DNA of 50,842 nucleotides from Candidatus Kapaibacterium sp. (lineage in GTDB: Bacteria; Bacteroidota; Ignavibacteria; Kapaibacteriales; UBA4661): positions 1-50,842 of the forward strand of contig RDXM01000095.1 in the NCBI GenBank assembly GCA_004292595.1, given 5' to 3'. Of the stretch, positions 1 to 50,842 are shown one piece after another (the stretch's first letter is position 1; every line of letters begins with the position of its first letter). The notes below the pieces were generated by a model that did no database searches, had not been told where the DNA came from, and saw only the letters and a program-made list of their open reading frames with translations. The position numbers and the translations under genes are program-made.

Positions 1-99
1 GAAACAAGCAGGGAAGCGGCTCTGGCAATGATGGCTCTGGAAACAAGCAGGGAAGCGGCTCTGGCAATGATGGCTCTGGAAACAAGCAGGGAAGCGGCT
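1..99 (+). repeat. 39-bp in-frame tandem repeat in the OmpA-like gene
   Basis: Units at 1-39 and 40-78 are identical, and a partial third runs 79-99. Each encodes 13 residues rich in Gly, Ser and Asn. Perfect identity at DNA level suggests recent expansion by slippage or recombination, and the array continues beyond the left edge. Confidence 0.9.
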
Positions 100-524
100 T
101 AGACAGCAGTGGGCGAGGCGGACAAATCACCGCACCATTCACCTACGATAGATCCATATTTGGTATGTTCGACAGCGTTGGCACGGTTTTTTCGACGACC
201 AAGATTTATTTTGAGTACAATAAAGCCACGCTTCAAGCAGAATCCGCACCAATGCTGGATGAGATTGCTGACGCGCTGCGCCGCACACCGAAAATTCGCA
301 TCGAAATACGCGGCAATACCGACAACAAAGGCGGTGCAGACTTCAATCAACGCCTTTCCGAACTCCGCGCTGAAGCGGTTGCGCAGGCACTTGTGCAGCG
401 TGGTATTGCTGAGAAACGCTTGCAAACACGCGGTTTTGGCTTGACCAAACCGATTACTGATAATAGCACAGAAGAAAATCGGCAGAAAAATCGCCGCACG
501 GAATTTGCTATCCTTGCGCGATAA
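1..524 (+). CDS. OmpA-family C-terminal domain protein (5' end outside window)
   Basis: The reading frame is open to the left edge (first full codon at 3), so only the C-terminal ~174 residues are seen. It opens with a 13-residue peptide repeat (GSGSGNDGSGNKQ type), then a linker, then a domain typical of OmpA/MotB/Pal peptidoglycan-binding domains: FSTTKIYFEYNKATL, a region like IEIRGNTDNKGGADFNQRLSELRAEAV, and GFGLTKPITDNSTEENRQKNRRTEF. The NTDNKG stretch replaces the common G.TD..G, and the NRR..E end is conserved in the family. Such domains hold outer-membrane or periplasmic proteins to the cell wall. The N-terminal part, perhaps a barrel or more repeats, cannot be judged. The stop is TAA at 522-524. 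Confidence 0.85.
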   Translation, partial: NKQGSGSGNDGSGNKQGSGSGNDGSGNKQGSGLDSSGRGGQITAPFTYDRSIFGMFDSVGTVFSTTKIYFEYNKATLQAESAPMLDEIADALRRTPKIRIEIRGNTDNKGGADFNQRLSELRAEAVAQALVQRGIAEKRLQTRGFGLTKPITDNSTEENRQKNRRTEFAILAR

Positions 525-570
525 AGCATGAAATAATCTACTGTCCACCATGATTTTATCGCAATGGTAC

Positions 571-599
571 TTGACTTTGGCAAAAATTCTGCGTATCTT
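571..599 (+). promoter_or_regulatory. Possible promoter for the ilv leader
   Basis: TTGACT at 571-576 is followed after 17 bases by TATCTT at 594-599, a sigma70-like arrangement. TATCTTTC also comes close to the Bacteroidota -7 element TAnnTTTG. It lies in the gap after the OmpA-like stop and about 60 bases before the leader peptide start, where a leader promoter is expected. This is a visual match only. Confidence 0.4.
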
Positions 600-658
600 T
601 CTTGCACACTTCAAACGTTGATACATCAACAAATATCAATCTCAGACAGCGTACGCAA

Positions 659-718
659 ATGCTTCTTTCATCCGCATACATCCTCCTTGTGATTCTTGTG
701 GTCATCGTCGTTACCTAA
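659..718 (+). CDS. ilv leader peptide (19 aa, Leu/Ile/Val-rich)
   Basis: The ATG at 659 opens a 19-codon frame ending in TAA at 716-718: MLLSSAYILLVILVVIVVT. Thirteen of the 19 residues are Leu (5), Ile (3) or Val (5), and the last is Thr. That is the composition expected of a leader that senses branched-chain aminoacyl-tRNA, as known for enterobacterial ilv leaders. It is followed at once by a perfect 16-bp terminator with a competing antiterminator, and then by the ilvD transcription unit. No clear Shine-Dalgarno sequence is seen, which is common in Bacteroidota. The alternative reading is a small hydrophobic membrane peptide of the Ibs/TisB toxin kind, but its position before ilvD favours a leader. 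Confidence 0.65.
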   Translation: MLLSSAYILLVILVVIVVT

Positions 719-724
719 GCGCGG

Positions 725-770
725 TGAGTGGAGAGCTTTTGCAGAGAATTTCACAAAAAGCCTTTTCTCA
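725..770 (+). promoter_or_regulatory. Antiterminator of the ilv attenuator
   Basis: Bases 725-740 can pair with 756-770, the 5' arm of the terminator. Four pairs (725-728 with 767-770) are followed by one T/T mismatch (729/766), four pairs including two G-U (730-733 with 762-765), one bulged A (734), and six pairs (735-740 with 756-761). Forming this helix would destroy the terminator. A short upstream hairpin, 711-715 with 722-726, overlaps the last leader codons and would occlude the start of segment 725-740. A ribosome stalled on the Ile/Val run would remove that hairpin. One finishing at the stop codon 716-718 would cover the antiterminator strand. Confidence 0.55.
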
Positions 771-794
771 CCAGATGTGAGAAAAGGCTTTTTT
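755..794 (+). terminator. Intrinsic terminator of the ilv leader (attenuator)
   Basis: A perfect 16-bp stem pairs 755-770 with 778-793 around a 7-base loop, and the 3' side runs into a T tract (789-794, then GTTTT). It lies between the leader peptide stop (718) and the next ORF (842), so readthrough is needed for expression of the small ORF and ilvD from an upstream promoter. The A-rich 5' side means it could also stop minus-strand transcripts. Confidence 0.9.
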
Positions 795-841
795 GTTTTG
801 CTTCTTTCTGGAATACTTAACAATCTATGGAGCCGATGATT

Positions 842-1045
842 ATGAAAACACTTACACTCAGCCTCAACGATACGCTTGCTGCACGTCTTGAAAAACAGGC
901 GCAACAGCAAGATATTTCTGTGGAAGAAGTTATTACAAACGTACTTGAAACGCTGACGGAATCTTCATTGCAGGAGTCTCGTGTTGAAGAAGGCATTGAA
1001 TACGTCATTGCGAAAAATCGTGAACTTTTGCAACGATTAGCGTGA
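842..1045 (+). CDS. Small ribbon-helix-helix-like protein (antitoxin-like)
   Basis: A 67-residue protein beginning MKTLTLSLNDTLAARLEKQA. A short beta strand with alternating residues, followed by two amphipathic helices (QDISVEEVITNVLETL and a C-terminal VEEGIEYVIAKNRELLQRL), suggests a MetJ/Arc-type DNA-binding fold such as antitoxins carry. ATG 842 is preferred over ATG 827 because GGAG at 829-832 sits 9 bases upstream. No toxin ORF follows; the next gene is ilvD, 76 bases later. It starts just after the attenuator, so it should be co-transcribed with ilvD. Whether it is an orphan antitoxin or a local regulator cannot be told from the sequence. Confidence 0.6.
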   Translation: MKTLTLSLNDTLAARLEKQAQQQDISVEEVITNVLETLTESSLQESRVEEGIEYVIAKNRELLQRLA

Positions 1046-1121
1046 GTTGTAATCCCACCCAATAGCATTGAATCGAACCTACCAAAAACTAAAAACCATC
1101 AACCAATCAACCAAAACCACT

Positions 1122-2807
1122 ATGCTCAACAAATACAGCCGCGTTCTAACGCAAGACGACACCCAGCCCGCCGCACAAGCAATGCTCTATGCTATCGGCT
1201 TTTCCGAAAACGATATGCGCAAAGCACAAATCGGGATTGTTTCCACCGGATTCGAGGGAAATTCCTGCAATATGCACCTCAACGACCTCGCCGCGATTGT
1301 CAAAAAAGGCTTTGCCGAGCCAGAACTGAGCAAAGAGGTTCTCGGCTTAATTTTTCACACCATCGGCGTTTCCGACGGGATGTCGATGGGAACGCAGGGA
1401 ATGCGGTATTCGCTACCCTCGCGGGATGTGATTGCGGACAGCATCGAGACTGTTACCAACGCGCAGGCATATGACGGCGTGGTTACGATTGTCGGTTGCG
1501 ACAAAAATATGCCAGGCGCGATTATGGCAATGGGACGGCTGAACCGCCCGTCCATCATGGTCTATGGCGGTACGATTGCGTCGGGAAATTACAAAGGTAA
1601 AAAATTGAACATTGTTTCGGCGTTTGAAGCGCTCGGCGAGCGCGTTGCGGGAACAATTTCGGATGAAGATTTTAAGGGCGTTATCCGCAATGCCTGCCCT
1701 GGAGCGGGCGCGTGTGGCGGGATGTACACCGCAAACACGATGTCGTCGGCGATTGAGGCACTTGGTCTCAGCTTGCCGTACTCGTCATCCAATCCCGCCG
1801 TTTCGCCCGAAAAGCGTGATGAATGCTTGGGTGTGGCTCCGGCGATATTCAATCTGCTCAAAATGGATTTAAAGCCCCGCGACATTGTAACGCGGAAGTC
1901 GCTTGAAAACGCGCTTTCGATGGTGATGGTGATGGGCGGTTCGACCAATGCGGCACTGCACTTTTTGGCGATTGCCCGCGCTTTCGAGATTGATTGGACG
2001 CTGGAAGATATTCAACGTATCAGCGATAAAACGCCATTCTTAGCAGATTTGAAGCCGTCTGGCAAGTATTTGATGGAGGACGTTCACACGATTGGCGGCG
2101 TTCCTGCCGTGATGAAATTTATGCTCGAAAACGGCTTCCTGCATGGCGATTGTATGACGGTTACGGGCAAAACGATTGCGGAAAACCTTGCTGCCATGCC
2201 GCTTTTGGACGAGAAGCAAGATGTGATGCGGTCTTTGGCAAATCCTATCAAACCAACGGGGCATTTGCAGGTCTTGTACGGTAATCTCGCCGAAGGAGGC
2301 TCGGTGGCGAAAATCACGGGCAAAGAAGGCGAAAAATTTGTCGGTAAAGCGCGAGTGTTTGAGGGCGAAGATGACGCAAATGCGGGCATTATGGCGGGCA
2401 AAGTGCAGAAAGGCGACGTGATTGTGATTCGCTTTATTGGTCCTTCGGGTGCGCCTGGAATGCCAGAAATGCTGAAGCCTACGTCGCTCATCATGGGTGC
2501 GGGCTTGGGCAATGACGTTGCGCTGATTACCGATGGTCGCTTTTCGGGCGGGACGCACGGCTTTGTGGTCGGACACATCACGCCAGAGGCGCAGCGCGGC
2601 GGCACAATCGGCTTGCTGCAAGACGGCGACGTGATTACGATTGATGCCGTGAACAACCGCCTGCACGTGGATTTGTCGGATGCAGAAATTGCCAAACGCC
2701 GCGCCGCGCAAGTAATTCCGCCTCTCAAAGCCACAAGCGGCTATTTATACAAATATGCCAAAACGGTGTCGTCGGCGAGTGAGGGCTGCGTAACGGATAA
2801 ATTCTAG
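1122..2807 (+). CDS. ilvD: Dihydroxy-acid dehydratase
   Basis: 561 residues, the normal length for the IlvD/Edd family. The enzyme dehydrates 2,3-dihydroxy-isovalerate and 2,3-dihydroxy-3-methylvalerate to the 2-keto acids in valine and isoleucine synthesis. The three Fe-S cysteines are present: Cys49 (GNSCNMHL), Cys126 (GCDKNMPG) and Cys198 ([12 protein letters not shown]). Other family motifs are [23 protein letters not shown] and [16 protein letters not shown]. The frame can be extended to a TTG at 1068, but that adds a polar tail rich in Lys, Thr and Gln, and homologous proteins start near [13 protein letters not shown], so ATG 1122 is chosen. It is the first structural gene after the leader attenuator. 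The pathway partners ilvB and ilvN lie 3.7 kb downstream beyond an accessory block. Confidence 0.97.
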
Positions 2808-2840
2808 AATTGTATAACACCTTACGCAAAGGAACAACCC

Positions 2841-3170
2841 ATGACAACCACAGAAATTTACCCGCACATCACCCGCAATCAGCGTGGAGAACCCACGATT
2901 ATCGGCACTCGGACGCGCGTTCAGTCTATTGTTTGCTATTACAAACTCGGCATGAGTGCGGAAGAAATTCACGCTGCCTTGCCGTATTTGTCCGATGCGG
3001 AGCTTCATGCGGCATTTGCGTATTATTTCGATAACCGCGAGGAAATTGAGCGATTGATTGAGGAAGAGGATGAATTTTATCAACAGGCGAAAGCCCAGTA
3101 TGGAACAGTTGAAGACCTCATTCGAGAAAAAAATGAAGCGAAGCAGCGCGAAATGGCGGTAAAAATATGA
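2841..3170 (+). CDS. DUF433-family antitoxin
   Basis: 109 residues. The opening (IYPHITRNQRGEPTIIGTRTRVQSIVCYYKLGMSAEEI) matches the DUF433 pattern of a 'G.P.I.GTR..V..I' strand followed by a winged-helix-like segment with GMSAEEI..ALPYLS. DUF433 proteins are typically paired with PIN-like toxins. The C-terminal half (55-109) is a charged helix rich in Glu and Lys. A good ribosome-binding site (AAAGGA) precedes ATG 2841. Its stop overlaps the next start (ATGA at 3167-3170), so the two are translationally coupled. It begins 33 bases after ilvD, inside what would otherwise be an ilv operon. Confidence 0.85.
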   Translation: MTTTEIYPHITRNQRGEPTIIGTRTRVQSIVCYYKLGMSAEEIHAALPYLSDAELHAAFAYYFDNREEIERLIEEEDEFYQQAKAQYGTVEDLIREKNEAKQREMAVKI

Positions 3171-3505
3171 GCATCAAATTTCTTCTTGATGAAGACACGC
3201 AACTTGCTTTGGCACAAGCGTTTCGGCAGCGTGGTTTTGAAGCTGTTCATGTTTCCGAACTTCAACGCAAAGGGCTTTCCGACCCTGAACAGTTGGACTT
3301 TGCAGCACAAAACGGGTATTGCTTTTTTACGTTCAACAAACGCGATTTTGTCATTCTGCATACAGAATATACGGTCTTGAATAAAACGCATCATGGCATT
3401 ATCGCTTCGCCGCACTTATCCATTTCCGATATTTTGCGGTGCTTGGGCGTACTTGTTACGACCCTCTCCGTTCACGATATGAAGAATGAATTACGATTTT
3501 TATGA
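3167..3505 (+). CDS. PIN-like toxin, DUF5615 family
   Basis: 112 residues. The start MSIKFLLDEDTQLALAQAFRQRG carries the acidic cluster (Asp8, Glu9, Asp10) that marks DUF5615 (Mut7-C-like, PIN-like) proteins. Later FTFNKRDFVILH resembles the conserved 'T.D.DF' motif, here with Asn in place of the first Asp, and HHGIIASPHLSISDILRCL resembles the C-terminal part. These are predicted RNases acting as toxins next to DUF433 proteins, and the ATGA overlap with the preceding gene fits that. The Asn in the second motif may lower activity. Function is inferred from family and pairing, and no target can be named. Confidence 0.8.
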   Translation: MSIKFLLDEDTQLALAQAFRQRGFEAVHVSELQRKGLSDPEQLDFAAQNGYCFFTFNKRDFVILHTEYTVLNKTHHGIIASPHLSISDILRCLGVLVTTLSVHDMKNELRFL

Positions 3506-3527
3506 TTATCAAATCGCCTTGAAAACT

Positions 3528-5276
3528 ATGAAAGTATTGTTGTCCTATCTGTTCTTCCTCACCTTCGCAGCCGCACCGCTCCTCGCTAAGGCGCAGGCTG
3601 CCTCTGCTGCCCAAAAAGACAGCACGGCGCGGCGGGTGCTGTCCTACGCGCAGTTTGTGAAAGAGATGGTGGAGTGTACAAAAGACGTATATGTTCTGAA
3701 AAATGCAGAATTAGTTTTGGATGAGAACACCGATACTGCCTATACTAAGCTGATTAAGACCGAGCAAGGGTTTGACATTCAAGAGAATGGAGAACCCAGA
3801 AACTATGCGACGACAGTCATCAAGGCAAGAGTTGAATTGAGTAATATCAAAATAAAAAGAGGTATTACTTTTTACAACTTTCAATTTCAAGGTGGTATGG
3901 ATATAAGAGATAGTGTTGCAGGTCAGTGGGAATTTCGAGATTGTATTTTTTATCCAATAAAATTTAGAGTGGACGTGGCAGGCGGAGCTATTGAGGTTAG
4001 TAGTTGCATTAATCTGGATTTACATTTTTATCGGTGTATATTTACCAATAAAATACAGATGTATTACTGCAAACTCAATGAATTAGTATTTCGTGGTTGC
4101 AAGCTATACATAGCACCAAATCTACGACAATACAGATCGGTATCTTTGATTTTTTACTCTACCATTGAAACTTTGAATATCGATAGCAGCAGTTTTAATA
4201 GTGCAGGTTTTGCCCAAAATACATTCACCAACGTTAATATACAACGAAGCGAATTTCAGATATTCGACTTCACTAGCACCGTACAGCGATCATTCGAGAT
4301 GGATAGCTGCACATTCATCAAAGCCACAGACTTCACCAGTGCACAATTTCCGCACAGAAACGCAGTGTTACCTTTCGCGCAATTTGCAAACAAATTTGCT
4401 ATTCAAAGCGACACAATAACGTACTTTGCAAGGAACGATACAGAACTTGGTAATGATAAAAAATACAACAGACTCATTGCCCTTTACACCGACTTCCTCG
4501 CGCTCTACAAAACACGTGGCGATCAAGAGTCCTACAACGCCTGTTACATTGAGATGAAGCAAGTCCACACGCGGCGGGCGGGCTATCTCTACCGCAAAGC
4601 ACCGACGCTCGAAACATGGTTCGACTGGCGAATCAATCAACTCTTGGAGGTATTTTCAGATTACGGCACCAATTCTGCAAAAGGTCTCATTTACATTTTT
4701 TACGTGATTATCGGCTTTGCCGCACTGTACCTCATTTTCCCCAGCGAACCCGATAATCTGAGCCGCCAAACCTCGTTTGCCTTTTTTGATGTCGTGATTG
4801 GCTATTTTTCCACCAACACCACACTTGTCAATCTCCGCAAACACAAGCGCCAACGCGCTCTGGACGACTTACACAATTTCCAAACCACACTCGCGGTTTC
4901 GCGTGAGGATGTTCCCGCATTTATCGCATGGCTTGGTCAGCCGCTCTACGGCTTGAATCGGGCGTATTTGAGTGCCAGCGCGTGGCTTGTGGAGCGGTTC
5001 GACATTGTTCCGGGCAGATGGCAAGAGCTTTCCAAAGGGCGCAAACTTTGGACGAGTGCGGCGGTGGGCGCATATATGCTGGGTTTCCTCGCGTGGGGCG
5101 TGATTATGCGCTTCGTGAACGCCTTCGCTCTCAGCATCAATGCCTTTGTAACGCTGGGCTATGGCGAGATTCAGGCGCGAGGCGTGGCGCGGTATTTGGC
5201 GGTTTTGGAAGGCGCGGTTGGGTGGTTTTTATTATCGATATTTAGCGTTACGTTGATTTCGCAACTTTTACAGTAA
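3528..5276 (+). CDS. Secreted beta-helix-like domain fused to a K+ channel-like pore
   Basis: 582 residues from ATG 3528. An earlier ATG at 3486 overlaps the previous gene and adds 14 polar residues before the signal peptide. Order of parts: a signal peptide (MKVLLSYLFFLTFAAAPLLA); a segment of roughly residues 90-270 with short strands and repeating aromatic/Cys/Phe positions (FRDCIF, FYRCIF, YYCKL, FRGCKL), like pentapeptide or right-handed beta-helix repeats; a membrane helix near GLIYIFYVIIGFAALYLIF; a cytoplasmic or linker part; a helix AYMLGFLAWGVIMRF; then a pore loop with TLGYGE at 542-547 (bases 5151-5168) and a last helix WFLLSIFSVTLISQLL. TLGYGE matches the K+ selectivity filter (TVGYGD type). 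The beta-helix part is more AT-rich than its surroundings. Ion conduction is an inference. Confidence 0.7.
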   Translation: MKVLLSYLFFLTFAAAPLLAKAQAASAAQKDSTARRVLSYAQFVKEMVECTKDVYVLKNAELVLDENTDTAYTKLIKTEQGFDIQENGEPRNYATTVIKARVELSNIKIKRGITFYNFQFQGGMDIRDSVAGQWEFRDCIFYPIKFRVDVAGGAIEVSSCINLDLHFYRCIFTNKIQMYYCKLNELVFRGCKLYIAPNLRQYRSVSLIFYSTIETLNIDSSSFNSAGFAQNTFTNVNIQRSEFQIFDFTSTVQRSFEMDSCTFIKATDFTSAQFPHRNAVLPFAQFANKFAIQSDTITYFARNDTELGNDKKYNRLIALYTDFLALYKTRGDQESYNACYIEMKQVHTRRAGYLYRKAPTLETWFDWRINQLLEVFSDYGTNSAKGLIYIFYVIIGFAALYLIFPSEPDNLSRQTSFAFFDVVIGYFSTNTTLVNLRKHKRQRALDDLHNFQTTLAVSREDVPAFIAWLGQPLYGLNRAYLSASAWLVERFDIVPGRWQELSKGRKLWTSAAVGAYMLGFLAWGVIMRFVNAFALSINAFVTLGYGEIQARGVARYLAVLEGAVGWFLLSIFSVTLISQLLQ

Positions 5277-5312
5277 AATAGTTTTTCTCAAAAAATCCTC
5301 ACGGAGCAAGCA

Positions 5313-5531
5313 ATGAGTACCCTTACACGCCAAGTTCATGTTCATAACGGGCGCATCGCGCTGGAAGATTTGCCATTTACCGAAAATACGGAACTGACCG
5401 TTTTGCTGATGCCGACCTCACTGCCAATATTTCAGCCGAACCTTTCCGCTTGGATGGAAGCACGACGCTTGACAGAGGCTATTTCCGGTAGTCTTGCGGA
5501 TGATATTGCGAAGGAACGAGAGGAATTATGA
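5313..5531 (+). CDS. VapB-like antitoxin
   Basis: 72 residues. The N-terminal half (TRQVHVHNGRIALEDLPFTENTELTVLL) looks like a swapped-hairpin or AbrB-like strand region reading 'V..G.I.L..LP'. The C-terminal half (EARRLTEAISGSLADDIAKEREEL) is a charged helix of the type that wraps a PIN toxin. GGAG lies upstream of ATG 5313. Its end overlaps the toxin start by 4 bases (5528-5531), the usual arrangement for a toxin-antitoxin pair. DNA-binding autoregulation is usual for the family but no operator was identified. Confidence 0.75.
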   Translation: MSTLTRQVHVHNGRIALEDLPFTENTELTVLLMPTSLPIFQPNLSAWMEARRLTEAISGSLADDIAKEREEL

Positions 5532-5989
5532 CCGCTTTTTTGGACACAAATTGTTTGGTAAAAATATATCACGCAGAAGTCGGAACGCAGGAAATCACGG
5601 ATTTTATTATGCGGCACGGCTCGTCGCTCACGGTGATTATTGCCGAAATCAGCATCGTTGAATTTCGCTCGGCGTTTATGCGTCGTTGTCGGATGGGTGA
5701 AATTTCGCGGGATGTTGCAGATAAAACGATTGCCATTTTTCATAATGACACCGCTTCAATGCTGGTTGCTCCGCTCAGTACAACTGTGGTGCAAGAATCA
5801 CTTCGCCTCTTGGAAACTCATGCGGGCAATCTTGCCCTAAAAACGCTCGACAGCCTACAAATCTCTTCAGCACTGGTGTTCAGCCGTATTACGCCAATAG
5901 ATATGGTGCTATCTTCCGACAAAACATTTCTTGAGGTGATGCGGAAATATCTGACGGCACTGAACCCAATGAGCGATAGTCTGCCTTGA
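5528..5989 (+). CDS. VapC-like PIN-domain ribonuclease toxin
   Basis: 153 residues with the PIN-domain acidic set: Asp6 (FLDTNCLVK), Glu40/Glu45 (AEISIVEFRSAF), Asp108 (KTLDSLQISSAL) and Asp131 (LSSDKTF). VapC proteins are Mg2+-dependent RNases that cut tRNA or rRNA and are held inactive by their antitoxin. The overlap with the upstream antitoxin gene supports this role. The length is slightly above the usual 130-140 residues, with a polar tail. It is the second TA-like pair within 3 kb between ilvD and ilvB. Confidence 0.85.
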   Translation: MTAFLDTNCLVKIYHAEVGTQEITDFIMRHGSSLTVIIAEISIVEFRSAFMRRCRMGEISRDVADKTIAIFHNDTASMLVAPLSTTVVQESLRLLETHAGNLALKTLDSLQISSALVFSRITPIDMVLSSDKTFLEVMRKYLTALNPMSDSLP

Positions 5990-6008
5990 TAAAATACCAG
6001 TAAGCAAC

Positions 6009-6419
6009 ATGATTAACAATTACTACACCATCTCCACCGAGCCGCATAAAATGGACGTAGAAGCAATCTACGCGTATCTCTCGCGCTCCTACTGGGCGGA
6101 AGGGCGCACAAAATCTACGGTGGAGAAGTCGTTACAACATTCGTTGAACTTCGGCGTTTTTACCCTAGAAGGTTCGCAAATAGGCTTTGCGCGGGTGATT
6201 ACGGATTATGCCACATTTGCGTATCTTGCGGATGTGTATATTTTGGAAGAACATCGCGGCAAAGGTCTCCGCATATGGCTCATGGAAACGATTCTCGCAC
6301 ATCCTGATTTGCAAGGCTTACGGCGGTGGTCGTTCGCCACACGCGATGCGCATAGGCTGTACGCGCAGTTCGGTTTTACGCTGCTTCCGAAGCCGGAGAT
6401 ATGGATGCAGAATGTTTAA
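6009..6419 (+). CDS. GNAT-family N-acetyltransferase
   Basis: 136 residues, a compact GNAT. The core reads IGFARVITDYATFAYLADVYILEEHRGKGLRIWLMETILAH, in which HRGKGLR is the acetyl-CoA-binding R/Q-x-x-G-x-G/A loop. The C-terminal RRWSFATRDAHRLYAQFGFTLLPKPEIWM carries the conserved 'A..LY...GF' ending. The WLMETIL helix following the loop is usual. It lies 19 bases after the vapC-like gene and 70 before ilvB, on the same strand, so it may be co-transcribed with either. The substrate cannot be predicted. Confidence 0.85.
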   Translation: MINNYYTISTEPHKMDVEAIYAYLSRSYWAEGRTKSTVEKSLQHSLNFGVFTLEGSQIGFARVITDYATFAYLADVYILEEHRGKGLRIWLMETILAHPDLQGLRRWSFATRDAHRLYAQFGFTLLPKPEIWMQNV

Positions 6420-6489
6420 TCAAGATGCGAATCCTCAGAAATAAATATTCCCAACAATTTTCATCATTTTCAAAAAGTGAGTGTGCATT

Positions 6490-8235
6490 ATGTCAGCACC
6501 AGCAACACAATCCGCCAACAAACAAAAAACACCACCACAAGCGCAACCCCGCACCATCACTGGCGCGGAAGCCGTCATTGCGGCACTTGTGGAGGAAGGC
6601 GTTGATTTAATTTATGGTTATCCAGGCGGCGCAATTATGCCCATTTACGACGCGCTGTACGACTACCAAGACCGCGTGAAACACGTGCTTGTGCGCCACG
6701 AACAAGGTGCTGTCCACGCAGCACAAGGGTATGCGCGGGTTACGGGGCGTGTGGGCGTGTGCTTTGCTACGTCTGGTCCAGGCGCGACGAATCTTATCAC
6801 GGGTATTGCCGATGCGCAGATAGATTCTACGCCGCTTGTGTGCATCACGGGGCAAGTCGCATCGCACCTGCTTGGCACGGATGCCTTCCAAGAAACCGAC
6901 GTGATGGGTATTTCCATGCCCGTTACGAAGTGGAATTATCAAATCACCAAAGCCAGCGATATTCCCGCCGCGATTGCCAAAGCCTTCTACATCGCCAAAA
7001 GCGGACGACCGGGACCTGTGCTGCTCGACATCACCAAAGATGCGCAGTTCAACAAATTGGAGTATGAATACGAGCCGTGTACTGGGATTCGCAGCTACAA
7101 TCCCGTTCCGAAGGCGCGTCCAGACGACATAGAAGCCGCCGCAAAGCTCATCAATGGCGCGAAAAAGCCGTTTATTTTGGTGGGACATGGCGTTTTGCTC
7201 TCGGGTGCGCAGGAAGAGTTCAAAACCTTTGTTGAAAAAACGGGAATCCCTGCTGCTTCCACGCTGTTGGGCTTGTCGGCGTTTCCTGCAAATCACCCGC
7301 TCAACGTCGGATATTTGGGAATGCACGGCAACTACGGACCAAACGTAAAAACCAACCAAGCGGACGTGATAATCGCTGTCGGAATGCGCTTCGACGACCG
7401 CGTTACGGGCAATTTGTCGCTCTACGCAAAGCAAGCAAAAATCGTTCACATCGAAATTGACCCCTCCGAAATTGGCAAATGCGTAAAAGCGGACGTAGCA
7501 ATTAACGCGGACGCAAAAGAAGCTCTCACGCTACTTACTTCAAGAGTAACCGCCAACGCGCATCCCTCATGGTTACAGGAGTTTCACGATTGCGATGCGA
7601 TTGAATTAGAAAAAGTTATCAAAAAAGATTTTGCGCTGCCTGAAAACTCTATCAAAATGGCAAACGTCGTGCAGCGCATCAGTGACAAAACCAAAGGCGA
7701 GGCAATCGTTGTAACCGACGTGGGACAGCACCAAATGGTCGTTTCGCGCTATTACAAGTTCATCGGCACCGACACCAACGTTACTTCGGGCGGCTTGGGA
7801 ACAATGGGTTTCGCGCTTCCAGCGGCAATCGGCGCGAAAATGGGACAGCCAGACAAGGAAGTCGTTGCGGTCATTGGCGACGGCGGTTTTCAAATGACGT
7901 TGCAGGAACTCGGTACAATTTTCCAAGAGCAAACAGCCGTGAAAATTGTTCTTTTGAACAACAACTTTCTAGGAATGGTGCGGCAGTGGCAGCAATTATT
8001 TTTCGACCGTCGGTATTCGTTTGTGGAATTGAAAAATCCGAACTTTATTAAAATTGCCGACGGATTTGGCATAACCGCACGGAAAGTAGAGCATCCAAGC
8101 GAGCTTGATGCTGCGATTGACGAAATGCTTGCCCACACGGGACCGTATTTCTTGGAAGTGGTCGTCGAAAAAGAAGAGAACGTCTTCCCGATGGTGCCGA
8201 CGGGCGCGAGCGTGGCGGATATTCGCTTGGAGTGA
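6490..8235 (+). CDS. ilvB: Acetolactate synthase large (catalytic) subunit
   Basis: 581 residues, typical length. A ThDP- and FAD-dependent enzyme that condenses pyruvate to acetolactate, or pyruvate with 2-ketobutyrate to acetohydroxybutyrate, the first common step to valine, leucine and isoleucine. Visible motifs are GYPGGAIMPIYDAL, the catalytic-Glu segment RHEQGAVHAAQGYARVTG, FATSGPGATNLITGIADA, the FAD region (VGMRFDDRVTG), and the ThDP/Mg loop GDGGFQMTLQEL followed by NNNFLGMVRQWQ. ATG 6490 is chosen; a GTG at 6481 is also possible. The first 25 residues are a polar Thr/Gln/Ala tail. It is followed by a small ORF and ilvN on the same strand. Confidence 0.97.
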   Translation: MSAPATQSANKQKTPPQAQPRTITGAEAVIAALVEEGVDLIYGYPGGAIMPIYDALYDYQDRVKHVLVRHEQGAVHAAQGYARVTGRVGVCFATSGPGATNLITGIADAQIDSTPLVCITGQVASHLLGTDAFQETDVMGISMPVTKWNYQITKASDIPAAIAKAFYIAKSGRPGPVLLDITKDAQFNKLEYEYEPCTGIRSYNPVPKARPDDIEAAAKLINGAKKPFILVGHGVLLSGAQEEFKTFVEKTGIPAASTLLGLSAFPANHPLNVGYLGMHGNYGPNVKTNQADVIIAVGMRFDDRVTGNLSLYAKQAKIVHIEIDPSEIGKCVKADVAINADAKEALTLLTSRVTANAHPSWLQEFHDCDAIELEKVIKKDFALPENSIKMANVVQRISDKTKGEAIVVTDVGQHQMVVSRYYKFIGTDTNVTSGGLGTMGFALPAAIGAKMGQPDKEVVAVIGDGGFQMTLQELGTIFQEQTAVKIVLLNNNFLGMVRQWQQLFFDRRYSFVELKNPNFIKIADGFGITARKVEHPSELDAAIDEMLAHTGPYFLEVVVEKEENVFPMVPTGASVADIRLE

Positions 8236-8287
8236 GCATTTTCTGGGAAATACTATCATTTTGTTTCTCATTTTTTTATCAACAATT

Positions 8288-8476
8288 ATGCTAACAACTC
8301 CCACAATGCCTGTGAATCCTGAAGAAGCCGCTATTATGGCACTCTTCAGTAAGCCCGCTTCCAAAACGACCAAAGCTGTGAAAGTAAGCGATGAGCAAGT
8401 CCGACGCTTACAAGAAATGTCGCCGCAAGAGCGGGCGGAGTTCGTGAAACACATTGCGGAAGAAGGCAATCGTTAA
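8288..8476 (+). CDS. Small protein between ilvB and ilvN
   Basis: 62 residues from ATG 8288 to TAA 8474-8476. The middle is Lys/Thr-rich (SKPASKTTKAVKVSDEQVRR) and the end is a helix of conserved look, LQEMSPQERAEFVKHIAEEG. It lies in the 294-base gap between ilvB and ilvN and is followed by ilvN 53 bases later, so co-transcription is likely. I do not recognise a family. It could be an unannotated partner of the synthase or simply a small operon gene. Coding is supported by the coherent protein-like C-terminus; the same frame upstream of 8288 is ilvB shadow. Confidence 0.55.
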   Translation: MLTTPTMPVNPEEAAIMALFSKPASKTTKAVKVSDEQVRRLQEMSPQERAEFVKHIAEEGNR

Positions 8477-8529
8477 CAATTTGGCAAGCACTCAAAACTC
8501 AACATTCAAAACTCAACACTTTCAAAACT

Positions 8530-9102
8530 ATGACGCAACCAAAACGTCTCTACACCATCATCGCCTTTACGGAAAATCGTATTGGCTTGCTGAACCGCAT
8601 CACGATTATCTTCACGCGGCGGCATATCAATATCGAATCGCTCACCACCAGTGAATGCGAGGTGGATGGCGTACACCGCTTCACCATCACCGTCCGCACG
8701 ACCGAAGAACGCGCTGTGAAGGTCGTGAAGCAAATTGAAAAGCTCATCGAAGTCATCAAAGCCTCGCTCCATACCGAAGAGGACACGATGTATCAGGAAC
8801 TTGCTCTTTTCAAAATTGACGCACACAAAATCGCTGCCGACGGCTCGTTTACTGCATTCTTGAGTACGCTCAAAAAATACAATGCGGAAATCCAAAGTTC
8901 TGAAAAAGACTACATTATCGTCCAAAAAATCGGTCGTCGTGTGGAAATTTTCATGCTTTTGGACGCGCTGAAAGAATATCACGTGCTGGAGTTTGCAAAG
9001 TCTGGCAGAGTAGCAATGACGCGCTCTGCAATGGATTTGGATGGTTATTTGCATGAAGTAGAGCAGCGCAGTTTGATTCCCGATACGTTATCCACGAATT
9101 AA
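8530..9102 (+). CDS. ilvN: Acetolactate synthase small (regulatory) subunit
   Basis: 190 residues, a normal long-form small subunit. The N-terminal ACT domain is clear (YTIIAFTENRIGLLNRITIIFTRRHINIESLTTSECEVDGVHRFTITV, about residues 7-80), followed by the C-terminal domain (MYQELALFKID, GRRVEIFMLLDALKEYHVLEFAKSGRVAMTR). It stimulates the catalytic subunit and confers feedback inhibition, usually by valine. The ACT loop retains Asn16 (TENRIGLL). It follows the small ORF and precedes the SDR gene by 8 bases, so all four may form one operon. Confidence 0.95.
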   Translation: MTQPKRLYTIIAFTENRIGLLNRITIIFTRRHINIESLTTSECEVDGVHRFTITVRTTEERAVKVVKQIEKLIEVIKASLHTEEDTMYQELALFKIDAHKIAADGSFTAFLSTLKKYNAEIQSSEKDYIIVQKIGRRVEIFMLLDALKEYHVLEFAKSGRVAMTRSAMDLDGYLHEVEQRSLIPDTLSTN

Positions 9103-9110
9103 GCCTTTGC

Positions 9111-9890
9111 ATGACCACCTTTAGCGAAAAAATTATCCTCGTAACGGGTGCAGCCTCTGGCATCGGTGCGGCAACAGCAACGGCATTTGCCCGCGAAGGT
9201 GCGTTAGTGCTGTGTGCCGATATTAACCTTGAAGCCTCATCACGTCTTGCTTCCGAGCTTTTGCTGGAAGGCGTGAAGGCTCATGCAATCGAACTAGACG
9301 TTGCCTCAGAAGACGCATGGAATCTTGCTTCTGAGTATATCCGCACACAGCACGGACGTTTGGATGTCTTGGTAAATAACGCCGGAATTTCCTTCGGGAA
9401 ACCACTCCTTGAAATGACGCTCGCAGAATGGCAGCGTGTGATGCAGATAAATTGTGATGGTGTAATGCTTGGCACACAAGCCGCATTCCGCCTTATGTTT
9501 CCGCAGAATTCTGGTGTGATTATCAATGTTGCTTCCGCATCGGGAATTAAGCCTGTGGCGGGCGCGAGCGCGTATTGCACAAGCAAGGCAGGCGCAATCA
9601 TGCTTACGAAGGCTGCCGCGCTGGAAGCCGCTCCACACAAGGTACGTGTAAACGCCATTGCCCCAAGCGGCGTAACAACGCCGATGTGGGAAAGCATGGA
9701 GTTTTTTCAGGGAATAATTGCTGAGGCAGGTAGTAAAGAAGCGGCATACAAGGCACTTGCTGTCAGTGTGCCGCTTGCTCGGTATGCTACGCCAGAGGAA
9801 ATCGCGGAAGCCGCATTGTATCTGGCTTCTCCAAAAGCAGGATTTATCACGGGTGCGGTCTTGAGTGTGGATGGTGCTTATACGCTCTAG
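9111..9890 (+). CDS. SDR-family NAD(P)-dependent oxidoreductase
   Basis: 259 residues, a classical short-chain dehydrogenase/reductase. The cofactor motif is TGAASGIG (12-19), followed by NNAG and then the catalytic INVASASG...YCTSK set (Ser, Tyr, Lys). The C-terminal [15 protein letters not shown] is the usual family ending. The Asp in LCADIN after the second strand suggests preference for NAD(H). The substrate is unknown. It starts 8 bases after ilvN, so it may be transcribed with the ilv genes, but nothing in its sequence links it to the pathway. Confidence 0.9.
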
Positions 9891-10074
9891 CGGCGTAGAA
9901 TCATCAAGCGTAGCTTGTTCAATACTTTCAATAATCAAGCAGGAAAAACGTCTGTGCAAGAGCTGTAATATTACACTGGTGCCGCATCGTTTTCTCACGC
10001 CCCACGTAGTGCTGTTCGTGTCATCGGTTTCCGCTTCTTCTTTCACGTTTCCTCACTTTTTAAGAGTTCGCTCT

Positions 10075-12162
10075 ATGAATACGCTTACTTCGGTTACGAT
10101 AAAAACGAAACTCACAGGTTCGTTTCTGCTGCTGACGATGATGATTATTGCCGTTGGTGCATTTAGCTACCAACGCGCATTACAGCTTGGAAAAAATGGC
10201 GAGCTGATGTACGAAACAAATCTGAAACCAATAGCTGTTACCAGTAAATTGGCAGAAAATTTCCAACGCTCCCGCGTGAATTTACGTGATGTCTTGCTTG
10301 CCCGCACACCAGAAGAACGGCAAAAATATATTGCGATAACCGCAGAAATTCGAGCAGAGATGGATGGCTTTATTGCAAGCTACGAACCGCTCATTACCTC
10401 AGGAGAAGAACGCCTTGCCTTCAATGAATTTAGAGGGCATTTGACAGAATTCCGCGCCTTGCGCCAGCGTGTTTTCGCGCTCGACGAGCAGGGGCGACGT
10501 GCAGAAATTTTGGATGTCGTTGAGCAACAATGCCAAAGTCTTAGCAATAAAACAGTAAACTGCCTCCTCAAAATTGTTGACCTCAATAAGGATATGGCGG
10601 AGCGTTCCAACGCGGAGAATCATGCTTCGATTGAGCAATTACAAATCGTTGCTATTCTTGCCATTGGCGCAGGTGTCTTAGCGTCTATTCTGCTTGGTGT
10701 GCTTATCATCCGCAGCGTTACCCGTCCGCTTGAGGCGTTGCACGTTGTGAATCAGCATTTGATACATGGCGAATTATCGAAAATACAGATTGATACAAAT
10801 GGAACGGATGAATTTGCCCAACTTGCTGCCGCGAAAAAGACCGTTGTCCAAACCTTGCAGAATGTGATGAGTGAGCTGCAATCCCTGACCACTGCTGCTG
10901 CGGAAGGAAATTTAAGCAAACGCGCCGATGAAAGCCGCTTCAAGGGTGATTATCGTAACATTCTTCAGGCAGTTAATTCTACGCTGGATTCTGTGACGCA
11001 GCCGATTCACGAAACGAGTAAGATATTGAGCGTGATGGCAGAAGGCAATTTTCAACAGCGCGTTCACGGCACATACAAAGGCGATTATGCCATTCTCCAA
11101 CAAAGTTTGAATGCGACCTTGAGCGAAATCAATATGCTTTTAGGGCAGGTGCTTTCGACGGTGGACCAAGTGCATACTGGTTCGCAGCAAGTAGCCGCTT
11201 CCAGCCAGCACTTGTCTAATGGCGCGACGCAGCAAGCCGCCGCATTGGAAGAAATTTCTAGCTCTATGCACGAAATTACATCGCAAACCCGCACCAATGC
11301 TGAAAATGCGTCGCAAGCAAAAGTCTTGGCAACACAATCGCGCCATTCCGCCGAAAACGGACACGCGCAGATGCAAGAACTCACCCTTGCAATGGACGAC
11401 ATCAATGTATCCAGCCAAAACATTGCAAAAATTATTAAAGTGATTGATGAAATTGCCTTCCAAACAAATCTGCTCGCCCTGAATGCGGCTGTGGAAGCGG
11501 CTCGCGCAGGACGACACGGCAAAGGCTTTGCCGTCGTCGCCGAAGAAGTACGCGCTCTGGCAGGACGCAGCGCGAAAGCTGCCCAAGAAACAGCAGGATT
11601 GATTGAAAGCGCAGTAGCAAAGGCTGCACACGGCACCGATACTGCTGCACAAGCCCGTCGCGCTCTGGACGATATTATGAGCTTTTCGACCAAAGTGCAG
11701 GATATTGTTGGGGAAATTGCCTCTTCTTCGCAAGAGCAGGCGCAAGGTATTTCGCAGATAACGATTGGGCTGTCGCAAATTGACAAAGTAACCCAGCAAA
11801 ATACCGCTTCGGCAGAGGAATCCGCTTCGGCGGCAGAGGAGCTTTCAGGACAATCTATGCAGCTTCGCGGTCTTGTTTCGCGCTTCAAAATTCAGCACAC
11901 AGGAAGCCTTGCGCAAGCCCCACAAAATAACACAAACACACATCGCGCAAATAGTAACGGTAACGCCTACACCTCGCGGCGCAGCGCAAACACTTCGCCA
12001 AATGGCGCGGCGCATCATTTCGTAAAAACGATGCCACCAATGCCCCTACAAGAAACCGTCACCGATACAGGAATCTTGGGCGCAGGAAAACCCAAAATGC
12101 TTGCCTCAAATTCCCGCCATGACGTGATTGCACTGGACGATAGCGAGTTTGGACGGTACTAA
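10075..12162 (+). CDS. Methyl-accepting chemotaxis protein (4-helix-bundle sensor)
   Basis: 695 residues from ATG 10075; the frame opens earlier (9865) but that stretch overlaps the SDR gene and has no membrane topology. TM1 is about residues 14-30, a helical periplasmic sensor (about 35-188, 4HB_MCP type), TM2 about 191-212, then HAMP. There follow two HAMP-like repeats sharing the pattern 'AEGN...GDY..ILQ..N.TL' (around 275-370). The signalling hairpin tip [21 protein letters not shown] lies at about 459-479. The C-terminal ~80 residues are a low-complexity linker without a CheR-docking pentapeptide. It would pass ligand signals to a CheW/CheA array, of which no other gene is in the window. 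Confidence 0.92.
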
Positions 12163-12235
12163 GATTCAAAGGATGAGATATGCAGCATGAAGCGTGAAAG
12201 CCTTGTCAATACACGCTTCTAGTCATTTTTTACGG

Positions 12236-12289
12236 AAGCCTCACTTTCTTTCGCCAGCAATGTCTGGCACAGGAAGTGAGGCTTTTTTT
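12236..12289 (+). terminator. Intrinsic terminator after the first MCP gene
   Basis: An 11-bp stem pairs 12236-12246 with 12274-12284, and a T tract follows on the plus strand. A small inner hairpin (12253-12257 with 12264-12268) branches inside the loop. It sits 74 bases after the MCP stop. The remaining 163 bases up to the next start hold nothing else I can assign. Confidence 0.8.
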
Positions 12290-12452
12290 GTTTTTGTCGC
12301 GCCAGTATTTGTGCGCTTTGTGCAAAAATCTTGCAAAATGTCCACCGTATTACATCTCTGGCGCGTATTTTGCCGTATTGTTGTTGTCGGTTTCAATACT
12401 TCCTTGAAACCATTGAGCGTTACTGGCTTTCAACCTTCACTGCGAATACACT

Positions 12453-14411
12453 ATGAAATCTTTTTTTGCTACTCTAACAAATACGCTCTGGATAAAAATT
12501 GCCATTCCAATTATTCTGGTGTGCTGGATGTTGCTGGAAATCGTGCTGCAAGTTGCGCTCAATATCAACATCACCGACCGCCGCGCCATGATTGGTGAGC
12601 GTTTGCGCGATGTTGCCACCGCCGCCGCACAAACAATCACGGGCGAACAGCACCAAATGGCTCTTGGCAAGGATTCCGTCGCAACAGCCGCATTTGCCGA
12701 AGTTGTCAAGCCGCTTGCTGCAATGCGCACTACGCTTGGCTATCAGGAAAATTGGTACACGCTGAACGCTTCCCTAACCGATGAAACCTCATTTGGCATA
12801 ATGACGCACCCAACGCCCTTCACAGGCGACAAATACACCTTCCGCGACAAAGGCGTGGCAGCGACCTTCCACCGCGCTCTCGGCGAAGGCAAGGCAGGTT
12901 CGACGGACATTTACAAAAGCGATAACGGCGTGTGGATTTCTGGTTTTGCGCCTATCAAAGATGCTGCGGGCAAGGCAGTGGCGGTCTTGGAAGTGGATAT
13001 TTCGTACAAAGAATACTTGCTCATTGAGGAAAAAATACGCCGCGAGGCATGGATTATGCGAGCATTGGGCGTGTTTTTGAGCCTCGTGCTTGGTTTCGCA
13101 CTCGGACGTTCAATTGCAAAGCCCGTGAGCCGCTTGCGCCGCGCCATTCAAGACTTTACCGAGCGTTTTAGCGACAATCCCGAAACAGCCACCATTGAGC
13201 TTGATTTGAAGAGGTCGGACGAAATTGGTGAATTAGGAAAAGAATTTACAACAATGTCGGCGAATTTGCGGAAAATGAGTTCGCTCACCGAGCAGGAACG
13301 CCGCCGCGCCATTCGCAAATCCGAACAAGCCGCCGAAGATGCGCGGAATGAAGTGATTGAGCAGCAATTTTACTTGGAAGCGGAAGTAGCACGCATCACA
13401 CGCTTCCTTGATTCCGTGCGCCACAACGACCTTAGCCAAACGCTCAAAGCCACGAAAGATGACGCGGTCGGGCAGCTCGTGGAAGCTCTGAACGACACTA
13501 TTCACGCCCAGCGCACGACGATTATTCAAATGCAAGATGCCGCAACGAGCCTCGCCGCAGCGTCGTCGCAAATTGCCGCAAATGCTGAGAGAATCTCGCT
13601 TCAGAGCCGTGAGCAATCCTCGCGGGTGGGTGAAATTGCGGGTGCGATTGAGGATATGTCCGAATCCATCAATGGCATTGCAACTAATGTTGGTGCGACG
13701 TCCGACGTTTCGCATCAGGTGGTGGATTCGGCAAAAACGGGTCAAGGCGCGGTGCAAACGACGCTGGAGAGCATGAACACGATTGCGGGCGTGGTTGATA
13801 GCATGGCTTCGGTGGTGATGAAATTGGGTAATTCTTCGCAAGAAATTGGCGCAATCGTCGAAACGATTGAAGAAATTGCCGACCAAACAAACCTCCTCGC
13901 CCTGAACGCCGCTATTGAAGCCGCTCGCGCGGGAGAAGCTGGACGTGGTTTTGCCGTTGTTGCAGACGAAGTGCGCAAACTTGCTGAAAAAACGACCAAA
14001 GCAACGAAGGAAATCACGAAAACAATTCAGCACATTCAAAGCGACACGAAAAATGCGACCGACGCAGCAAAGATAGGCGCAGAGCGCGTCGAAACAGGCA
14101 TCCAACGGGCGAACAATGCTGGAGAACGCTTAAAATCTATCGTTGAAGGCATTGAAAATGTGAACGCGTTGATTATTCAAATCGCAACCGCCGCCGAGAA
14201 ACAATCTGCTGGAGCGCAAGAAATCACGCGGAGTGTAGAGCGCATTAGTTCGGCGATTGTGTCCAACAATAGCGATATTCAAGGCGTGGCAAGCTCTGTC
14301 AGCAGCATCACAAGCGAGGCAGGGCATTTGAAGAGCGTTGCAGACCGCTTTATTCTTGAGCAGAATGGCTCGCCCGCCTTGCAAGAGCGAGAAATACTTG
14401 CTTTGCGCTAG
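12453..14411 (+). CDS. Methyl-accepting chemotaxis protein (Cache-like sensor)
   Basis: 652 residues. TM1 spans about 13-36. The periplasmic region (about 40-198) includes [27 protein letters not shown] and [30 protein letters not shown], features of a single Cache (PAS-like) ligand-binding domain. TM2 is about 200-218. HAMP and a coiled coil follow, and the signalling tip [22 protein letters not shown] starts near 474. The C-terminus ends shortly after the bundle without a CheR-docking motif. It differs from the preceding receptor in sensor type, so this is not a simple tandem duplication. The ligand cannot be told. Confidence 0.92.
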
Positions 14412-14447
14412 GTTTTTGACTCAATACCGCACAAAAAAATCTTTCAT

Positions 14448-14539
14448 AGTGGCACAGACATTCTTGTCTGTGAGTATTGGCGTGAGATCCGCAGGTAATA
14501 CACAGATTAAGAAACACAGACAAGAATGTCTGTGCCACT
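14448..14539. repeat. Palindromic intergenic element, family A, copy 1
   Basis: Perfect 25-bp inverted arms at 14448-14472 and 14515-14539 separated by 42 bases. Each arm contains its own dyad (CACAGACA-TTCT-TGTCTGTG). Sequence related to copies at 17401 and 25653 continues for about 40 bases to the right (a CCTGATT... CAGAGATTTT pattern), so the element is longer than the arms. It lies after the second MCP gene and could act as a transcript-stabilising hairpin. Confidence 0.9.
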
Positions 14540-14612
14540 GAAACCTGATTACACCTGCTTCTCAGAGATTTTGCCGTGTCTTACATTCCCCACAACATTT
14601 TCCAAAATCACC

Positions 14613-15929
14613 ATGCAACCAATTCAAATCCACATCCCCGCTACATTCGCCCAAACACCAGAGCTTTCGGGCATTCGCAAAATTGGTTTAGCAATTTTTC
14701 TTGCTGGAATTGCCGTGTTTTTGCTTGGTGCTACGGGCGCATTTGCCGCATCACCGCTCATGTACAGCCTTGGGAGCTTTGGAATGGTGCTGCTTGGCGC
14801 ATTTACCTATATTTTGCCGCTCATAAACGAACAATCGGCGGGCATTCAAAATACAGGCATTATGTTCAGCAAAGTAAGCCACAGGGGCGCGATTGCGTGG
14901 CTCATCGGCGTAGGGATGACGGGCTTTTACGTGCTGCTCTATTGGTTTCCCGAATACCTCACGCATTGCATTGCATCGGTGAATTGGCTCAGTTTCGCGC
15001 TCAAGGGCAAAGCGGCAGACCAGTGGTTTTTATACGGCACCATCTACACGCTGGCGGTGTTGGTGATGGGTGTGCGCATGATTATCAAGTACCGCCACAG
15101 CAAATATCAGATTGTGCGGACGCTTTCGGTGATGTTTTTCCAGCTTGTTTTTGCGTACTTGATTCCGTCCTTTCTCGCGCTCATGCACCAACCCGACTTT
15201 TATTTCACGTACTTCTGGCCCCTGAAATTCGATTACTTAAATCCGCTCACAGTCCGATATTACCTCAGTTCGCCGAACCATTTGATGGTATTTATGATTT
15301 TCTGGGGATTTATGATGACGCTTGTCGCAACGCCTGTTCTGACATATTTCTTCGGTAAACGCTGGTATTGCTCGTGGGTCTGCGGCTGCGGCGCACTTGC
15401 CGAAACGCTCGGCGACCCTTTCCGGCAGAACTCCGACAAATCCTTGCAAGCATGGAAAATTGAACGCTGGATGATTCACAGCGTCCTCGTGTTTGCAGTC
15501 GTTACAACGGCGTTGCTGTGGCTGAATTCCGCAATGAAAGGCGCAGTCTTGGGTGAGGCATCGGGAATGTTTGCAAAAGCCTACGGATTCCTGATTGGCT
15601 CTGTGTTTTCGGGCGTTGTAGGCACGGGCTTTTATCCGATAATGGGTTCGCGGGTGTGGTGCCGCTTTGGTTGCCCGCAAGCCGCTATTTTAGGCGTGTT
15701 GCAGAAGTATTTTTCGCGCTTCCGCATCACCACCAACGGCGGTCAATGTATTTCTTGCGGCAACTGCTCCACATACTGCGAAATGGGCATAGATGTTCGC
15801 GCATATGCCCAGCGTGGCGAAAACATTGTCCGCGCTTCGTGTGTGGGGTGTGGCGTGTGTTCGGCAGTGTGTCCGCGCGGTGTACTTTCATTGGAAAACG
15901 GTCCCGCACAAGGAAAGACGCGCTTTTGA
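14613..15929 (+). CDS. Polytopic membrane 4Fe-4S ferredoxin-type protein (NapH/NosR-like)
   Basis: 438 residues from ATG 14613; the frame extends to 14526 but that part lies inside repeat element A. At least six membrane helices occupy roughly residues 20-350. There are two Cys-containing loops, YCSWVCGCGALAETLGD and VWCRFGCPQAAILG, which resemble the CxxxCP-type motifs of NapH/NosR/CcoG-related proteins. The C-terminus has two ferredoxin clusters, CISCGNCSTYCEMG and CVGCGVCSAVCPRG (from about residue 379). Members move electrons between the quinone pool and periplasmic or membrane reductases. No partner reductase gene is adjacent, so the pathway is open. It converges on ilvA with 10 bases between stops. 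Confidence 0.85.
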   Translation: MQPIQIHIPATFAQTPELSGIRKIGLAIFLAGIAVFLLGATGAFAASPLMYSLGSFGMVLLGAFTYILPLINEQSAGIQNTGIMFSKVSHRGAIAWLIGVGMTGFYVLLYWFPEYLTHCIASVNWLSFALKGKAADQWFLYGTIYTLAVLVMGVRMIIKYRHSKYQIVRTLSVMFFQLVFAYLIPSFLALMHQPDFYFTYFWPLKFDYLNPLTVRYYLSSPNHLMVFMIFWGFMMTLVATPVLTYFFGKRWYCSWVCGCGALAETLGDPFRQNSDKSLQAWKIERWMIHSVLVFAVVTTALLWLNSAMKGAVLGEASGMFAKAYGFLIGSVFSGVVGTGFYPIMGSRVWCRFGCPQAAILGVLQKYFSRFRITTNGGQCISCGNCSTYCEMGIDVRAYAQRGENIVRASCVGCGVCSAVCPRGVLSLENGPAQGKTRF

Positions 15930-15939
15930 GGCTATGTTT

Positions 15940-17223
15940 TTATGCGGGTTTGCCGACTTTTACCTGATAATGTTTTTCCGAAATTTCCTGCACAATTTCC
16001 TTCACGTGCGCGTGTCCTTTGGTTTCGAGCAAAAATTCTACTTCGGTTTCGCGGAGGCTCGCTGCCGTGAACACGCGATCGTGGGCGATGTTCAGGATAT
16101 TTCCGCGATGTTTTGCCACAATCGCCGCTACTTCGGCAATGCTGCCGGGCTTGTCGGGAACAATCACTTTCAAATTTGCCAAGCGTCCGTCTTTTGCCAA
16201 GCCGCGCTCCAGAATTTTGGAAAGAATCGTAATATCAATGTTGCCGCCTGTAATCACAACCGCAACGCGCTTACCGTCAATGTTTGGAATTTTTTTGTTA
16301 TAGACTGCCGCAAAACCAGCCGCACCAGAGCCTTCCACCAGCGTTTTCTCGCGCTCGAGCAGCACCATAATTGCGTTGGCAATTTCCTCCTCGCTCACCG
16401 TTACGATGTCGTCCACGTATCTTTGCACAATCGGAAACGGATATTTTCCAACCTTCGCAACCGCGATACCATCAGCAATGGTGCTGGCTCGCTCGACTTC
16501 GGTGATTTTTCCGTTGCGCACACTCGTCAGCATACTCGGTACCTGCTCTGCTTCCACGCCAATCAAACGAATTTTCGGGTTAATTTCCTTCATCGCCACC
16601 GCAATCCCAGCAATCAAGCCGCCGCCGCCAATCGGTACGACAACGGTATCCACGTAGGGATTTTGCTCCAAGAGTTCCAACCCGACTGTTCCTTGTCCGG
16701 CGATAATAAGCGGGTCGTCGAAAGCGTGAATAAACGAGTAGCCATGCTCTTGCTGAAGCTCCATCGCTTTGCCAAACGCATCGTCGTAGCCGCTTCCGTA
16801 GAGAATGACTTCCGCGTCAAATTCCATTGTGCCGCGAATCTTTGCAAGCGGCGTGGTTTCTGGCATGACAATCGTTGCGCGGATTCCTTGCCGCATCGCA
16901 GCATACGCTACGCCTTGCGCATGATTGCCCGCCGAAGCAGCAATTACGCCCGCTTCGCGCTCTTTTTTTGTGAGATTCAGAATTTTATTCAGCGAACCGC
17001 GTTCTTTGTAGGAAGCAGTCATCTGTAAATTTTCTAATTTAAGCGAGAGTTTACAATCCGTCATGCTGGAAAGCCGCTCCGAATAGGCGCAGGGCGTTTC
17101 GTGGATATAGCGACGGATATTCTCCCGCGCTTGCTCAACATCCTTGAAACTCACCGACAATGGGGCTTCCACGCCTTTTACAGACGATTCTTTGGTGCTG
17201 TCTTTTGAACGAGATTGTGCCAT
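15940..17223 (-). CDS. ilvA: Threonine ammonia-lyase (threonine deaminase)
   Basis: 427 residues from the ATG at 17221-17223. A PLP enzyme that converts threonine to 2-ketobutyrate, the entry to isoleucine. The PLP lysine is Lys73 (TASYKERGS), with SAGNHAQG and the phosphate-binding GGGGLIAG loop. The C-terminal segment (about 345-420: LKVIVPDKPGSIAEVAAIVAKHRGNILNIAHDR) is a single ACT domain, so this is the shorter form rather than the ~510-residue enterobacterial enzyme. The frame stays open upstream to 17364 with two more in-frame ATGs (17280 and 17340) and a hydrophobic stretch. That region also holds a hairpin with a T run, so I treat it as leader rather than coding. Confidence 0.93.
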   Translation of the reverse strand: MAQSRSKDSTKESSVKGVEAPLSVSFKDVEQARENIRRYIHETPCAYSERLSSMTDCKLSLKLENLQMTASYKERGSLNKILNLTKKEREAGVIAASAGNHAQGVAYAAMRQGIRATIVMPETTPLAKIRGTMEFDAEVILYGSGYDDAFGKAMELQQEHGYSFIHAFDDPLIIAGQGTVGLELLEQNPYVDTVVVPIGGGGLIAGIAVAMKEINPKIRLIGVEAEQVPSMLTSVRNGKITEVERASTIADGIAVAKVGKYPFPIVQRYVDDIVTVSEEEIANAIMVLLEREKTLVEGSGAAGFAAVYNKKIPNIDGKRVAVVITGGNIDITILSKILERGLAKDGRLANLKVIVPDKPGSIAEVAAIVAKHRGNILNIAHDRVFTAASLRETEVEFLLETKGHAHVKEIVQEISEKHYQVKVGKPA

Positions 17224-17247
17224 AATAACGCAAAAAAAGAGAAATGG

Positions 17248-17277
17248 AAAAACACCGCTCGCGCTCGCGCAAAGCGG
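17248..17277 (-). promoter_or_regulatory. Hairpin with T run in the ilvA leader
   Basis: On the minus strand an outer 5-bp stem (17273-17277 with 17255-17259) encloses a GC-rich inner GCGC/GCGC dyad, followed by TGTTTTT. It lies 25 bases upstream of the chosen ilvA start. It resembles a weak intrinsic terminator in a 5' leader, but the frame through it stays open and no Ile-rich leader peptide is evident, so a regulatory role is only possible. Confidence 0.3.
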
Positions 17278-17400
17278 CATGAATTCTAGGCTATGAGCAA
17301 GGTACTTTGTGAGAGAATTAAGATACAAAAAACCCAGCATCCATAACAACAATTTCGCACCCAAAGCACAAACCTAAGTATACGACAAAAATTCTTCAAT

Positions 17401-17480
17401 AGTGGCACAGACATTCTTGTCTGTGAGTATTAGTGCGGGATTCAGGCAAAAGAAGCACAGACAAGAATGTCTGTGCCACT
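17401..17480. repeat. Palindromic intergenic element, family A, copy 2
   Basis: The same 25-bp arms as copy 1, perfect, at 17401-17425 and 17456-17480 with a 30-base centre. The right flank (17481-17519, CCTAATT... CAGAGATTTTACCGTGTG) matches the flank of copy 1. It lies between the divergent ilvA and mnmH genes, immediately upstream of both. Confidence 0.9.
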
Positions 17481-17550
17481 GAAGCCTAATTATCCACGTT
17501 GCAGAGATTTTACCGTGTGCTGAGAGAGCAAATATAAGGTTTTACCAGCT

Positions 17551-18657
17551 ATGCAGCATATTTCAGCACAAGTTTCAGCACAAGAAATCGTCAGCATTGA
17601 CGAATTTCTTCGCCTCGCCAAACACGCGCCCATTCTTGATGTGCGTACTCCCGCCGAGTTTGCAAAAGCACATATTCCCAGCGCAGTCAATCTGCCCTTG
17701 TTCAGCAATGAAGAGCGGGCGCGAGTTGGCACAGCGTACAAACAGGAAAGCCGTGAAGCCGCACTACTACTGGGCTTAGAGTGCGTCGGTCCGAAAATGC
17801 GCTCTTTTGTAGAAGATGCGACGCGCATTGTTCAGGACTGGAAAAATATGCAGGAAAAGCAAGCAAATCTCCCAAACACCAGCAACGACGCTGCTCCGAC
17901 GGTTCTTGTGCATTGCTGGCGTGGCGGGATGCGCAGCGCAAGTATGGCGTGGTTGCTGCGTTTTGCGGGATTTCATGCGCAAAGTTTGCAGGGCGGCTAC
18001 AAGGCATTTCGGCGGTTTGCGGGCGAAGTATTTCAGCGCACCTACGATGTGCGTATCTTGGGCGGCTACACGGGTTCGCGCAAAACCCAGATTCTACGGG
18101 CTTTGCAGGAGCGAGGTGAGCAGGTGCTAGACTTGGAGCGCATTGCAAAGCACAAAGGCTCGGCGTTTGGTGCGCTGGGCGAAGAAGCGCAGCCTTCGAC
18201 CGAAGAATTTGAAAATCAGATTGCGATGCAGCTTCATTCCTTCAATCCCGCACAGCGCGTGTGGATTGAGGACGAGAGCCGTTTGGTGGGAAAATGCGTC
18301 GTGCCAGAAGGCGTGTGGGAGCAGATGCGGTGCGCGAAAACAGTCTTTGTGGATATTCCCTTTGCCGAGCGCGTTCAGCATTTGTGCGCGGTGTACGGGG
18401 AATTTCCTCAAGATGGCTTAATGACTGCTTTTCACGACATTGAGCAACGTCTGGGCGGCGCAGCAACCCGCTCTGCGCTGGAAGCTCTTGCAGCGAATGA
18501 TGTTGCGACGGCAGCAGCACTTGCCTTGCGGTATTATGACAAAACCTATTTGCGCGGTCTGGAGCGTCGTGCGCCCGAAACAGTGCGTCATTGCTCGCTT
18601 GCAGGGCTTTCGGTGGAAGAATGTGCGGAGGAATTGCTGAAAACTATTATGCCGTAA
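17551..18657 (+). CDS. mnmH: tRNA 2-selenouridine synthase (variant Walker A)
   Basis: 368 residues, usual length. MnmH/SelU replaces the sulfur of 2-thiouridine with selenium in tRNA wobble positions using selenophosphate. The N-terminal rhodanese domain (about 14-165) has LDVRTPAEFAKAHIPSAVNLP and the active-site Cys122 in VHCWRGGMRSASM. The C-terminal P-loop domain starts at GGYTGSRKTQIL. The expected Walker A is GxTGSGKT, but here residue 177 is Arg (codon CGC at 18079-18081) where Gly is normal. The rest, such as VWIEDESRLVG, is conserved. No selD is in the window. Either this variant still works or the nucleotide-binding site is impaired. Confidence 0.9.
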   Translation: MQHISAQVSAQEIVSIDEFLRLAKHAPILDVRTPAEFAKAHIPSAVNLPLFSNEERARVGTAYKQESREAALLLGLECVGPKMRSFVEDATRIVQDWKNMQEKQANLPNTSNDAAPTVLVHCWRGGMRSASMAWLLRFAGFHAQSLQGGYKAFRRFAGEVFQRTYDVRILGGYTGSRKTQILRALQERGEQVLDLERIAKHKGSAFGALGEEAQPSTEEFENQIAMQLHSFNPAQRVWIEDESRLVGKCVVPEGVWEQMRCAKTVFVDIPFAERVQHLCAVYGEFPQDGLMTAFHDIEQRLGGAATRSALEALAANDVATAAALALRYYDKTYLRGLERRAPETVRHCSLAGLSVEECAEELLKTIMP

Positions 18658-18665
18658 ACCAGATT

Positions 18666-19280
18666 TCACGCGCTATACAAGCCATTGTGATAAATATATT
18701 GCTCAACGCTTTCTGGCACAAGATAGCTGATAGACTGCTTTGCCGCGACGCGCTCCCGAATTTCGGTAGAAGAAACTGCGAGAATAGGTGCTTCAATCCA
18801 AACCGGCGAGCGAGATTCTATCGAAAGGTGGAAGGCAATCGCACGTTCAACATCGGGTGAAATCGTGTACGGTCGCCGAGCGATACAGAGTTGCACACGA
18901 CGCAAAATCTCTTGCCAATCGCGCCATTTCGTAAAAGCAGCCGCTTGGTCGCCGCCCACAAGCAAGTGCAGACGCGCCTTCTCGCCAAATTTATCGTGGA
19001 AATAGCTGACGGTATCTATCGTGTAGGACACTGCTTCGCGCTCTACTTCAAAGGTATCTACTCCGAAGCGGCGATTGGATTCCGTCGCCAAATTCAGCAT
19101 ATCCAAGCGTTGCTCAGCGGTGCTGCTATCGGCGGCATCGTCGGTAATTTTGAAGGGCGAGCGATACGCTGGAACAAAATATACGTAGTCCAACTGCATC
19201 TGCTCGGCAAAGCGGTCGGCGATAATCAGATGGGCGATGTGCGGCGGATTATAGCTTCCGCCAATGATGCCAATGTTCAT
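18666..19280 (-). CDS. nadD: Nicotinate-nucleotide adenylyltransferase
   Basis: 204 residues, typical. It adenylates nicotinic acid mononucleotide in NAD synthesis. The nucleotidyltransferase signature GGSYNPPHIAH is at the N-terminus (in place of the common GGSFDPPHxGH), and the C-terminal SSTEIRERVAAKQSISYLVPESVEQYI contains the SSTxIR motif and the 'Y.VP..V..YI' ending. It converges with mnmH (9 bases between stops) and follows der on the same strand with 90 bases between, which suggests a der-nadD unit. Confidence 0.95.
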   Translation of the reverse strand: MNIGIIGGSYNPPHIAHLIIADRFAEQMQLDYVYFVPAYRSPFKITDDAADSSTAEQRLDMLNLATESNRRFGVDTFEVEREAVSYTIDTVSYFHDKFGEKARLHLLVGGDQAAAFTKWRDWQEILRRVQLCIARRPYTISPDVERAIAFHLSIESRSPVWIEAPILAVSSTEIRERVAAKQSISYLVPESVEQYIYHNGLYSA

Positions 19281-19370
19281 GCGGGTTCTGGGCTATTGGT
19301 CAGATTGAACATGAGATTACACGCGGTCTGCACATTTCATACTTCATACTTCAGATTTCATCCTTTTTCT

Positions 19371-20690
19371 CTAGTCGTCTCTGCGAGCATTTTTCTTGCG
19401 GAAGAGGAACGAGATGGGAACGCCGACTAAATCAAGGTGTTCGCGCAATTTATTCTCCAAAAAGCGTTTGTAGTTTTCGGGAATAAGTTCGGGATGATTG
19501 GAGAAAAAGATAAACAGTGGCGGAGCTGTGCCTGTTTGCGTGATGTAGTTTATCCGCAAATCTTGCGCTTTGACGGCTGGTGGTGGCGTTTTTTCAATGT
19601 CTTCCAAGAGCGTATCGTTGAGCTTCCACGTCGGAATGCGGGCTGTGCGGCGGGTTTGGATTTCCTTCGCCATTTCGGGGAGCTTGGTAATGCGCTGCTT
19701 GGAAAGTGCGGAGATATAGACAACGGGCGCGTAGTCTATCGTGCGGAGTTCGTCATGGATTTGCTTGGTCATATTATCGGCGGTTTTGTGGTCTTTTTCA
19801 ACCGCGTCCCATTTGTTAATCGCAATAATAATTCCTTTGCGAGCTTCGGCAACATCAGAAATAATGCGCTTGTCTTGCGCGTCCAAGCCCTGTACGCCGT
19901 CCACAACAACCACCGCAACGTCGCAGCGTTCAATCGCTCGCTGCGTACGATAGGTGCTGAACATCTCGACGTTTTCTTTGATGCGGCTGCGACGGCGCAA
20001 ACCTGCGGTGTCAATGAGAACAATTTCCTCACCGTAAAATTTCATCACGCTATCGATTGCATCCCGCGTCGTTCCTGCGATTGGCGTTACAATCGTACGT
20101 TCTTGTCCCAAGAGCGCATTGGAAATACTGGATTTCCCAACGTTTGGTCGCCCGATAAGCGCGATTTTAAGCCGCGTATCTTCGACTTCTTCTTCACCTT
20201 TTGCGAGCGGAATCACCATGTTATCAAGCATTTCGCCAATACTACGCCCCGAAAGCGCGGAAAAACCGAACGGCTCGCCTAAGCCCAGCGAGGCAAATTC
20301 ATATGAGCCAAGGTCGTGTTTGGGGTCGTCGCATTTATTGACCGCCATTGTGACGTGTTTACCAGAGCGGAGCAACATTCGAGCAATTTCCTCGTCAATC
20401 GCGGTAACGCCCGTGCGCCCATCGCAGACAAACACGATAGAATCTGCTTCTTCAATCGCCATCACCGCTTGCTCGCGGATGGCAACATCAAACAACTCCT
20501 CGCTGTCTGGCACAATGCCGCCCGTGTCGATGACGGTGAAATAATGCCCCGCCCAGTCCGCCGCGCCGTACAAGCGGTCGCGTGTAACGCCAGGTTGTTC
20601 GGCGTGAATAGCTTCATCGCGCCCGAGAATGCGATTAAAAAGCGTGGATTTTCCAACGTTTGGTCGTCCGACAATAGCAACTGTGTTCAT
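19371..20690 (-). CDS. der: Ribosome-assembly GTPase Der (EngA)
   Basis: 439 residues from the ATG at 20688-20690. There are two tandem GTPase domains: the first G1 VGRPNVGKSTLF at the N-terminus with DTGGI and NKCD, the second G1 IGRPNVGKSSISNALLG with DTAGLRRR and NKWD. A C-terminal KH-like domain (from about 345) ends in GVPISFLFRKKN. Der acts in 50S subunit maturation. The frame starts earlier at 20723, but the added 11 residues precede the canonical MNTVAIVGRPNVGKS start. Upstream lies the DinB-like gene on the same strand. Confidence 0.97.
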   Translation of the reverse strand: MNTVAIVGRPNVGKSTLFNRILGRDEAIHAEQPGVTRDRLYGAADWAGHYFTVIDTGGIVPDSEELFDVAIREQAVMAIEEADSIVFVCDGRTGVTAIDEEIARMLLRSGKHVTMAVNKCDDPKHDLGSYEFASLGLGEPFGFSALSGRSIGEMLDNMVIPLAKGEEEVEDTRLKIALIGRPNVGKSSISNALLGQERTIVTPIAGTTRDAIDSVMKFYGEEIVLIDTAGLRRRSRIKENVEMFSTYRTQRAIERCDVAVVVVDGVQGLDAQDKRIISDVAEARKGIIIAINKWDAVEKDHKTADNMTKQIHDELRTIDYAPVVYISALSKQRITKLPEMAKEIQTRRTARIPTWKLNDTLLEDIEKTPPPAVKAQDLRINYITQTGTAPPLFIFFSNHPELIPENYKRFLENKLREHLDLVGVPISFLFRKKNARRDD

Positions 20691-20743
20691 GGGAAGGGGA
20701 TAAAGGATGAGAGAGAAAGGCAAAGGACACGCGGCGAGCCGTC

Positions 20744-21229
20744 TTAGCGTTGATGCTCTTCGCGGGCAAATTGGATGTAGTCTGTATTGACGGGTGTGCC
20801 GCCTGAGGAGCGCACCATTTGGGCAATTTGACCGCGATGATGCTCGGAATGAATCGGGAAATGGGTGAGAATCTCAAGCAAGGTGTTGGTGTAGCCTTGT
20901 CCCAGCGAATTTTTGTAGGTGAAGGATTCGCGTGCCAGGTCTGCATCGGTTTTTGAATGCAATAATTCTCCCCAGAGCGCACAAATACTCACGTTGCGGG
21001 CAGACATTTCTTCCAAACTCAGTTCGCCCCAGACCGGAAGCGCGACCTCAGCTTTGCCAGAGACTCGCGCATACCAAATATGCAACGCCGCTATCACGTG
21101 CGACATCACGTGCAAAGCCCGCTCTGGCACCGCGAATCCTTGCGTTTGCGCCTCTGCAATGCTGTGAATACTGCGTTTATTTGCCCATTCGGTGTAGGCT
21201 AATTGGTCGAGAAAGTGAGAAATGGTCAT
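20744..21229 (-). CDS. DinB-like four-helix metal-binding protein
   Basis: 161 residues. Helical throughout, with the metal-ligand pattern of the DinB/YfiT superfamily: a His in HVMSHVIAALHIWYARV and a later HxxxH in FPIHSEHHRGQIAQMV. The YTEWANKR opening and WYARVSG are also typical. These proteins bind a divalent metal, and some are thiol transferases (bacillithiol or mycothiol), but the substrate is unknown here. It is 53 bases upstream of der on the same strand, which may only reflect shared transcription. Confidence 0.85.
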   Translation of the reverse strand: MTISHFLDQLAYTEWANKRSIHSIAEAQTQGFAVPERALHVMSHVIAALHIWYARVSGKAEVALPVWGELSLEEMSARNVSICALWGELLHSKTDADLARESFTYKNSLGQGYTNTLLEILTHFPIHSEHHRGQIAQMVRSSGGTPVNTDYIQFAREEHQR

Positions 21230-21246
21230 GGGTTTGTCAGTTTTGA

Positions 21247-21288
21247 GTGTTAAATTTTACGTGTTAAATTTTACGTGTTAAATTTTAC
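21247..21288. repeat. 14-bp tandem repeat, three perfect copies
   Basis: GTGTTAAATTTTAC repeats at 21247-21260, 21261-21274 and 21275-21288, followed by a partial GTGTTGAG. It lies in the AT-rich gap between the serine hydrolase and the DinB-like gene, just upstream of the latter. It could spread or phase promoter elements, but may simply be a slippage array. Confidence 0.9.
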
Positions 21289-21364
21289 GTGTTGAGTTGG
21301 TACGATATTTCATGCTTTCGTGGAGTAATTTTCAGCCTTCAGCCCTCATATTTCATCCTTCTCT

Positions 21365-22681
21365 TTAGTGTTTTTTTTCTGCGCCGCTTATTTGCTGAAC
21401 TTGAGGCAGTGCGGTGGATGTAGAGGACGGTATGGGCGAATTAACAACGGGAATAATCTCGCGCAAAAGCTGTTTCATGCGCTTGTAGGTAGCTTGCATC
21501 TTGCTCTGCGGCGTATAGGTGGAAAGAATGCCGATGAGATTGCGACGCACATCAATCCAAGGACTGAAGCCGAATCTGCCTTGTGAATTAAGTTCCATAA
21601 GCTCAAGCGTTGCTGACGATGATGCGGTCATGGGCGCACCAAGCGTCGGCACAAGATTTGGTGGGCTGTGCGGGCTTGAAAATGAGCTTGAAAAAGCTGC
21701 CGACGGCGAAGCACTCGCACTGACGCGCCACACGCCCAAGCCGTAGTCGGCAACATCGTTTGTTTGCGTGAGATTGGCGGAGGTAGATTGCAAGCGTCGC
21801 AGCACAGGAACGCGCCCCGCTTGGTTGCTGTGCATTTCGGCAATCGCTTCTTCCGACAACATACGTTTTCCTTGCCACACGCCTTTATTCATCAGCATTT
21901 GGAGGAATCGTGCATATTCTCGTGCGGAAGATTTCGCGCCGCCCGCGAGCAAGGGATTTTGCGTCTTGCCAAGCCCGTAAAAGCTCGTTTTTGTCATTCC
22001 CAATGGCTGTGCTATGCGTTCTTGGAATAATTCTTCAAATGACTTCTCGCCAATAATTTCCATAATGCGCCCACCAAGCTGCATAGAAGCACCGCCGTAG
22101 GCAAAGCGCGTTCCGGGAATGTATTGCAAAGGCTCGCTGGAAATACGATAGGCGGCTTCTTTCATTGTGATTTTCATATCCCGCATCACGGACATCTCGC
22201 CAGCGTAGCCCGATGTATGCGCAAAAAGCTGCTGCACCGTAATCGTGGCTTTTGTTCCCATGAGATATTGCAAATACTTGCTGACGGGGTCGCGGAGCGA
22301 GAGCTTCCCTTCATCAATAAAGGTCATCAGAAGCGCACTAGCAAGCCACTTTGAGCCAGAAGCAATCGGAATAATGGTATCGGCGTTGATTGTACCAAAA
22401 TTCTTTTCGTAAATCACACGCCCGTTGTGCATCAAAAGCAAACTGCATCCACCATCGAAGCGTTTTAAAGAATCGCGCAAAAGTTGCTCAATGGGCGTAA
22501 AATCGTAGGCTGGCAGCACAGCGTTTGCTACGTGTGTTGGTACGTGTGTCAGAGATTGCTGTTGTTGATATTTTTGTTGGGCAAATGCTTGATTCCACAC
22601 GATAACTGACCACCCCACAAGAGCGCACATCCGCCGTACGGCAGATGGAGCAAGACTTCGTGGTGGTGATAACATCTTCAT
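21365..22681 (-). CDS. Serine hydrolase of the beta-lactamase/PBP4-like family
   Basis: 438 residues from the ATG at 22679-22681; a TTG at 22696 would add five residues. The N-terminus holds a basic and hydrophobic stretch ending AFAQQ, a likely signal peptide. Catalytic SxxK is SGSK (Ser108, Lys111), followed by FAHTSGYAGE and Tyr195 in FAYGGASM (YxG instead of the usual YxN). The C-terminal QGRFGFSPWIDVRRNLIGIL resembles the third motif region. These are periplasmic esterases, peptidases or lactamases of unknown substrate. A variable Ser/Ala-rich insert lies near residues 325-355. Resistance activity cannot be inferred. Confidence 0.85.
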   Translation of the reverse strand: MKMLSPPRSLAPSAVRRMCALVGWSVIVWNQAFAQQKYQQQQSLTHVPTHVANAVLPAYDFTPIEQLLRDSLKRFDGGCSLLLMHNGRVIYEKNFGTINADTIIPIASGSKWLASALLMTFIDEGKLSLRDPVSKYLQYLMGTKATITVQQLFAHTSGYAGEMSVMRDMKITMKEAAYRISSEPLQYIPGTRFAYGGASMQLGGRIMEIIGEKSFEELFQERIAQPLGMTKTSFYGLGKTQNPLLAGGAKSSAREYARFLQMLMNKGVWQGKRMLSEEAIAEMHSNQAGRVPVLRRLQSTSANLTQTNDVADYGLGVWRVSASASPSAAFSSSFSSPHSPPNLVPTLGAPMTASSSATLELMELNSQGRFGFSPWIDVRRNLIGILSTYTPQSKMQATYKRMKQLLREIIPVVNSPIPSSTSTALPQVQQISGAEKKH

Positions 22682-22756
22682 ATCTTTATCGGTCAATGAC
22701 TCTGTTGGCTACGATGGCGGACAGTTATGTACGTATTTTCAAACTGGTTGTTATTG

Positions 22757-22881
22757 TTAGGACTTTCGCACACCTCACAGGCAAGAATGCCTGTGCCACT
22801 ATAAAACTGATAGATACTGGCTTTGGTGGCACAGACATTCCTGTCTGTGAGCTTCAAAAGCATATTTTGCGAAAGTCCTAA
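22757..22881. repeat. Family A-related palindromic element bounded by 14-bp inverted repeats
   Basis: The outer ends TTAGGACTTTCGCA (22757-22770) and its exact complement (22868-22881) bound a 125-base unit. Inside are the family A motifs but in the opposite order (CACAGGCAAGAATGCCTGTG at 22776-22795, then the CAGACATTCCTGTCTG type at 22832-22847), with base changes that keep each dyad paired. This layout looks like a small non-autonomous mobile element. It lies between rnhA and the serine hydrolase gene. Confidence 0.8.
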
Positions 22882-22884
22882 GAG

Positions 22885-23358
22885 TTATGAGCGCGTTTCG
22901 TATTCTTCATCTACCAACAACGACGGGCTTTGCGAGGCAGCAACAGCTAACTCATCAGCGCGTTCATTTTCGGGATTGCCGTTATGTCCACGTACCCAGA
23001 TAAATTCTATCTCGTGGCGATTGCACAAGGAAAGAAGCCGCTCCCAGAGGTCGGGATTTTCTGCATGGTCTTTTTTATTCCGCATCCAGCCTTGCGCTTG
23101 CCATTTTCGCGCCCAGCCTTTATTAATGGCGTTCACGATATACGCAGAGTCCGTGTGCAGATGTACTGCGCAGGGCTTGGTGAGTGCTTCCAAGCCAGAA
23201 ATTGCTCCCAAAAGCTCCATGCGGTTATTGGTCGTTTTGCGATAGCCCGCCGAAAGCTCCTTGCGATGCTGTCCCGTCATCAAAATAGCTGCATAACCTC
23301 CCGGACCTGGGTTTCCACTACACGCACCGTCGCTGTACATTGTTACACGTGGCTTCAT
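22885..23358 (-). CDS. rnhA: Ribonuclease HI
   Basis: 157 residues, the usual size. It degrades the RNA strand of RNA-DNA hybrids. The catalytic set is visible: Asp9 (YSDGACSGNPGPGG), Glu48 (NNRMELLGAI), Asp69 (HTDSAYIVNAI) and the C-terminal Asp in ENERADELA, with the His of VRGHNGNPENE. The basic handle region KWQAQGWMRNKKDHAENPDLWERL is present. It stops 4 bases from the end of the palindromic element. GA-rich hexamer repeats (GAGAAT) lie just upstream at about 23369-23386. Confidence 0.97.
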   Translation of the reverse strand: MKPRVTMYSDGACSGNPGPGGYAAILMTGQHRKELSAGYRKTTNNRMELLGAISGLEALTKPCAVHLHTDSAYIVNAINKGWARKWQAQGWMRNKKDHAENPDLWERLLSLCNRHEIEFIWVRGHNGNPENERADELAVAASQSPSLLVDEEYETRS

Positions 23359-23452
23359 TGCTGGGGTTGAGAATGAGAATGAGAATGAAAGTGAATGACT
23401 GGACTGGGAGTGTTGGGGGTGAATGGAATTGCTGAGATTCTTTCTTGTTCCT

Positions 23453-24133
23453 TCACGGGTATATCTTCCAAAGCTGATAGTTCACGCCCAGAGAAAAGGC
23501 AAGCATTTGGTAGCCATTGATAACTTTCCCCGCATTGCCCCATGGAATAATATCGTGAAAAACAAACTGATAGCGCACATTGATTTCCAAATCTAGTTGG
23601 TCAAAGAGTTCAATTTTCACGCCTGCATTCGGCGTAACAACGAGCGAGGTATTATTAAGGCGCTCGGTGGGTCGCTCCCCATTGTAAAATTGATACCGAT
23701 ACCACGCAAGACCAGCTTCCAGTCCGTAATAGGGGCGAAAGGGCGGTGGCAAAAGCAAATACTGAAAGCAGAGAGAAAGCGGAACGAGCGTGGTCTCGTA
23801 GCTTTCTTGTGCTTTCTGCGCTTCAGCATTGCGGGGAAAGTATTGAAAACTCGCGGAAGCGCCCATCGTGATGGGAGTATTTTTACCAAAAAAATGTGCG
23901 TTAATGGACGGATACCAGTTCACAACAGGTGTTATTTCTGCAAAGGTACGTTGTGGGATAGCAATTCCCTGATACAATCCAATCCGATAATGTTGCGCAA
24001 ATATCACCGTTTCGCTTTGACAAACCAACAATATCACCACCACCACGCACAAAGGCAGACGCACAAAGAGTGTGCAACCTTGGCGGGGCAACAAAAAAAG
24101 ATGTGCGATAATGTGTGGAGTACAATGCTTCAT
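23453..24133 (-). CDS. Outer-membrane beta-barrel protein, unknown function
   Basis: 226 residues. A hydrophobic N-terminal segment (LPLCVVVVILLVCQSETVIFA) is the likely signal peptide, giving a mature start near QHYRIGLYQG. The rest is alternating polar/aromatic strands (FQYFPRN, VPLSLCFQYLL, YYGLEAGLAWYRYQFYNG, LEINVRYQFVFHDI, LAFSLGVNYQLWKIYP), consistent with an 8-stranded OmpW/OmpX-like porin-family barrel. The PYYGLEAGLAWY segment is common in such proteins. No specific function can be given. It sits between the phosphatase gene and rnhA on the same strand. Confidence 0.65.
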   Translation of the reverse strand: MKHCTPHIIAHLFLLPRQGCTLFVRLPLCVVVVILLVCQSETVIFAQHYRIGLYQGIAIPQRTFAEITPVVNWYPSINAHFFGKNTPITMGASASFQYFPRNAEAQKAQESYETTLVPLSLCFQYLLLPPPFRPYYGLEAGLAWYRYQFYNGERPTERLNNTSLVVTPNAGVKIELFDQLDLEINVRYQFVFHDIIPWGNAGKVINGYQMLAFSLGVNYQLWKIYP

Positions 24134-24223
24134 GCGTGGAATTTACGGAAAGCATGAATCGTGTGGAAGGAAAAAATAGCAGGTATTTCTCACTCCATAT
24201 TGCGGATTTTTCCTACGTTCAAT

Positions 24224-25528
24224 TTACTCCGAAACGCTGTATTGCTCGACTTTCTCCGCCGCCCAAGCCATACGCTTAATCACCACGACTGTTTTATCAT
24301 CCGAGTAGCGATGCTCGGCTCCAGCAGAGAATTTTTGCGCATCTTCAATGCACTGATAGGCAATTTCGCGGGCTGTGGCGGTGTGCATCTTGCGCAAGAT
24401 AGATTTTAAGCGGTTTTCGCCAAAGAGTTTTCCCGCTTTGTTTTGCGCTTCGATAATTCCGTCGGTGTAGAGCAGAAGCAGGTCGCCATGCGCCATGTTC
24501 ACGTTCTCCACGCGAAAACGCTGGTCGGGCGACACGCCCAGCATACTGCCCGTCGAGGGAAGATAGTAGAAATCGCGTGTTTTTGCGCGGTAGAGAATTG
24601 GACTGCAATGTCCCGCATTGGCAAAGAGCAGCAAACCTTGGTCGGAGGACGTAAGCTCGCAATAAAACAACGTTACAAACCGCTCGTAGGGGAATGTCTC
24701 GTAAATAAGCGTATTCAAGCGGGCAATGAGCGAGGCAATTTTAATATCGAAGCCAATGCCCATGCGAATCGCGCCAGAAACAAACAATGCCTGAATCGCA
24801 GCAGCCATGCCCTTGCTAGAGGCATCGCTAATCAAAATGCTGAGGCGGTCTTCGTAGCTGTTCGGCGGGCGCAGGTAATCAAAGTAATCGCCACCGACGA
24901 TGCGGTCTGGGATGGAAATGCCAAAGACGTGATAATCATGGAAAATAGTTTCGTGGTCGGGCAGAAGGCTTTTCTGGATTTCCCATGCTTGGTTCAAGTC
25001 TTTTTCAATCACCAAGTGGCGTTTTTGCTGCTCCAAGTCGCGCAGACGAATCTCGACCGCGCTGCCGATAATGTTAATCATATCGAAAAACTTATCGCTG
25101 ATTTTGGGAGCGTTGAAGGCGAGCGCATATTGGTAATACTTCTGATTGCCACGTTTCACCATATCGCCCACGCCTGTTGCCGAATAGAGCTTAATCCCGC
25201 TTTGGAGCAGCACTTCATCGGTTTCGTAGTTCATAATAGTGCGCTTGACGGGTAATTGCGCGAACATCGGATAATCTTCGACCGTAACGGTGTAATTCAC
25301 AGGGACAGATTCGAGCGAACCGTACTGATAGCGCATGGTGTAGGCGTTTTGCTCGTTGTCCAATTCCCAAATGCGCCCGCCCGAAATCTCAATATCGGCG
25401 CGTTCGACAATCTCGCGCATGACCGAACTAAGCAGCTCAAGTTGATTGGAGTATTTCGCGGAAGCAAGTTTATCGACAATGCGATAAATCTGCTTTTGGG
25501 TCATTACTTGCGGTGTTTGACGTGCCAT
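24224..25528 (-). CDS. SpoIIE/RsbU-type protein phosphatase with N-terminal sensor region
   Basis: 434 residues. Residues about 1-180 look GAF-like (helix, strand and PALAFNAPKISD-type core). A linker helix LRDLEQQKRHLVIEKDLNQAWEIQKSLLP leads into the PP2C-like SpoIIE domain. Its metal-binding motifs are VGGDYFDYL, ISDASSKGMAAAI, FANAGHCSP, LLYTDGIIEAQN and SDDKTVVVIK. Such phosphatases dephosphorylate anti-sigma-factor antagonists in partner-switching systems. No kinase or STAS partner lies near, so the target is open. It is the first gene in a minus-strand run ending at rnhA. Confidence 0.9.
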   Translation of the reverse strand: MARQTPQVMTQKQIYRIVDKLASAKYSNQLELLSSVMREIVERADIEISGGRIWELDNEQNAYTMRYQYGSLESVPVNYTVTVEDYPMFAQLPVKRTIMNYETDEVLLQSGIKLYSATGVGDMVKRGNQKYYQYALAFNAPKISDKFFDMINIIGSAVEIRLRDLEQQKRHLVIEKDLNQAWEIQKSLLPDHETIFHDYHVFGISIPDRIVGGDYFDYLRPPNSYEDRLSILISDASSKGMAAAIQALFVSGAIRMGIGFDIKIASLIARLNTLIYETFPYERFVTLFYCELTSSDQGLLLFANAGHCSPILYRAKTRDFYYLPSTGSMLGVSPDQRFRVENVNMAHGDLLLLYTDGIIEAQNKAGKLFGENRLKSILRKMHTATAREIAYQCIEDAQKFSAGAEHRYSDDKTVVVIKRMAWAAEKVEQYSVSE

Positions 25529-25580
25529 AGTAGCGTAGGTTTTATGCGGTATTTAGGGAATGCTCGTGTCAGGTTATGAT

Positions 25581-25642
25581 TTTTTTTTGACGCAGATTTT
25601 CATGATTTTCATAATGAAGATGATTTGAATTGGGATGAATCC
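25581..25642. repeat. Degenerate fragment of repeat family C
   Basis: A T-run followed by GACGCAGAT and a TTTTCATGATTTTCATAATGAAGATGATT stretch resembles the full family C element at 41049-41185 (GGACGCAGATGAAGATGATTG). It directly precedes family A copy 4, so two families are juxtaposed in the 253-base gap upstream of the phosphatase gene. Confidence 0.5.
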
Positions 25643-25652
25643 TTGAGCCCAT

Positions 25653-25730
25653 AGTGGCACAGACATTCTTGTCTGTGAGCGTTAGTGCGGGGTTTGGGCG
25701 ACAAACACAGATAAGAAGTCTCAAGCCACT
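25653..25730. repeat. Palindromic intergenic element, family A, copy 4 (decayed right arm)
   Basis: The left arm at 25653-25677 is identical to copies 1 and 2. The right arm at 25706-25730 keeps only its ends, with changes and shifts in the middle. The family's right flank (AAAGCCTGATT... CAGAGCTTTTATTGTGT) follows to about 25770. It lies between dapA and the phosphatase gene. Confidence 0.8.
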
Positions 25731-25781
25731 AAAGCCTGATTTTACCTGTTTTTCAGAGCTTTTATTGTGTACCAAACAAGT

Positions 25782-26684
25782 TTACAACAAACCTGCCTTC
25801 ACGAGCGCGGCGCGGAGCTTTTCTTTGTTCACAGACTGCATCGGAACAAGCGGCAAGCGGTATTGCTCTTCGATAATGCCCATCATTGCGAGAGCTGCCT
25901 TTACGGGCAAGGGGTTTGATTCAATAAAGTTCAATTTCATCAATTCCAAAAAGCGGTATTGCAGCGAGCGAGCTGTGGCAAAATTACCAGCAAGTGCCGC
26001 CCGCACAAGGTCGCTGAAACCACGTGGTGCGTAATTGCTGAAAACCGAAATAACGCCTTTTCCGCCCGCAGCCACAAGCGGCAAGGTGAGCGAATCGTCC
26101 CCAGACAGCACCGCTACGCCTTCGGGCGCGGAGGCAATAATTTCCATCATTTGGTCAAGATTGCCAGAGGCTTCTTTGGTGGCAACAATGTTCGGGCAGG
26201 CTTCCATAATCGCCAACTGTGATTCCGCGCCAACATTCGAGCCAGTACGACCAGGAACATTGTACAAAATCACGGGAAAATCTGGTGCGGCATCGGCGAC
26301 GGCTTGGTAATGTGCCATCAAGCCCGCATGAGTAGGCTTGTTGTAGTAGGGCGTAACGACGAGTGCGCCGTCTGCGCCAAGTTCTTGGGCGTATTTTGTA
26401 TAGCGAGCAGCTTCGCGGGTGCTGTTCGAGCCAGTTCCCGCCACGACTTTCACGTTTTTACCCGATTCTTTCACCGTTTCGACCACAAAGCGAATAACGG
26501 AGCGGTCTTCGTCTTCGGTCATGGTCGCGCTTTCGCCCGTCGAGCCGCAAGCAACGAGAAATTCTACGCCGCCCTCAATTTGAAACGTAAGAAGGTGCTT
26601 CAAGGCTGCAAAATCAATGGAATTATCAGAAGAAAATGGGGTTGTGAGTGCTGTGCCAGTGCCAGCAAATGGGCAGTTTCGCAT
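25782..26684 (-). CDS. dapA: 4-hydroxy-tetrahydrodipicolinate synthase
   Basis: 300 residues, typical. It condenses pyruvate with aspartate semialdehyde in the diaminopimelate/lysine route. The start GTGTALTTPF, the ACGSTGESATMTEDE signature, YNVPGRTGSN (Tyr of the catalytic triad) and the Schiff-base lysine in IVATKEASG are all present, as is SGDDSLTLPLVAAGGKGVISV. The gene lies directly downstream of repeat element B1, which fills most of its upstream gap. The M20 deacylase gene further upstream is on the same strand. No lysine riboswitch was recognised in the gap. Confidence 0.97.
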   Translation of the reverse strand: MRNCPFAGTGTALTTPFSSDNSIDFAALKHLLTFQIEGGVEFLVACGSTGESATMTEDEDRSVIRFVVETVKESGKNVKVVAGTGSNSTREAARYTKYAQELGADGALVVTPYYNKPTHAGLMAHYQAVADAAPDFPVILYNVPGRTGSNVGAESQLAIMEACPNIVATKEASGNLDQMMEIIASAPEGVAVLSGDDSLTLPLVAAGGKGVISVFSNYAPRGFSDLVRAALAGNFATARSLQYRFLELMKLNFIESNPLPVKAALAMMGIIEEQYRLPLVPMQSVNKEKLRAALVKAGLL

Positions 26685-26718
26685 GAAAATTTCCCTTACG
26701 ATGAAACAAAATTGGAAA

Positions 26719-26823
26719 TATACTGAAAAAGGTTTATTGCTTCAGATGTAGTCCACCTTTGAGGTGGACTACATCTCACTACTTTCACTTTTTGATATGC
26801 AATTTTTACCCATTTTTAGTATA
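26719..26823. repeat. Palindromic element, family B, copy 1
   Basis: 105 bases bounded by TATACTGAAAA at the left and TTTTAGTATA at the right (imperfect inverted ends). The centre is a perfect 15-bp stem (26744-26758 with 26762-26776) around a TTG loop. Two more copies lie at 28667 and 37883. It occupies the gap upstream of dapA. The terminal inverted repeats and near-constant length suggest a miniature mobile element. Confidence 0.9.
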
Positions 26824-26907
26824 GAATTGAACAGAAAAATGAACCAAAGCGATTTTTAGAGAATCACAAAGGTACGGCTTTTTAAGGAATTTTCTGTGCA
26901 AATTTTT

Positions 26908-28002
26908 TCACAAGCCCAGCCGCGCAAGCTCCTCCACAAGCCCAATGTACGTGTCAATGCCTTGCTGCAATTCCTCAACAATGATGTATTCATCGGCAGT
27001 GTGGGAACGTTCCGAAAAGCCAGGACCAATTTTCACCGACGGAAAGGGCATCACGGATTGGTCGGAAAGTGTTGCCGAAGCGAAGGTCGGCAAACCCAGA
27101 TTTTGTGCGGCTTTTACGATAGGATGCGTAAGCGCAATCGCAGAGGGACGCAAGCGCACCGAGCGAGCCTCCACGCTGCACTGCAAGGTTTCGAGCTGTG
27201 TGCGGATGATTGCGAGCGTTTCTTCTTGCGTGTAGGCATCGGTTGTGCGCACATCCACAACAAAGGTGCAACGGTCGGGAATGACATTGTGCTGCGTCCC
27301 AGCATTGATGAGGGTTACGGTCATTTTTATTGCGCCGAGCATTTCGGATTGTTTTGGAAATGTGTAGGAATGAAGCCACTGCACCGCTTCGGCAGCGCGA
27401 GAAATGGCGTTCATTCCCGTGTTGCGGGCGGCGTGTCCTGATTGCCCGTGCGCGGTGCAGTCCAGCACGAGTAAGCCTTTTTCCGCAACGGCAAGTTCGC
27501 AGTTGGTGGGTTCGCCGACGATGGCAGCATCAATGCTCCCCAAGTCTGGCAAGGCTGATTCTATGCCGTTTTTGCCGATAATTTCCTCTTCCGCGCTGGG
27601 AGCGAGAATTATATTGAAGGGAAGTTCGCGCTCGTAAAAATGCACAAAAGTTGAAATCAAACCGACAAGTGCCGCACCCGCATCGTTGCTGCCTAAACCG
27701 TAGAGTTTGCCGTGTTCGATGCTTGGCTCAAAGGGATTGCGCGTCCAGTCTTGGTTGGGCTTTACGGTGTCGTGGTGGGAATTGAGCAGGAGCGTGGGTT
27801 TTGCGGTGTCGAAGTGCTGATTACACGCCCAGACGTTATTGCCCTTGCGCCCAGTCGGGATGCGGCGTTCATGCAAAAATTCTTGGATACTATCTGCCGT
27901 TGCCGCTTCTTCACGGCTGAGGGATGGCGTAGCGATGAGGCGTTGGAGCAAGTCCAATGCTGGCGGAAAAAGATGCGTGTACGAAGATTGCTGTTTATTC
28001 AT
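26908..28002 (-). CDS. M20-family deacylase (ArgE/DapE-like)
   Basis: 364 residues from the ATG at 28000-28002 (MNKQQSSY); an alternative start at 28056 adds 18 residues. A two-metal amidohydrolase with ligands visible as LLNSHHDTVKP (His), YGLGSNDAGAALVG (Asp), PSAEEEIIGKNG (Glu-Glu), IVGEPTNCELAVAEKG and a late His in SERSHTADEY. The dimerisation domain includes HGQSGHAARN. Related FCB enzymes act as N-acetyl-citrulline or N-acetyl-ornithine deacetylases in arginine synthesis; others are DapE for lysine. The nearby dapA makes DapE attractive, but the sequence (short SHHDTV, QSGHA) looks nearer to ArgE/LysK. The substrate is undecided. Confidence 0.88.
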   Translation of the reverse strand: MNKQQSSYTHLFPPALDLLQRLIATPSLSREEAATADSIQEFLHERRIPTGRKGNNVWACNQHFDTAKPTLLLNSHHDTVKPNQDWTRNPFEPSIEHGKLYGLGSNDAGAALVGLISTFVHFYERELPFNIILAPSAEEEIIGKNGIESALPDLGSIDAAIVGEPTNCELAVAEKGLLVLDCTAHGQSGHAARNTGMNAISRAAEAVQWLHSYTFPKQSEMLGAIKMTVTLINAGTQHNVIPDRCTFVVDVRTTDAYTQEETLAIIRTQLETLQCSVEARSVRLRPSAIALTHPIVKAAQNLGLPTFASATLSDQSVMPFPSVKIGPGFSERSHTADEYIIVEELQQGIDTYIGLVEELARLGL

Positions 28003-28111
28003 AGCCGCGAAACTGCTAAATTGGGTGTGAGTAATTGGTCGAAAAGATAACGCCAAATCTACCGCATTTTCCCCTATTTTTCCTTGATTTTTTCACTTGA
28101 ATTTGAACGCC

Positions 28112-28642
28112 ATGCACCCACGCGACATTACGCCCTCGTACTTGCAATCGCTTGTCTTTACGCAGCATTCCACCTTTAACGGTCCGACGATTCAGGGCAT
28201 GAAATACAAACAATTCCGCACCATTGTCGATGGGCGCGGCGATGTGATTGAGCTGTGGAGTTTGCCCTGGGTGGAGCGTGAAGGCGTGATTATTCCTCAG
28301 CACGTGTATCAATCGGCAACGGATTATGGCGTGATTAAAGCGTGGCATCTGCACGACATTCACACCGACCAATTCACCGTTACGCGCGGAAAAATGCAAG
28401 TCGTCTGCGTGGATATTCGCCCCAATTCTCCCACGCAGGGACACGTCAATTCTTTCATCATTGGCATCCAGAACCCCGCAATGATACTTATTCCGCCAGG
28501 CATCATGCACGGTTGGAAGGCATTGTCGCAGCCAGAAACGATTGTCGTGAATTTGCAATCGCACCCTTACGACCCCGCCGATGAATTTAAGTATGAGTGG
28601 GATTGCGTCTTGCAAAGTGTTTGGGAGCCGAAATTTGGGTGA
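28112..28642 (+). CDS. RmlC-like cupin (dTDP-dehydrorhamnose 3,5-epimerase family)
   Basis: 176 residues from ATG 28112; a TTG at 28097 would add five. The fold shows as IVDGRGDVIELWS, QHVYQSATDYGVIKAWHLHDIHTDQFTVTRGKMQVVCVDIR, and IPPGIMHGWKAL. The family catalytic His and the substrate-lining HLH and GxMHG positions are recognisable, although the typical KAWHxH.. QxD.f is varied. Members epimerise dTDP-4-keto sugars for surface polysaccharides. No rmlA, rmlB or rmlD gene is nearby, so the sugar is unknown. It is divergent from the M20 gene, with 109 bases between starts. Confidence 0.85.
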   Translation: MHPRDITPSYLQSLVFTQHSTFNGPTIQGMKYKQFRTIVDGRGDVIELWSLPWVEREGVIIPQHVYQSATDYGVIKAWHLHDIHTDQFTVTRGKMQVVCVDIRPNSPTQGHVNSFIIGIQNPAMILIPPGIMHGWKALSQPETIVVNLQSHPYDPADEFKYEWDCVLQSVWEPKFG

Positions 28643-28650
28643 ACTCGAAT

Positions 28651-28783
28651 GTGGAGAGAAAAGTGCTATACTGAAAAAGGTTTATTACTTCAGATGTAGT
28701 CCACCTTTGAGGTGGACTACATCTCAACGCCTTCACTTTTTGATATGTAATTTTTACCCATTTTTAGTGTATTTTCTCTCCAC
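28651..28783. repeat. Family B element (copy 2) nested in a 12-bp inverted repeat
   Basis: The element runs 28667-28771 with the same TATACTGAAAA / TTTTTAGTGTA ends and a perfect 15-bp centre (28692-28706 with 28710-28724, loop TTG). Directly outside it are GTGGAGAGAAAA (28651-28662) and its exact complement (28772-28783), which make a second, outer hairpin not seen at copies 1 and 3. It lies just after the cupin gene. Confidence 0.85.
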
Positions 28784-28837
28784 GTTTTTGCTCTGGTGCG
28801 GGAAATCTTTCCAGACAAAACTTTTCTCAACTAAACT

Positions 28838-28870
28838 TTTGTGTAACTTTTCCTTTCCAACGTATATTTG
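28838..28870 (+). promoter_or_regulatory. Bacteroidota-type promoter for the 1830-aa surface protein
   Basis: TTTG at 28838-28841 and TATATTTG at 28863-28870 match the Bacteroidota -33/-7 consensus (TTTG ... TAnnTTTG) with a 21-base spacer. The predicted start lies near 28877, about 60 bases before the ATG at 28936. Confidence 0.55.
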
Positions 28871-28935
28871 TAGAGATACTGTCCGCCGCGTGATGCACGG
28901 TTTTCGGGCAGTATTGTTTTCAAATCCCCTCAATT

Positions 28936-31900
28936 ATGCCTTTTTTGCTTCCTTTCTTTGCGGCTTCCATGCGGCATGAATGCTTGCGTGGAGTATTGTT
29001 TTTTCTTGTGTGCTGTGCATTTGTTTTTGCTGATATTTCTCCTTCGGTGCTGCAGGCACAATCTCTTTCGATTGAATCCCTCGACGCGCAAAACTTTCCT
29101 ACGCTCCGCGCCCAAGTCTATGCCTTCGACGCAAACGGCAATCGCCTCAGCGACGCTGCGGGCTTCACACTCACCGAAGATGGTGTGCGGCGTATGGTGC
29201 GAGTTTTATCGTGTCCGCCGCTCAATCCCTCGCCGCTTTCTACCGTGCTGACGATTGATGTTTCTGGCTCAATGGGCGATCGGCGCGGGCAAGCACCAAA
29301 CACCTATTTTCCAATTACACTAGCAAAGTCCGCCGCCACCGCATTTGTCAATTTGCTGCAAAATGATGGCTCCGAAATTGCTCTGACAACATTCGATACT
29401 CGCGCGTACATTCGCAGTAATTTTACGACCGACCGCACGTTTCTCCAAACTACCATAGAAACTCTTGTTCCTCTCGAAGGCACGAACTACGGCGCAGGCT
29501 TCGCGGCTGCACTGAGCGTTGCAGCGCAAGGCAAAAATGCGAACAAAGCCATTATCTTTCTCACAGATGGATTGTCGAATGCAAATGCCGTTGCTATCGC
29601 CCAGCAAGCACAGGCATTGGGTGTGAAAATTATTTGTATCACCATTGGCTTTCCCGCACCGAATGTCCTGCGCGATATTGTCGCTGCTTCGCCCGCAGGA
29701 AGCCGTTTGTACGATAATATCAATTCCGAAACAGAGGCAATACAAATTTACCGCTCGCTTGCCAATCAACTTCGTGCTGACGCGCCTTGTACCATTGAAT
29801 GGACAAGCGAGATTTCCTGCAATACCGCAAGTCGCGCCGTCGCGCTCACGCACACGCAAGTTCCGGGCGTAACAGCACGGGCGCGATATTCGCCGTCGTC
29901 GGCATTGTCCACGCAAGTGCGCGTCACGCCGAATGCGGTGGGATTTGGGGCAGTTCCTCTGCGCACGACCTCTGCGCCGCAGCAAATCACGATTTCGTAT
30001 AGCAATACCGCATTGCCGCCTCTGAACATTACGAGAATTGTCTCCACCGACCCCGCCTTTAGCGTCAATCTTTTCAATACGCCAAGCAGCCCCAACACCG
30101 CATTCACGCTGCGTCCGGGTACGCCAGATTCCTTGCAAACTCTTAACATCCGCTATACCGCGCCCGACGAAGGCTATCGCTTTACGACCTTCCGCGTGGA
30201 AACAGCAAATGGCTGTACATTTGAATTTTACGCAACGGCGGGCTTTCGTGGCTCACGCCCCGCCGCAAACGCAGAACCGCTCAAGCTCACGCATCCCAAC
30301 GGTGGCGAAGTATTTTTGCTTGGGAGCGATTCCGTTATTACGTGGCGCGGCATTTCGCCCAACGATACGGTCAATCTTGATTACAGCTTAGATGCCGGCA
30401 GAACATGGAAAAACCTCACAACACGCGGCGTGGGCTTGCGCTACGTGTGGAATAAAATTCCTGAAATTATCAACCAAACGACCAGCAATACCTGTCTGAT
30501 GCGCGTACAGCAACGAAACAGCAGCGTTTCGTTGTTTTCCAATGATAGTTCGATTGTTCTGCGTCTTCCAAATGCTGTGGAAGTGACGGGAGCGCAGTTC
30601 GATAGAACAATTTTTGGGAATAATGTTATCACTACCGACGCTGTTGGGCAACTTGCACGTTGGAATGGCAACACGGGTGCGTTTATTGCCATGACTTCTC
30701 CGCAGTCGCCCACGCGCAACAATGAAGCATCGTACAGCTTCGACGGCGCAAGCAATATCGCTACGTGTATTGGTTCTAATCTTCAATTTTTAGATAGTTC
30801 GCTCCGCGCTATTTCCGACAGAATACCCGGCACAAGCACCTCCGATCCCCGTGCTTTCCGCTTTAATCCTCTGAAGCCCTTGCAACTTGTGCATACGCCT
30901 GGCGCGAATGATGTGGTAACGGGCGTAAATGTGTATTCATTTAACACAAGCCCAGTCATTCCACTACCACTCCCCAATAGTCGAGGAAACACCCGCATTG
31001 CAGACTTTGTTTTTCCCACAAAAAATGCAATTTTTGCTGCGATTGACAACTCTGTAAAACTCTGGCTCTTCCGTGATACGGTCGAATTTACGGGCGAGGC
31101 ACCCTTAGAGTGGCGTGCGCCTGATTCTCGGCGCGTCCTCTATGCCGATGCTCGTATGGTAAATGGCAGTACGCTTCTTCGCGTTGCGGTTGCGTGTGCT
31201 GGTGGCATTCAAGATCGCACAAGTAAGATATTTTTCCTCAAGCTCGAAAACGGCGTATTAGTTGAAGACCAGCTTTTGAGAATTCCTCCCATCTCTACAA
31301 ATGATGCTATCAATACCGTCGCCTTCGATAAATCAGGAAATTATCTTGTGGCAACGGCGGCAGATTCTATCTTCGTGTTCGACCTCGCCAATGCCGCACA
31401 GCCGCTTCAAGTCGTGCTGAAAAACACCAAAGGGCATGGAGCGCGTGTAAATACTGCCTTTTTTAGCTGGGATGGCGATGCTCAAACGCCGCCAAGCCGC
31501 GTCGTCAGTTCATCCGTTGACGGAACAGCAATCATTTGGTTCATCCGCCAACAACTCCCGCTTCAGCAAGACCAGTCCGACAGCCTCTGGGCGATTGTCC
31601 GCCCGCAGCCGCAAGCCTTCTCGGTGGATATGAAGCAAGTATCGGTCGGCACTTCTAAGGATTCTACTGCGCTTGTGCTTCGGAACACGGAGCGGTATCC
31701 GATTCCGTTCCGTTCCATTCAAATTCTCCCCCGTGCAGGGCGCACCACTACGCCATTTTCCTTTGTTTCGGGAACGGTGGACAACTTCACGCTGCCCGCC
31801 AACGACAGCCTTCGTGTGGAATTTCGTTACTCGCCTACGCAGGCAGGGCGCGACACCGCCGACCTTGTTTTTACGCTCGTTACGGGCGAAAGAATTATTC

Positions 31901-34428
31901 GGCAAATTATTGGCGAAGGTATTGTGTTGGATTTGCGTGCGATTGTTGTGGATTTTGGTACGCAATTCATCAATACCACACGCGACAGCACAATTACTGC
32001 CGTCATTCGCAACACAGGCACAACGCCCGTAACGCTCCGAAACCCACGTATTTTCGGCATTGGCAACGTGTTTAGCTTTTTGGGACAAGTTCCAATGGAA
32101 ACCACACTTGCACCAAACGACACGTTGCCACTGCGTGTAGCATTTCGTCCTACCGACATTGGAAACACGACTGCTCCCATCATTTTCACCATTGCCCAAA
32201 CAGGACAAAGCACTGCCGCAACACTGATAGGCACAGGCATTCGAGACGGTGCGCTTTTGGAAGGCTTGCCCGCGCTTGCTGCGCCCGCATCGGCGGTGTG
32301 CGACACGACCACGTTTGCCGTTTCTCTGCGCAATGGCGGTAATAGAGATTTAATTATTGCCAGCACCGGAGCAAGCATTCGTGCGGCTTCTGGCGCAATG
32401 AATATGGGCATGAGCAGTACGCCCAACGCTTTCCGCATCGTTTCTGTGCCTGACCGCATTCTGGCAGGAAGCACAGGCGCAATACTCATTCGCTTCGCGC
32501 CGCAAGGATTGGCGAGGGGTTTGGCGAATGCGGTCTTGGTTGTTACAAGCAATTCCATGTCGGGCGACGCACTCGTGAATCTTTCGGCGGAAATTCAGCG
32601 TGATTCGCTCACGTTTGCGAATTTCCTCGCACCGCGTGTATTGCCCAATCGTTGGCTCGCAGGAAATGGCATCGAACCCGCACAAACAGGCGATACGCTG
32701 CGTTTCACCGTCCGCAATGTCGGCAATCTCGCCCGTGCATGGGTAAACGCAACAGGAATGAGCTTGGCGGCGGGGCGCATTCCTTCGCTGGAAGATGCGA
32801 CGCGCTTTTTCCAATTTGCAAGCGAGACCGTTCCGAGCGGCGGCGGCACGATTCCGCAAGCTCTCGCGCCGAATACAAGTCTCACGCTTAAAGTCTGGTT
32901 CGTAGGCAATGGAAGCGGCGCGAGCAATGGTCTTGCAGGGCGCACCTACACTGCCCGTCTGCCCTTTGTGAGCGAATGCCCCACGCAGCGCGTCCACGAT
33001 ACAATTTCTTTCTCGCAAACTATCAATTCCCGCCCTGAACTCCGCATCGTTGCTGACTCGCCGCCAATAACTACCTGCGGAAACACGGGGCAAATGTCGG
33101 TGCGCGTTACCAACATCGGCACAGCACCAGCAACACGCTTGCAAGCAAGTATTGGTGCGCCTTTCACCGTTATTTCTGTGCCAGATACTTTGCGCCCAGA
33201 CAGCACCGTAGTAGTGGTAGTAAATTACACACTGCCACTTGCCCTGACGCAAGGAAATATGCCGCCAGCGAGCGGAATATTTGCCGATACGCTGCGCATT
33301 GCCGAAAGCTCGACGGCATCTGTGCGAGGCGCTCTGCGTGTGCAGCGCGAGATTGTTGATTTTGCCATCATTCCCACGAGCATAGATTTTCCGCGCCTTG
33401 AGGCGAATATGTCCGCCAGCACAACGATTACGATTGTCAATCGCGGTAGCCTTCCTCTCGACCTCGCCTCAGCACTGGCGCGGCGTACAGGCGATAGTGC
33501 CATAAGTTTTTCACCAGCGCGACCGATTCCGCCAAATTCCTCTGAGCAAGTAACGGTGCGCTTTTCGGGCGGTGCAGGCAATCTGAATTTTGCTGCCAGT
33601 TTCCCATTTTTCCAAGAATTTACCCAGCAAGGCACAAGCTACTGCTCCCGCCGCGATACGCTTCAAATCAGGGCTTCGACGATTTCCCGCACGGGCGAAC
33701 TGAGCATCAGCGACGCTTCCGCCAACGCAGGTGAACAGGTGCAAATGTTCGTCTTTCTGCGCAATCGCACGAATATTCCGCTTGATACGACAACAATACG
33801 CGATACGCTTCGCCTGAATGCAACAATGCTTTTTCCGCAAGGAAAAACACCACGCGGGCGCGTGGAATTTGGCGAGCGCGTGATTCCTGTTGAATGGAAA
33901 GTGCGGGACAATAACGAAAATATTCCGCTTGATACCTTGCGTTTTCTCGTGCTTGCGGGCAACGACTCGCTGACCAGCATTCGCGCAAGCAGCAGCCGCC
34001 AAAGCCGCGCACCCGGCATTCTGATTGATGCGCAGCCCTTCGGGAGAGCGGTGTGCCGCATTCCCGATTCGCCCTTCCGCTTGCAAGGCGTTCCACTGGC
34101 GCATTTTTGCTTGCTTGGGCAGAAATATACCTCTGGCTATGGCTTTATTACGACATCTCTCGGCACACTCAGCATTCAACGGATTTATCCGCAGCCGATT
34201 TCGGCGGAAATGAATCTGGAATTTTGGTCGAAAGATGCTGAACTCACTATTTTGCGCGTTTTCGATGCACGCGGGCAAGAATATTTCCCACAAAAACAGA
34301 TACAAGCCGTGCAGGGTATGAATACCCTTGCAGTGCCAGAAATGGCAGTTTTGCGAAGCGGCGTGTACACGGTGCAGCTTCGCAACGCCCGCGAACTTGT
34401 TGTGCAGCGCGTGATAGTGGTACGCTAA
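28936..34428 (+). CDS. Giant T9SS-secreted surface protein with VWA, beta-propeller-like and choice-of-anchor D repeats
   Basis: 1830 residues (start 28936, or the internal ATG at 28969). A signal peptide ends near LQAQS (residue 43). A von Willebrand A domain spans about 103-285, with MIDAS DVSGS at 108-112 and FLTDGLSNA. A PNGGEVFLLGSDSVITW module follows, then WD40-like blades (ITTDAVGQLARWNGNTGAF, VVSSSVDGTAIIWF). Next are several ASH/choice-of-anchor D repeats with the pattern 'FG.V......T..V.N.G..PL.I'. The last ~85 residues (IQRIYPQPISAEMNLEF ... GVYTVQLRN ... VQRVIVVR) form a type-A T9SS sorting domain. The likely role is cell-surface adhesion or gliding-related, which is an inference. 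No T9SS machinery genes lie in the window. Confidence 0.88.
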   Translation: MPFLLPFFAASMRHECLRGVLFFLVCCAFVFADISPSVLQAQSLSIESLDAQNFPTLRAQVYAFDANGNRLSDAAGFTLTEDGVRRMVRVLSCPPLNPSPLSTVLTIDVSGSMGDRRGQAPNTYFPITLAKSAATAFVNLLQNDGSEIALTTFDTRAYIRSNFTTDRTFLQTTIETLVPLEGTNYGAGFAAALSVAAQGKNANKAIIFLTDGLSNANAVAIAQQAQALGVKIICITIGFPAPNVLRDIVAASPAGSRLYDNINSETEAIQIYRSLANQLRADAPCTIEWTSEISCNTASRAVALTHTQVPGVTARARYSPSSALSTQVRVTPNAVGFGAVPLRTTSAPQQITISYSNTALPPLNITRIVSTDPAFSVNLFNTPSSPNTAFTLRPGTPDSLQTLNIRYTAPDEGYRFTTFRVETANGCTFEFYATAGFRGSRPAANAEPLKLTHPNGGEVFLLGSDSVITWRGISPNDTVNLDYSLDAGRTWKNLTTRGVGLRYVWNKIPEIINQTTSNTCLMRVQQRNSSVSLFSNDSSIVLRLPNAVEVTGAQFDRTIFGNNVITTDAVGQLARWNGNTGAFIAMTSPQSPTRNNEASYSFDGASNIATCIGSNLQFLDSSLRAISDRIPGTSTSDPRAFRFNPLKPLQLVHTPGANDVVTGVNVYSFNTSPVIPLPLPNSRGNTRIADFVFPTKNAIFAAIDNSVKLWLFRDTVEFTGEAPLEWRAPDSRRVLYADARMVNGSTLLRVAVACAGGIQDRTSKIFFLKLENGVLVEDQLLRIPPISTNDAINTVAFDKSGNYLVATAADSIFVFDLANAAQPLQVVLKNTKGHGARVNTAFFSWDGDAQTPPSRVVSSSVDGTAIIWFIRQQLPLQQDQSDSLWAIVRPQPQAFSVDMKQVSVGTSKDSTALVLRNTERYPIPFRSIQILPRAGRTTTPFSFVSGTVDNFTLPANDSLRVEFRYSPTQAGRDTADLVFTLVTGERIIRQIIGEGIVLDLRAIVVDFGTQFINTTRDSTITAVIRNTGTTPVTLRNPRIFGIGNVFSFLGQVPMETTLAPNDTLPLRVAFRPTDIGNTTAPIIFTIAQTGQSTAATLIGTGIRDGALLEGLPALAAPASAVCDTTTFAVSLRNGGNRDLIIASTGASIRAASGAMNMGMSSTPNAFRIVSVPDRILAGSTGAILIRFAPQGLARGLANAVLVVTSNSMSGDALVNLSAEIQRDSLTFANFLAPRVLPNRWLAGNGIEPAQTGDTLRFTVRNVGNLARAWVNATGMSLAAGRIPSLEDATRFFQFASETVPSGGGTIPQALAPNTSLTLKVWFVGNGSGASNGLAGRTYTARLPFVSECPTQRVHDTISFSQTINSRPELRIVADSPPITTCGNTGQMSVRVTNIGTAPATRLQASIGAPFTVISVPDTLRPDSTVVVVVNYTLPLALTQGNMPPASGIFADTLRIAESSTASVRGALRVQREIVDFAIIPTSIDFPRLEANMSASTTITIVNRGSLPLDLASALARRTGDSAISFSPARPIPPNSSEQVTVRFSGGAGNLNFAASFPFFQEFTQQGTSYCSRRDTLQIRASTISRTGELSISDASANAGEQVQMFVFLRNRTNIPLDTTTIRDTLRLNATMLFPQGKTPRGRVEFGERVIPVEWKVRDNNENIPLDTLRFLVLAGNDSLTSIRASSSRQSRAPGILIDAQPFGRAVCRIPDSPFRLQGVPLAHFCLLGQKYTSGYGFITTSLGTLSIQRIYPQPISAEMNLEFWSKDAELTILRVFDARGQEYFPQKQIQAVQGMNTLAVPEMAVLRSGVYTVQLRNARELVVQRVIVVR

Positions 34429-34475
34429 CGATATGCAGATGTTTTGTTGTGTACCAAAATTTCATCCTTTCCCCC

Positions 34476-35471
34476 ATGCCCTTTACCGCCGAACAACTCG
34501 CTGACGATATTCGCTCGCAGAACCACGCTCGCAGCCGCCGCGCCTTGGCAAAGGCAATTACGCTCGTGGAAAGTTCGCGCTCGGCGGATGTGGAAATTGC
34601 GCAACATCTTCTGACGGCAATTCTTCCCGCGACGGGCGCGTCGCAGCGCATTGGCATTACGGGCATTCCGGGCGTTGGGAAAAGCACGTTTATTGAGGCA
34701 TTTGGCGTGATGCTGCTGCGCAAGGGCTACAAGGTTGCGGTGCTGGCAATCGACCCCTCCAGCGAGCGCACGGGCGGCAGCATTCTGGGCGATAAAACCC
34801 GTATGCCAGAGCTTTCTCGCGCCGAAAATGCCTTTATTCGCCCCTCGCCAGCCGGCAAAACGCTCGGCGGCGTAGCGCGGCGCACACGAGAAACGATGCT
34901 GCTCTGCGAGGCGGCTGGCTTCGATGTTGTGCTGGTGGAAACCGTTGGCGTGGGGCAATCCGAAACGGCACTTTCGTCAATGGTAGATTTTTTTCTCGTG
35001 CTGATGCTCTCTGGCACAGGCGACGAACTACAAGGAATGAAGCGGGGAATCATGGAATTAGCCGATGCGATTGCCATTAACAAAGTCGAGGCGGAAAACC
35101 GCATGAATGCTGAACGAGCGGCACAGCAACTGCGGAACGCACTGCATCTTGGAATGCCGAAGTACGAGGATTGGAGCGTTCCCGTGCAGCTTTGCAGCGC
35201 ACGTGAGCAAACGGGTTTGGAGGAAGTTTGGGCAATAATGCAGGAATTTCTTCAGAACAATGCCGAGCGAACCCAGCATTTACGTCGCACACAGGCGGTG
35301 CGGTGGATGCGCGAAACCGTGCAGGACGGAATTGCGATGCTGCTACAACATTCACCCGCCCTGCGCGAATTAAACACGCAGTTGGAAGCACAAGTTTTTG
35401 CGCAGACACTCTCTCCCAGCGCAGCAGCAATGCGGCTTTTGAAGGCAATGGGCGTTGCTGAAAAAATGTAA
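34476..35471 (+). CDS. meaB: Methylmalonyl-CoA mutase-associated GTPase MeaB
   Basis: 331 residues from ATG 34476. G1 is GITGIPGVGKSTFIEAFG; also AIDPSSERTGGSILGDKTRMPEL, FIRPSPAGKTLGGVARRTRE, the switch region DVVLVETVGVGQSE, and the NKVE base-specificity motif (family NKAD). This matches the MeaB/ArgK family, the chaperones that gate cobalamin loading of methylmalonyl-CoA mutase. The mutase subunits are not in the window. It sits 47 bases after the giant surface gene but is unrelated in function, and ends convergently with the Wzi-like gene (22 bases). Confidence 0.94.
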   Translation: MPFTAEQLADDIRSQNHARSRRALAKAITLVESSRSADVEIAQHLLTAILPATGASQRIGITGIPGVGKSTFIEAFGVMLLRKGYKVAVLAIDPSSERTGGSILGDKTRMPELSRAENAFIRPSPAGKTLGGVARRTRETMLLCEAAGFDVVLVETVGVGQSETALSSMVDFFLVLMLSGTGDELQGMKRGIMELADAIAINKVEAENRMNAERAAQQLRNALHLGMPKYEDWSVPVQLCSAREQTGLEEVWAIMQEFLQNNAERTQHLRRTQAVRWMRETVQDGIAMLLQHSPALRELNTQLEAQVFAQTLSPSAAAMRLLKAMGVAEKM

Positions 35472-35493
35472 AATAGCACAAGGGCAAGCATTC

Positions 35494-37245
35494 TCAAAAA
35501 TCTTCAAAGCGCACCGTACAACCAACGAAATGCACGAGCGGTGCGGCATTCAGACTATTTGCGCGGTACACCAGTTGCAGATTCCATTGCCGCGCAAGCT
35601 CGAATCCCGCCGAAAGCGTGATAATAAGCCTATCTTGGCGGTTTCCATCCAAAAACGTGATAGTTTGAGAATCAATAAAATTGTTGTTGGCATCGCGGCG
35701 CAAGGTTTGGCGCACGTCGCCGCCGACATTGCGTAATAATTTTCCCTGTGCGTCGTAGATATTTGCGCCGTGCCTGCGAAAAGCAGCCGTGAGCGCGACG
35801 GGATAGCGTCCGCCCCACCACCAGCGAGCTTGCGCCTTGAGTTCATCGGAGTTTGGCGGTAAATATCCCGCAAAAAGAATGCCGTCTTGTGTCAGCACAT
35901 TTTGCGGGTCGAAGTGCGTGTACATATACGGCGCAACCAGCGCGTACTCAAGCGTTGCGTCGAGCGGCAGCCCTGCCGGACTCACCATTGCACCAAGATT
36001 CCACGCGATTTTATTCTGCCACCAGCCCTCGAATAATTTCCCAAATTCAATATCATCCAGCGTAAAATTGCCCTTGAGTTGCAAGCCGCGAAAGGGGCGC
36101 ACCGTCGCATCCACGCCAAGCAAGCCGTTATCGCGGTCGCGGAGGTCGTCGGCATTGGTTTTGAGGAAGGAAAAGGGCGTGATGTAGGCAAATTCTATCC
36201 CACGCCCCGAATAAATCATGGATTCCCACACGCCGATTTCACCCCATTCCTCGCGGAGTGCCGCACGGTGAAAGGCGAGAAACTTCGGTGGCAAAACGGT
36301 TTGCGCACCGTAGGAATTATAGTTGATATTGCCGTTCAAATCAAGCGGGTCGGAGATAAGCCCGAAGTGCATGGCGCGATACTCAAAGCCCTCAAAGCGC
36401 GCACCAAGCGTGATTGCGCTGGCGGGAATGGGATTATCCGAAAACATTGCTCGCGTAAAATAGCCCGAACCAATTTGCCGCGCCTCGCGCCCAAGAACCG
36501 CATAAAACCAGCGATTGTCGTAGCGGACGCTTGCTTCGGCAGTATTGAAAAAATTGGGATTAAAAATGCGGAAGGTTGGGTTTTTCACCAAATCTGGGTC
36601 TTGCAGCAAAAACGAGCGCTCGCCCTGTATCCGTGCGGCACTCGTGGCTTGCAGAAAGAAGCCAAGCGTGTTTTCAATCGTGCCGAAAATGCGCCCGCCG
36701 TAGCCAGCAATAATACCCGTCTGGAACGCCGCTTGGTTACTTGCGTTTGGCGAAAATTGCGCACGAGCATTGACCGAAAAAAGCGGCAAAACGCTCACGT
36801 TGGTCGTGTGGCTGGAATCGGTATAAAAGGTGAGAAATTTGTCGTCGTTGCTGAAAAGCCGTTCAAACAACACTTGCGTAGAATCGCTGGGACTAAAAAA
36901 CACTACCGCCCGCGACTGAGCAGCGATGCGGAACTCGCGCTCGTAGCCCGCGAGTGTGCTGCGCTCTGCATCGGAGAGGAGCGTTCCTTGTTGCAAGGAA
37001 TCGCGCAGACGCATTTCGCGGAGCGCGGCAATAATTTCCTTGCGCTGAAGCGGAAACGAACTCGACGAAAACGAGCGGGGAAGCGCACCGCGAGCTTCGC
37101 TGTGCATGAGGAAATCATAGACGGGATTGGCTATGGGAACGTGTTCTACCTGCGCCATTGCGGGCAAAGCAAGAAAGCAGCAAAGTAAAATGTAACGTAA
37201 AAAAAACAAGGGAGAATGCGGCTTACAGAGTATTTGTTTGTCCAT
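35494..37245 (-). CDS. Outer-membrane beta-barrel, capsule-assembly Wzi-like
   Basis: 583 residues from the ATG at 37243-37245. A signal peptide ends at LALPAMAQ. The mature N-terminus (IANPVYDFLMHSEARGALPRSF ... RKEIIAALREM) resembles the periplasmic region of Wzi-like proteins. The rest is strand-rich with many aromatic residues (GYGGRIFGTIENTLGFFLQAT, YDNRWFYAVLGREARQIGSGY, WESMIYSGRGIEFAYITPFSFL, GLQLKGNFTLDDIEF) and ends in Phe, as outer-membrane proteins do. Family members bind or help assemble surface polysaccharide. No capsule genes are adjacent, so the role is tentative. Confidence 0.65.
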   Translation of the reverse strand: MDKQILCKPHSPLFFLRYILLCCFLALPAMAQVEHVPIANPVYDFLMHSEARGALPRSFSSSSFPLQRKEIIAALREMRLRDSLQQGTLLSDAERSTLAGYEREFRIAAQSRAVVFFSPSDSTQVLFERLFSNDDKFLTFYTDSSHTTNVSVLPLFSVNARAQFSPNASNQAAFQTGIIAGYGGRIFGTIENTLGFFLQATSAARIQGERSFLLQDPDLVKNPTFRIFNPNFFNTAEASVRYDNRWFYAVLGREARQIGSGYFTRAMFSDNPIPASAITLGARFEGFEYRAMHFGLISDPLDLNGNINYNSYGAQTVLPPKFLAFHRAALREEWGEIGVWESMIYSGRGIEFAYITPFSFLKTNADDLRDRDNGLLGVDATVRPFRGLQLKGNFTLDDIEFGKLFEGWWQNKIAWNLGAMVSPAGLPLDATLEYALVAPYMYTHFDPQNVLTQDGILFAGYLPPNSDELKAQARWWWGGRYPVALTAAFRRHGANIYDAQGKLLRNVGGDVRQTLRRDANNNFIDSQTITFLDGNRQDRLIITLSAGFELARQWNLQLVYRANSLNAAPLVHFVGCTVRFEDF

Positions 37246-37300
37246 TGTTTGGTGCAAGAAAAATGGAAAAATGGATTGTACTTTCGATTACTATCAATTA

Positions 37301-37855
37301 CTATTGCCAAAAGCGCGTTTTTTCAACCATGCGCAGCATTGATTCTTCCTCAGTAAGCGTCGCAACCTCATCAAGCCCAACCCAGCGTATATCCTTGGAT
37401 TCTGAGCTTATCTGCAAAGAAAGATGCTCATTTGCTTGCAAGAGAAACCGTGCGTCGTAGTGCAGATGCTCTGGCTCAACGCCTGATGCAGTGCGGCGTT
37501 CAGGGACGATGTGAATATCGAGGTCGAAAATGCGCGGGACAATCGGGATAATATCGTAAACGCCAGATTCTTCAACGGCTTCACGCAAGGCAACGCGCAG
37601 CACGTCGTTATCGCCGTCGCAGTGTCCGCCCAGTTGCAGCCATTTTCCCAGCTTGCGGTGATGCGTGAGCAAGACCTTATCGCGCTGCTGGTTCAGCACC
37701 CACGCCGAGCCTGTGACGTGTCCAATCTGCAATTCTCGATGAAAGCAGTCTGGATGCGCTTGCACAAAGGCTATCATTTCATCGCGCTTTGTTTGTTCCT
37801 GCGGTGTTGGCGCGTGATAATTCTGCAAAAGCTGAAGAAATGACTGTCGAAACAT
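37301..37855 (-). CDS. Nudix hydrolase
   Basis: 184 residues. The Nudix box is GGHCDGDNDVLRVALREAVEESGV, close to GX5EX7REUXEEXGU, with Asp where the first Glu is usual. Upstream is LGKWLQLGGH and downstream FDLDIHIVPE...HYDARFLL, a pattern of the ADP-sugar/NUDIX group with HxxD. Substrates in this subgroup are often unknown nucleoside diphosphate derivatives. It is transcribed toward the Wzi-like gene 55 bases away, while element B3 separates it from the rnr gene upstream. Confidence 0.88.
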   Translation of the reverse strand: MFRQSFLQLLQNYHAPTPQEQTKRDEMIAFVQAHPDCFHRELQIGHVTGSAWVLNQQRDKVLLTHHRKLGKWLQLGGHCDGDNDVLRVALREAVEESGVYDIIPIVPRIFDLDIHIVPERRTASGVEPEHLHYDARFLLQANEHLSLQISSESKDIRWVGLDEVATLTEEESMLRMVEKTRFWQ

Positions 37856-37882
37856 AGTGCTTGCTATGAAGATAAAAAGAGA

Positions 37883-37978
37883 CTATACTAAGAAAGGTTT
37901 GGTGCTTTAGATGTAGTCCACCTCAAAGGTGGACTACATCTCATCTTTCGTGTGCATTTCTACCCGCTTTTAGTATAG
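37883..37978. repeat. Palindromic element, family B, copy 3
   Basis: Ends CTATACTA (37883-37890) and its exact complement (37971-37978). The centre is a perfect 15-bp stem (37909-37923 with 37927-37941) identical to copies 1 and 2 in the arms but with loop CAA, the complement of TTG, so the centre is inverted relative to them. It lies between the rnr stop and the Nudix start. Confidence 0.9.
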
Positions 37979-37983
37979 AATGA

Positions 37984-40650
37984 TTACTTACGCTTTTTCG
38001 CCACACTCTTCGCGCCTTTTTTCGCAGAAGATGGCTTGGATGCTGGTTGTTCAGACACTTTTGCTGATGTTTTTGCTGATGTTTTCGCGCTGGATTTATT
38101 GCTACTTGACGTGCTTTTGCTTGCAGTTCTTGTGTTCGTGCTGCCTGTGCTTGCTTTTTCTGTTGTTGATTTTCTCTTCTCTTTTTTGCGCTCGCGCTGT
38201 TGCTTTTCCTTGCTCGCCTTGCGCTGTGCGGCTTTCAGAATTCCCGACAAGCTCACTTTGTCGCGCATTCCGTCGGTGGTGTCGTTGTCGGTTGCATTGA
38301 GCTGGGAACGCTCGTGGCGGTCTTGGTTGCGGGCTTTGAGTTCGTCCGCGTCCATTGGTGCGCCTGTGTAGAAGAAATCAAGTTCGCGCTTGGCAATGTT
38401 TACTTTTACAATTTTTGCCCGCACACGGTTGCCAATTTGAAACACCCGCTTCGAGTGCCGCCCAACAAGCGAAAACTCGCGCTCATTGTGGTAATAATAA
38501 TCTTGCGGAAGGTCGGTAACCCGCACCAATCCTTCGCAGCACAGTTCATCCAGCAAAATAAAAATGCCGAAATGCGTTACGCCCGTGATGGTGCCATTGA
38601 ACTCATCGCCCAAGTATTTATGCGCTAATGCGGCTTGGGTGAGCTTTGTGGAAGCGCGTTCGGCTTCGACGGCGGAACGCTCGGTCGTGGAGCAATGTGT
38701 GGCAGCCCACGCGACCTTTTCTAAAATCTCTGAAGTGCGCTCTGTGTCTGGCTTCTCAAGAGCATATTCTTTTAGCAAACGGTGGACAACCAAATCGGGA
38801 TAGCGGCGAATCGGCGAGGTGAAATGCGAGTAAAATTCAAAGCCCAAACCGTAATGCCCGATATTGTATTCTGCATACACCGCTTTTGCCATAGACCGCA
38901 GCAACACTTGGTTTATTGCCCCAAGTGCGGGATGTTTTTGCTCGTACACCGCACCCAAAAAGGCGTTGATGTCCTTCGAGGTAATGCCTGTTTTTTTGTC
39001 AGATGTTTTCTCTGATTTTGCAGATTTTGTTGTTGATTTTTGCTCAGATTTTCCAGCGTCCGATTTTCCTGCAAGCGGCGCAGTTACGCCAAAAGAACGC
39101 ACCAAATTAAACGCCATGTCGAGTTTGTCTTTGTCTGGCTCGTCGTGGATGCGGTACATGAAGGGCAGCGTTTTTTTGAGGCGATATTTTGCCGATAATT
39201 TCTTCACGTGTTCAGCAACGACGCGGTTTGCAGCCAGCATATACTCTTCCACGAGCGAGGTCGCATCGGTGCGGCGTTTCACGAGTGCTTTTACGGGCTG
39301 CTTGTTGTCATCCAAGAGGAAGCGGATTTCCGTTGTTTCAAAGTCAATGCCGCCCGTTTGGAAACGCTTTTTGCGCAGCACATCGGCAAAGGAATTAAGG
39401 CGCAGAAGCAAGTCTTTATGCGGGTCTTGGGCGTTGCCGTCCAAAACTTCCTGCACTTCTTCGTAGGTAAAGCGGCGTTTGCTGTGAATGACGGTTTCCA
39501 AAATTTCATAGTCTTTCAGCACACCGCGCTTCGTGAATTCCATCTGTACGCTAAACGCCAAGCGGTCTTCATTCGGTACGAGCGAACACATATTGCTTGA
39601 CAAAATGTGCGGAAGCATAGAAACCACGCCATCGACAAGGTAGGTGCTGTTGCCGCGCCGGAGTGCTTCTTTGTCGAGCGCAGTGCCTTCGCGCACGTAG
39701 TGGCTCACGTCCGCGATATGCACACCCACGCGCAGGTTGCCATTTTCTAAGGTTTCAAAGGAAAGTGCGTCGTCGAAATCCTTCGCGTCGAGCGGGTCAA
39801 TGGTGATAATGGTTTCTTTGCGCAAGTCCAAACGCCGCTTGATTTCTGCCTTCGAGATAGCAACGCCCACTTCTGCGGCTTCATCTTCCACTTTCGGGGA
39901 AAATTCCCGCACGAGCTTAAACTCGCGCAAGACCGATGAATACTCAACGCTCGCCGAGCCAGCACGACCCAAAATCTCGACCACGCGGGCTTCGGGCGAC
40001 TTTTGCGGGTCGTCCCAGCGATGCAATTCTACAACGACTTTATCACCATCGCGGGCATCCAGCATTTGGCGCGGATGCACGAGGAAATCGACGTGGATAT
40101 GGTCGTCGTCGGGGATGAAAAAGGTGAAATCGCCGTTGCTTTCCAATTTGCCCACAAAGCGCGTGGGCGCACGTTCCAGCACGCTCATTACCTCGCCCGT
40201 AATTTTCGCTTGCTTGCGCAAAGCGAGCAGTTTCACGCGCACACGGTCGCCGTTGAAGGCTGTTCCCAAGTTCGGACGCTTGATGGTGATGTGCGGAAAT
40301 TCTTTGGAATCGGTCGTAACCACACCGTTGTAGCCGTCAATGGACAACACGCCTTCAAAGCTGTCAGGCGCACCACCACGCACGACGCGGTGCTGGTGTT
40401 CTTTGATTTCCTGCTTGATTTTTTGCGAGGTGCGCTCTGCCGGTTCCGTTCCAACGCCGTATTTGCGGCGCGTGGAGCGGTAAATCGTTTTGTCGTCGCT
40501 CATTTCGGTCAGCAGGATGCGCAAACGCTCGTATTCTGGGGAATTGGCAGGCAACTGAAAATGCTTGGCAATATCGTGTAAACGCAAAGATGCGGGAGCA
40601 GTTTTTTTCAAAAGAGCGAGAATGGAATCGCGGTCTGGAGCTGGAATCAT
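37984..40650 (-). CDS. rnr: Ribonuclease R with Lys/Ser-rich tail and internal insert
   Basis: 888 residues. A winged helix lies at about 1-65, cold-shock domains at about 90-230, and the RNB catalytic core begins at ITIDPLDAKDFDDALS (Asp285, Asp291, Asp293, Asp294). S1 is near GDEFNGTITGVTHFGIFILLDE. A processive 3'-5' exoribonuclease that degrades structured RNA. Two features are odd. First, a Lys/Ser/Thr-rich insert in the RNB domain before DINAFLGAVYEQKHP, about 38990-39080. Second, a C-terminal tail of about 100 residues dominated by Lys, Ser, Thr and Ala with repeats such as SAKTSAKTSAKVSEQ. Basic tails on RNase R are known, and the internal insert is less usual. Confidence 0.95.
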   Translation of the reverse strand: MIPAPDRDSILALLKKTAPASLRLHDIAKHFQLPANSPEYERLRILLTEMSDDKTIYRSTRRKYGVGTEPAERTSQKIKQEIKEHQHRVVRGGAPDSFEGVLSIDGYNGVVTTDSKEFPHITIKRPNLGTAFNGDRVRVKLLALRKQAKITGEVMSVLERAPTRFVGKLESNGDFTFFIPDDDHIHVDFLVHPRQMLDARDGDKVVVELHRWDDPQKSPEARVVEILGRAGSASVEYSSVLREFKLVREFSPKVEDEAAEVGVAISKAEIKRRLDLRKETIITIDPLDAKDFDDALSFETLENGNLRVGVHIADVSHYVREGTALDKEALRRGNSTYLVDGVVSMLPHILSSNMCSLVPNEDRLAFSVQMEFTKRGVLKDYEILETVIHSKRRFTYEEVQEVLDGNAQDPHKDLLLRLNSFADVLRKKRFQTGGIDFETTEIRFLLDDNKQPVKALVKRRTDATSLVEEYMLAANRVVAEHVKKLSAKYRLKKTLPFMYRIHDEPDKDKLDMAFNLVRSFGVTAPLAGKSDAGKSEQKSTTKSAKSEKTSDKKTGITSKDINAFLGAVYEQKHPALGAINQVLLRSMAKAVYAEYNIGHYGLGFEFYSHFTSPIRRYPDLVVHRLLKEYALEKPDTERTSEILEKVAWAATHCSTTERSAVEAERASTKLTQAALAHKYLGDEFNGTITGVTHFGIFILLDELCCEGLVRVTDLPQDYYYHNEREFSLVGRHSKRVFQIGNRVRAKIVKVNIAKRELDFFYTGAPMDADELKARNQDRHERSQLNATDNDTTDGMRDKVSLSGILKAAQRKASKEKQQRERKKEKRKSTTEKASTGSTNTRTASKSTSSSNKSSAKTSAKTSAKVSEQPASKPSSAKKGAKSVAKKRK

Positions 40651-41048
40651 TGGGAATGGAGTTTGTGAAAGGGCAAAAGGATAAAGGCAAAGGGATAAAG
40701 GTTTTGATTGCTTCCCCCTGCTTGTTGCTTGTAATCGTCTTGCACCCAGAGCAAATTACGCAAAGATTCGAGTAATACCAATACGAAAATCCAGTCGTGG
40801 TGCGTAAAAGCGGCTTCGGCACGGATTTTGAAAGTTCAGCAATCATTTCCCAAAAATTGCGTATTTTTGTGCGCAGAAAAAACACGTGTTTTTATGACTT
40901 TTTTGCTTGCAAGCGAGCATTCGTCAGATTTGAAGCATTATCATTCCTCAAAGAAGCTATTGCCTCATTTCAAAACACTCTTTTGCATTTGCTCAAAAAA
41001 TGTTTCATTTTCGGACAAATTTCGTAGCTGTCAGGTCATCATTTTTTT
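40651..41048. other. Intergenic region without an assigned gene
   Basis: About 400 bases between the divergent rnr and IPT-protein genes. Short frames exist but none has protein-like composition. A TATTTTTG at 40862-40869 matches the Bacteroidota -7 element, but the nearest TTTG is 31 bases upstream, which is too far, and the gene start is 400 bases away. The promoters of both flanking genes are probably here. Confidence 0.4.
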
Positions 41049-41185
41049 GGACGCAGATGAAGATGATTGAATGGATGAAAATGATGAAAACGCAGAAAAC
41101 ATCGACAACAGATAAAGTCTGCATTCACTCCTCTTAATTTTTATCAATATCATCTTCATCAATCCAATCATCTTCATCTGCGTCC
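41049..41185. repeat. Inverted-repeat element, family C, full copy
   Basis: Perfect 21-bp arms at 41049-41069 and 41165-41185, starting GGACGCAGATGAAGATGATT, enclose about 95 bases with further ATGAAGATGAT-like stretches. It is a 137-base element just upstream (86 bases) of the IPT-protein start. A decayed relative lies at 25581-25642. Similar GACGCAGAT-type hairpins are common in intergenic DNA of this bacterial group, as far as I know. Confidence 0.85.
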
Positions 41186-41271
41186 CCTTTTTATTGCTGA
41201 AACCCGACCAATTACCAGATTTCTTGTACTCAAAACCTCGAAATATTCCCCCTCATTTTTCCTTTTCTTCC

Positions 41272-44200
41272 ATGATGAAATTTGCTGCTACCCCTGTTCA
41301 GTGCTTACGTTCTGTTCTTGCGTATTCGTCTCATTGTTTGCTTTTGGTGCTGTGCTGTGCTGTGTTGCTTGTTTTTGGGCATGAGTCCGTGCAAGCGCAG
41401 TGTTCAACAGGCTTCCCCGTGATTACGGAAATTTATTCCAACGATGGTCGCGCAGAAAATGGCTGTGCGATTGCGGGCGTGGGGTCGAATGTTGTCATTA
41501 TTGGCTGTAATCTCGACAATACGCGGGTGTTCGTTGTGCCGAATGGTCGCCCAGAAGAAGCGGTCGAGCAGACAAATATCCTTTCACGTACCAATACTTC
41601 TATTTCCTTTGCAATGGGCGCATCGCCGAGCAATAGTGTCGTTGAAGTGCGCAAATTTATCAACGGAAGTTTTGTGCCGCCTGCTTCATCACGCTGTTTC
41701 GTGGGCATTCCCAATGAAGGCGCAGGACCAATTATTTATCAAGTAACGCCTCTGGTAACTTCTCCAACAGGGACAACCGTTCTCTACATTATCGGCGCGG
41801 GCTTTCGTCAGGGATTAGAAGTGAGAATTGGTGGACAGCAATTTCAGAGCGAATATCGGGCGCGTTCGATTGATAATCTCAGCAATCCGCCTCGCAACTT
41901 GGACACAATCGTCGTGCGCGTTGTCGGCTGCGCAAGCGGACTTGTCGAAGTGCGGAATGTTCGCACAAATCTCGGCAGCACCCATCCCCAGCCAGTACGC
42001 TGCATTGGAGGAACGCCAGAGCCGACCATTACAAATTTCTCGCCCAATCGTGGCGGTAGAGGTGCGATAGTCACGGTAGAAGGAACAAATCTGCAGCACG
42101 TTACCCAAGCTCGCATTGGGCGGAAAGATGCCACGATTGTCGAGCAAAGCGCAACACGCATCGTCCTGCTTGTGGGCGAGGGCGGCACAGGAAGAATAGA
42201 ACTCACCTCGCCTGGCGGCACGGCAGAAGCAAGCACCTTCACCTTTATTCCGCGTCCTATTATCAATGAAGTTGCCCCAATAATGGTAGGACCAGGTACG
42301 CCCGTGATACTGTATGGTGAGTATTTGCAGGGTGCGCAGGTGCTTTTTGGCAATCCTCAAAGCGGCGGAACCTTGTCGCCTGTTTCGGTAGATGTAAGCG
42401 ACGACGGTACGCGGCTCACAGCGCAGATTGGTACGATTGGTACGATTACGACTGCTTTCGGACGCACGCCAGCTTTTAGTGTTCCTGTGCAAGTAAGCAC
42501 GTTGGGTGGCGGACCAGTTATCGCACGCGACAGGCTACAATTTGTTGCCGATGAGTTCCGCATCCCTCGTATTTCCTTGCGTCCAGCGAATGCTCGCGGC
42601 GGGGCACGTGTTCAGGCTGATACGCTTTTTCTCCGTGAGCGCGTCGTTACCTACTTCGCACCGCAAACGGCAGATGGTGGCGAGATATTGCTGGAGCGGC
42701 GCGGCTGGAATAGCGGTTTGAGCATTCTCACGCGCCTGACCTACCGCAGCAGCACAGGAACAGTTCTGACCGAGCTTCGCGGGCTGGATCCCGTCTTTGA
42801 TGCAACCTTGCCAGAAGAATTGCGCGAAAGAATCAACTTGCCCATTCCACCGCTTGCAAACGGACAAAGTATTTCTTTGCTTTCCAAGTTCCCGCCACGC
42901 GGCAGTGAAATGACAAATGGGCTGCTTCCTGACCTCGAACCCCGCGCCCGCACCCTCGGCAGCAACGACCAAACAAATCTCTTGAACGTCAGAGAAAATG
43001 TTATTCCGATGCCGATTTTTAACAATGATTTTATTAGCTATGATTCAGCATCCATGAGCTTCGTAGCGCGATGGAGCGACCAAAACTATGCAATCAATCC
43101 GCACAACAAACCACAAACACCCTCGCTGCAAGGGCGGCGCACTCTGACGGTCGAACTGCTCGAACCTCTTGTACGCGGCACCTACGAGGTAGATCCCGCA
43201 GGGCGCACCGCGACGGTGGTTCTGGACGACCCCGACCCAACCACTTCTGTTCGCGTCATCAATCCCATTCCCAACAAAACGATTGCTCCTGGCTCGCCCG
43301 ACGACATAGAACTGGAGCGGATTGCCAATGTTGTTAGCCCTCTGACTGGCGATTATCAACCAAGCGCGGTGTTTTTGGATGAAACGTATTCAATTTTGCA
43401 ATATAGCGCAACAACCTCCGACCCCGCAGTATTGCTGAATGTTCGCATTGATACCTCGCGCTCTGGCAGTCAGCCGCGTTTGCGCTATCAGCTTGCACCC
43501 AGCGCACGTTCTGGTATGGGCGCAACTATTACCGTTACAGCAAGAAATAATCGCGGCGGTACGGCTTCGCACACCTTTTCGGTGAATGTTTTGCAAGGCG
43601 CACCCGTGATTACCCGCATAGAACCAAGTGCGGCGGCTCCTGGCGCAGAAGTGCGCATTATTGGGAGCGATTTGGCGAATCTTCGCAGCGTCGTGTTTCC
43701 CTCGCGGGCTGGTGGAAGCAGCATCACGGCGGAAGTTGTTTCTACTTCTGCCGATGTCGTTGTGGTGCGGGTTCCAGCAAATGCAGCGAGCGGACCGCTG
43801 ACGCTTGCAACGCGCGTTGGCACGACACAAACGATGACGTTTACCGTCATTCGCACACCGCAAATACAAGGTTTCTCGCCCGATACTGTTGTTGCAGGAG
43901 CGAGTATTGCCATTCGCGGTCTGAACTTCGAGGGCGTGAGCGCAGTAACCTTCGGTGGCGTGTCGGCACTTGAGTTTACCGTTGTTTCCGATTCGCTCAT
44001 TCGAGCGCGAGTGCGCAATGGCGCAAGCGGCGTGATTCAACTCACAAATCCGCGTGAAAGCATAATGTCGAGCCGTATTGTGATTATTATTCCGCCGCCG
44101 ATTATTTCTTCGGTAAGTCCGCAAAGTGGTGGCACGGGAACGGACGTGCTTGTGCGCGGCGATAACTTCACAGGCGTGGGTTTTACGCGCCCTGATTCTG

Positions 44201-46041
44201 TGTTTATCAATAATCGCGCTGTTCCCTTTACCGTACAGACCTCTCCTTCGGGAAGCCCGTCGGGTCTCGCCTTCAGCGTTCCCGATTTTGGTTTGGAGCA
44301 ATTAAACAACCTGCCCATCCGCATAGTTACGCGCGGTGGCTCGACAACGGCAAGCGTTGGCTTTACCTTCACGCCTTGCCCTCGCGTAGAAAATATCATC
44401 CCGCAAACGGGCGGCCCGCTGGATAGTATTTCGGTTTTTGGTAATAATTTTGGCGGAGTTATTGGCGTAACGATTGGTGGGGTTCCCGTGCGTGGCTTCC
44501 GTATTGTGTCGGTGGGAGAAGTGCGCGTGGCGGTAGGCAGCGTGAACACTGGGCGCGTGGTGCTTCGCAGTGCTGTGTGTAGCGATTCTTCGACGACGGC
44601 ATTCACATATCTTGCACCTGCCCGCCCGCTTTTGGTCTCGTTGGGCAGCTTGGGCAATAGTATTTTTGGAAAGATTTTCCCGAATGAAACAACAACTGGC
44701 TCTCTCTCGCTGATGAATCTTGGCGCACAGCCAATGTCGCTCACGCTCACGCTCACACAAGATACAGAAGCAACCTTCAGCTTTGCCACACCGATGCCGT
44801 CGCAGACGCAAGCAATCACGCTTCAGCGCAATGAAGTGGCAAGCATCGCGGTACGCTTTTCACCAAAATCAAGCGGCTACAAAACTGTTCGCCTCACGGC
44901 TTCAGGACAGGGCTTGAGCGCGGCGCAAGATACCGTGCTGACGGCGCAAGCAGGCACGTGGCAGATTTTCCCCGTTGCTTTTGATACCGTTCGCGTGGGA
45001 CGGCGCACGGTGCGCACCGCGCGTGTGGTGAATCGCAATACGCAAGCGAGCCGCTTGGATGCAGTGCGGATTATGCTGGACGCGGTGCAAGGCAGCCAAG
45101 CAAGCAATAGTGCGGGCTTGAGCGTTTTGGGAACGCTGCCGCGCTGGGTTGGCATGGGCGATACTGTTGCAGCAATCATTCAAAGCGCACCCCGCGCAAA
45201 TGGGGCGTTTTCGGCAAGTGTGCAGGTAGAAACGCTCGGCATAGATTCTGCGCGAGGGCGCGTTTTCGGCACTGCCCGCGAAGTCCGTGCCACAGATATT
45301 GTTGTCGAGCCGACACTTGTGGCATTGCCCGATTCGCAGGATATTGGGCAGAATACGGCATTGCGTCTTGAAGCCCGCATCACATCAGGTGTGACAGCAT
45401 TTCCACGTACAGTGCAGATGCTCGGAGCGGTGCGATGGAATCGGAATGTTTTGCTGCCAATATTGAATCCAAACGCAAGCTCTGTTCCACAAACACAAGG
45501 TTTTACGCGCATTGTACGCAATAGCGACGCTCGTAATGCAAGCCTCCGTGCCGAAATTATTCCGCAGGTGCTTCCCGCCGAATGGAACGGCGCGAGCGCA
45601 CCAGTCCTGATTTCTCTGCCACTTGGTGTGTATTTAGGCGAAACCCCGACAAGTGCGCTGGAATTGGAGGAAGTGCGCTTTACCGACACACAAAATAGCA
45701 CACGGCAGATTTTTGTTGAAGAACCTAAAAATGGCGTATTCACGGCACGGACGGGTGGTCGTCGTCTAACAACACGCACGTCCTCCAGTTTGGACGTTGT
45801 TAGTCCAAGTCCGACGGGTTCGGCGGTGAATGTACGCTATACGATTCCCACCGAAACCGCTATTGTGCTGACGTTAGTAGATGCATATGGACGACGTGCC
45901 AAAACGATCGTCGAAGGCTGGCGCGGTGCGGGCGTATATGAGCATACGTTTGATGCGACAGAACTAGCATCGGGGCAGTATTTTGTCATGCTCCACACCG
46001 AGCGCGACCATGCCTCGAAGATTCTGAATCTGGTGCGCTAG
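41272..46041 (+). CDS. Giant T9SS-secreted surface protein with IPT/TIG repeats
   Basis: 1589 residues from ATG 41272 (or ATG 41275); an earlier frame start at 41194 lies in repeat-flanking DNA. A signal peptide ends near HESVQAQC. There are at least seven IPT/TIG-like immunoglobulin repeats, each with a P.I....P..GG.G..V.V.G.NF/L pattern (for example PTITNFSPNRGGRGAIVTV, PVITRIEPSAAAPGAEVRI, PIISSVSPQSGGTGTDVLV, PRVENIIPQTGGPLDSISV). A conserved Ig/ASH-like region follows (NLGAQPMSLTLTL ... VRFSPKSSGYKTVRL). The last ~85 residues (LDVVSPSPTGSAVNVRYTI ... GQYFVMLHTERDHASKILNLVR) form a T9SS type-A sorting domain. Function unknown; probably adhesive. Confidence 0.88.
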   Translation: MMKFAATPVQCLRSVLAYSSHCLLLVLCCAVLLVFGHESVQAQCSTGFPVITEIYSNDGRAENGCAIAGVGSNVVIIGCNLDNTRVFVVPNGRPEEAVEQTNILSRTNTSISFAMGASPSNSVVEVRKFINGSFVPPASSRCFVGIPNEGAGPIIYQVTPLVTSPTGTTVLYIIGAGFRQGLEVRIGGQQFQSEYRARSIDNLSNPPRNLDTIVVRVVGCASGLVEVRNVRTNLGSTHPQPVRCIGGTPEPTITNFSPNRGGRGAIVTVEGTNLQHVTQARIGRKDATIVEQSATRIVLLVGEGGTGRIELTSPGGTAEASTFTFIPRPIINEVAPIMVGPGTPVILYGEYLQGAQVLFGNPQSGGTLSPVSVDVSDDGTRLTAQIGTIGTITTAFGRTPAFSVPVQVSTLGGGPVIARDRLQFVADEFRIPRISLRPANARGGARVQADTLFLRERVVTYFAPQTADGGEILLERRGWNSGLSILTRLTYRSSTGTVLTELRGLDPVFDATLPEELRERINLPIPPLANGQSISLLSKFPPRGSEMTNGLLPDLEPRARTLGSNDQTNLLNVRENVIPMPIFNNDFISYDSASMSFVARWSDQNYAINPHNKPQTPSLQGRRTLTVELLEPLVRGTYEVDPAGRTATVVLDDPDPTTSVRVINPIPNKTIAPGSPDDIELERIANVVSPLTGDYQPSAVFLDETYSILQYSATTSDPAVLLNVRIDTSRSGSQPRLRYQLAPSARSGMGATITVTARNNRGGTASHTFSVNVLQGAPVITRIEPSAAAPGAEVRIIGSDLANLRSVVFPSRAGGSSITAEVVSTSADVVVVRVPANAASGPLTLATRVGTTQTMTFTVIRTPQIQGFSPDTVVAGASIAIRGLNFEGVSAVTFGGVSALEFTVVSDSLIRARVRNGASGVIQLTNPRESIMSSRIVIIIPPPIISSVSPQSGGTGTDVLVRGDNFTGVGFTRPDSVFINNRAVPFTVQTSPSGSPSGLAFSVPDFGLEQLNNLPIRIVTRGGSTTASVGFTFTPCPRVENIIPQTGGPLDSISVFGNNFGGVIGVTIGGVPVRGFRIVSVGEVRVAVGSVNTGRVVLRSAVCSDSSTTAFTYLAPARPLLVSLGSLGNSIFGKIFPNETTTGSLSLMNLGAQPMSLTLTLTQDTEATFSFATPMPSQTQAITLQRNEVASIAVRFSPKSSGYKTVRLTASGQGLSAAQDTVLTAQAGTWQIFPVAFDTVRVGRRTVRTARVVNRNTQASRLDAVRIMLDAVQGSQASNSAGLSVLGTLPRWVGMGDTVAAIIQSAPRANGAFSASVQVETLGIDSARGRVFGTAREVRATDIVVEPTLVALPDSQDIGQNTALRLEARITSGVTAFPRTVQMLGAVRWNRNVLLPILNPNASSVPQTQGFTRIVRNSDARNASLRAEIIPQVLPAEWNGASAPVLISLPLGVYLGETPTSALELEEVRFTDTQNSTRQIFVEEPKNGVFTARTGGRRLTTRTSSSLDVVSPSPTGSAVNVRYTIPTETAIVLTLVDAYGRRAKTIVEGWRGAGVYEHTFDATELASGQYFVMLHTERDHASKILNLVR

Positions 46042-46083
46042 TCAGCATCGGATGAACATCGTACGCTGCTGCATCAGGAAGTC

Positions 46084-47094
46084 TCAAGCCAGTTCAATGA
46101 TACGCTCGCAAAGGCTTGCAAAATCTATTTCCGCCGCCGCCGCCGCTTTCGGAACGAGACTTGTTCCCGTCATGCCGGGCAGCGTGTTTACTTCGAGACA
46201 AAAGGCTTGGTATTCGTCGTTCAAACGGAAATCCACACGGCTGTAGCCCGTGCATTCAAGCGCATTGTGGGCATCAAGCGCGAGTTGCGACACGAAATGC
46301 TCGACGTCTTCGGGCAGTTCTGCTGGGCAAATGTACTCCGTGCGCCCTTTTGTGTATTTATGCTGATAGTCGTAGAAGCCAGAATCGGTGCGGATTTCAA
46401 TGATGGGCAAGGTTTCATCGCCCAACACTGCAACCGTCAGTTCTTGCCCTTCGATAAACTGCTCCACCAAAATTGTTTTGCCAAATTCTGCTGCATGGCG
46501 CACTGCCGTTGCCAAATCGTCCAAATTACCGCTCCGCACCATGCTAATTCCAACGGTCGAACCTTCTGCATCGGGCTTGACAACGAGGTCGTCGCCCAGC
46601 GTGTCGCGGACTTCTTCCAAAAGGCTGTAATCATCCGCCTGCTCAAGAGTAAGCGTGATAAATGGCGGTGTTGGAATACCTGCGCTCTGGAAAATGCGCT
46701 TGGACAGGAGCTTGCTCATCGAAACCGTGCTGGAGAGCATTTTGCTACCAGTGTAGCGCAGACCGCGTAAATCCAAGAGCGATTGAATATAGCCATCCTC
46801 GCCGTAGCGTCCGTGCAGGGCGAGAAACACAACGTCAATGTTGTCCAAATCCGATGAATACACGCATTCAACGATATTGCTTGGCGGAAAGGCGCGTAAT
46901 TCCTCTGAACTCGTCTCCACGCCTGCGTTTGGCGTAAATTCTGCCAGATTGATACGACCATTCTTCCCCAGCGCGGGGTCGAGTGCGATAACATTGTGTC
47001 CGCGCGATTGCAATGCCTCCGCAACGGCTTTACCACTAGCGAAAGAGACATTTCGTTCTTTGGAAATGCCCCCCATTAAAACGGCGATATTCAT
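46084..47094 (-). CDS. ddl: D-alanine-D-alanine ligase
   Basis: 336 residues from the ATG at 47092-47094; the frame begins at 47139 but MNIAVLMGGISKERNVS is the family start. It makes the D-Ala-D-Ala dipeptide for peptidoglycan. ATP-grasp features include LALHGRYGEDGYIQSLLD, YTGSKMLSSTVSMSKLLSKRIF, VVKPDAEGSTVGISMV, and the metal-binding YSRVDFRLND and EVNTLPGMTGTSLVPKA. The first 59 bases overlap the end of the upstream methyltransferase gene, so the two are translationally linked on one transcript. Confidence 0.95.
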   Translation of the reverse strand: MNIAVLMGGISKERNVSFASGKAVAEALQSRGHNVIALDPALGKNGRINLAEFTPNAGVETSSEELRAFPPSNIVECVYSSDLDNIDVVFLALHGRYGEDGYIQSLLDLRGLRYTGSKMLSSTVSMSKLLSKRIFQSAGIPTPPFITLTLEQADDYSLLEEVRDTLGDDLVVKPDAEGSTVGISMVRSGNLDDLATAVRHAAEFGKTILVEQFIEGQELTVAVLGDETLPIIEIRTDSGFYDYQHKYTKGRTEYICPAELPEDVEHFVSQLALDAHNALECTGYSRVDFRLNDEYQAFCLEVNTLPGMTGTSLVPKAAAAAEIDFASLCERIIELA

Positions 47095-48742
47095 GGTTTT
47101 CGGTGTGTTGTTGGTGAGAAATGATAAAAAGTTGGTCAAATCGTTCTTCTATTGCTTGCAGTGCCGATGCCTGCTTGGTTTGGATATACTCTTTGCAGAG
47201 AGTCGTAATTTCATCATGTAGTTGTATTTCAGTAATATTCTGCCAATCAATCATCCGAAAAGGTATGCTTGCAAGCGGCTTCTCGGAAAATTCGACGATA
47301 TTCCCTTTAACAATGCCGTGATAGCGCAACCATTCAAAAACACGCCAATTATTGAGAAAAGCCGTGATGTATTCGATACTTTCTTGCGTAGCGGGTTTTC
47401 TGAGCAAGGCGGTTACGTCTTGTGTTGGGTAGAGTCCTGCTTCGACAAGTGCGAAACGAAAATATTTTTTGTGTGAAATACGTTCTTTACATGGTACAAA
47501 GATACGTGGCTCCCTACGGCGAAAGAGCGAGAGATTGCGAGGAAAGACCCACTCCCAATAAGGAATCTCGCGGTTGTAGCGGTATCGGGCATCAAGTGTG
47601 CTTTTGTACGGTTGCAAATGGGCATACATATTCGGGAAATACTCTCGAAATTCTCTATCATTCAGTCCTTCTGGCAGAAAAATATAGGAGGTTGTTTTCT
47701 CAAAGAAAAAAGGCTGTAAGTCTTTTGCTTTGATGACGTTCAGCAAATGCGCTTTTTCCTCTTCTTGAAGTTGGGTATCATGTACTTGAAATACTTTATC
47801 CAAGCCGCTTACTAAGCCATTGCCAATATCGCACACATCACCGATTGTTACTCGCTTCGATTCAACTGCTTCTGCCGTGAAGAGCTGCATTGGCTTTGCC
47901 TCACCATTCTTCACTACGCACATTGCTTCAAATTGGCGAAATGCTTTTTGTACTGTTTCTTCCACTAAAACCCAGCGTTGATGAGCCTTGAACTGGGGAA
48001 TTACCAAATATTCTACATCCGACAGTTCTTTACGAAGGCGCAGAGATTCAAGCTGCTCTGCCGTTAATTTTTGACGTGCATTGTACTTTGCGATGCTGAT
48101 AGTATCAGCTTTTGCACCGAAACAACACTTACGGTACTGAAAAATAACCGTAGAAATAGTAACATTGGAAAAAATTGGGGTCTCATTGAAAGAATAGATT
48201 TGCTCAAAATACCCGTGCGCAATCATGAAATCGCGTATTGGTGCGGCGTTGGTGGTGCTGAACCAATATTCTGGACAGATGAACACGAGAGAACCACCTT
48301 CTGCCAAGAGTTCAACCGATTTCAGAAGAAAAATAGATAAATAATCGCATAAACTATTGCAATACTTCTGCCAAAGCTCATTGTTCGCTAATTCAGATTT
48401 TAACTCTTCTTCCAAATTTGCCCATCGAATATAGGGCGGATTCCCGATAATCACATCAAACGCATGGTCAAATGCTGCCGAAACAAAGCTCTCACATCGT
48501 ACAAAGTCTATGGTAGATGCTAATTGGGGGTCAATCTCGTACGCTGTAACATTTGTAAAACCACGTTCCCGTAATACCCGCAAAAAAACACCCTCCCCTG
48601 AACATGGCTCTAATACACGGCTAGAGGTATCTGCGCCACTGAGCGTAAGCATAAACTCAGCAATCGTACTTGGGGTGAAATACTGCCCATATGCATTCTT
48701 TGATGAAGCTACTGAACGTGTTGTTTGTTTGGTACTATTCAT
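47036..48742 (-). CDS. Orphan class-I N6-adenine DNA methyltransferase (TaqI/Eco57I-like)
   Basis: 568 residues. SAM-binding motifs: GQYFTPSTIAEFML (motif X), VLEPCSGEGVFL (motif I), YEIDPQ, and the catalytic NPPY at 101-104 in VIIGNPPYIRWA. The C-terminal ~300 residues look like a target-recognition domain of the TaqI-like type (IGDVCDIGNGLVSGLDKVF, LYPTQDVTALLRKP). No restriction endonuclease or specificity gene lies beside it, so it may be a solitary methylase or a fused restriction-modification enzyme lacking a visible nuclease motif. Its 3' end overlaps ddl by 59 bases. The DNA is more AT-rich than the neighbours, which suggests acquisition. Confidence 0.88.
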   Translation of the reverse strand: MNSTKQTTRSVASSKNAYGQYFTPSTIAEFMLTLSGADTSSRVLEPCSGEGVFLRVLRERGFTNVTAYEIDPQLASTIDFVRCESFVSAAFDHAFDVIIGNPPYIRWANLEEELKSELANNELWQKYCNSLCDYLSIFLLKSVELLAEGGSLVFICPEYWFSTTNAAPIRDFMIAHGYFEQIYSFNETPIFSNVTISTVIFQYRKCCFGAKADTISIAKYNARQKLTAEQLESLRLRKELSDVEYLVIPQFKAHQRWVLVEETVQKAFRQFEAMCVVKNGEAKPMQLFTAEAVESKRVTIGDVCDIGNGLVSGLDKVFQVHDTQLQEEEKAHLLNVIKAKDLQPFFFEKTTSYIFLPEGLNDREFREYFPNMYAHLQPYKSTLDARYRYNREIPYWEWVFPRNLSLFRRREPRIFVPCKERISHKKYFRFALVEAGLYPTQDVTALLRKPATQESIEYITAFLNNWRVFEWLRYHGIVKGNIVEFSEKPLASIPFRMIDWQNITEIQLHDEITTLCKEYIQTKQASALQAIEERFDQLFIISHQQHTENHEYRRFNGGHFQRTKCLFR

Positions 48743-48864
48743 TGCTGTATTTCGTTTGTTTCCAGTTGGATGCGTGCGGTATCACTCTACTCAAGCGTAG
48801 AACGGCAAAGAGTAAAACAATGGGTTCATTGCGCCAATACGTGCAAATTGGGTTCAAGCACAAT

Positions 48865-48929
48865 AAAAAAGCGCAGGCGAACAAAAAATGATTTCTCCTC
48901 GAAAGAGAAGCATTTCCGCCGTCTGCGCT
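48865..48929 (-). terminator. Intrinsic terminator after the RsuA-like gene
   Basis: On the minus strand a stem of ten pairs (48920-48929 with 48870-48879, one wobble) is extended by an inner hairpin around a TCGAGGA loop and followed by a T run (48865-48870). It sits 40 bases after the stop of the RsuA-like gene and 120 bases before the methyltransferase start, so it separates the two transcripts. Confidence 0.75.
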
Positions 48930-48968
48930 CAAAAAACATCAACAAATATTCAATGCAGTAAGCATTCT

Positions 48969-50648
48969 TTACTTAAAGAAGAACGGCTCGCCCGATGGGT
49001 CTTTGCCGAAAAGCAATGCCACTTCTTGGTTGTTGAGCTGCTTCCATGAACCCGCCGTCAGTGCATCGGAGGTGAGATTACCGATGCGATAGCGGTGCAT
49101 TGAAAGCGGCTCAAGTTTGGCATTTTTCAAAATGGCGCAAATTTCCTGCAAGGTAAGTTTTTTCGCAACAAAAGAAATCCAGCAATGGCGAGCGTTCTTT
49201 TGGGAAACTTCTACTTTTGCAACGTCATCATTTGTTTTGTTCAATTCTTTCAATGCCTTTGTCATTGCCGTTAGTTCCGTCTTTTTCGGGGCGCGATGAA
49301 CTTTGATGTGAAATTCTTTTTCGATGCCATCAAACGCCGTGCTAGCGGGGTCGCGGTGCATGGGGTCGTTGGTGAGAAGAGTCAGTCCTGACGCGCTTTT
49401 CAGCAAGCGACCGAGCGGGAAGAACCATGCCTCGGTGTCGTGAATCATGGAGTGCAAGGTGAAGGTTTGCGCCTCACGCGATGCGGTCAATTTTGCTGGT
49501 TTATTGACGAGAATATACGTTGAGGTGCGATTGCGCTGAAGTCCCATTGCGTCAATCGTGATAGCATCATGTTTGTAGTTCACGCGCACGTTCGGGTCTT
49601 GCGACAATACGCCATTTACCTGAACGCGAGCATTGCGGATGTAATCAATCGCAATTTTACGGCAAGCAAACTGCTGAATCGCGAGCATTCTTGGCAAGGA
49701 AACAAGATGTCCTGCTGGGCGTTTCGGCTGTTTCGGCTGCTGTTGCTGGCGCGGACGCATATTGCGATATTGCTGACGGTCACGGCGGAAATTGCCACGC
49801 TGCTGATATCCACTGCCGCCGCCTTGACGATTATATCCGCCGCCGCCATCGCGCTGCTGATACCCACCACCGCCGCCTTGACGATTATATCCACCGCCGC
49901 CACCATCGCGCTGCTGATACCCACCGCCGCCGCCTTGACGATTATATCCACCGCCGCCACCACCATCGCGCTGCTGATACCCACCGCCGCCGCCTTGACG
50001 ATTATATCCGCCGCCGCCACCATCGCGCTGCTGATACCCACCACCTTGTTGATATCCGCCGCCGCCTTGACGGTTGTAATTATCGCGCTGCTGATACCCG
50101 CCGCCGCCTTGTTGATATCCACCACCTTGACGGTTATAGCCATCACGGTTGCCGTAGTTATCACGGTTGCCGTAATTATTATTCCCATAGTTACCACCGC
50201 CCTGACGGTTGTAGCCGTCGCGGTTACCATAATTATCGCGGTTGCCGTAATTGTTATTTCCATAACTACCGCCCGCTTGACGGTTGTAGCCGTCGCGGTT
50301 GCCGTAATTATCACGGTTACCGTAATTATTATTCCCATAGTTACCACCGCCTTGACGGTTGTAGTTGTCACGGCTACCATAGCTGCCACCACCACTACCG
50401 TAGCCGCTTCCCGTCTGGCGATTCGAGCCTTCGCGGTTTCCATAGTTATCGCGGTAGCTATCATTGCGACTTGCATATGGGTCGCGGTTGCTATTATTAT
50501 TGTAAGATGTGGAATAGGTTGAACCGTAGTTCCCGTAATCCGTCCGTTGTTGGCGCGATGGACCAGTATTTCCTGTATTTCCAACATTGTCGGAGTCTCC
50601 CTCCGGAATATTACTCTTGCCAAAAGGCACACGTTCATCGGTATTCAT
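48969..50648 (-). CDS. Low-complexity RNA-binding protein with S4 and degenerate RsuA/RluB domain
   Basis: 559 residues. Residues about 1-310 are low-complexity Gly/Asn/Tyr/Arg/Gln with two repeat types. One is a 25-residue unit (GYNRQxGGxYGNNNYGNRDNYGNRD), the other a shorter GGGGYNRQ..GYQQRD unit. A basic stretch NFRRDRQQYRNMRPRQQQQPKQPKR leads to an S4-like domain (LPRMLAIQQFACRKIAIDYIRNARVQVNGVLSQDPNVRVN) and the RsuA-type fold (ILVNKPAKLTAS, then GRLLKSASGLTLLTNDP, KEFHIKVHR, MHRYRIGNL). In active enzymes the motif is GRLDxxSxGLLLLTND; here the catalytic Asp is Leu416 (codon at 49401-49403). The protein should fold but not isomerise uridine. AGGAG lies 9 bases before the ATG. Confidence 0.85.
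   Translation of the reverse strand: MNTDERVPFGKSNIPEGDSDNVGNTGNTGPSRQQRTDYGNYGSTYSTSYNNNSNRDPYASRNDSYRDNYGNREGSNRQTGSGYGSGGGSYGSRDNYNRQGGGNYGNNNYGNRDNYGNRDGYNRQAGGSYGNNNYGNRDNYGNRDGYNRQGGGNYGNNNYGNRDNYGNRDGYNRQGGGYQQGGGGYQQRDNYNRQGGGGYQQGGGYQQRDGGGGGYNRQGGGGGYQQRDGGGGGGYNRQGGGGGYQQRDGGGGGYNRQGGGGGYQQRDGGGGYNRQGGGSGYQQRGNFRRDRQQYRNMRPRQQQQPKQPKRPAGHLVSLPRMLAIQQFACRKIAIDYIRNARVQVNGVLSQDPNVRVNYKHDAITIDAMGLQRNRTSTYILVNKPAKLTASREAQTFTLHSMIHDTEAWFFPLGRLLKSASGLTLLTNDPMHRDPASTAFDGIEKEFHIKVHRAPKKTELTAMTKALKELNKTNDDVAKVEVSQKNARHCWISFVAKKLTLQEICAILKNAKLEPLSMHRYRIGNLTSDALTAGSWKQLNNQEVALLFGKDPSGEPFFFK
49790..50440. repeat. Coding tandem repeats in the RsuA-like gene
   Basis: Two repeat zones lie within the gene. 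About 50140-50370 holds three copies of a 75-base unit (25 residues), with occasional base changes. About 49800-50130 holds shorter units of about 50-60 bases coding Gly-rich YNRQ/YQQRD blocks. Both keep frame. Such arrays expand and contract readily, and they give misleading long frames on the opposite strand. Confidence 0.9.
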
Positions 50649-50773
50649 AACTCAAAGCTCCTGCATCAAAAAAAATGGTGAGGTGATAAAAAACTGCAAA
50701 TCAAATCCAACACATATCAAAAAGTAGATTATTATTAGGCTGATAAGTACGTGACTAAATATAGTTGAGGATG

Positions 50774-50828
50774 CTTCGACAGGCTCAGCATGAGGTCGGA
50801 AGCGGTCTTGACCCTGAGCTTGTCGAAG
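50774..50828. repeat. Inverted repeat near the right edge
   Basis: CTTCGACAGGCTCAG at 50774-50788 and CTGAGCTTGTCGAAG at 50814-50828 pair over 15 bases with one G-U. The gene-free stretch 50649-50842 shows this and an AT-rich region. Hairpins of this CTTCGACA...TGTCGAAG sequence recur in many bacterial genomes as intergenic repeats. Confidence 0.8.
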
Positions 50829-50842
50829 GGTATAATGCAAAC

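Follow-up and report, generated by a model that had tools for sequence, protein, structure and literature searches.

The ilvD locus and its leader region

The window, by which is meant the whole 50,842-nucleotide stretch of DNA analysed here, is contig 28 of a 4.6-Mb genome. Near its start it carries a dihydroxy-acid dehydratase gene (ilvD), preceded by an antitoxin-like small ORF and, ahead of both, by a leader region whose features are collected in Table 1. The assignment of the larger gene to ilvD, made in an earlier note on this DNA, is sound. The small ORF is open from position 827, and the choice of the ATG at 842 agrees with its relatives; the label 'RHH-like', which it had been given, is weakly backed by Pfam matches below cut-off, to DUF6364 in the window and to ParD_like in one of the two relatives scanned.

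Table 1. Coordinates of the features in and around the proposed attenuator.
Feature	Position	Strand	Basis or remark
Promoter-like site, TTGAC(TTTG)-N18-TATCTT	571..599	+	Consensus scan, 9/12
Leader peptide ORF, MLLSSAYILLVILVVIVVT and stop	659..718	+	Translation; frame kept in 6/7 genomes
Segment 1 (TCATCG), inside Val15-Ile16-Val17	702..707	+	MFE; anti-antiterminator helix with 722-727
Segment 2	722..740	+	Partner of segment 1 (722-727) and of segment 3 (723-740)
Segment 3	755..772	+	Terminator left arm 755-771; antiterminator 3' strand 756-772
Segment 4	777..799	+	Terminator right arm 777-793 and U-rich tail
Small ORF, antitoxin-like	842..1045	+	Open from 827; ATG at 842 agrees with relatives
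ilvD, dihydroxy-acid dehydratase, the regulated gene in the proposal	1122..2807	+	Protein identity sound

Further genes for branched-chain amino acid synthesis, ilvB (acetolactate synthase large subunit) and an ilvN-like small subunit, occupy 6481-9102, 3.7 kb downstream of ilvD and separated from it by other genes. Two toxin-antitoxin-like modules lie near the ilv genes: a DUF433 and DUF5615 pair at 2841-3505 and a small ORF with a PIN-domain partner at 5313-5989. Inspection by eye also revealed a tandem repeat of ~39 bases at the contig start (1-100), just before an OmpA-like domain. A search for similar DNA on plasmids returned no match.

The 19-codon leader with 13 Leu, Ile or Val residues that the earlier note had proposed was confirmed by translation. 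Of the window ORFs of 10-36 codons, it alone combines a length of 15 codons or more with a Leu/Ile/Val share of 68% or higher. Ten dinucleotide shuffles of the window yielded 15,086 ORFs in the same size range, of which 13 reached at least 60% Leu/Ile/Val and none attained 68% with at least 15 codons; the Leu/Ile/Val content of the leader is beyond chance. No Shine-Dalgarno-like site was apparent by eye before the leader ORF. Genes of the Bacteroidota mostly lack Shine-Dalgarno sites.

The promoter-like site upstream of the leader, which had been overlooked in the earlier note, suggests a transcript start near 606. A loose sigma-70 scan of the first 3.5 kb gave six sites, compared with 3.6 expected by chance. 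The loose scan also yielded a second window site of equal score at 888-916, located after the terminator and inside the small ORF, and transcription could therefore also begin downstream in the window.

Competing helices and the proposed switch

Beyond the leader ORF lies an intrinsic terminator, composed of arms at 755-771 and 777-793 and a U-rich tail extending to 799. The perfect stem spanning 755-793 is thus as first described, except that it contains 17 bp and not the 16 bp claimed. The antiterminator is a helix of 16 bp in three stretches (723-728 with 767-772, 730-733 with 762-765 and 735-740 with 756-761), with an energy of about -20 kcal/mol; it had been placed at 725-740 with 756-770, and was found to be present but to extend over 723-740 and 756-772. 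The coordinates originally given were, overall, correct to within two bases. Antiterminator and terminator are mutually exclusive, both using segment 3, and the complementarity of segment 2 to the terminator left arm in the window surpasses that of shuffled versions of segment 2 (p=0.001). In addition, segments 1 and 2 form a helix (702-707 with 722-727), to which the MFE structure of the window adds pairing of 709-712 with 718-721. This is the third helix of a classical attenuator and it had been missed in the first reading.

The leader RNA as a whole (606-799) is more stable than each of 200 dinucleotide shuffles (z -4.6). Five stretches lacking the terminator right arm are unremarkable (z -0.5 to -1.9), and the high stability must therefore derive mainly from the terminator. 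Folding was also carried out with a ribosome masking part of the RNA, its assumed footprint covering -18 to +12 around the A-site codon. In RNA ending at 773, before segment 4, the probability of the antiterminator was 0.73 with no ribosome, 0.94-1.0 with the ribosome masked at the codons of 698-710, and 0 with the ribosome masked at the stop codon. These values agree with the geometry put forward in the earlier note, where a ribosome stalled on the Val/Ile run would free the antiterminator strand and one at the stop would cover it. When the RNA was extended to 795, the terminator had a probability of 0.98 in every case folded. As the terminator dominates the full-length RNA at equilibrium, the switch must be kinetic, that is, decided during transcription.

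The leader, the promoter-like site and the three mutually exclusive helices, together with their conservation, have been established by computation, and the region they occupy (571-799) is very probably a ribosome-mediated (leader-peptide) transcription attenuator of ilvD, as predicted from sequence. The transcript's start and end, leader translation and amino-acid response are inferred parts of this model. Transcription would begin near 606, and a ribosome would translate the Leu/Ile/Val-rich leader behind RNA polymerase. Where charged Val, Ile and Leu tRNAs are plentiful, the ribosome would reach the stop codon at 716-718 and cover segment 2 or, alternatively, the 1:2 helix would form after ribosome release. 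With segment 2 unavailable, segments 3 and 4 would pair as the terminator and transcription would end near 794. Should branched-chain aminoacyl-tRNA be scarce, the ribosome would stall on the Val-Val-Ile-Val-Val codons (698-712), covering segment 1, and the free segment 2 would pair with segment 3, which would block the terminator and allow the polymerase to enter the small ORF and ilvD.

The clear dominance of the terminator fold at equilibrium would also suit a constitutive terminator, which would insulate ilvD from upstream transcription, the leader being incidental and the ilvD promoter located after the terminator, where the loose scan places the 888-916 site. Such an arrangement would, however, leave the composition of the leader and the presence of an antiterminator unexplained, and it also has to accommodate the distribution of promoter-like sites and upstream genes among related genomes.

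Conservation in the genus and in other Bacteroidota

A covariance model of the unit, built from five sequences, strongly matched 7 of the 8 genomes of the genus, and an order-wide scan at E 1e-5 recovered the same seven among 123 genomes. The unit precedes ilvD in six of them, namely those whose contigs reach ilvD; in the seventh (G002), the contig stops right after the terminator and ilvD was not found there. Neither a strong match to the unit nor ilvD was detected in the eighth genus genome (G004), which is 86% complete. Weaker matches (E 1e-4 to 1) occur in all 10 genomes of the family, and several of these matches are those same terminators read on the opposite strand. In G009, of the same family, the best match is weak and lies elsewhere, and a strict scan found no leader before ilvD. 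The earlier note had staked its reading on conservation in close relatives, and the presence of the unit in seven of eight genus genomes leaves that reading standing.

Of the seven genomes with the unit, six preserve the Leu/Ile/Val frame, and all seven preserve the antiterminator and terminator. The leader versions in these six genomes are MLLSSAYILLVILVVIVVT (window), MLLSASYIIIVLFVVIVEQQLR, MLLSPAYIIIVLFVVIVEQQLR, MLISRSYILLVIFVVIVIT, MLLSPSYILLVIFVVIVIT and MTLPSAHLLFMLVVVVLIVIL; that of G002 is MLLSPSYILLVIFVVIVIT, for which an alternative ATG two codons earlier is possible. The C-terminus of the peptide is variable (VVT, EQQLR, VIT, VIL). Across the 10 pairs of five genomes (first 17 codons, G003 and G005 excluded), codon differences number 39, 4 and 62 at positions 1, 2 and 3, respectively; given so few changes at position 2, the second-position T of the Leu/Ile/Val codons is nearly fixed. 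A random-mutation test of Leu/Ile/Val retention gave modest p values of 0.03-0.13 per comparison with the window. In G005 (L098, minus strand, about 1480-1545 of the reverse complement), judged by eye, the leader has another triplet in place of its ATG and lacks three codons. The terminator and antiterminator are retained there and an internal ATG would yield MVIVVALER; from its sequence, this unit is a candidate for a natural start-less or internally started attenuator.

These observations bear on whether the ORF might instead be a gene for a small hydrophobic membrane protein (about 19-22 aa) that has a promoter of its own and an ordinary terminator, and whose position before ilvD is coincidental or serves some other function. 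The hydrophobic peptide and the frame kept in six of seven genomes are in keeping with such a gene, but it would leave unexplained the conserved segment 2 (GGTGAG..AGAGC), which is complementary to both leader codons and terminator arm. The variable C-terminus and the loss of the start codon in G005 also count against it, as does the enrichment in precisely those residues that the downstream pathway makes, and this explanation is considered very unlikely.

Conservation of the attenuator's structure was measured on an alignment of the seven sequences fitted to the 1:2 and 3:4 structure. In these two helices 99.3% of cells are paired, and three terminator pairs are changed on both sides among the seven genomes. 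Their covariation score was equalled by 2 of 500 shuffles, whilst the count of pairs changed on both sides was equalled by 62 of 500 and the count of pair types by 278 of 500. The 1:2 helix is paired in all seven sequences, but five of its six pairs are invariant. For the antiterminator, 96.4% of cells are paired, compared with 45-63% for slid versions; one of its pairs is changed on both sides, which is not above column shuffles (285/500). Complementarity between segment 2 and the terminator left arm is significant in each of the seven genomes (p 0.0005-0.023). From these counts it follows that the terminator is backed by covariation, the antiterminator by kept pairing and per-sequence complementarity, and the 1:2 helix by near-invariance only. 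The compensatory changes that the earlier note had suggested looking for are hence found in the terminator, as the three pairs, and in the antiterminator do not exceed shuffles. The terminator of G003 has a poor U-run.

A conserved TTGAC-N18-TAnnTT site precedes the leader in all seven genomes, with one further match upstream in G005, and no site of this type was found between the terminator and ilvD in the six genomes that cover that stretch. The same motif also precedes leuA in five of seven relatives, by eye. The genes upstream of the promoter differ among six genomes while the unit stays with ilvD: they encode an OmpA-like protein in the window, DUF1579 in G006, PIN in G007, FGE-sulfatase/DinB in G003, an M16 peptidase in G002 and, on the other strand, a cytochrome c assembly protein in G005. 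No long ORF was found on the short contig of G001, where the sequence ahead of the promoter looks, by eye, like that of G006. A constitutive terminator that shields ilvD from its upstream neighbours is difficult to reconcile with the positions of the promoter-like sites, the conserved one lying ahead of the leader and the stretch behind the terminator having none of this type in the six genomes that cover it, and with a unit that persists although the upstream genes differ. The 888-916 site lies inside the small ORF, and G003 and G005 lack that ORF. This account is judged slightly less likely than a membrane-protein gene.

Returning to the attenuator, the genes that would fall under its control vary. 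In G001, G006 and G007, an antitoxin-like ORF and a Fic-like ORF lie between terminator and ilvD (L004 838-1444; L006 851-1461; L005, minus strand), the latter matching PF02661 at E about 5e-21 in the two that were scanned, G006 and G007. The window keeps the small ORF alone, without Fic, and G003 and G005 have neither, by eye. Where present, the antitoxin-Fic pair would come under control of the attenuator. No convincing attenuator leader was found at leuA in seven genus loci, where low-quality TTG-started ORFs (three in L141, one in L142) were set aside, and leuA was not found in G000, the window's own genome.

At E 1e-100 or better, IlvD was found in 7 of 61 related genomes, these being 6 of the 8 of the genus and G009. 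In a tree restricted to best hits, the genus IlvD groups with those of Bacteroidia (local support 0.87), to which it is up to about 70% identical. Since it is Bacteroidia-like and the IlvD of G009, from the same family, is only 53% identical to that of the window, horizontal acquisition of ilvD, perhaps together with its attenuator, is possible on sequence grounds. In an RpoB tree of 16 rows, nine genomes of the window's order group together in a separate clade, next to Bacteroidia, Balneolaceae and an Ignavibacteriae MAG, a placement from which the lineage is probably a deep FCB one. The FMO protein, used as a marker of Chlorobiales, was matched in 0 of 13 genomes; the controls were also silent, so this shows little.

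Similar units were sought before ilvD in the 80 loci with the best similarity to the window's IlvD, a sample and not a census, of which 77 are titled Bacteroidota and the others Thalassovita, Planktophila and Ignavibacteriae. By a loose count, a Leu/Ile/Val-rich ORF precedes ilvD in 26 of these best 80 loci; the same count in downstream windows gave 32 of 307. When a terminator after the ORF was also demanded, within the 600 nt ahead of ilvD, 27 of the best 80 qualified, with controls of 8/80 (antisense), 9/305 (downstream windows) and 8/400 (shuffles). Under strict limits, which most loci fail, leader and terminator together precede ilvD in 18 of the best 80, compared with 1/80 antisense, 0/305 downstream windows and 0/800 dinucleotide shuffles. 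The passing loci are titled Flavobacterium, Lutibacter, Aquimarina, Gaetbulibacter, Algibacter, Saprospiraceae, Sediminibacterium, two unplaced Bacteroidetes and one Ignavibacteriae. G005, whose leader has lost its ATG, escapes the strict scan, and G001, G006 and G007 are recovered by it only if the search distance is raised to 1000 nt. The layout had been regarded in the earlier note as unusual for an FCB-type genome; its occurrence before ilvD in 18 of the 80 best-matching loci, mostly Bacteroidota, contradicts that view.

From 31 ORF-terminator pairs, 28 units were retained after dropping three weak ones (L030, L068, L084), with a later in-frame ATG adopted for four. The spacer is complementary to the terminator left arm at p<0.05 in 15 of the 28 units (about 1.4 expected; uncorrected for test number) and not significantly so (p 0.05 or more) in the other 13. 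Segment 2 may lie inside the end of the ORF in several units (L061, L073, L078, Flavobacterium). In four loci (L023, L049, L075, L081), which belong to the 18 that pass the strict scan, two units stand in series before ilvD, from about -530 to -30 relative to its start; in three of these loci, the complementarity is significant for both members. The second leader of L023 and L075 begins no more than about 15 nt from the first terminator's U-run, or at the U-run itself. A second leader is also present in L022, where no terminator for it was found.

Known leader systems and implications

A search of Rfam returned no match at gathering score in the window, including to T-box and Bacteroid-trp (RF01692). 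As candidates for a riboswitch, T-box or other Rfam family, 21 relaxed matches within 520-900 were rejected, all being far below gathering score and most lying over the terminator hairpin. At the attenuators of the further loci no Rfam match was found in the 14 of 24 candidate loci searched; elsewhere in those 14, SAM-II was matched in L075 and Flavo-1 in L049, neither of them at the attenuators. The pairing of a terminator with an antiterminator is common to riboswitch and T-box leaders, and a control of this kind, lacking a translated leader, would account for that layout. Besides the lack of a gathering-score match in the window, however, the RNA between promoter and ORF is poorly conserved and conservation resides in the codons and the switching segments, making this the least likely of the alternatives considered.

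Leader-peptide attenuation is, by comparison, a familiar arrangement. The ilvGMEDA and ilvBN operons of E. coli share with the window a leader rich in codons for branched-chain amino acids, competing helices and an intrinsic terminator before genes of the same pathway. Unlike those leaders, the present one has 19 codons, precedes ilvD, has no Shine-Dalgarno-like site and belongs to a lineage outside Proteobacteria; no sequence relation between them is claimed. Branched-chain leader peptides of E. coli are mentioned in PMC10272879 and PMC5794164. The attenuator peptide described for ilvD of Staphylococcus aureus is similar in being an Ile/Leu-rich leader, of 26 aa, with a terminator 52 nt downstream, but the antiterminator proposed there spares the terminator stem and pairs with its poly-U (PMC5794164). 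Segment 2 of the window, in contrast, invades the terminator left arm, as in the trp model of E. coli.

The ilvB-II motif of Corynebacterium and the ilvB motif of Leptospira likewise comprise an upstream ORF rich in branched-chain residues, ahead of genes of this pathway, for which attenuation has been proposed (PMC10272879). These differ in belonging to other phyla and in lying upstream of ilvB. Within the Bacteroidetes, the Bacteroid-trp RNA carries a Trp-rich leader before trp genes. This RNA (RF01692), listed in PMC2864571 as a candidate cis-regulatory RNA of Bacteroidetes, is similar in kind, but it serves another pathway and has no gathering-score match in the window. The idea of leader-peptide attenuation in the same phylum is also already in print for Bacteroides thetaiotaomicron, in which small ORFs in long 5' UTRs are said to be reminiscent of attenuation leader peptides (PMC7366714). 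The passage in question differs in naming BT_4401, a hypothetical protein, and no ilv genes, and states that the ORFs need validation (PMC7366714).

As of 2010, leader-peptide systems had, as far as the authors of one paper knew, been shown only in Proteobacteria and Actinobacteria, except for a Firmicutes example of their own and the atypical leader of ermC (PMC2965389). Leaders for branched-chain amino acids have since been proposed in S. aureus (PMC5794164) and Leptospira (PMC10272879). Among the matches listed in searches of the open-access literature, there was no account of leader peptides for branched-chain amino acid genes or ilvD in Bacteroidota. A comparative survey by Lopatovskaya et al. 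from 2010 reportedly may include predictions for Bacteroidetes/Chlorobi.

A broader proposal can be put forward tentatively, as one that is plausible though somewhat doubtful: leader-peptide attenuation may be a common and undescribed control of ilvD across Bacteroidota and neighbouring FCB lineages, sometimes operating as a double gate, and in some species starvation for branched-chain amino acids may also switch the inserted antitoxin-Fic pair. The kind of mechanism is itself already known, and the parts most worth following are its spread in the phylum and the tandem layout, which would offer a simple natural way to make the response steeper. If the units are functional, the mechanism would extend to ilvD in Bacteroidota and in a deep FCB lineage, and the units would provide ready-made reporters for the linkage of transcription and translation in a phylum poor in Shine-Dalgarno sites. 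Were such attenuators indeed common there, transcription and translation in these bacteria would have to be close enough for the ribosome to steer the polymerase.
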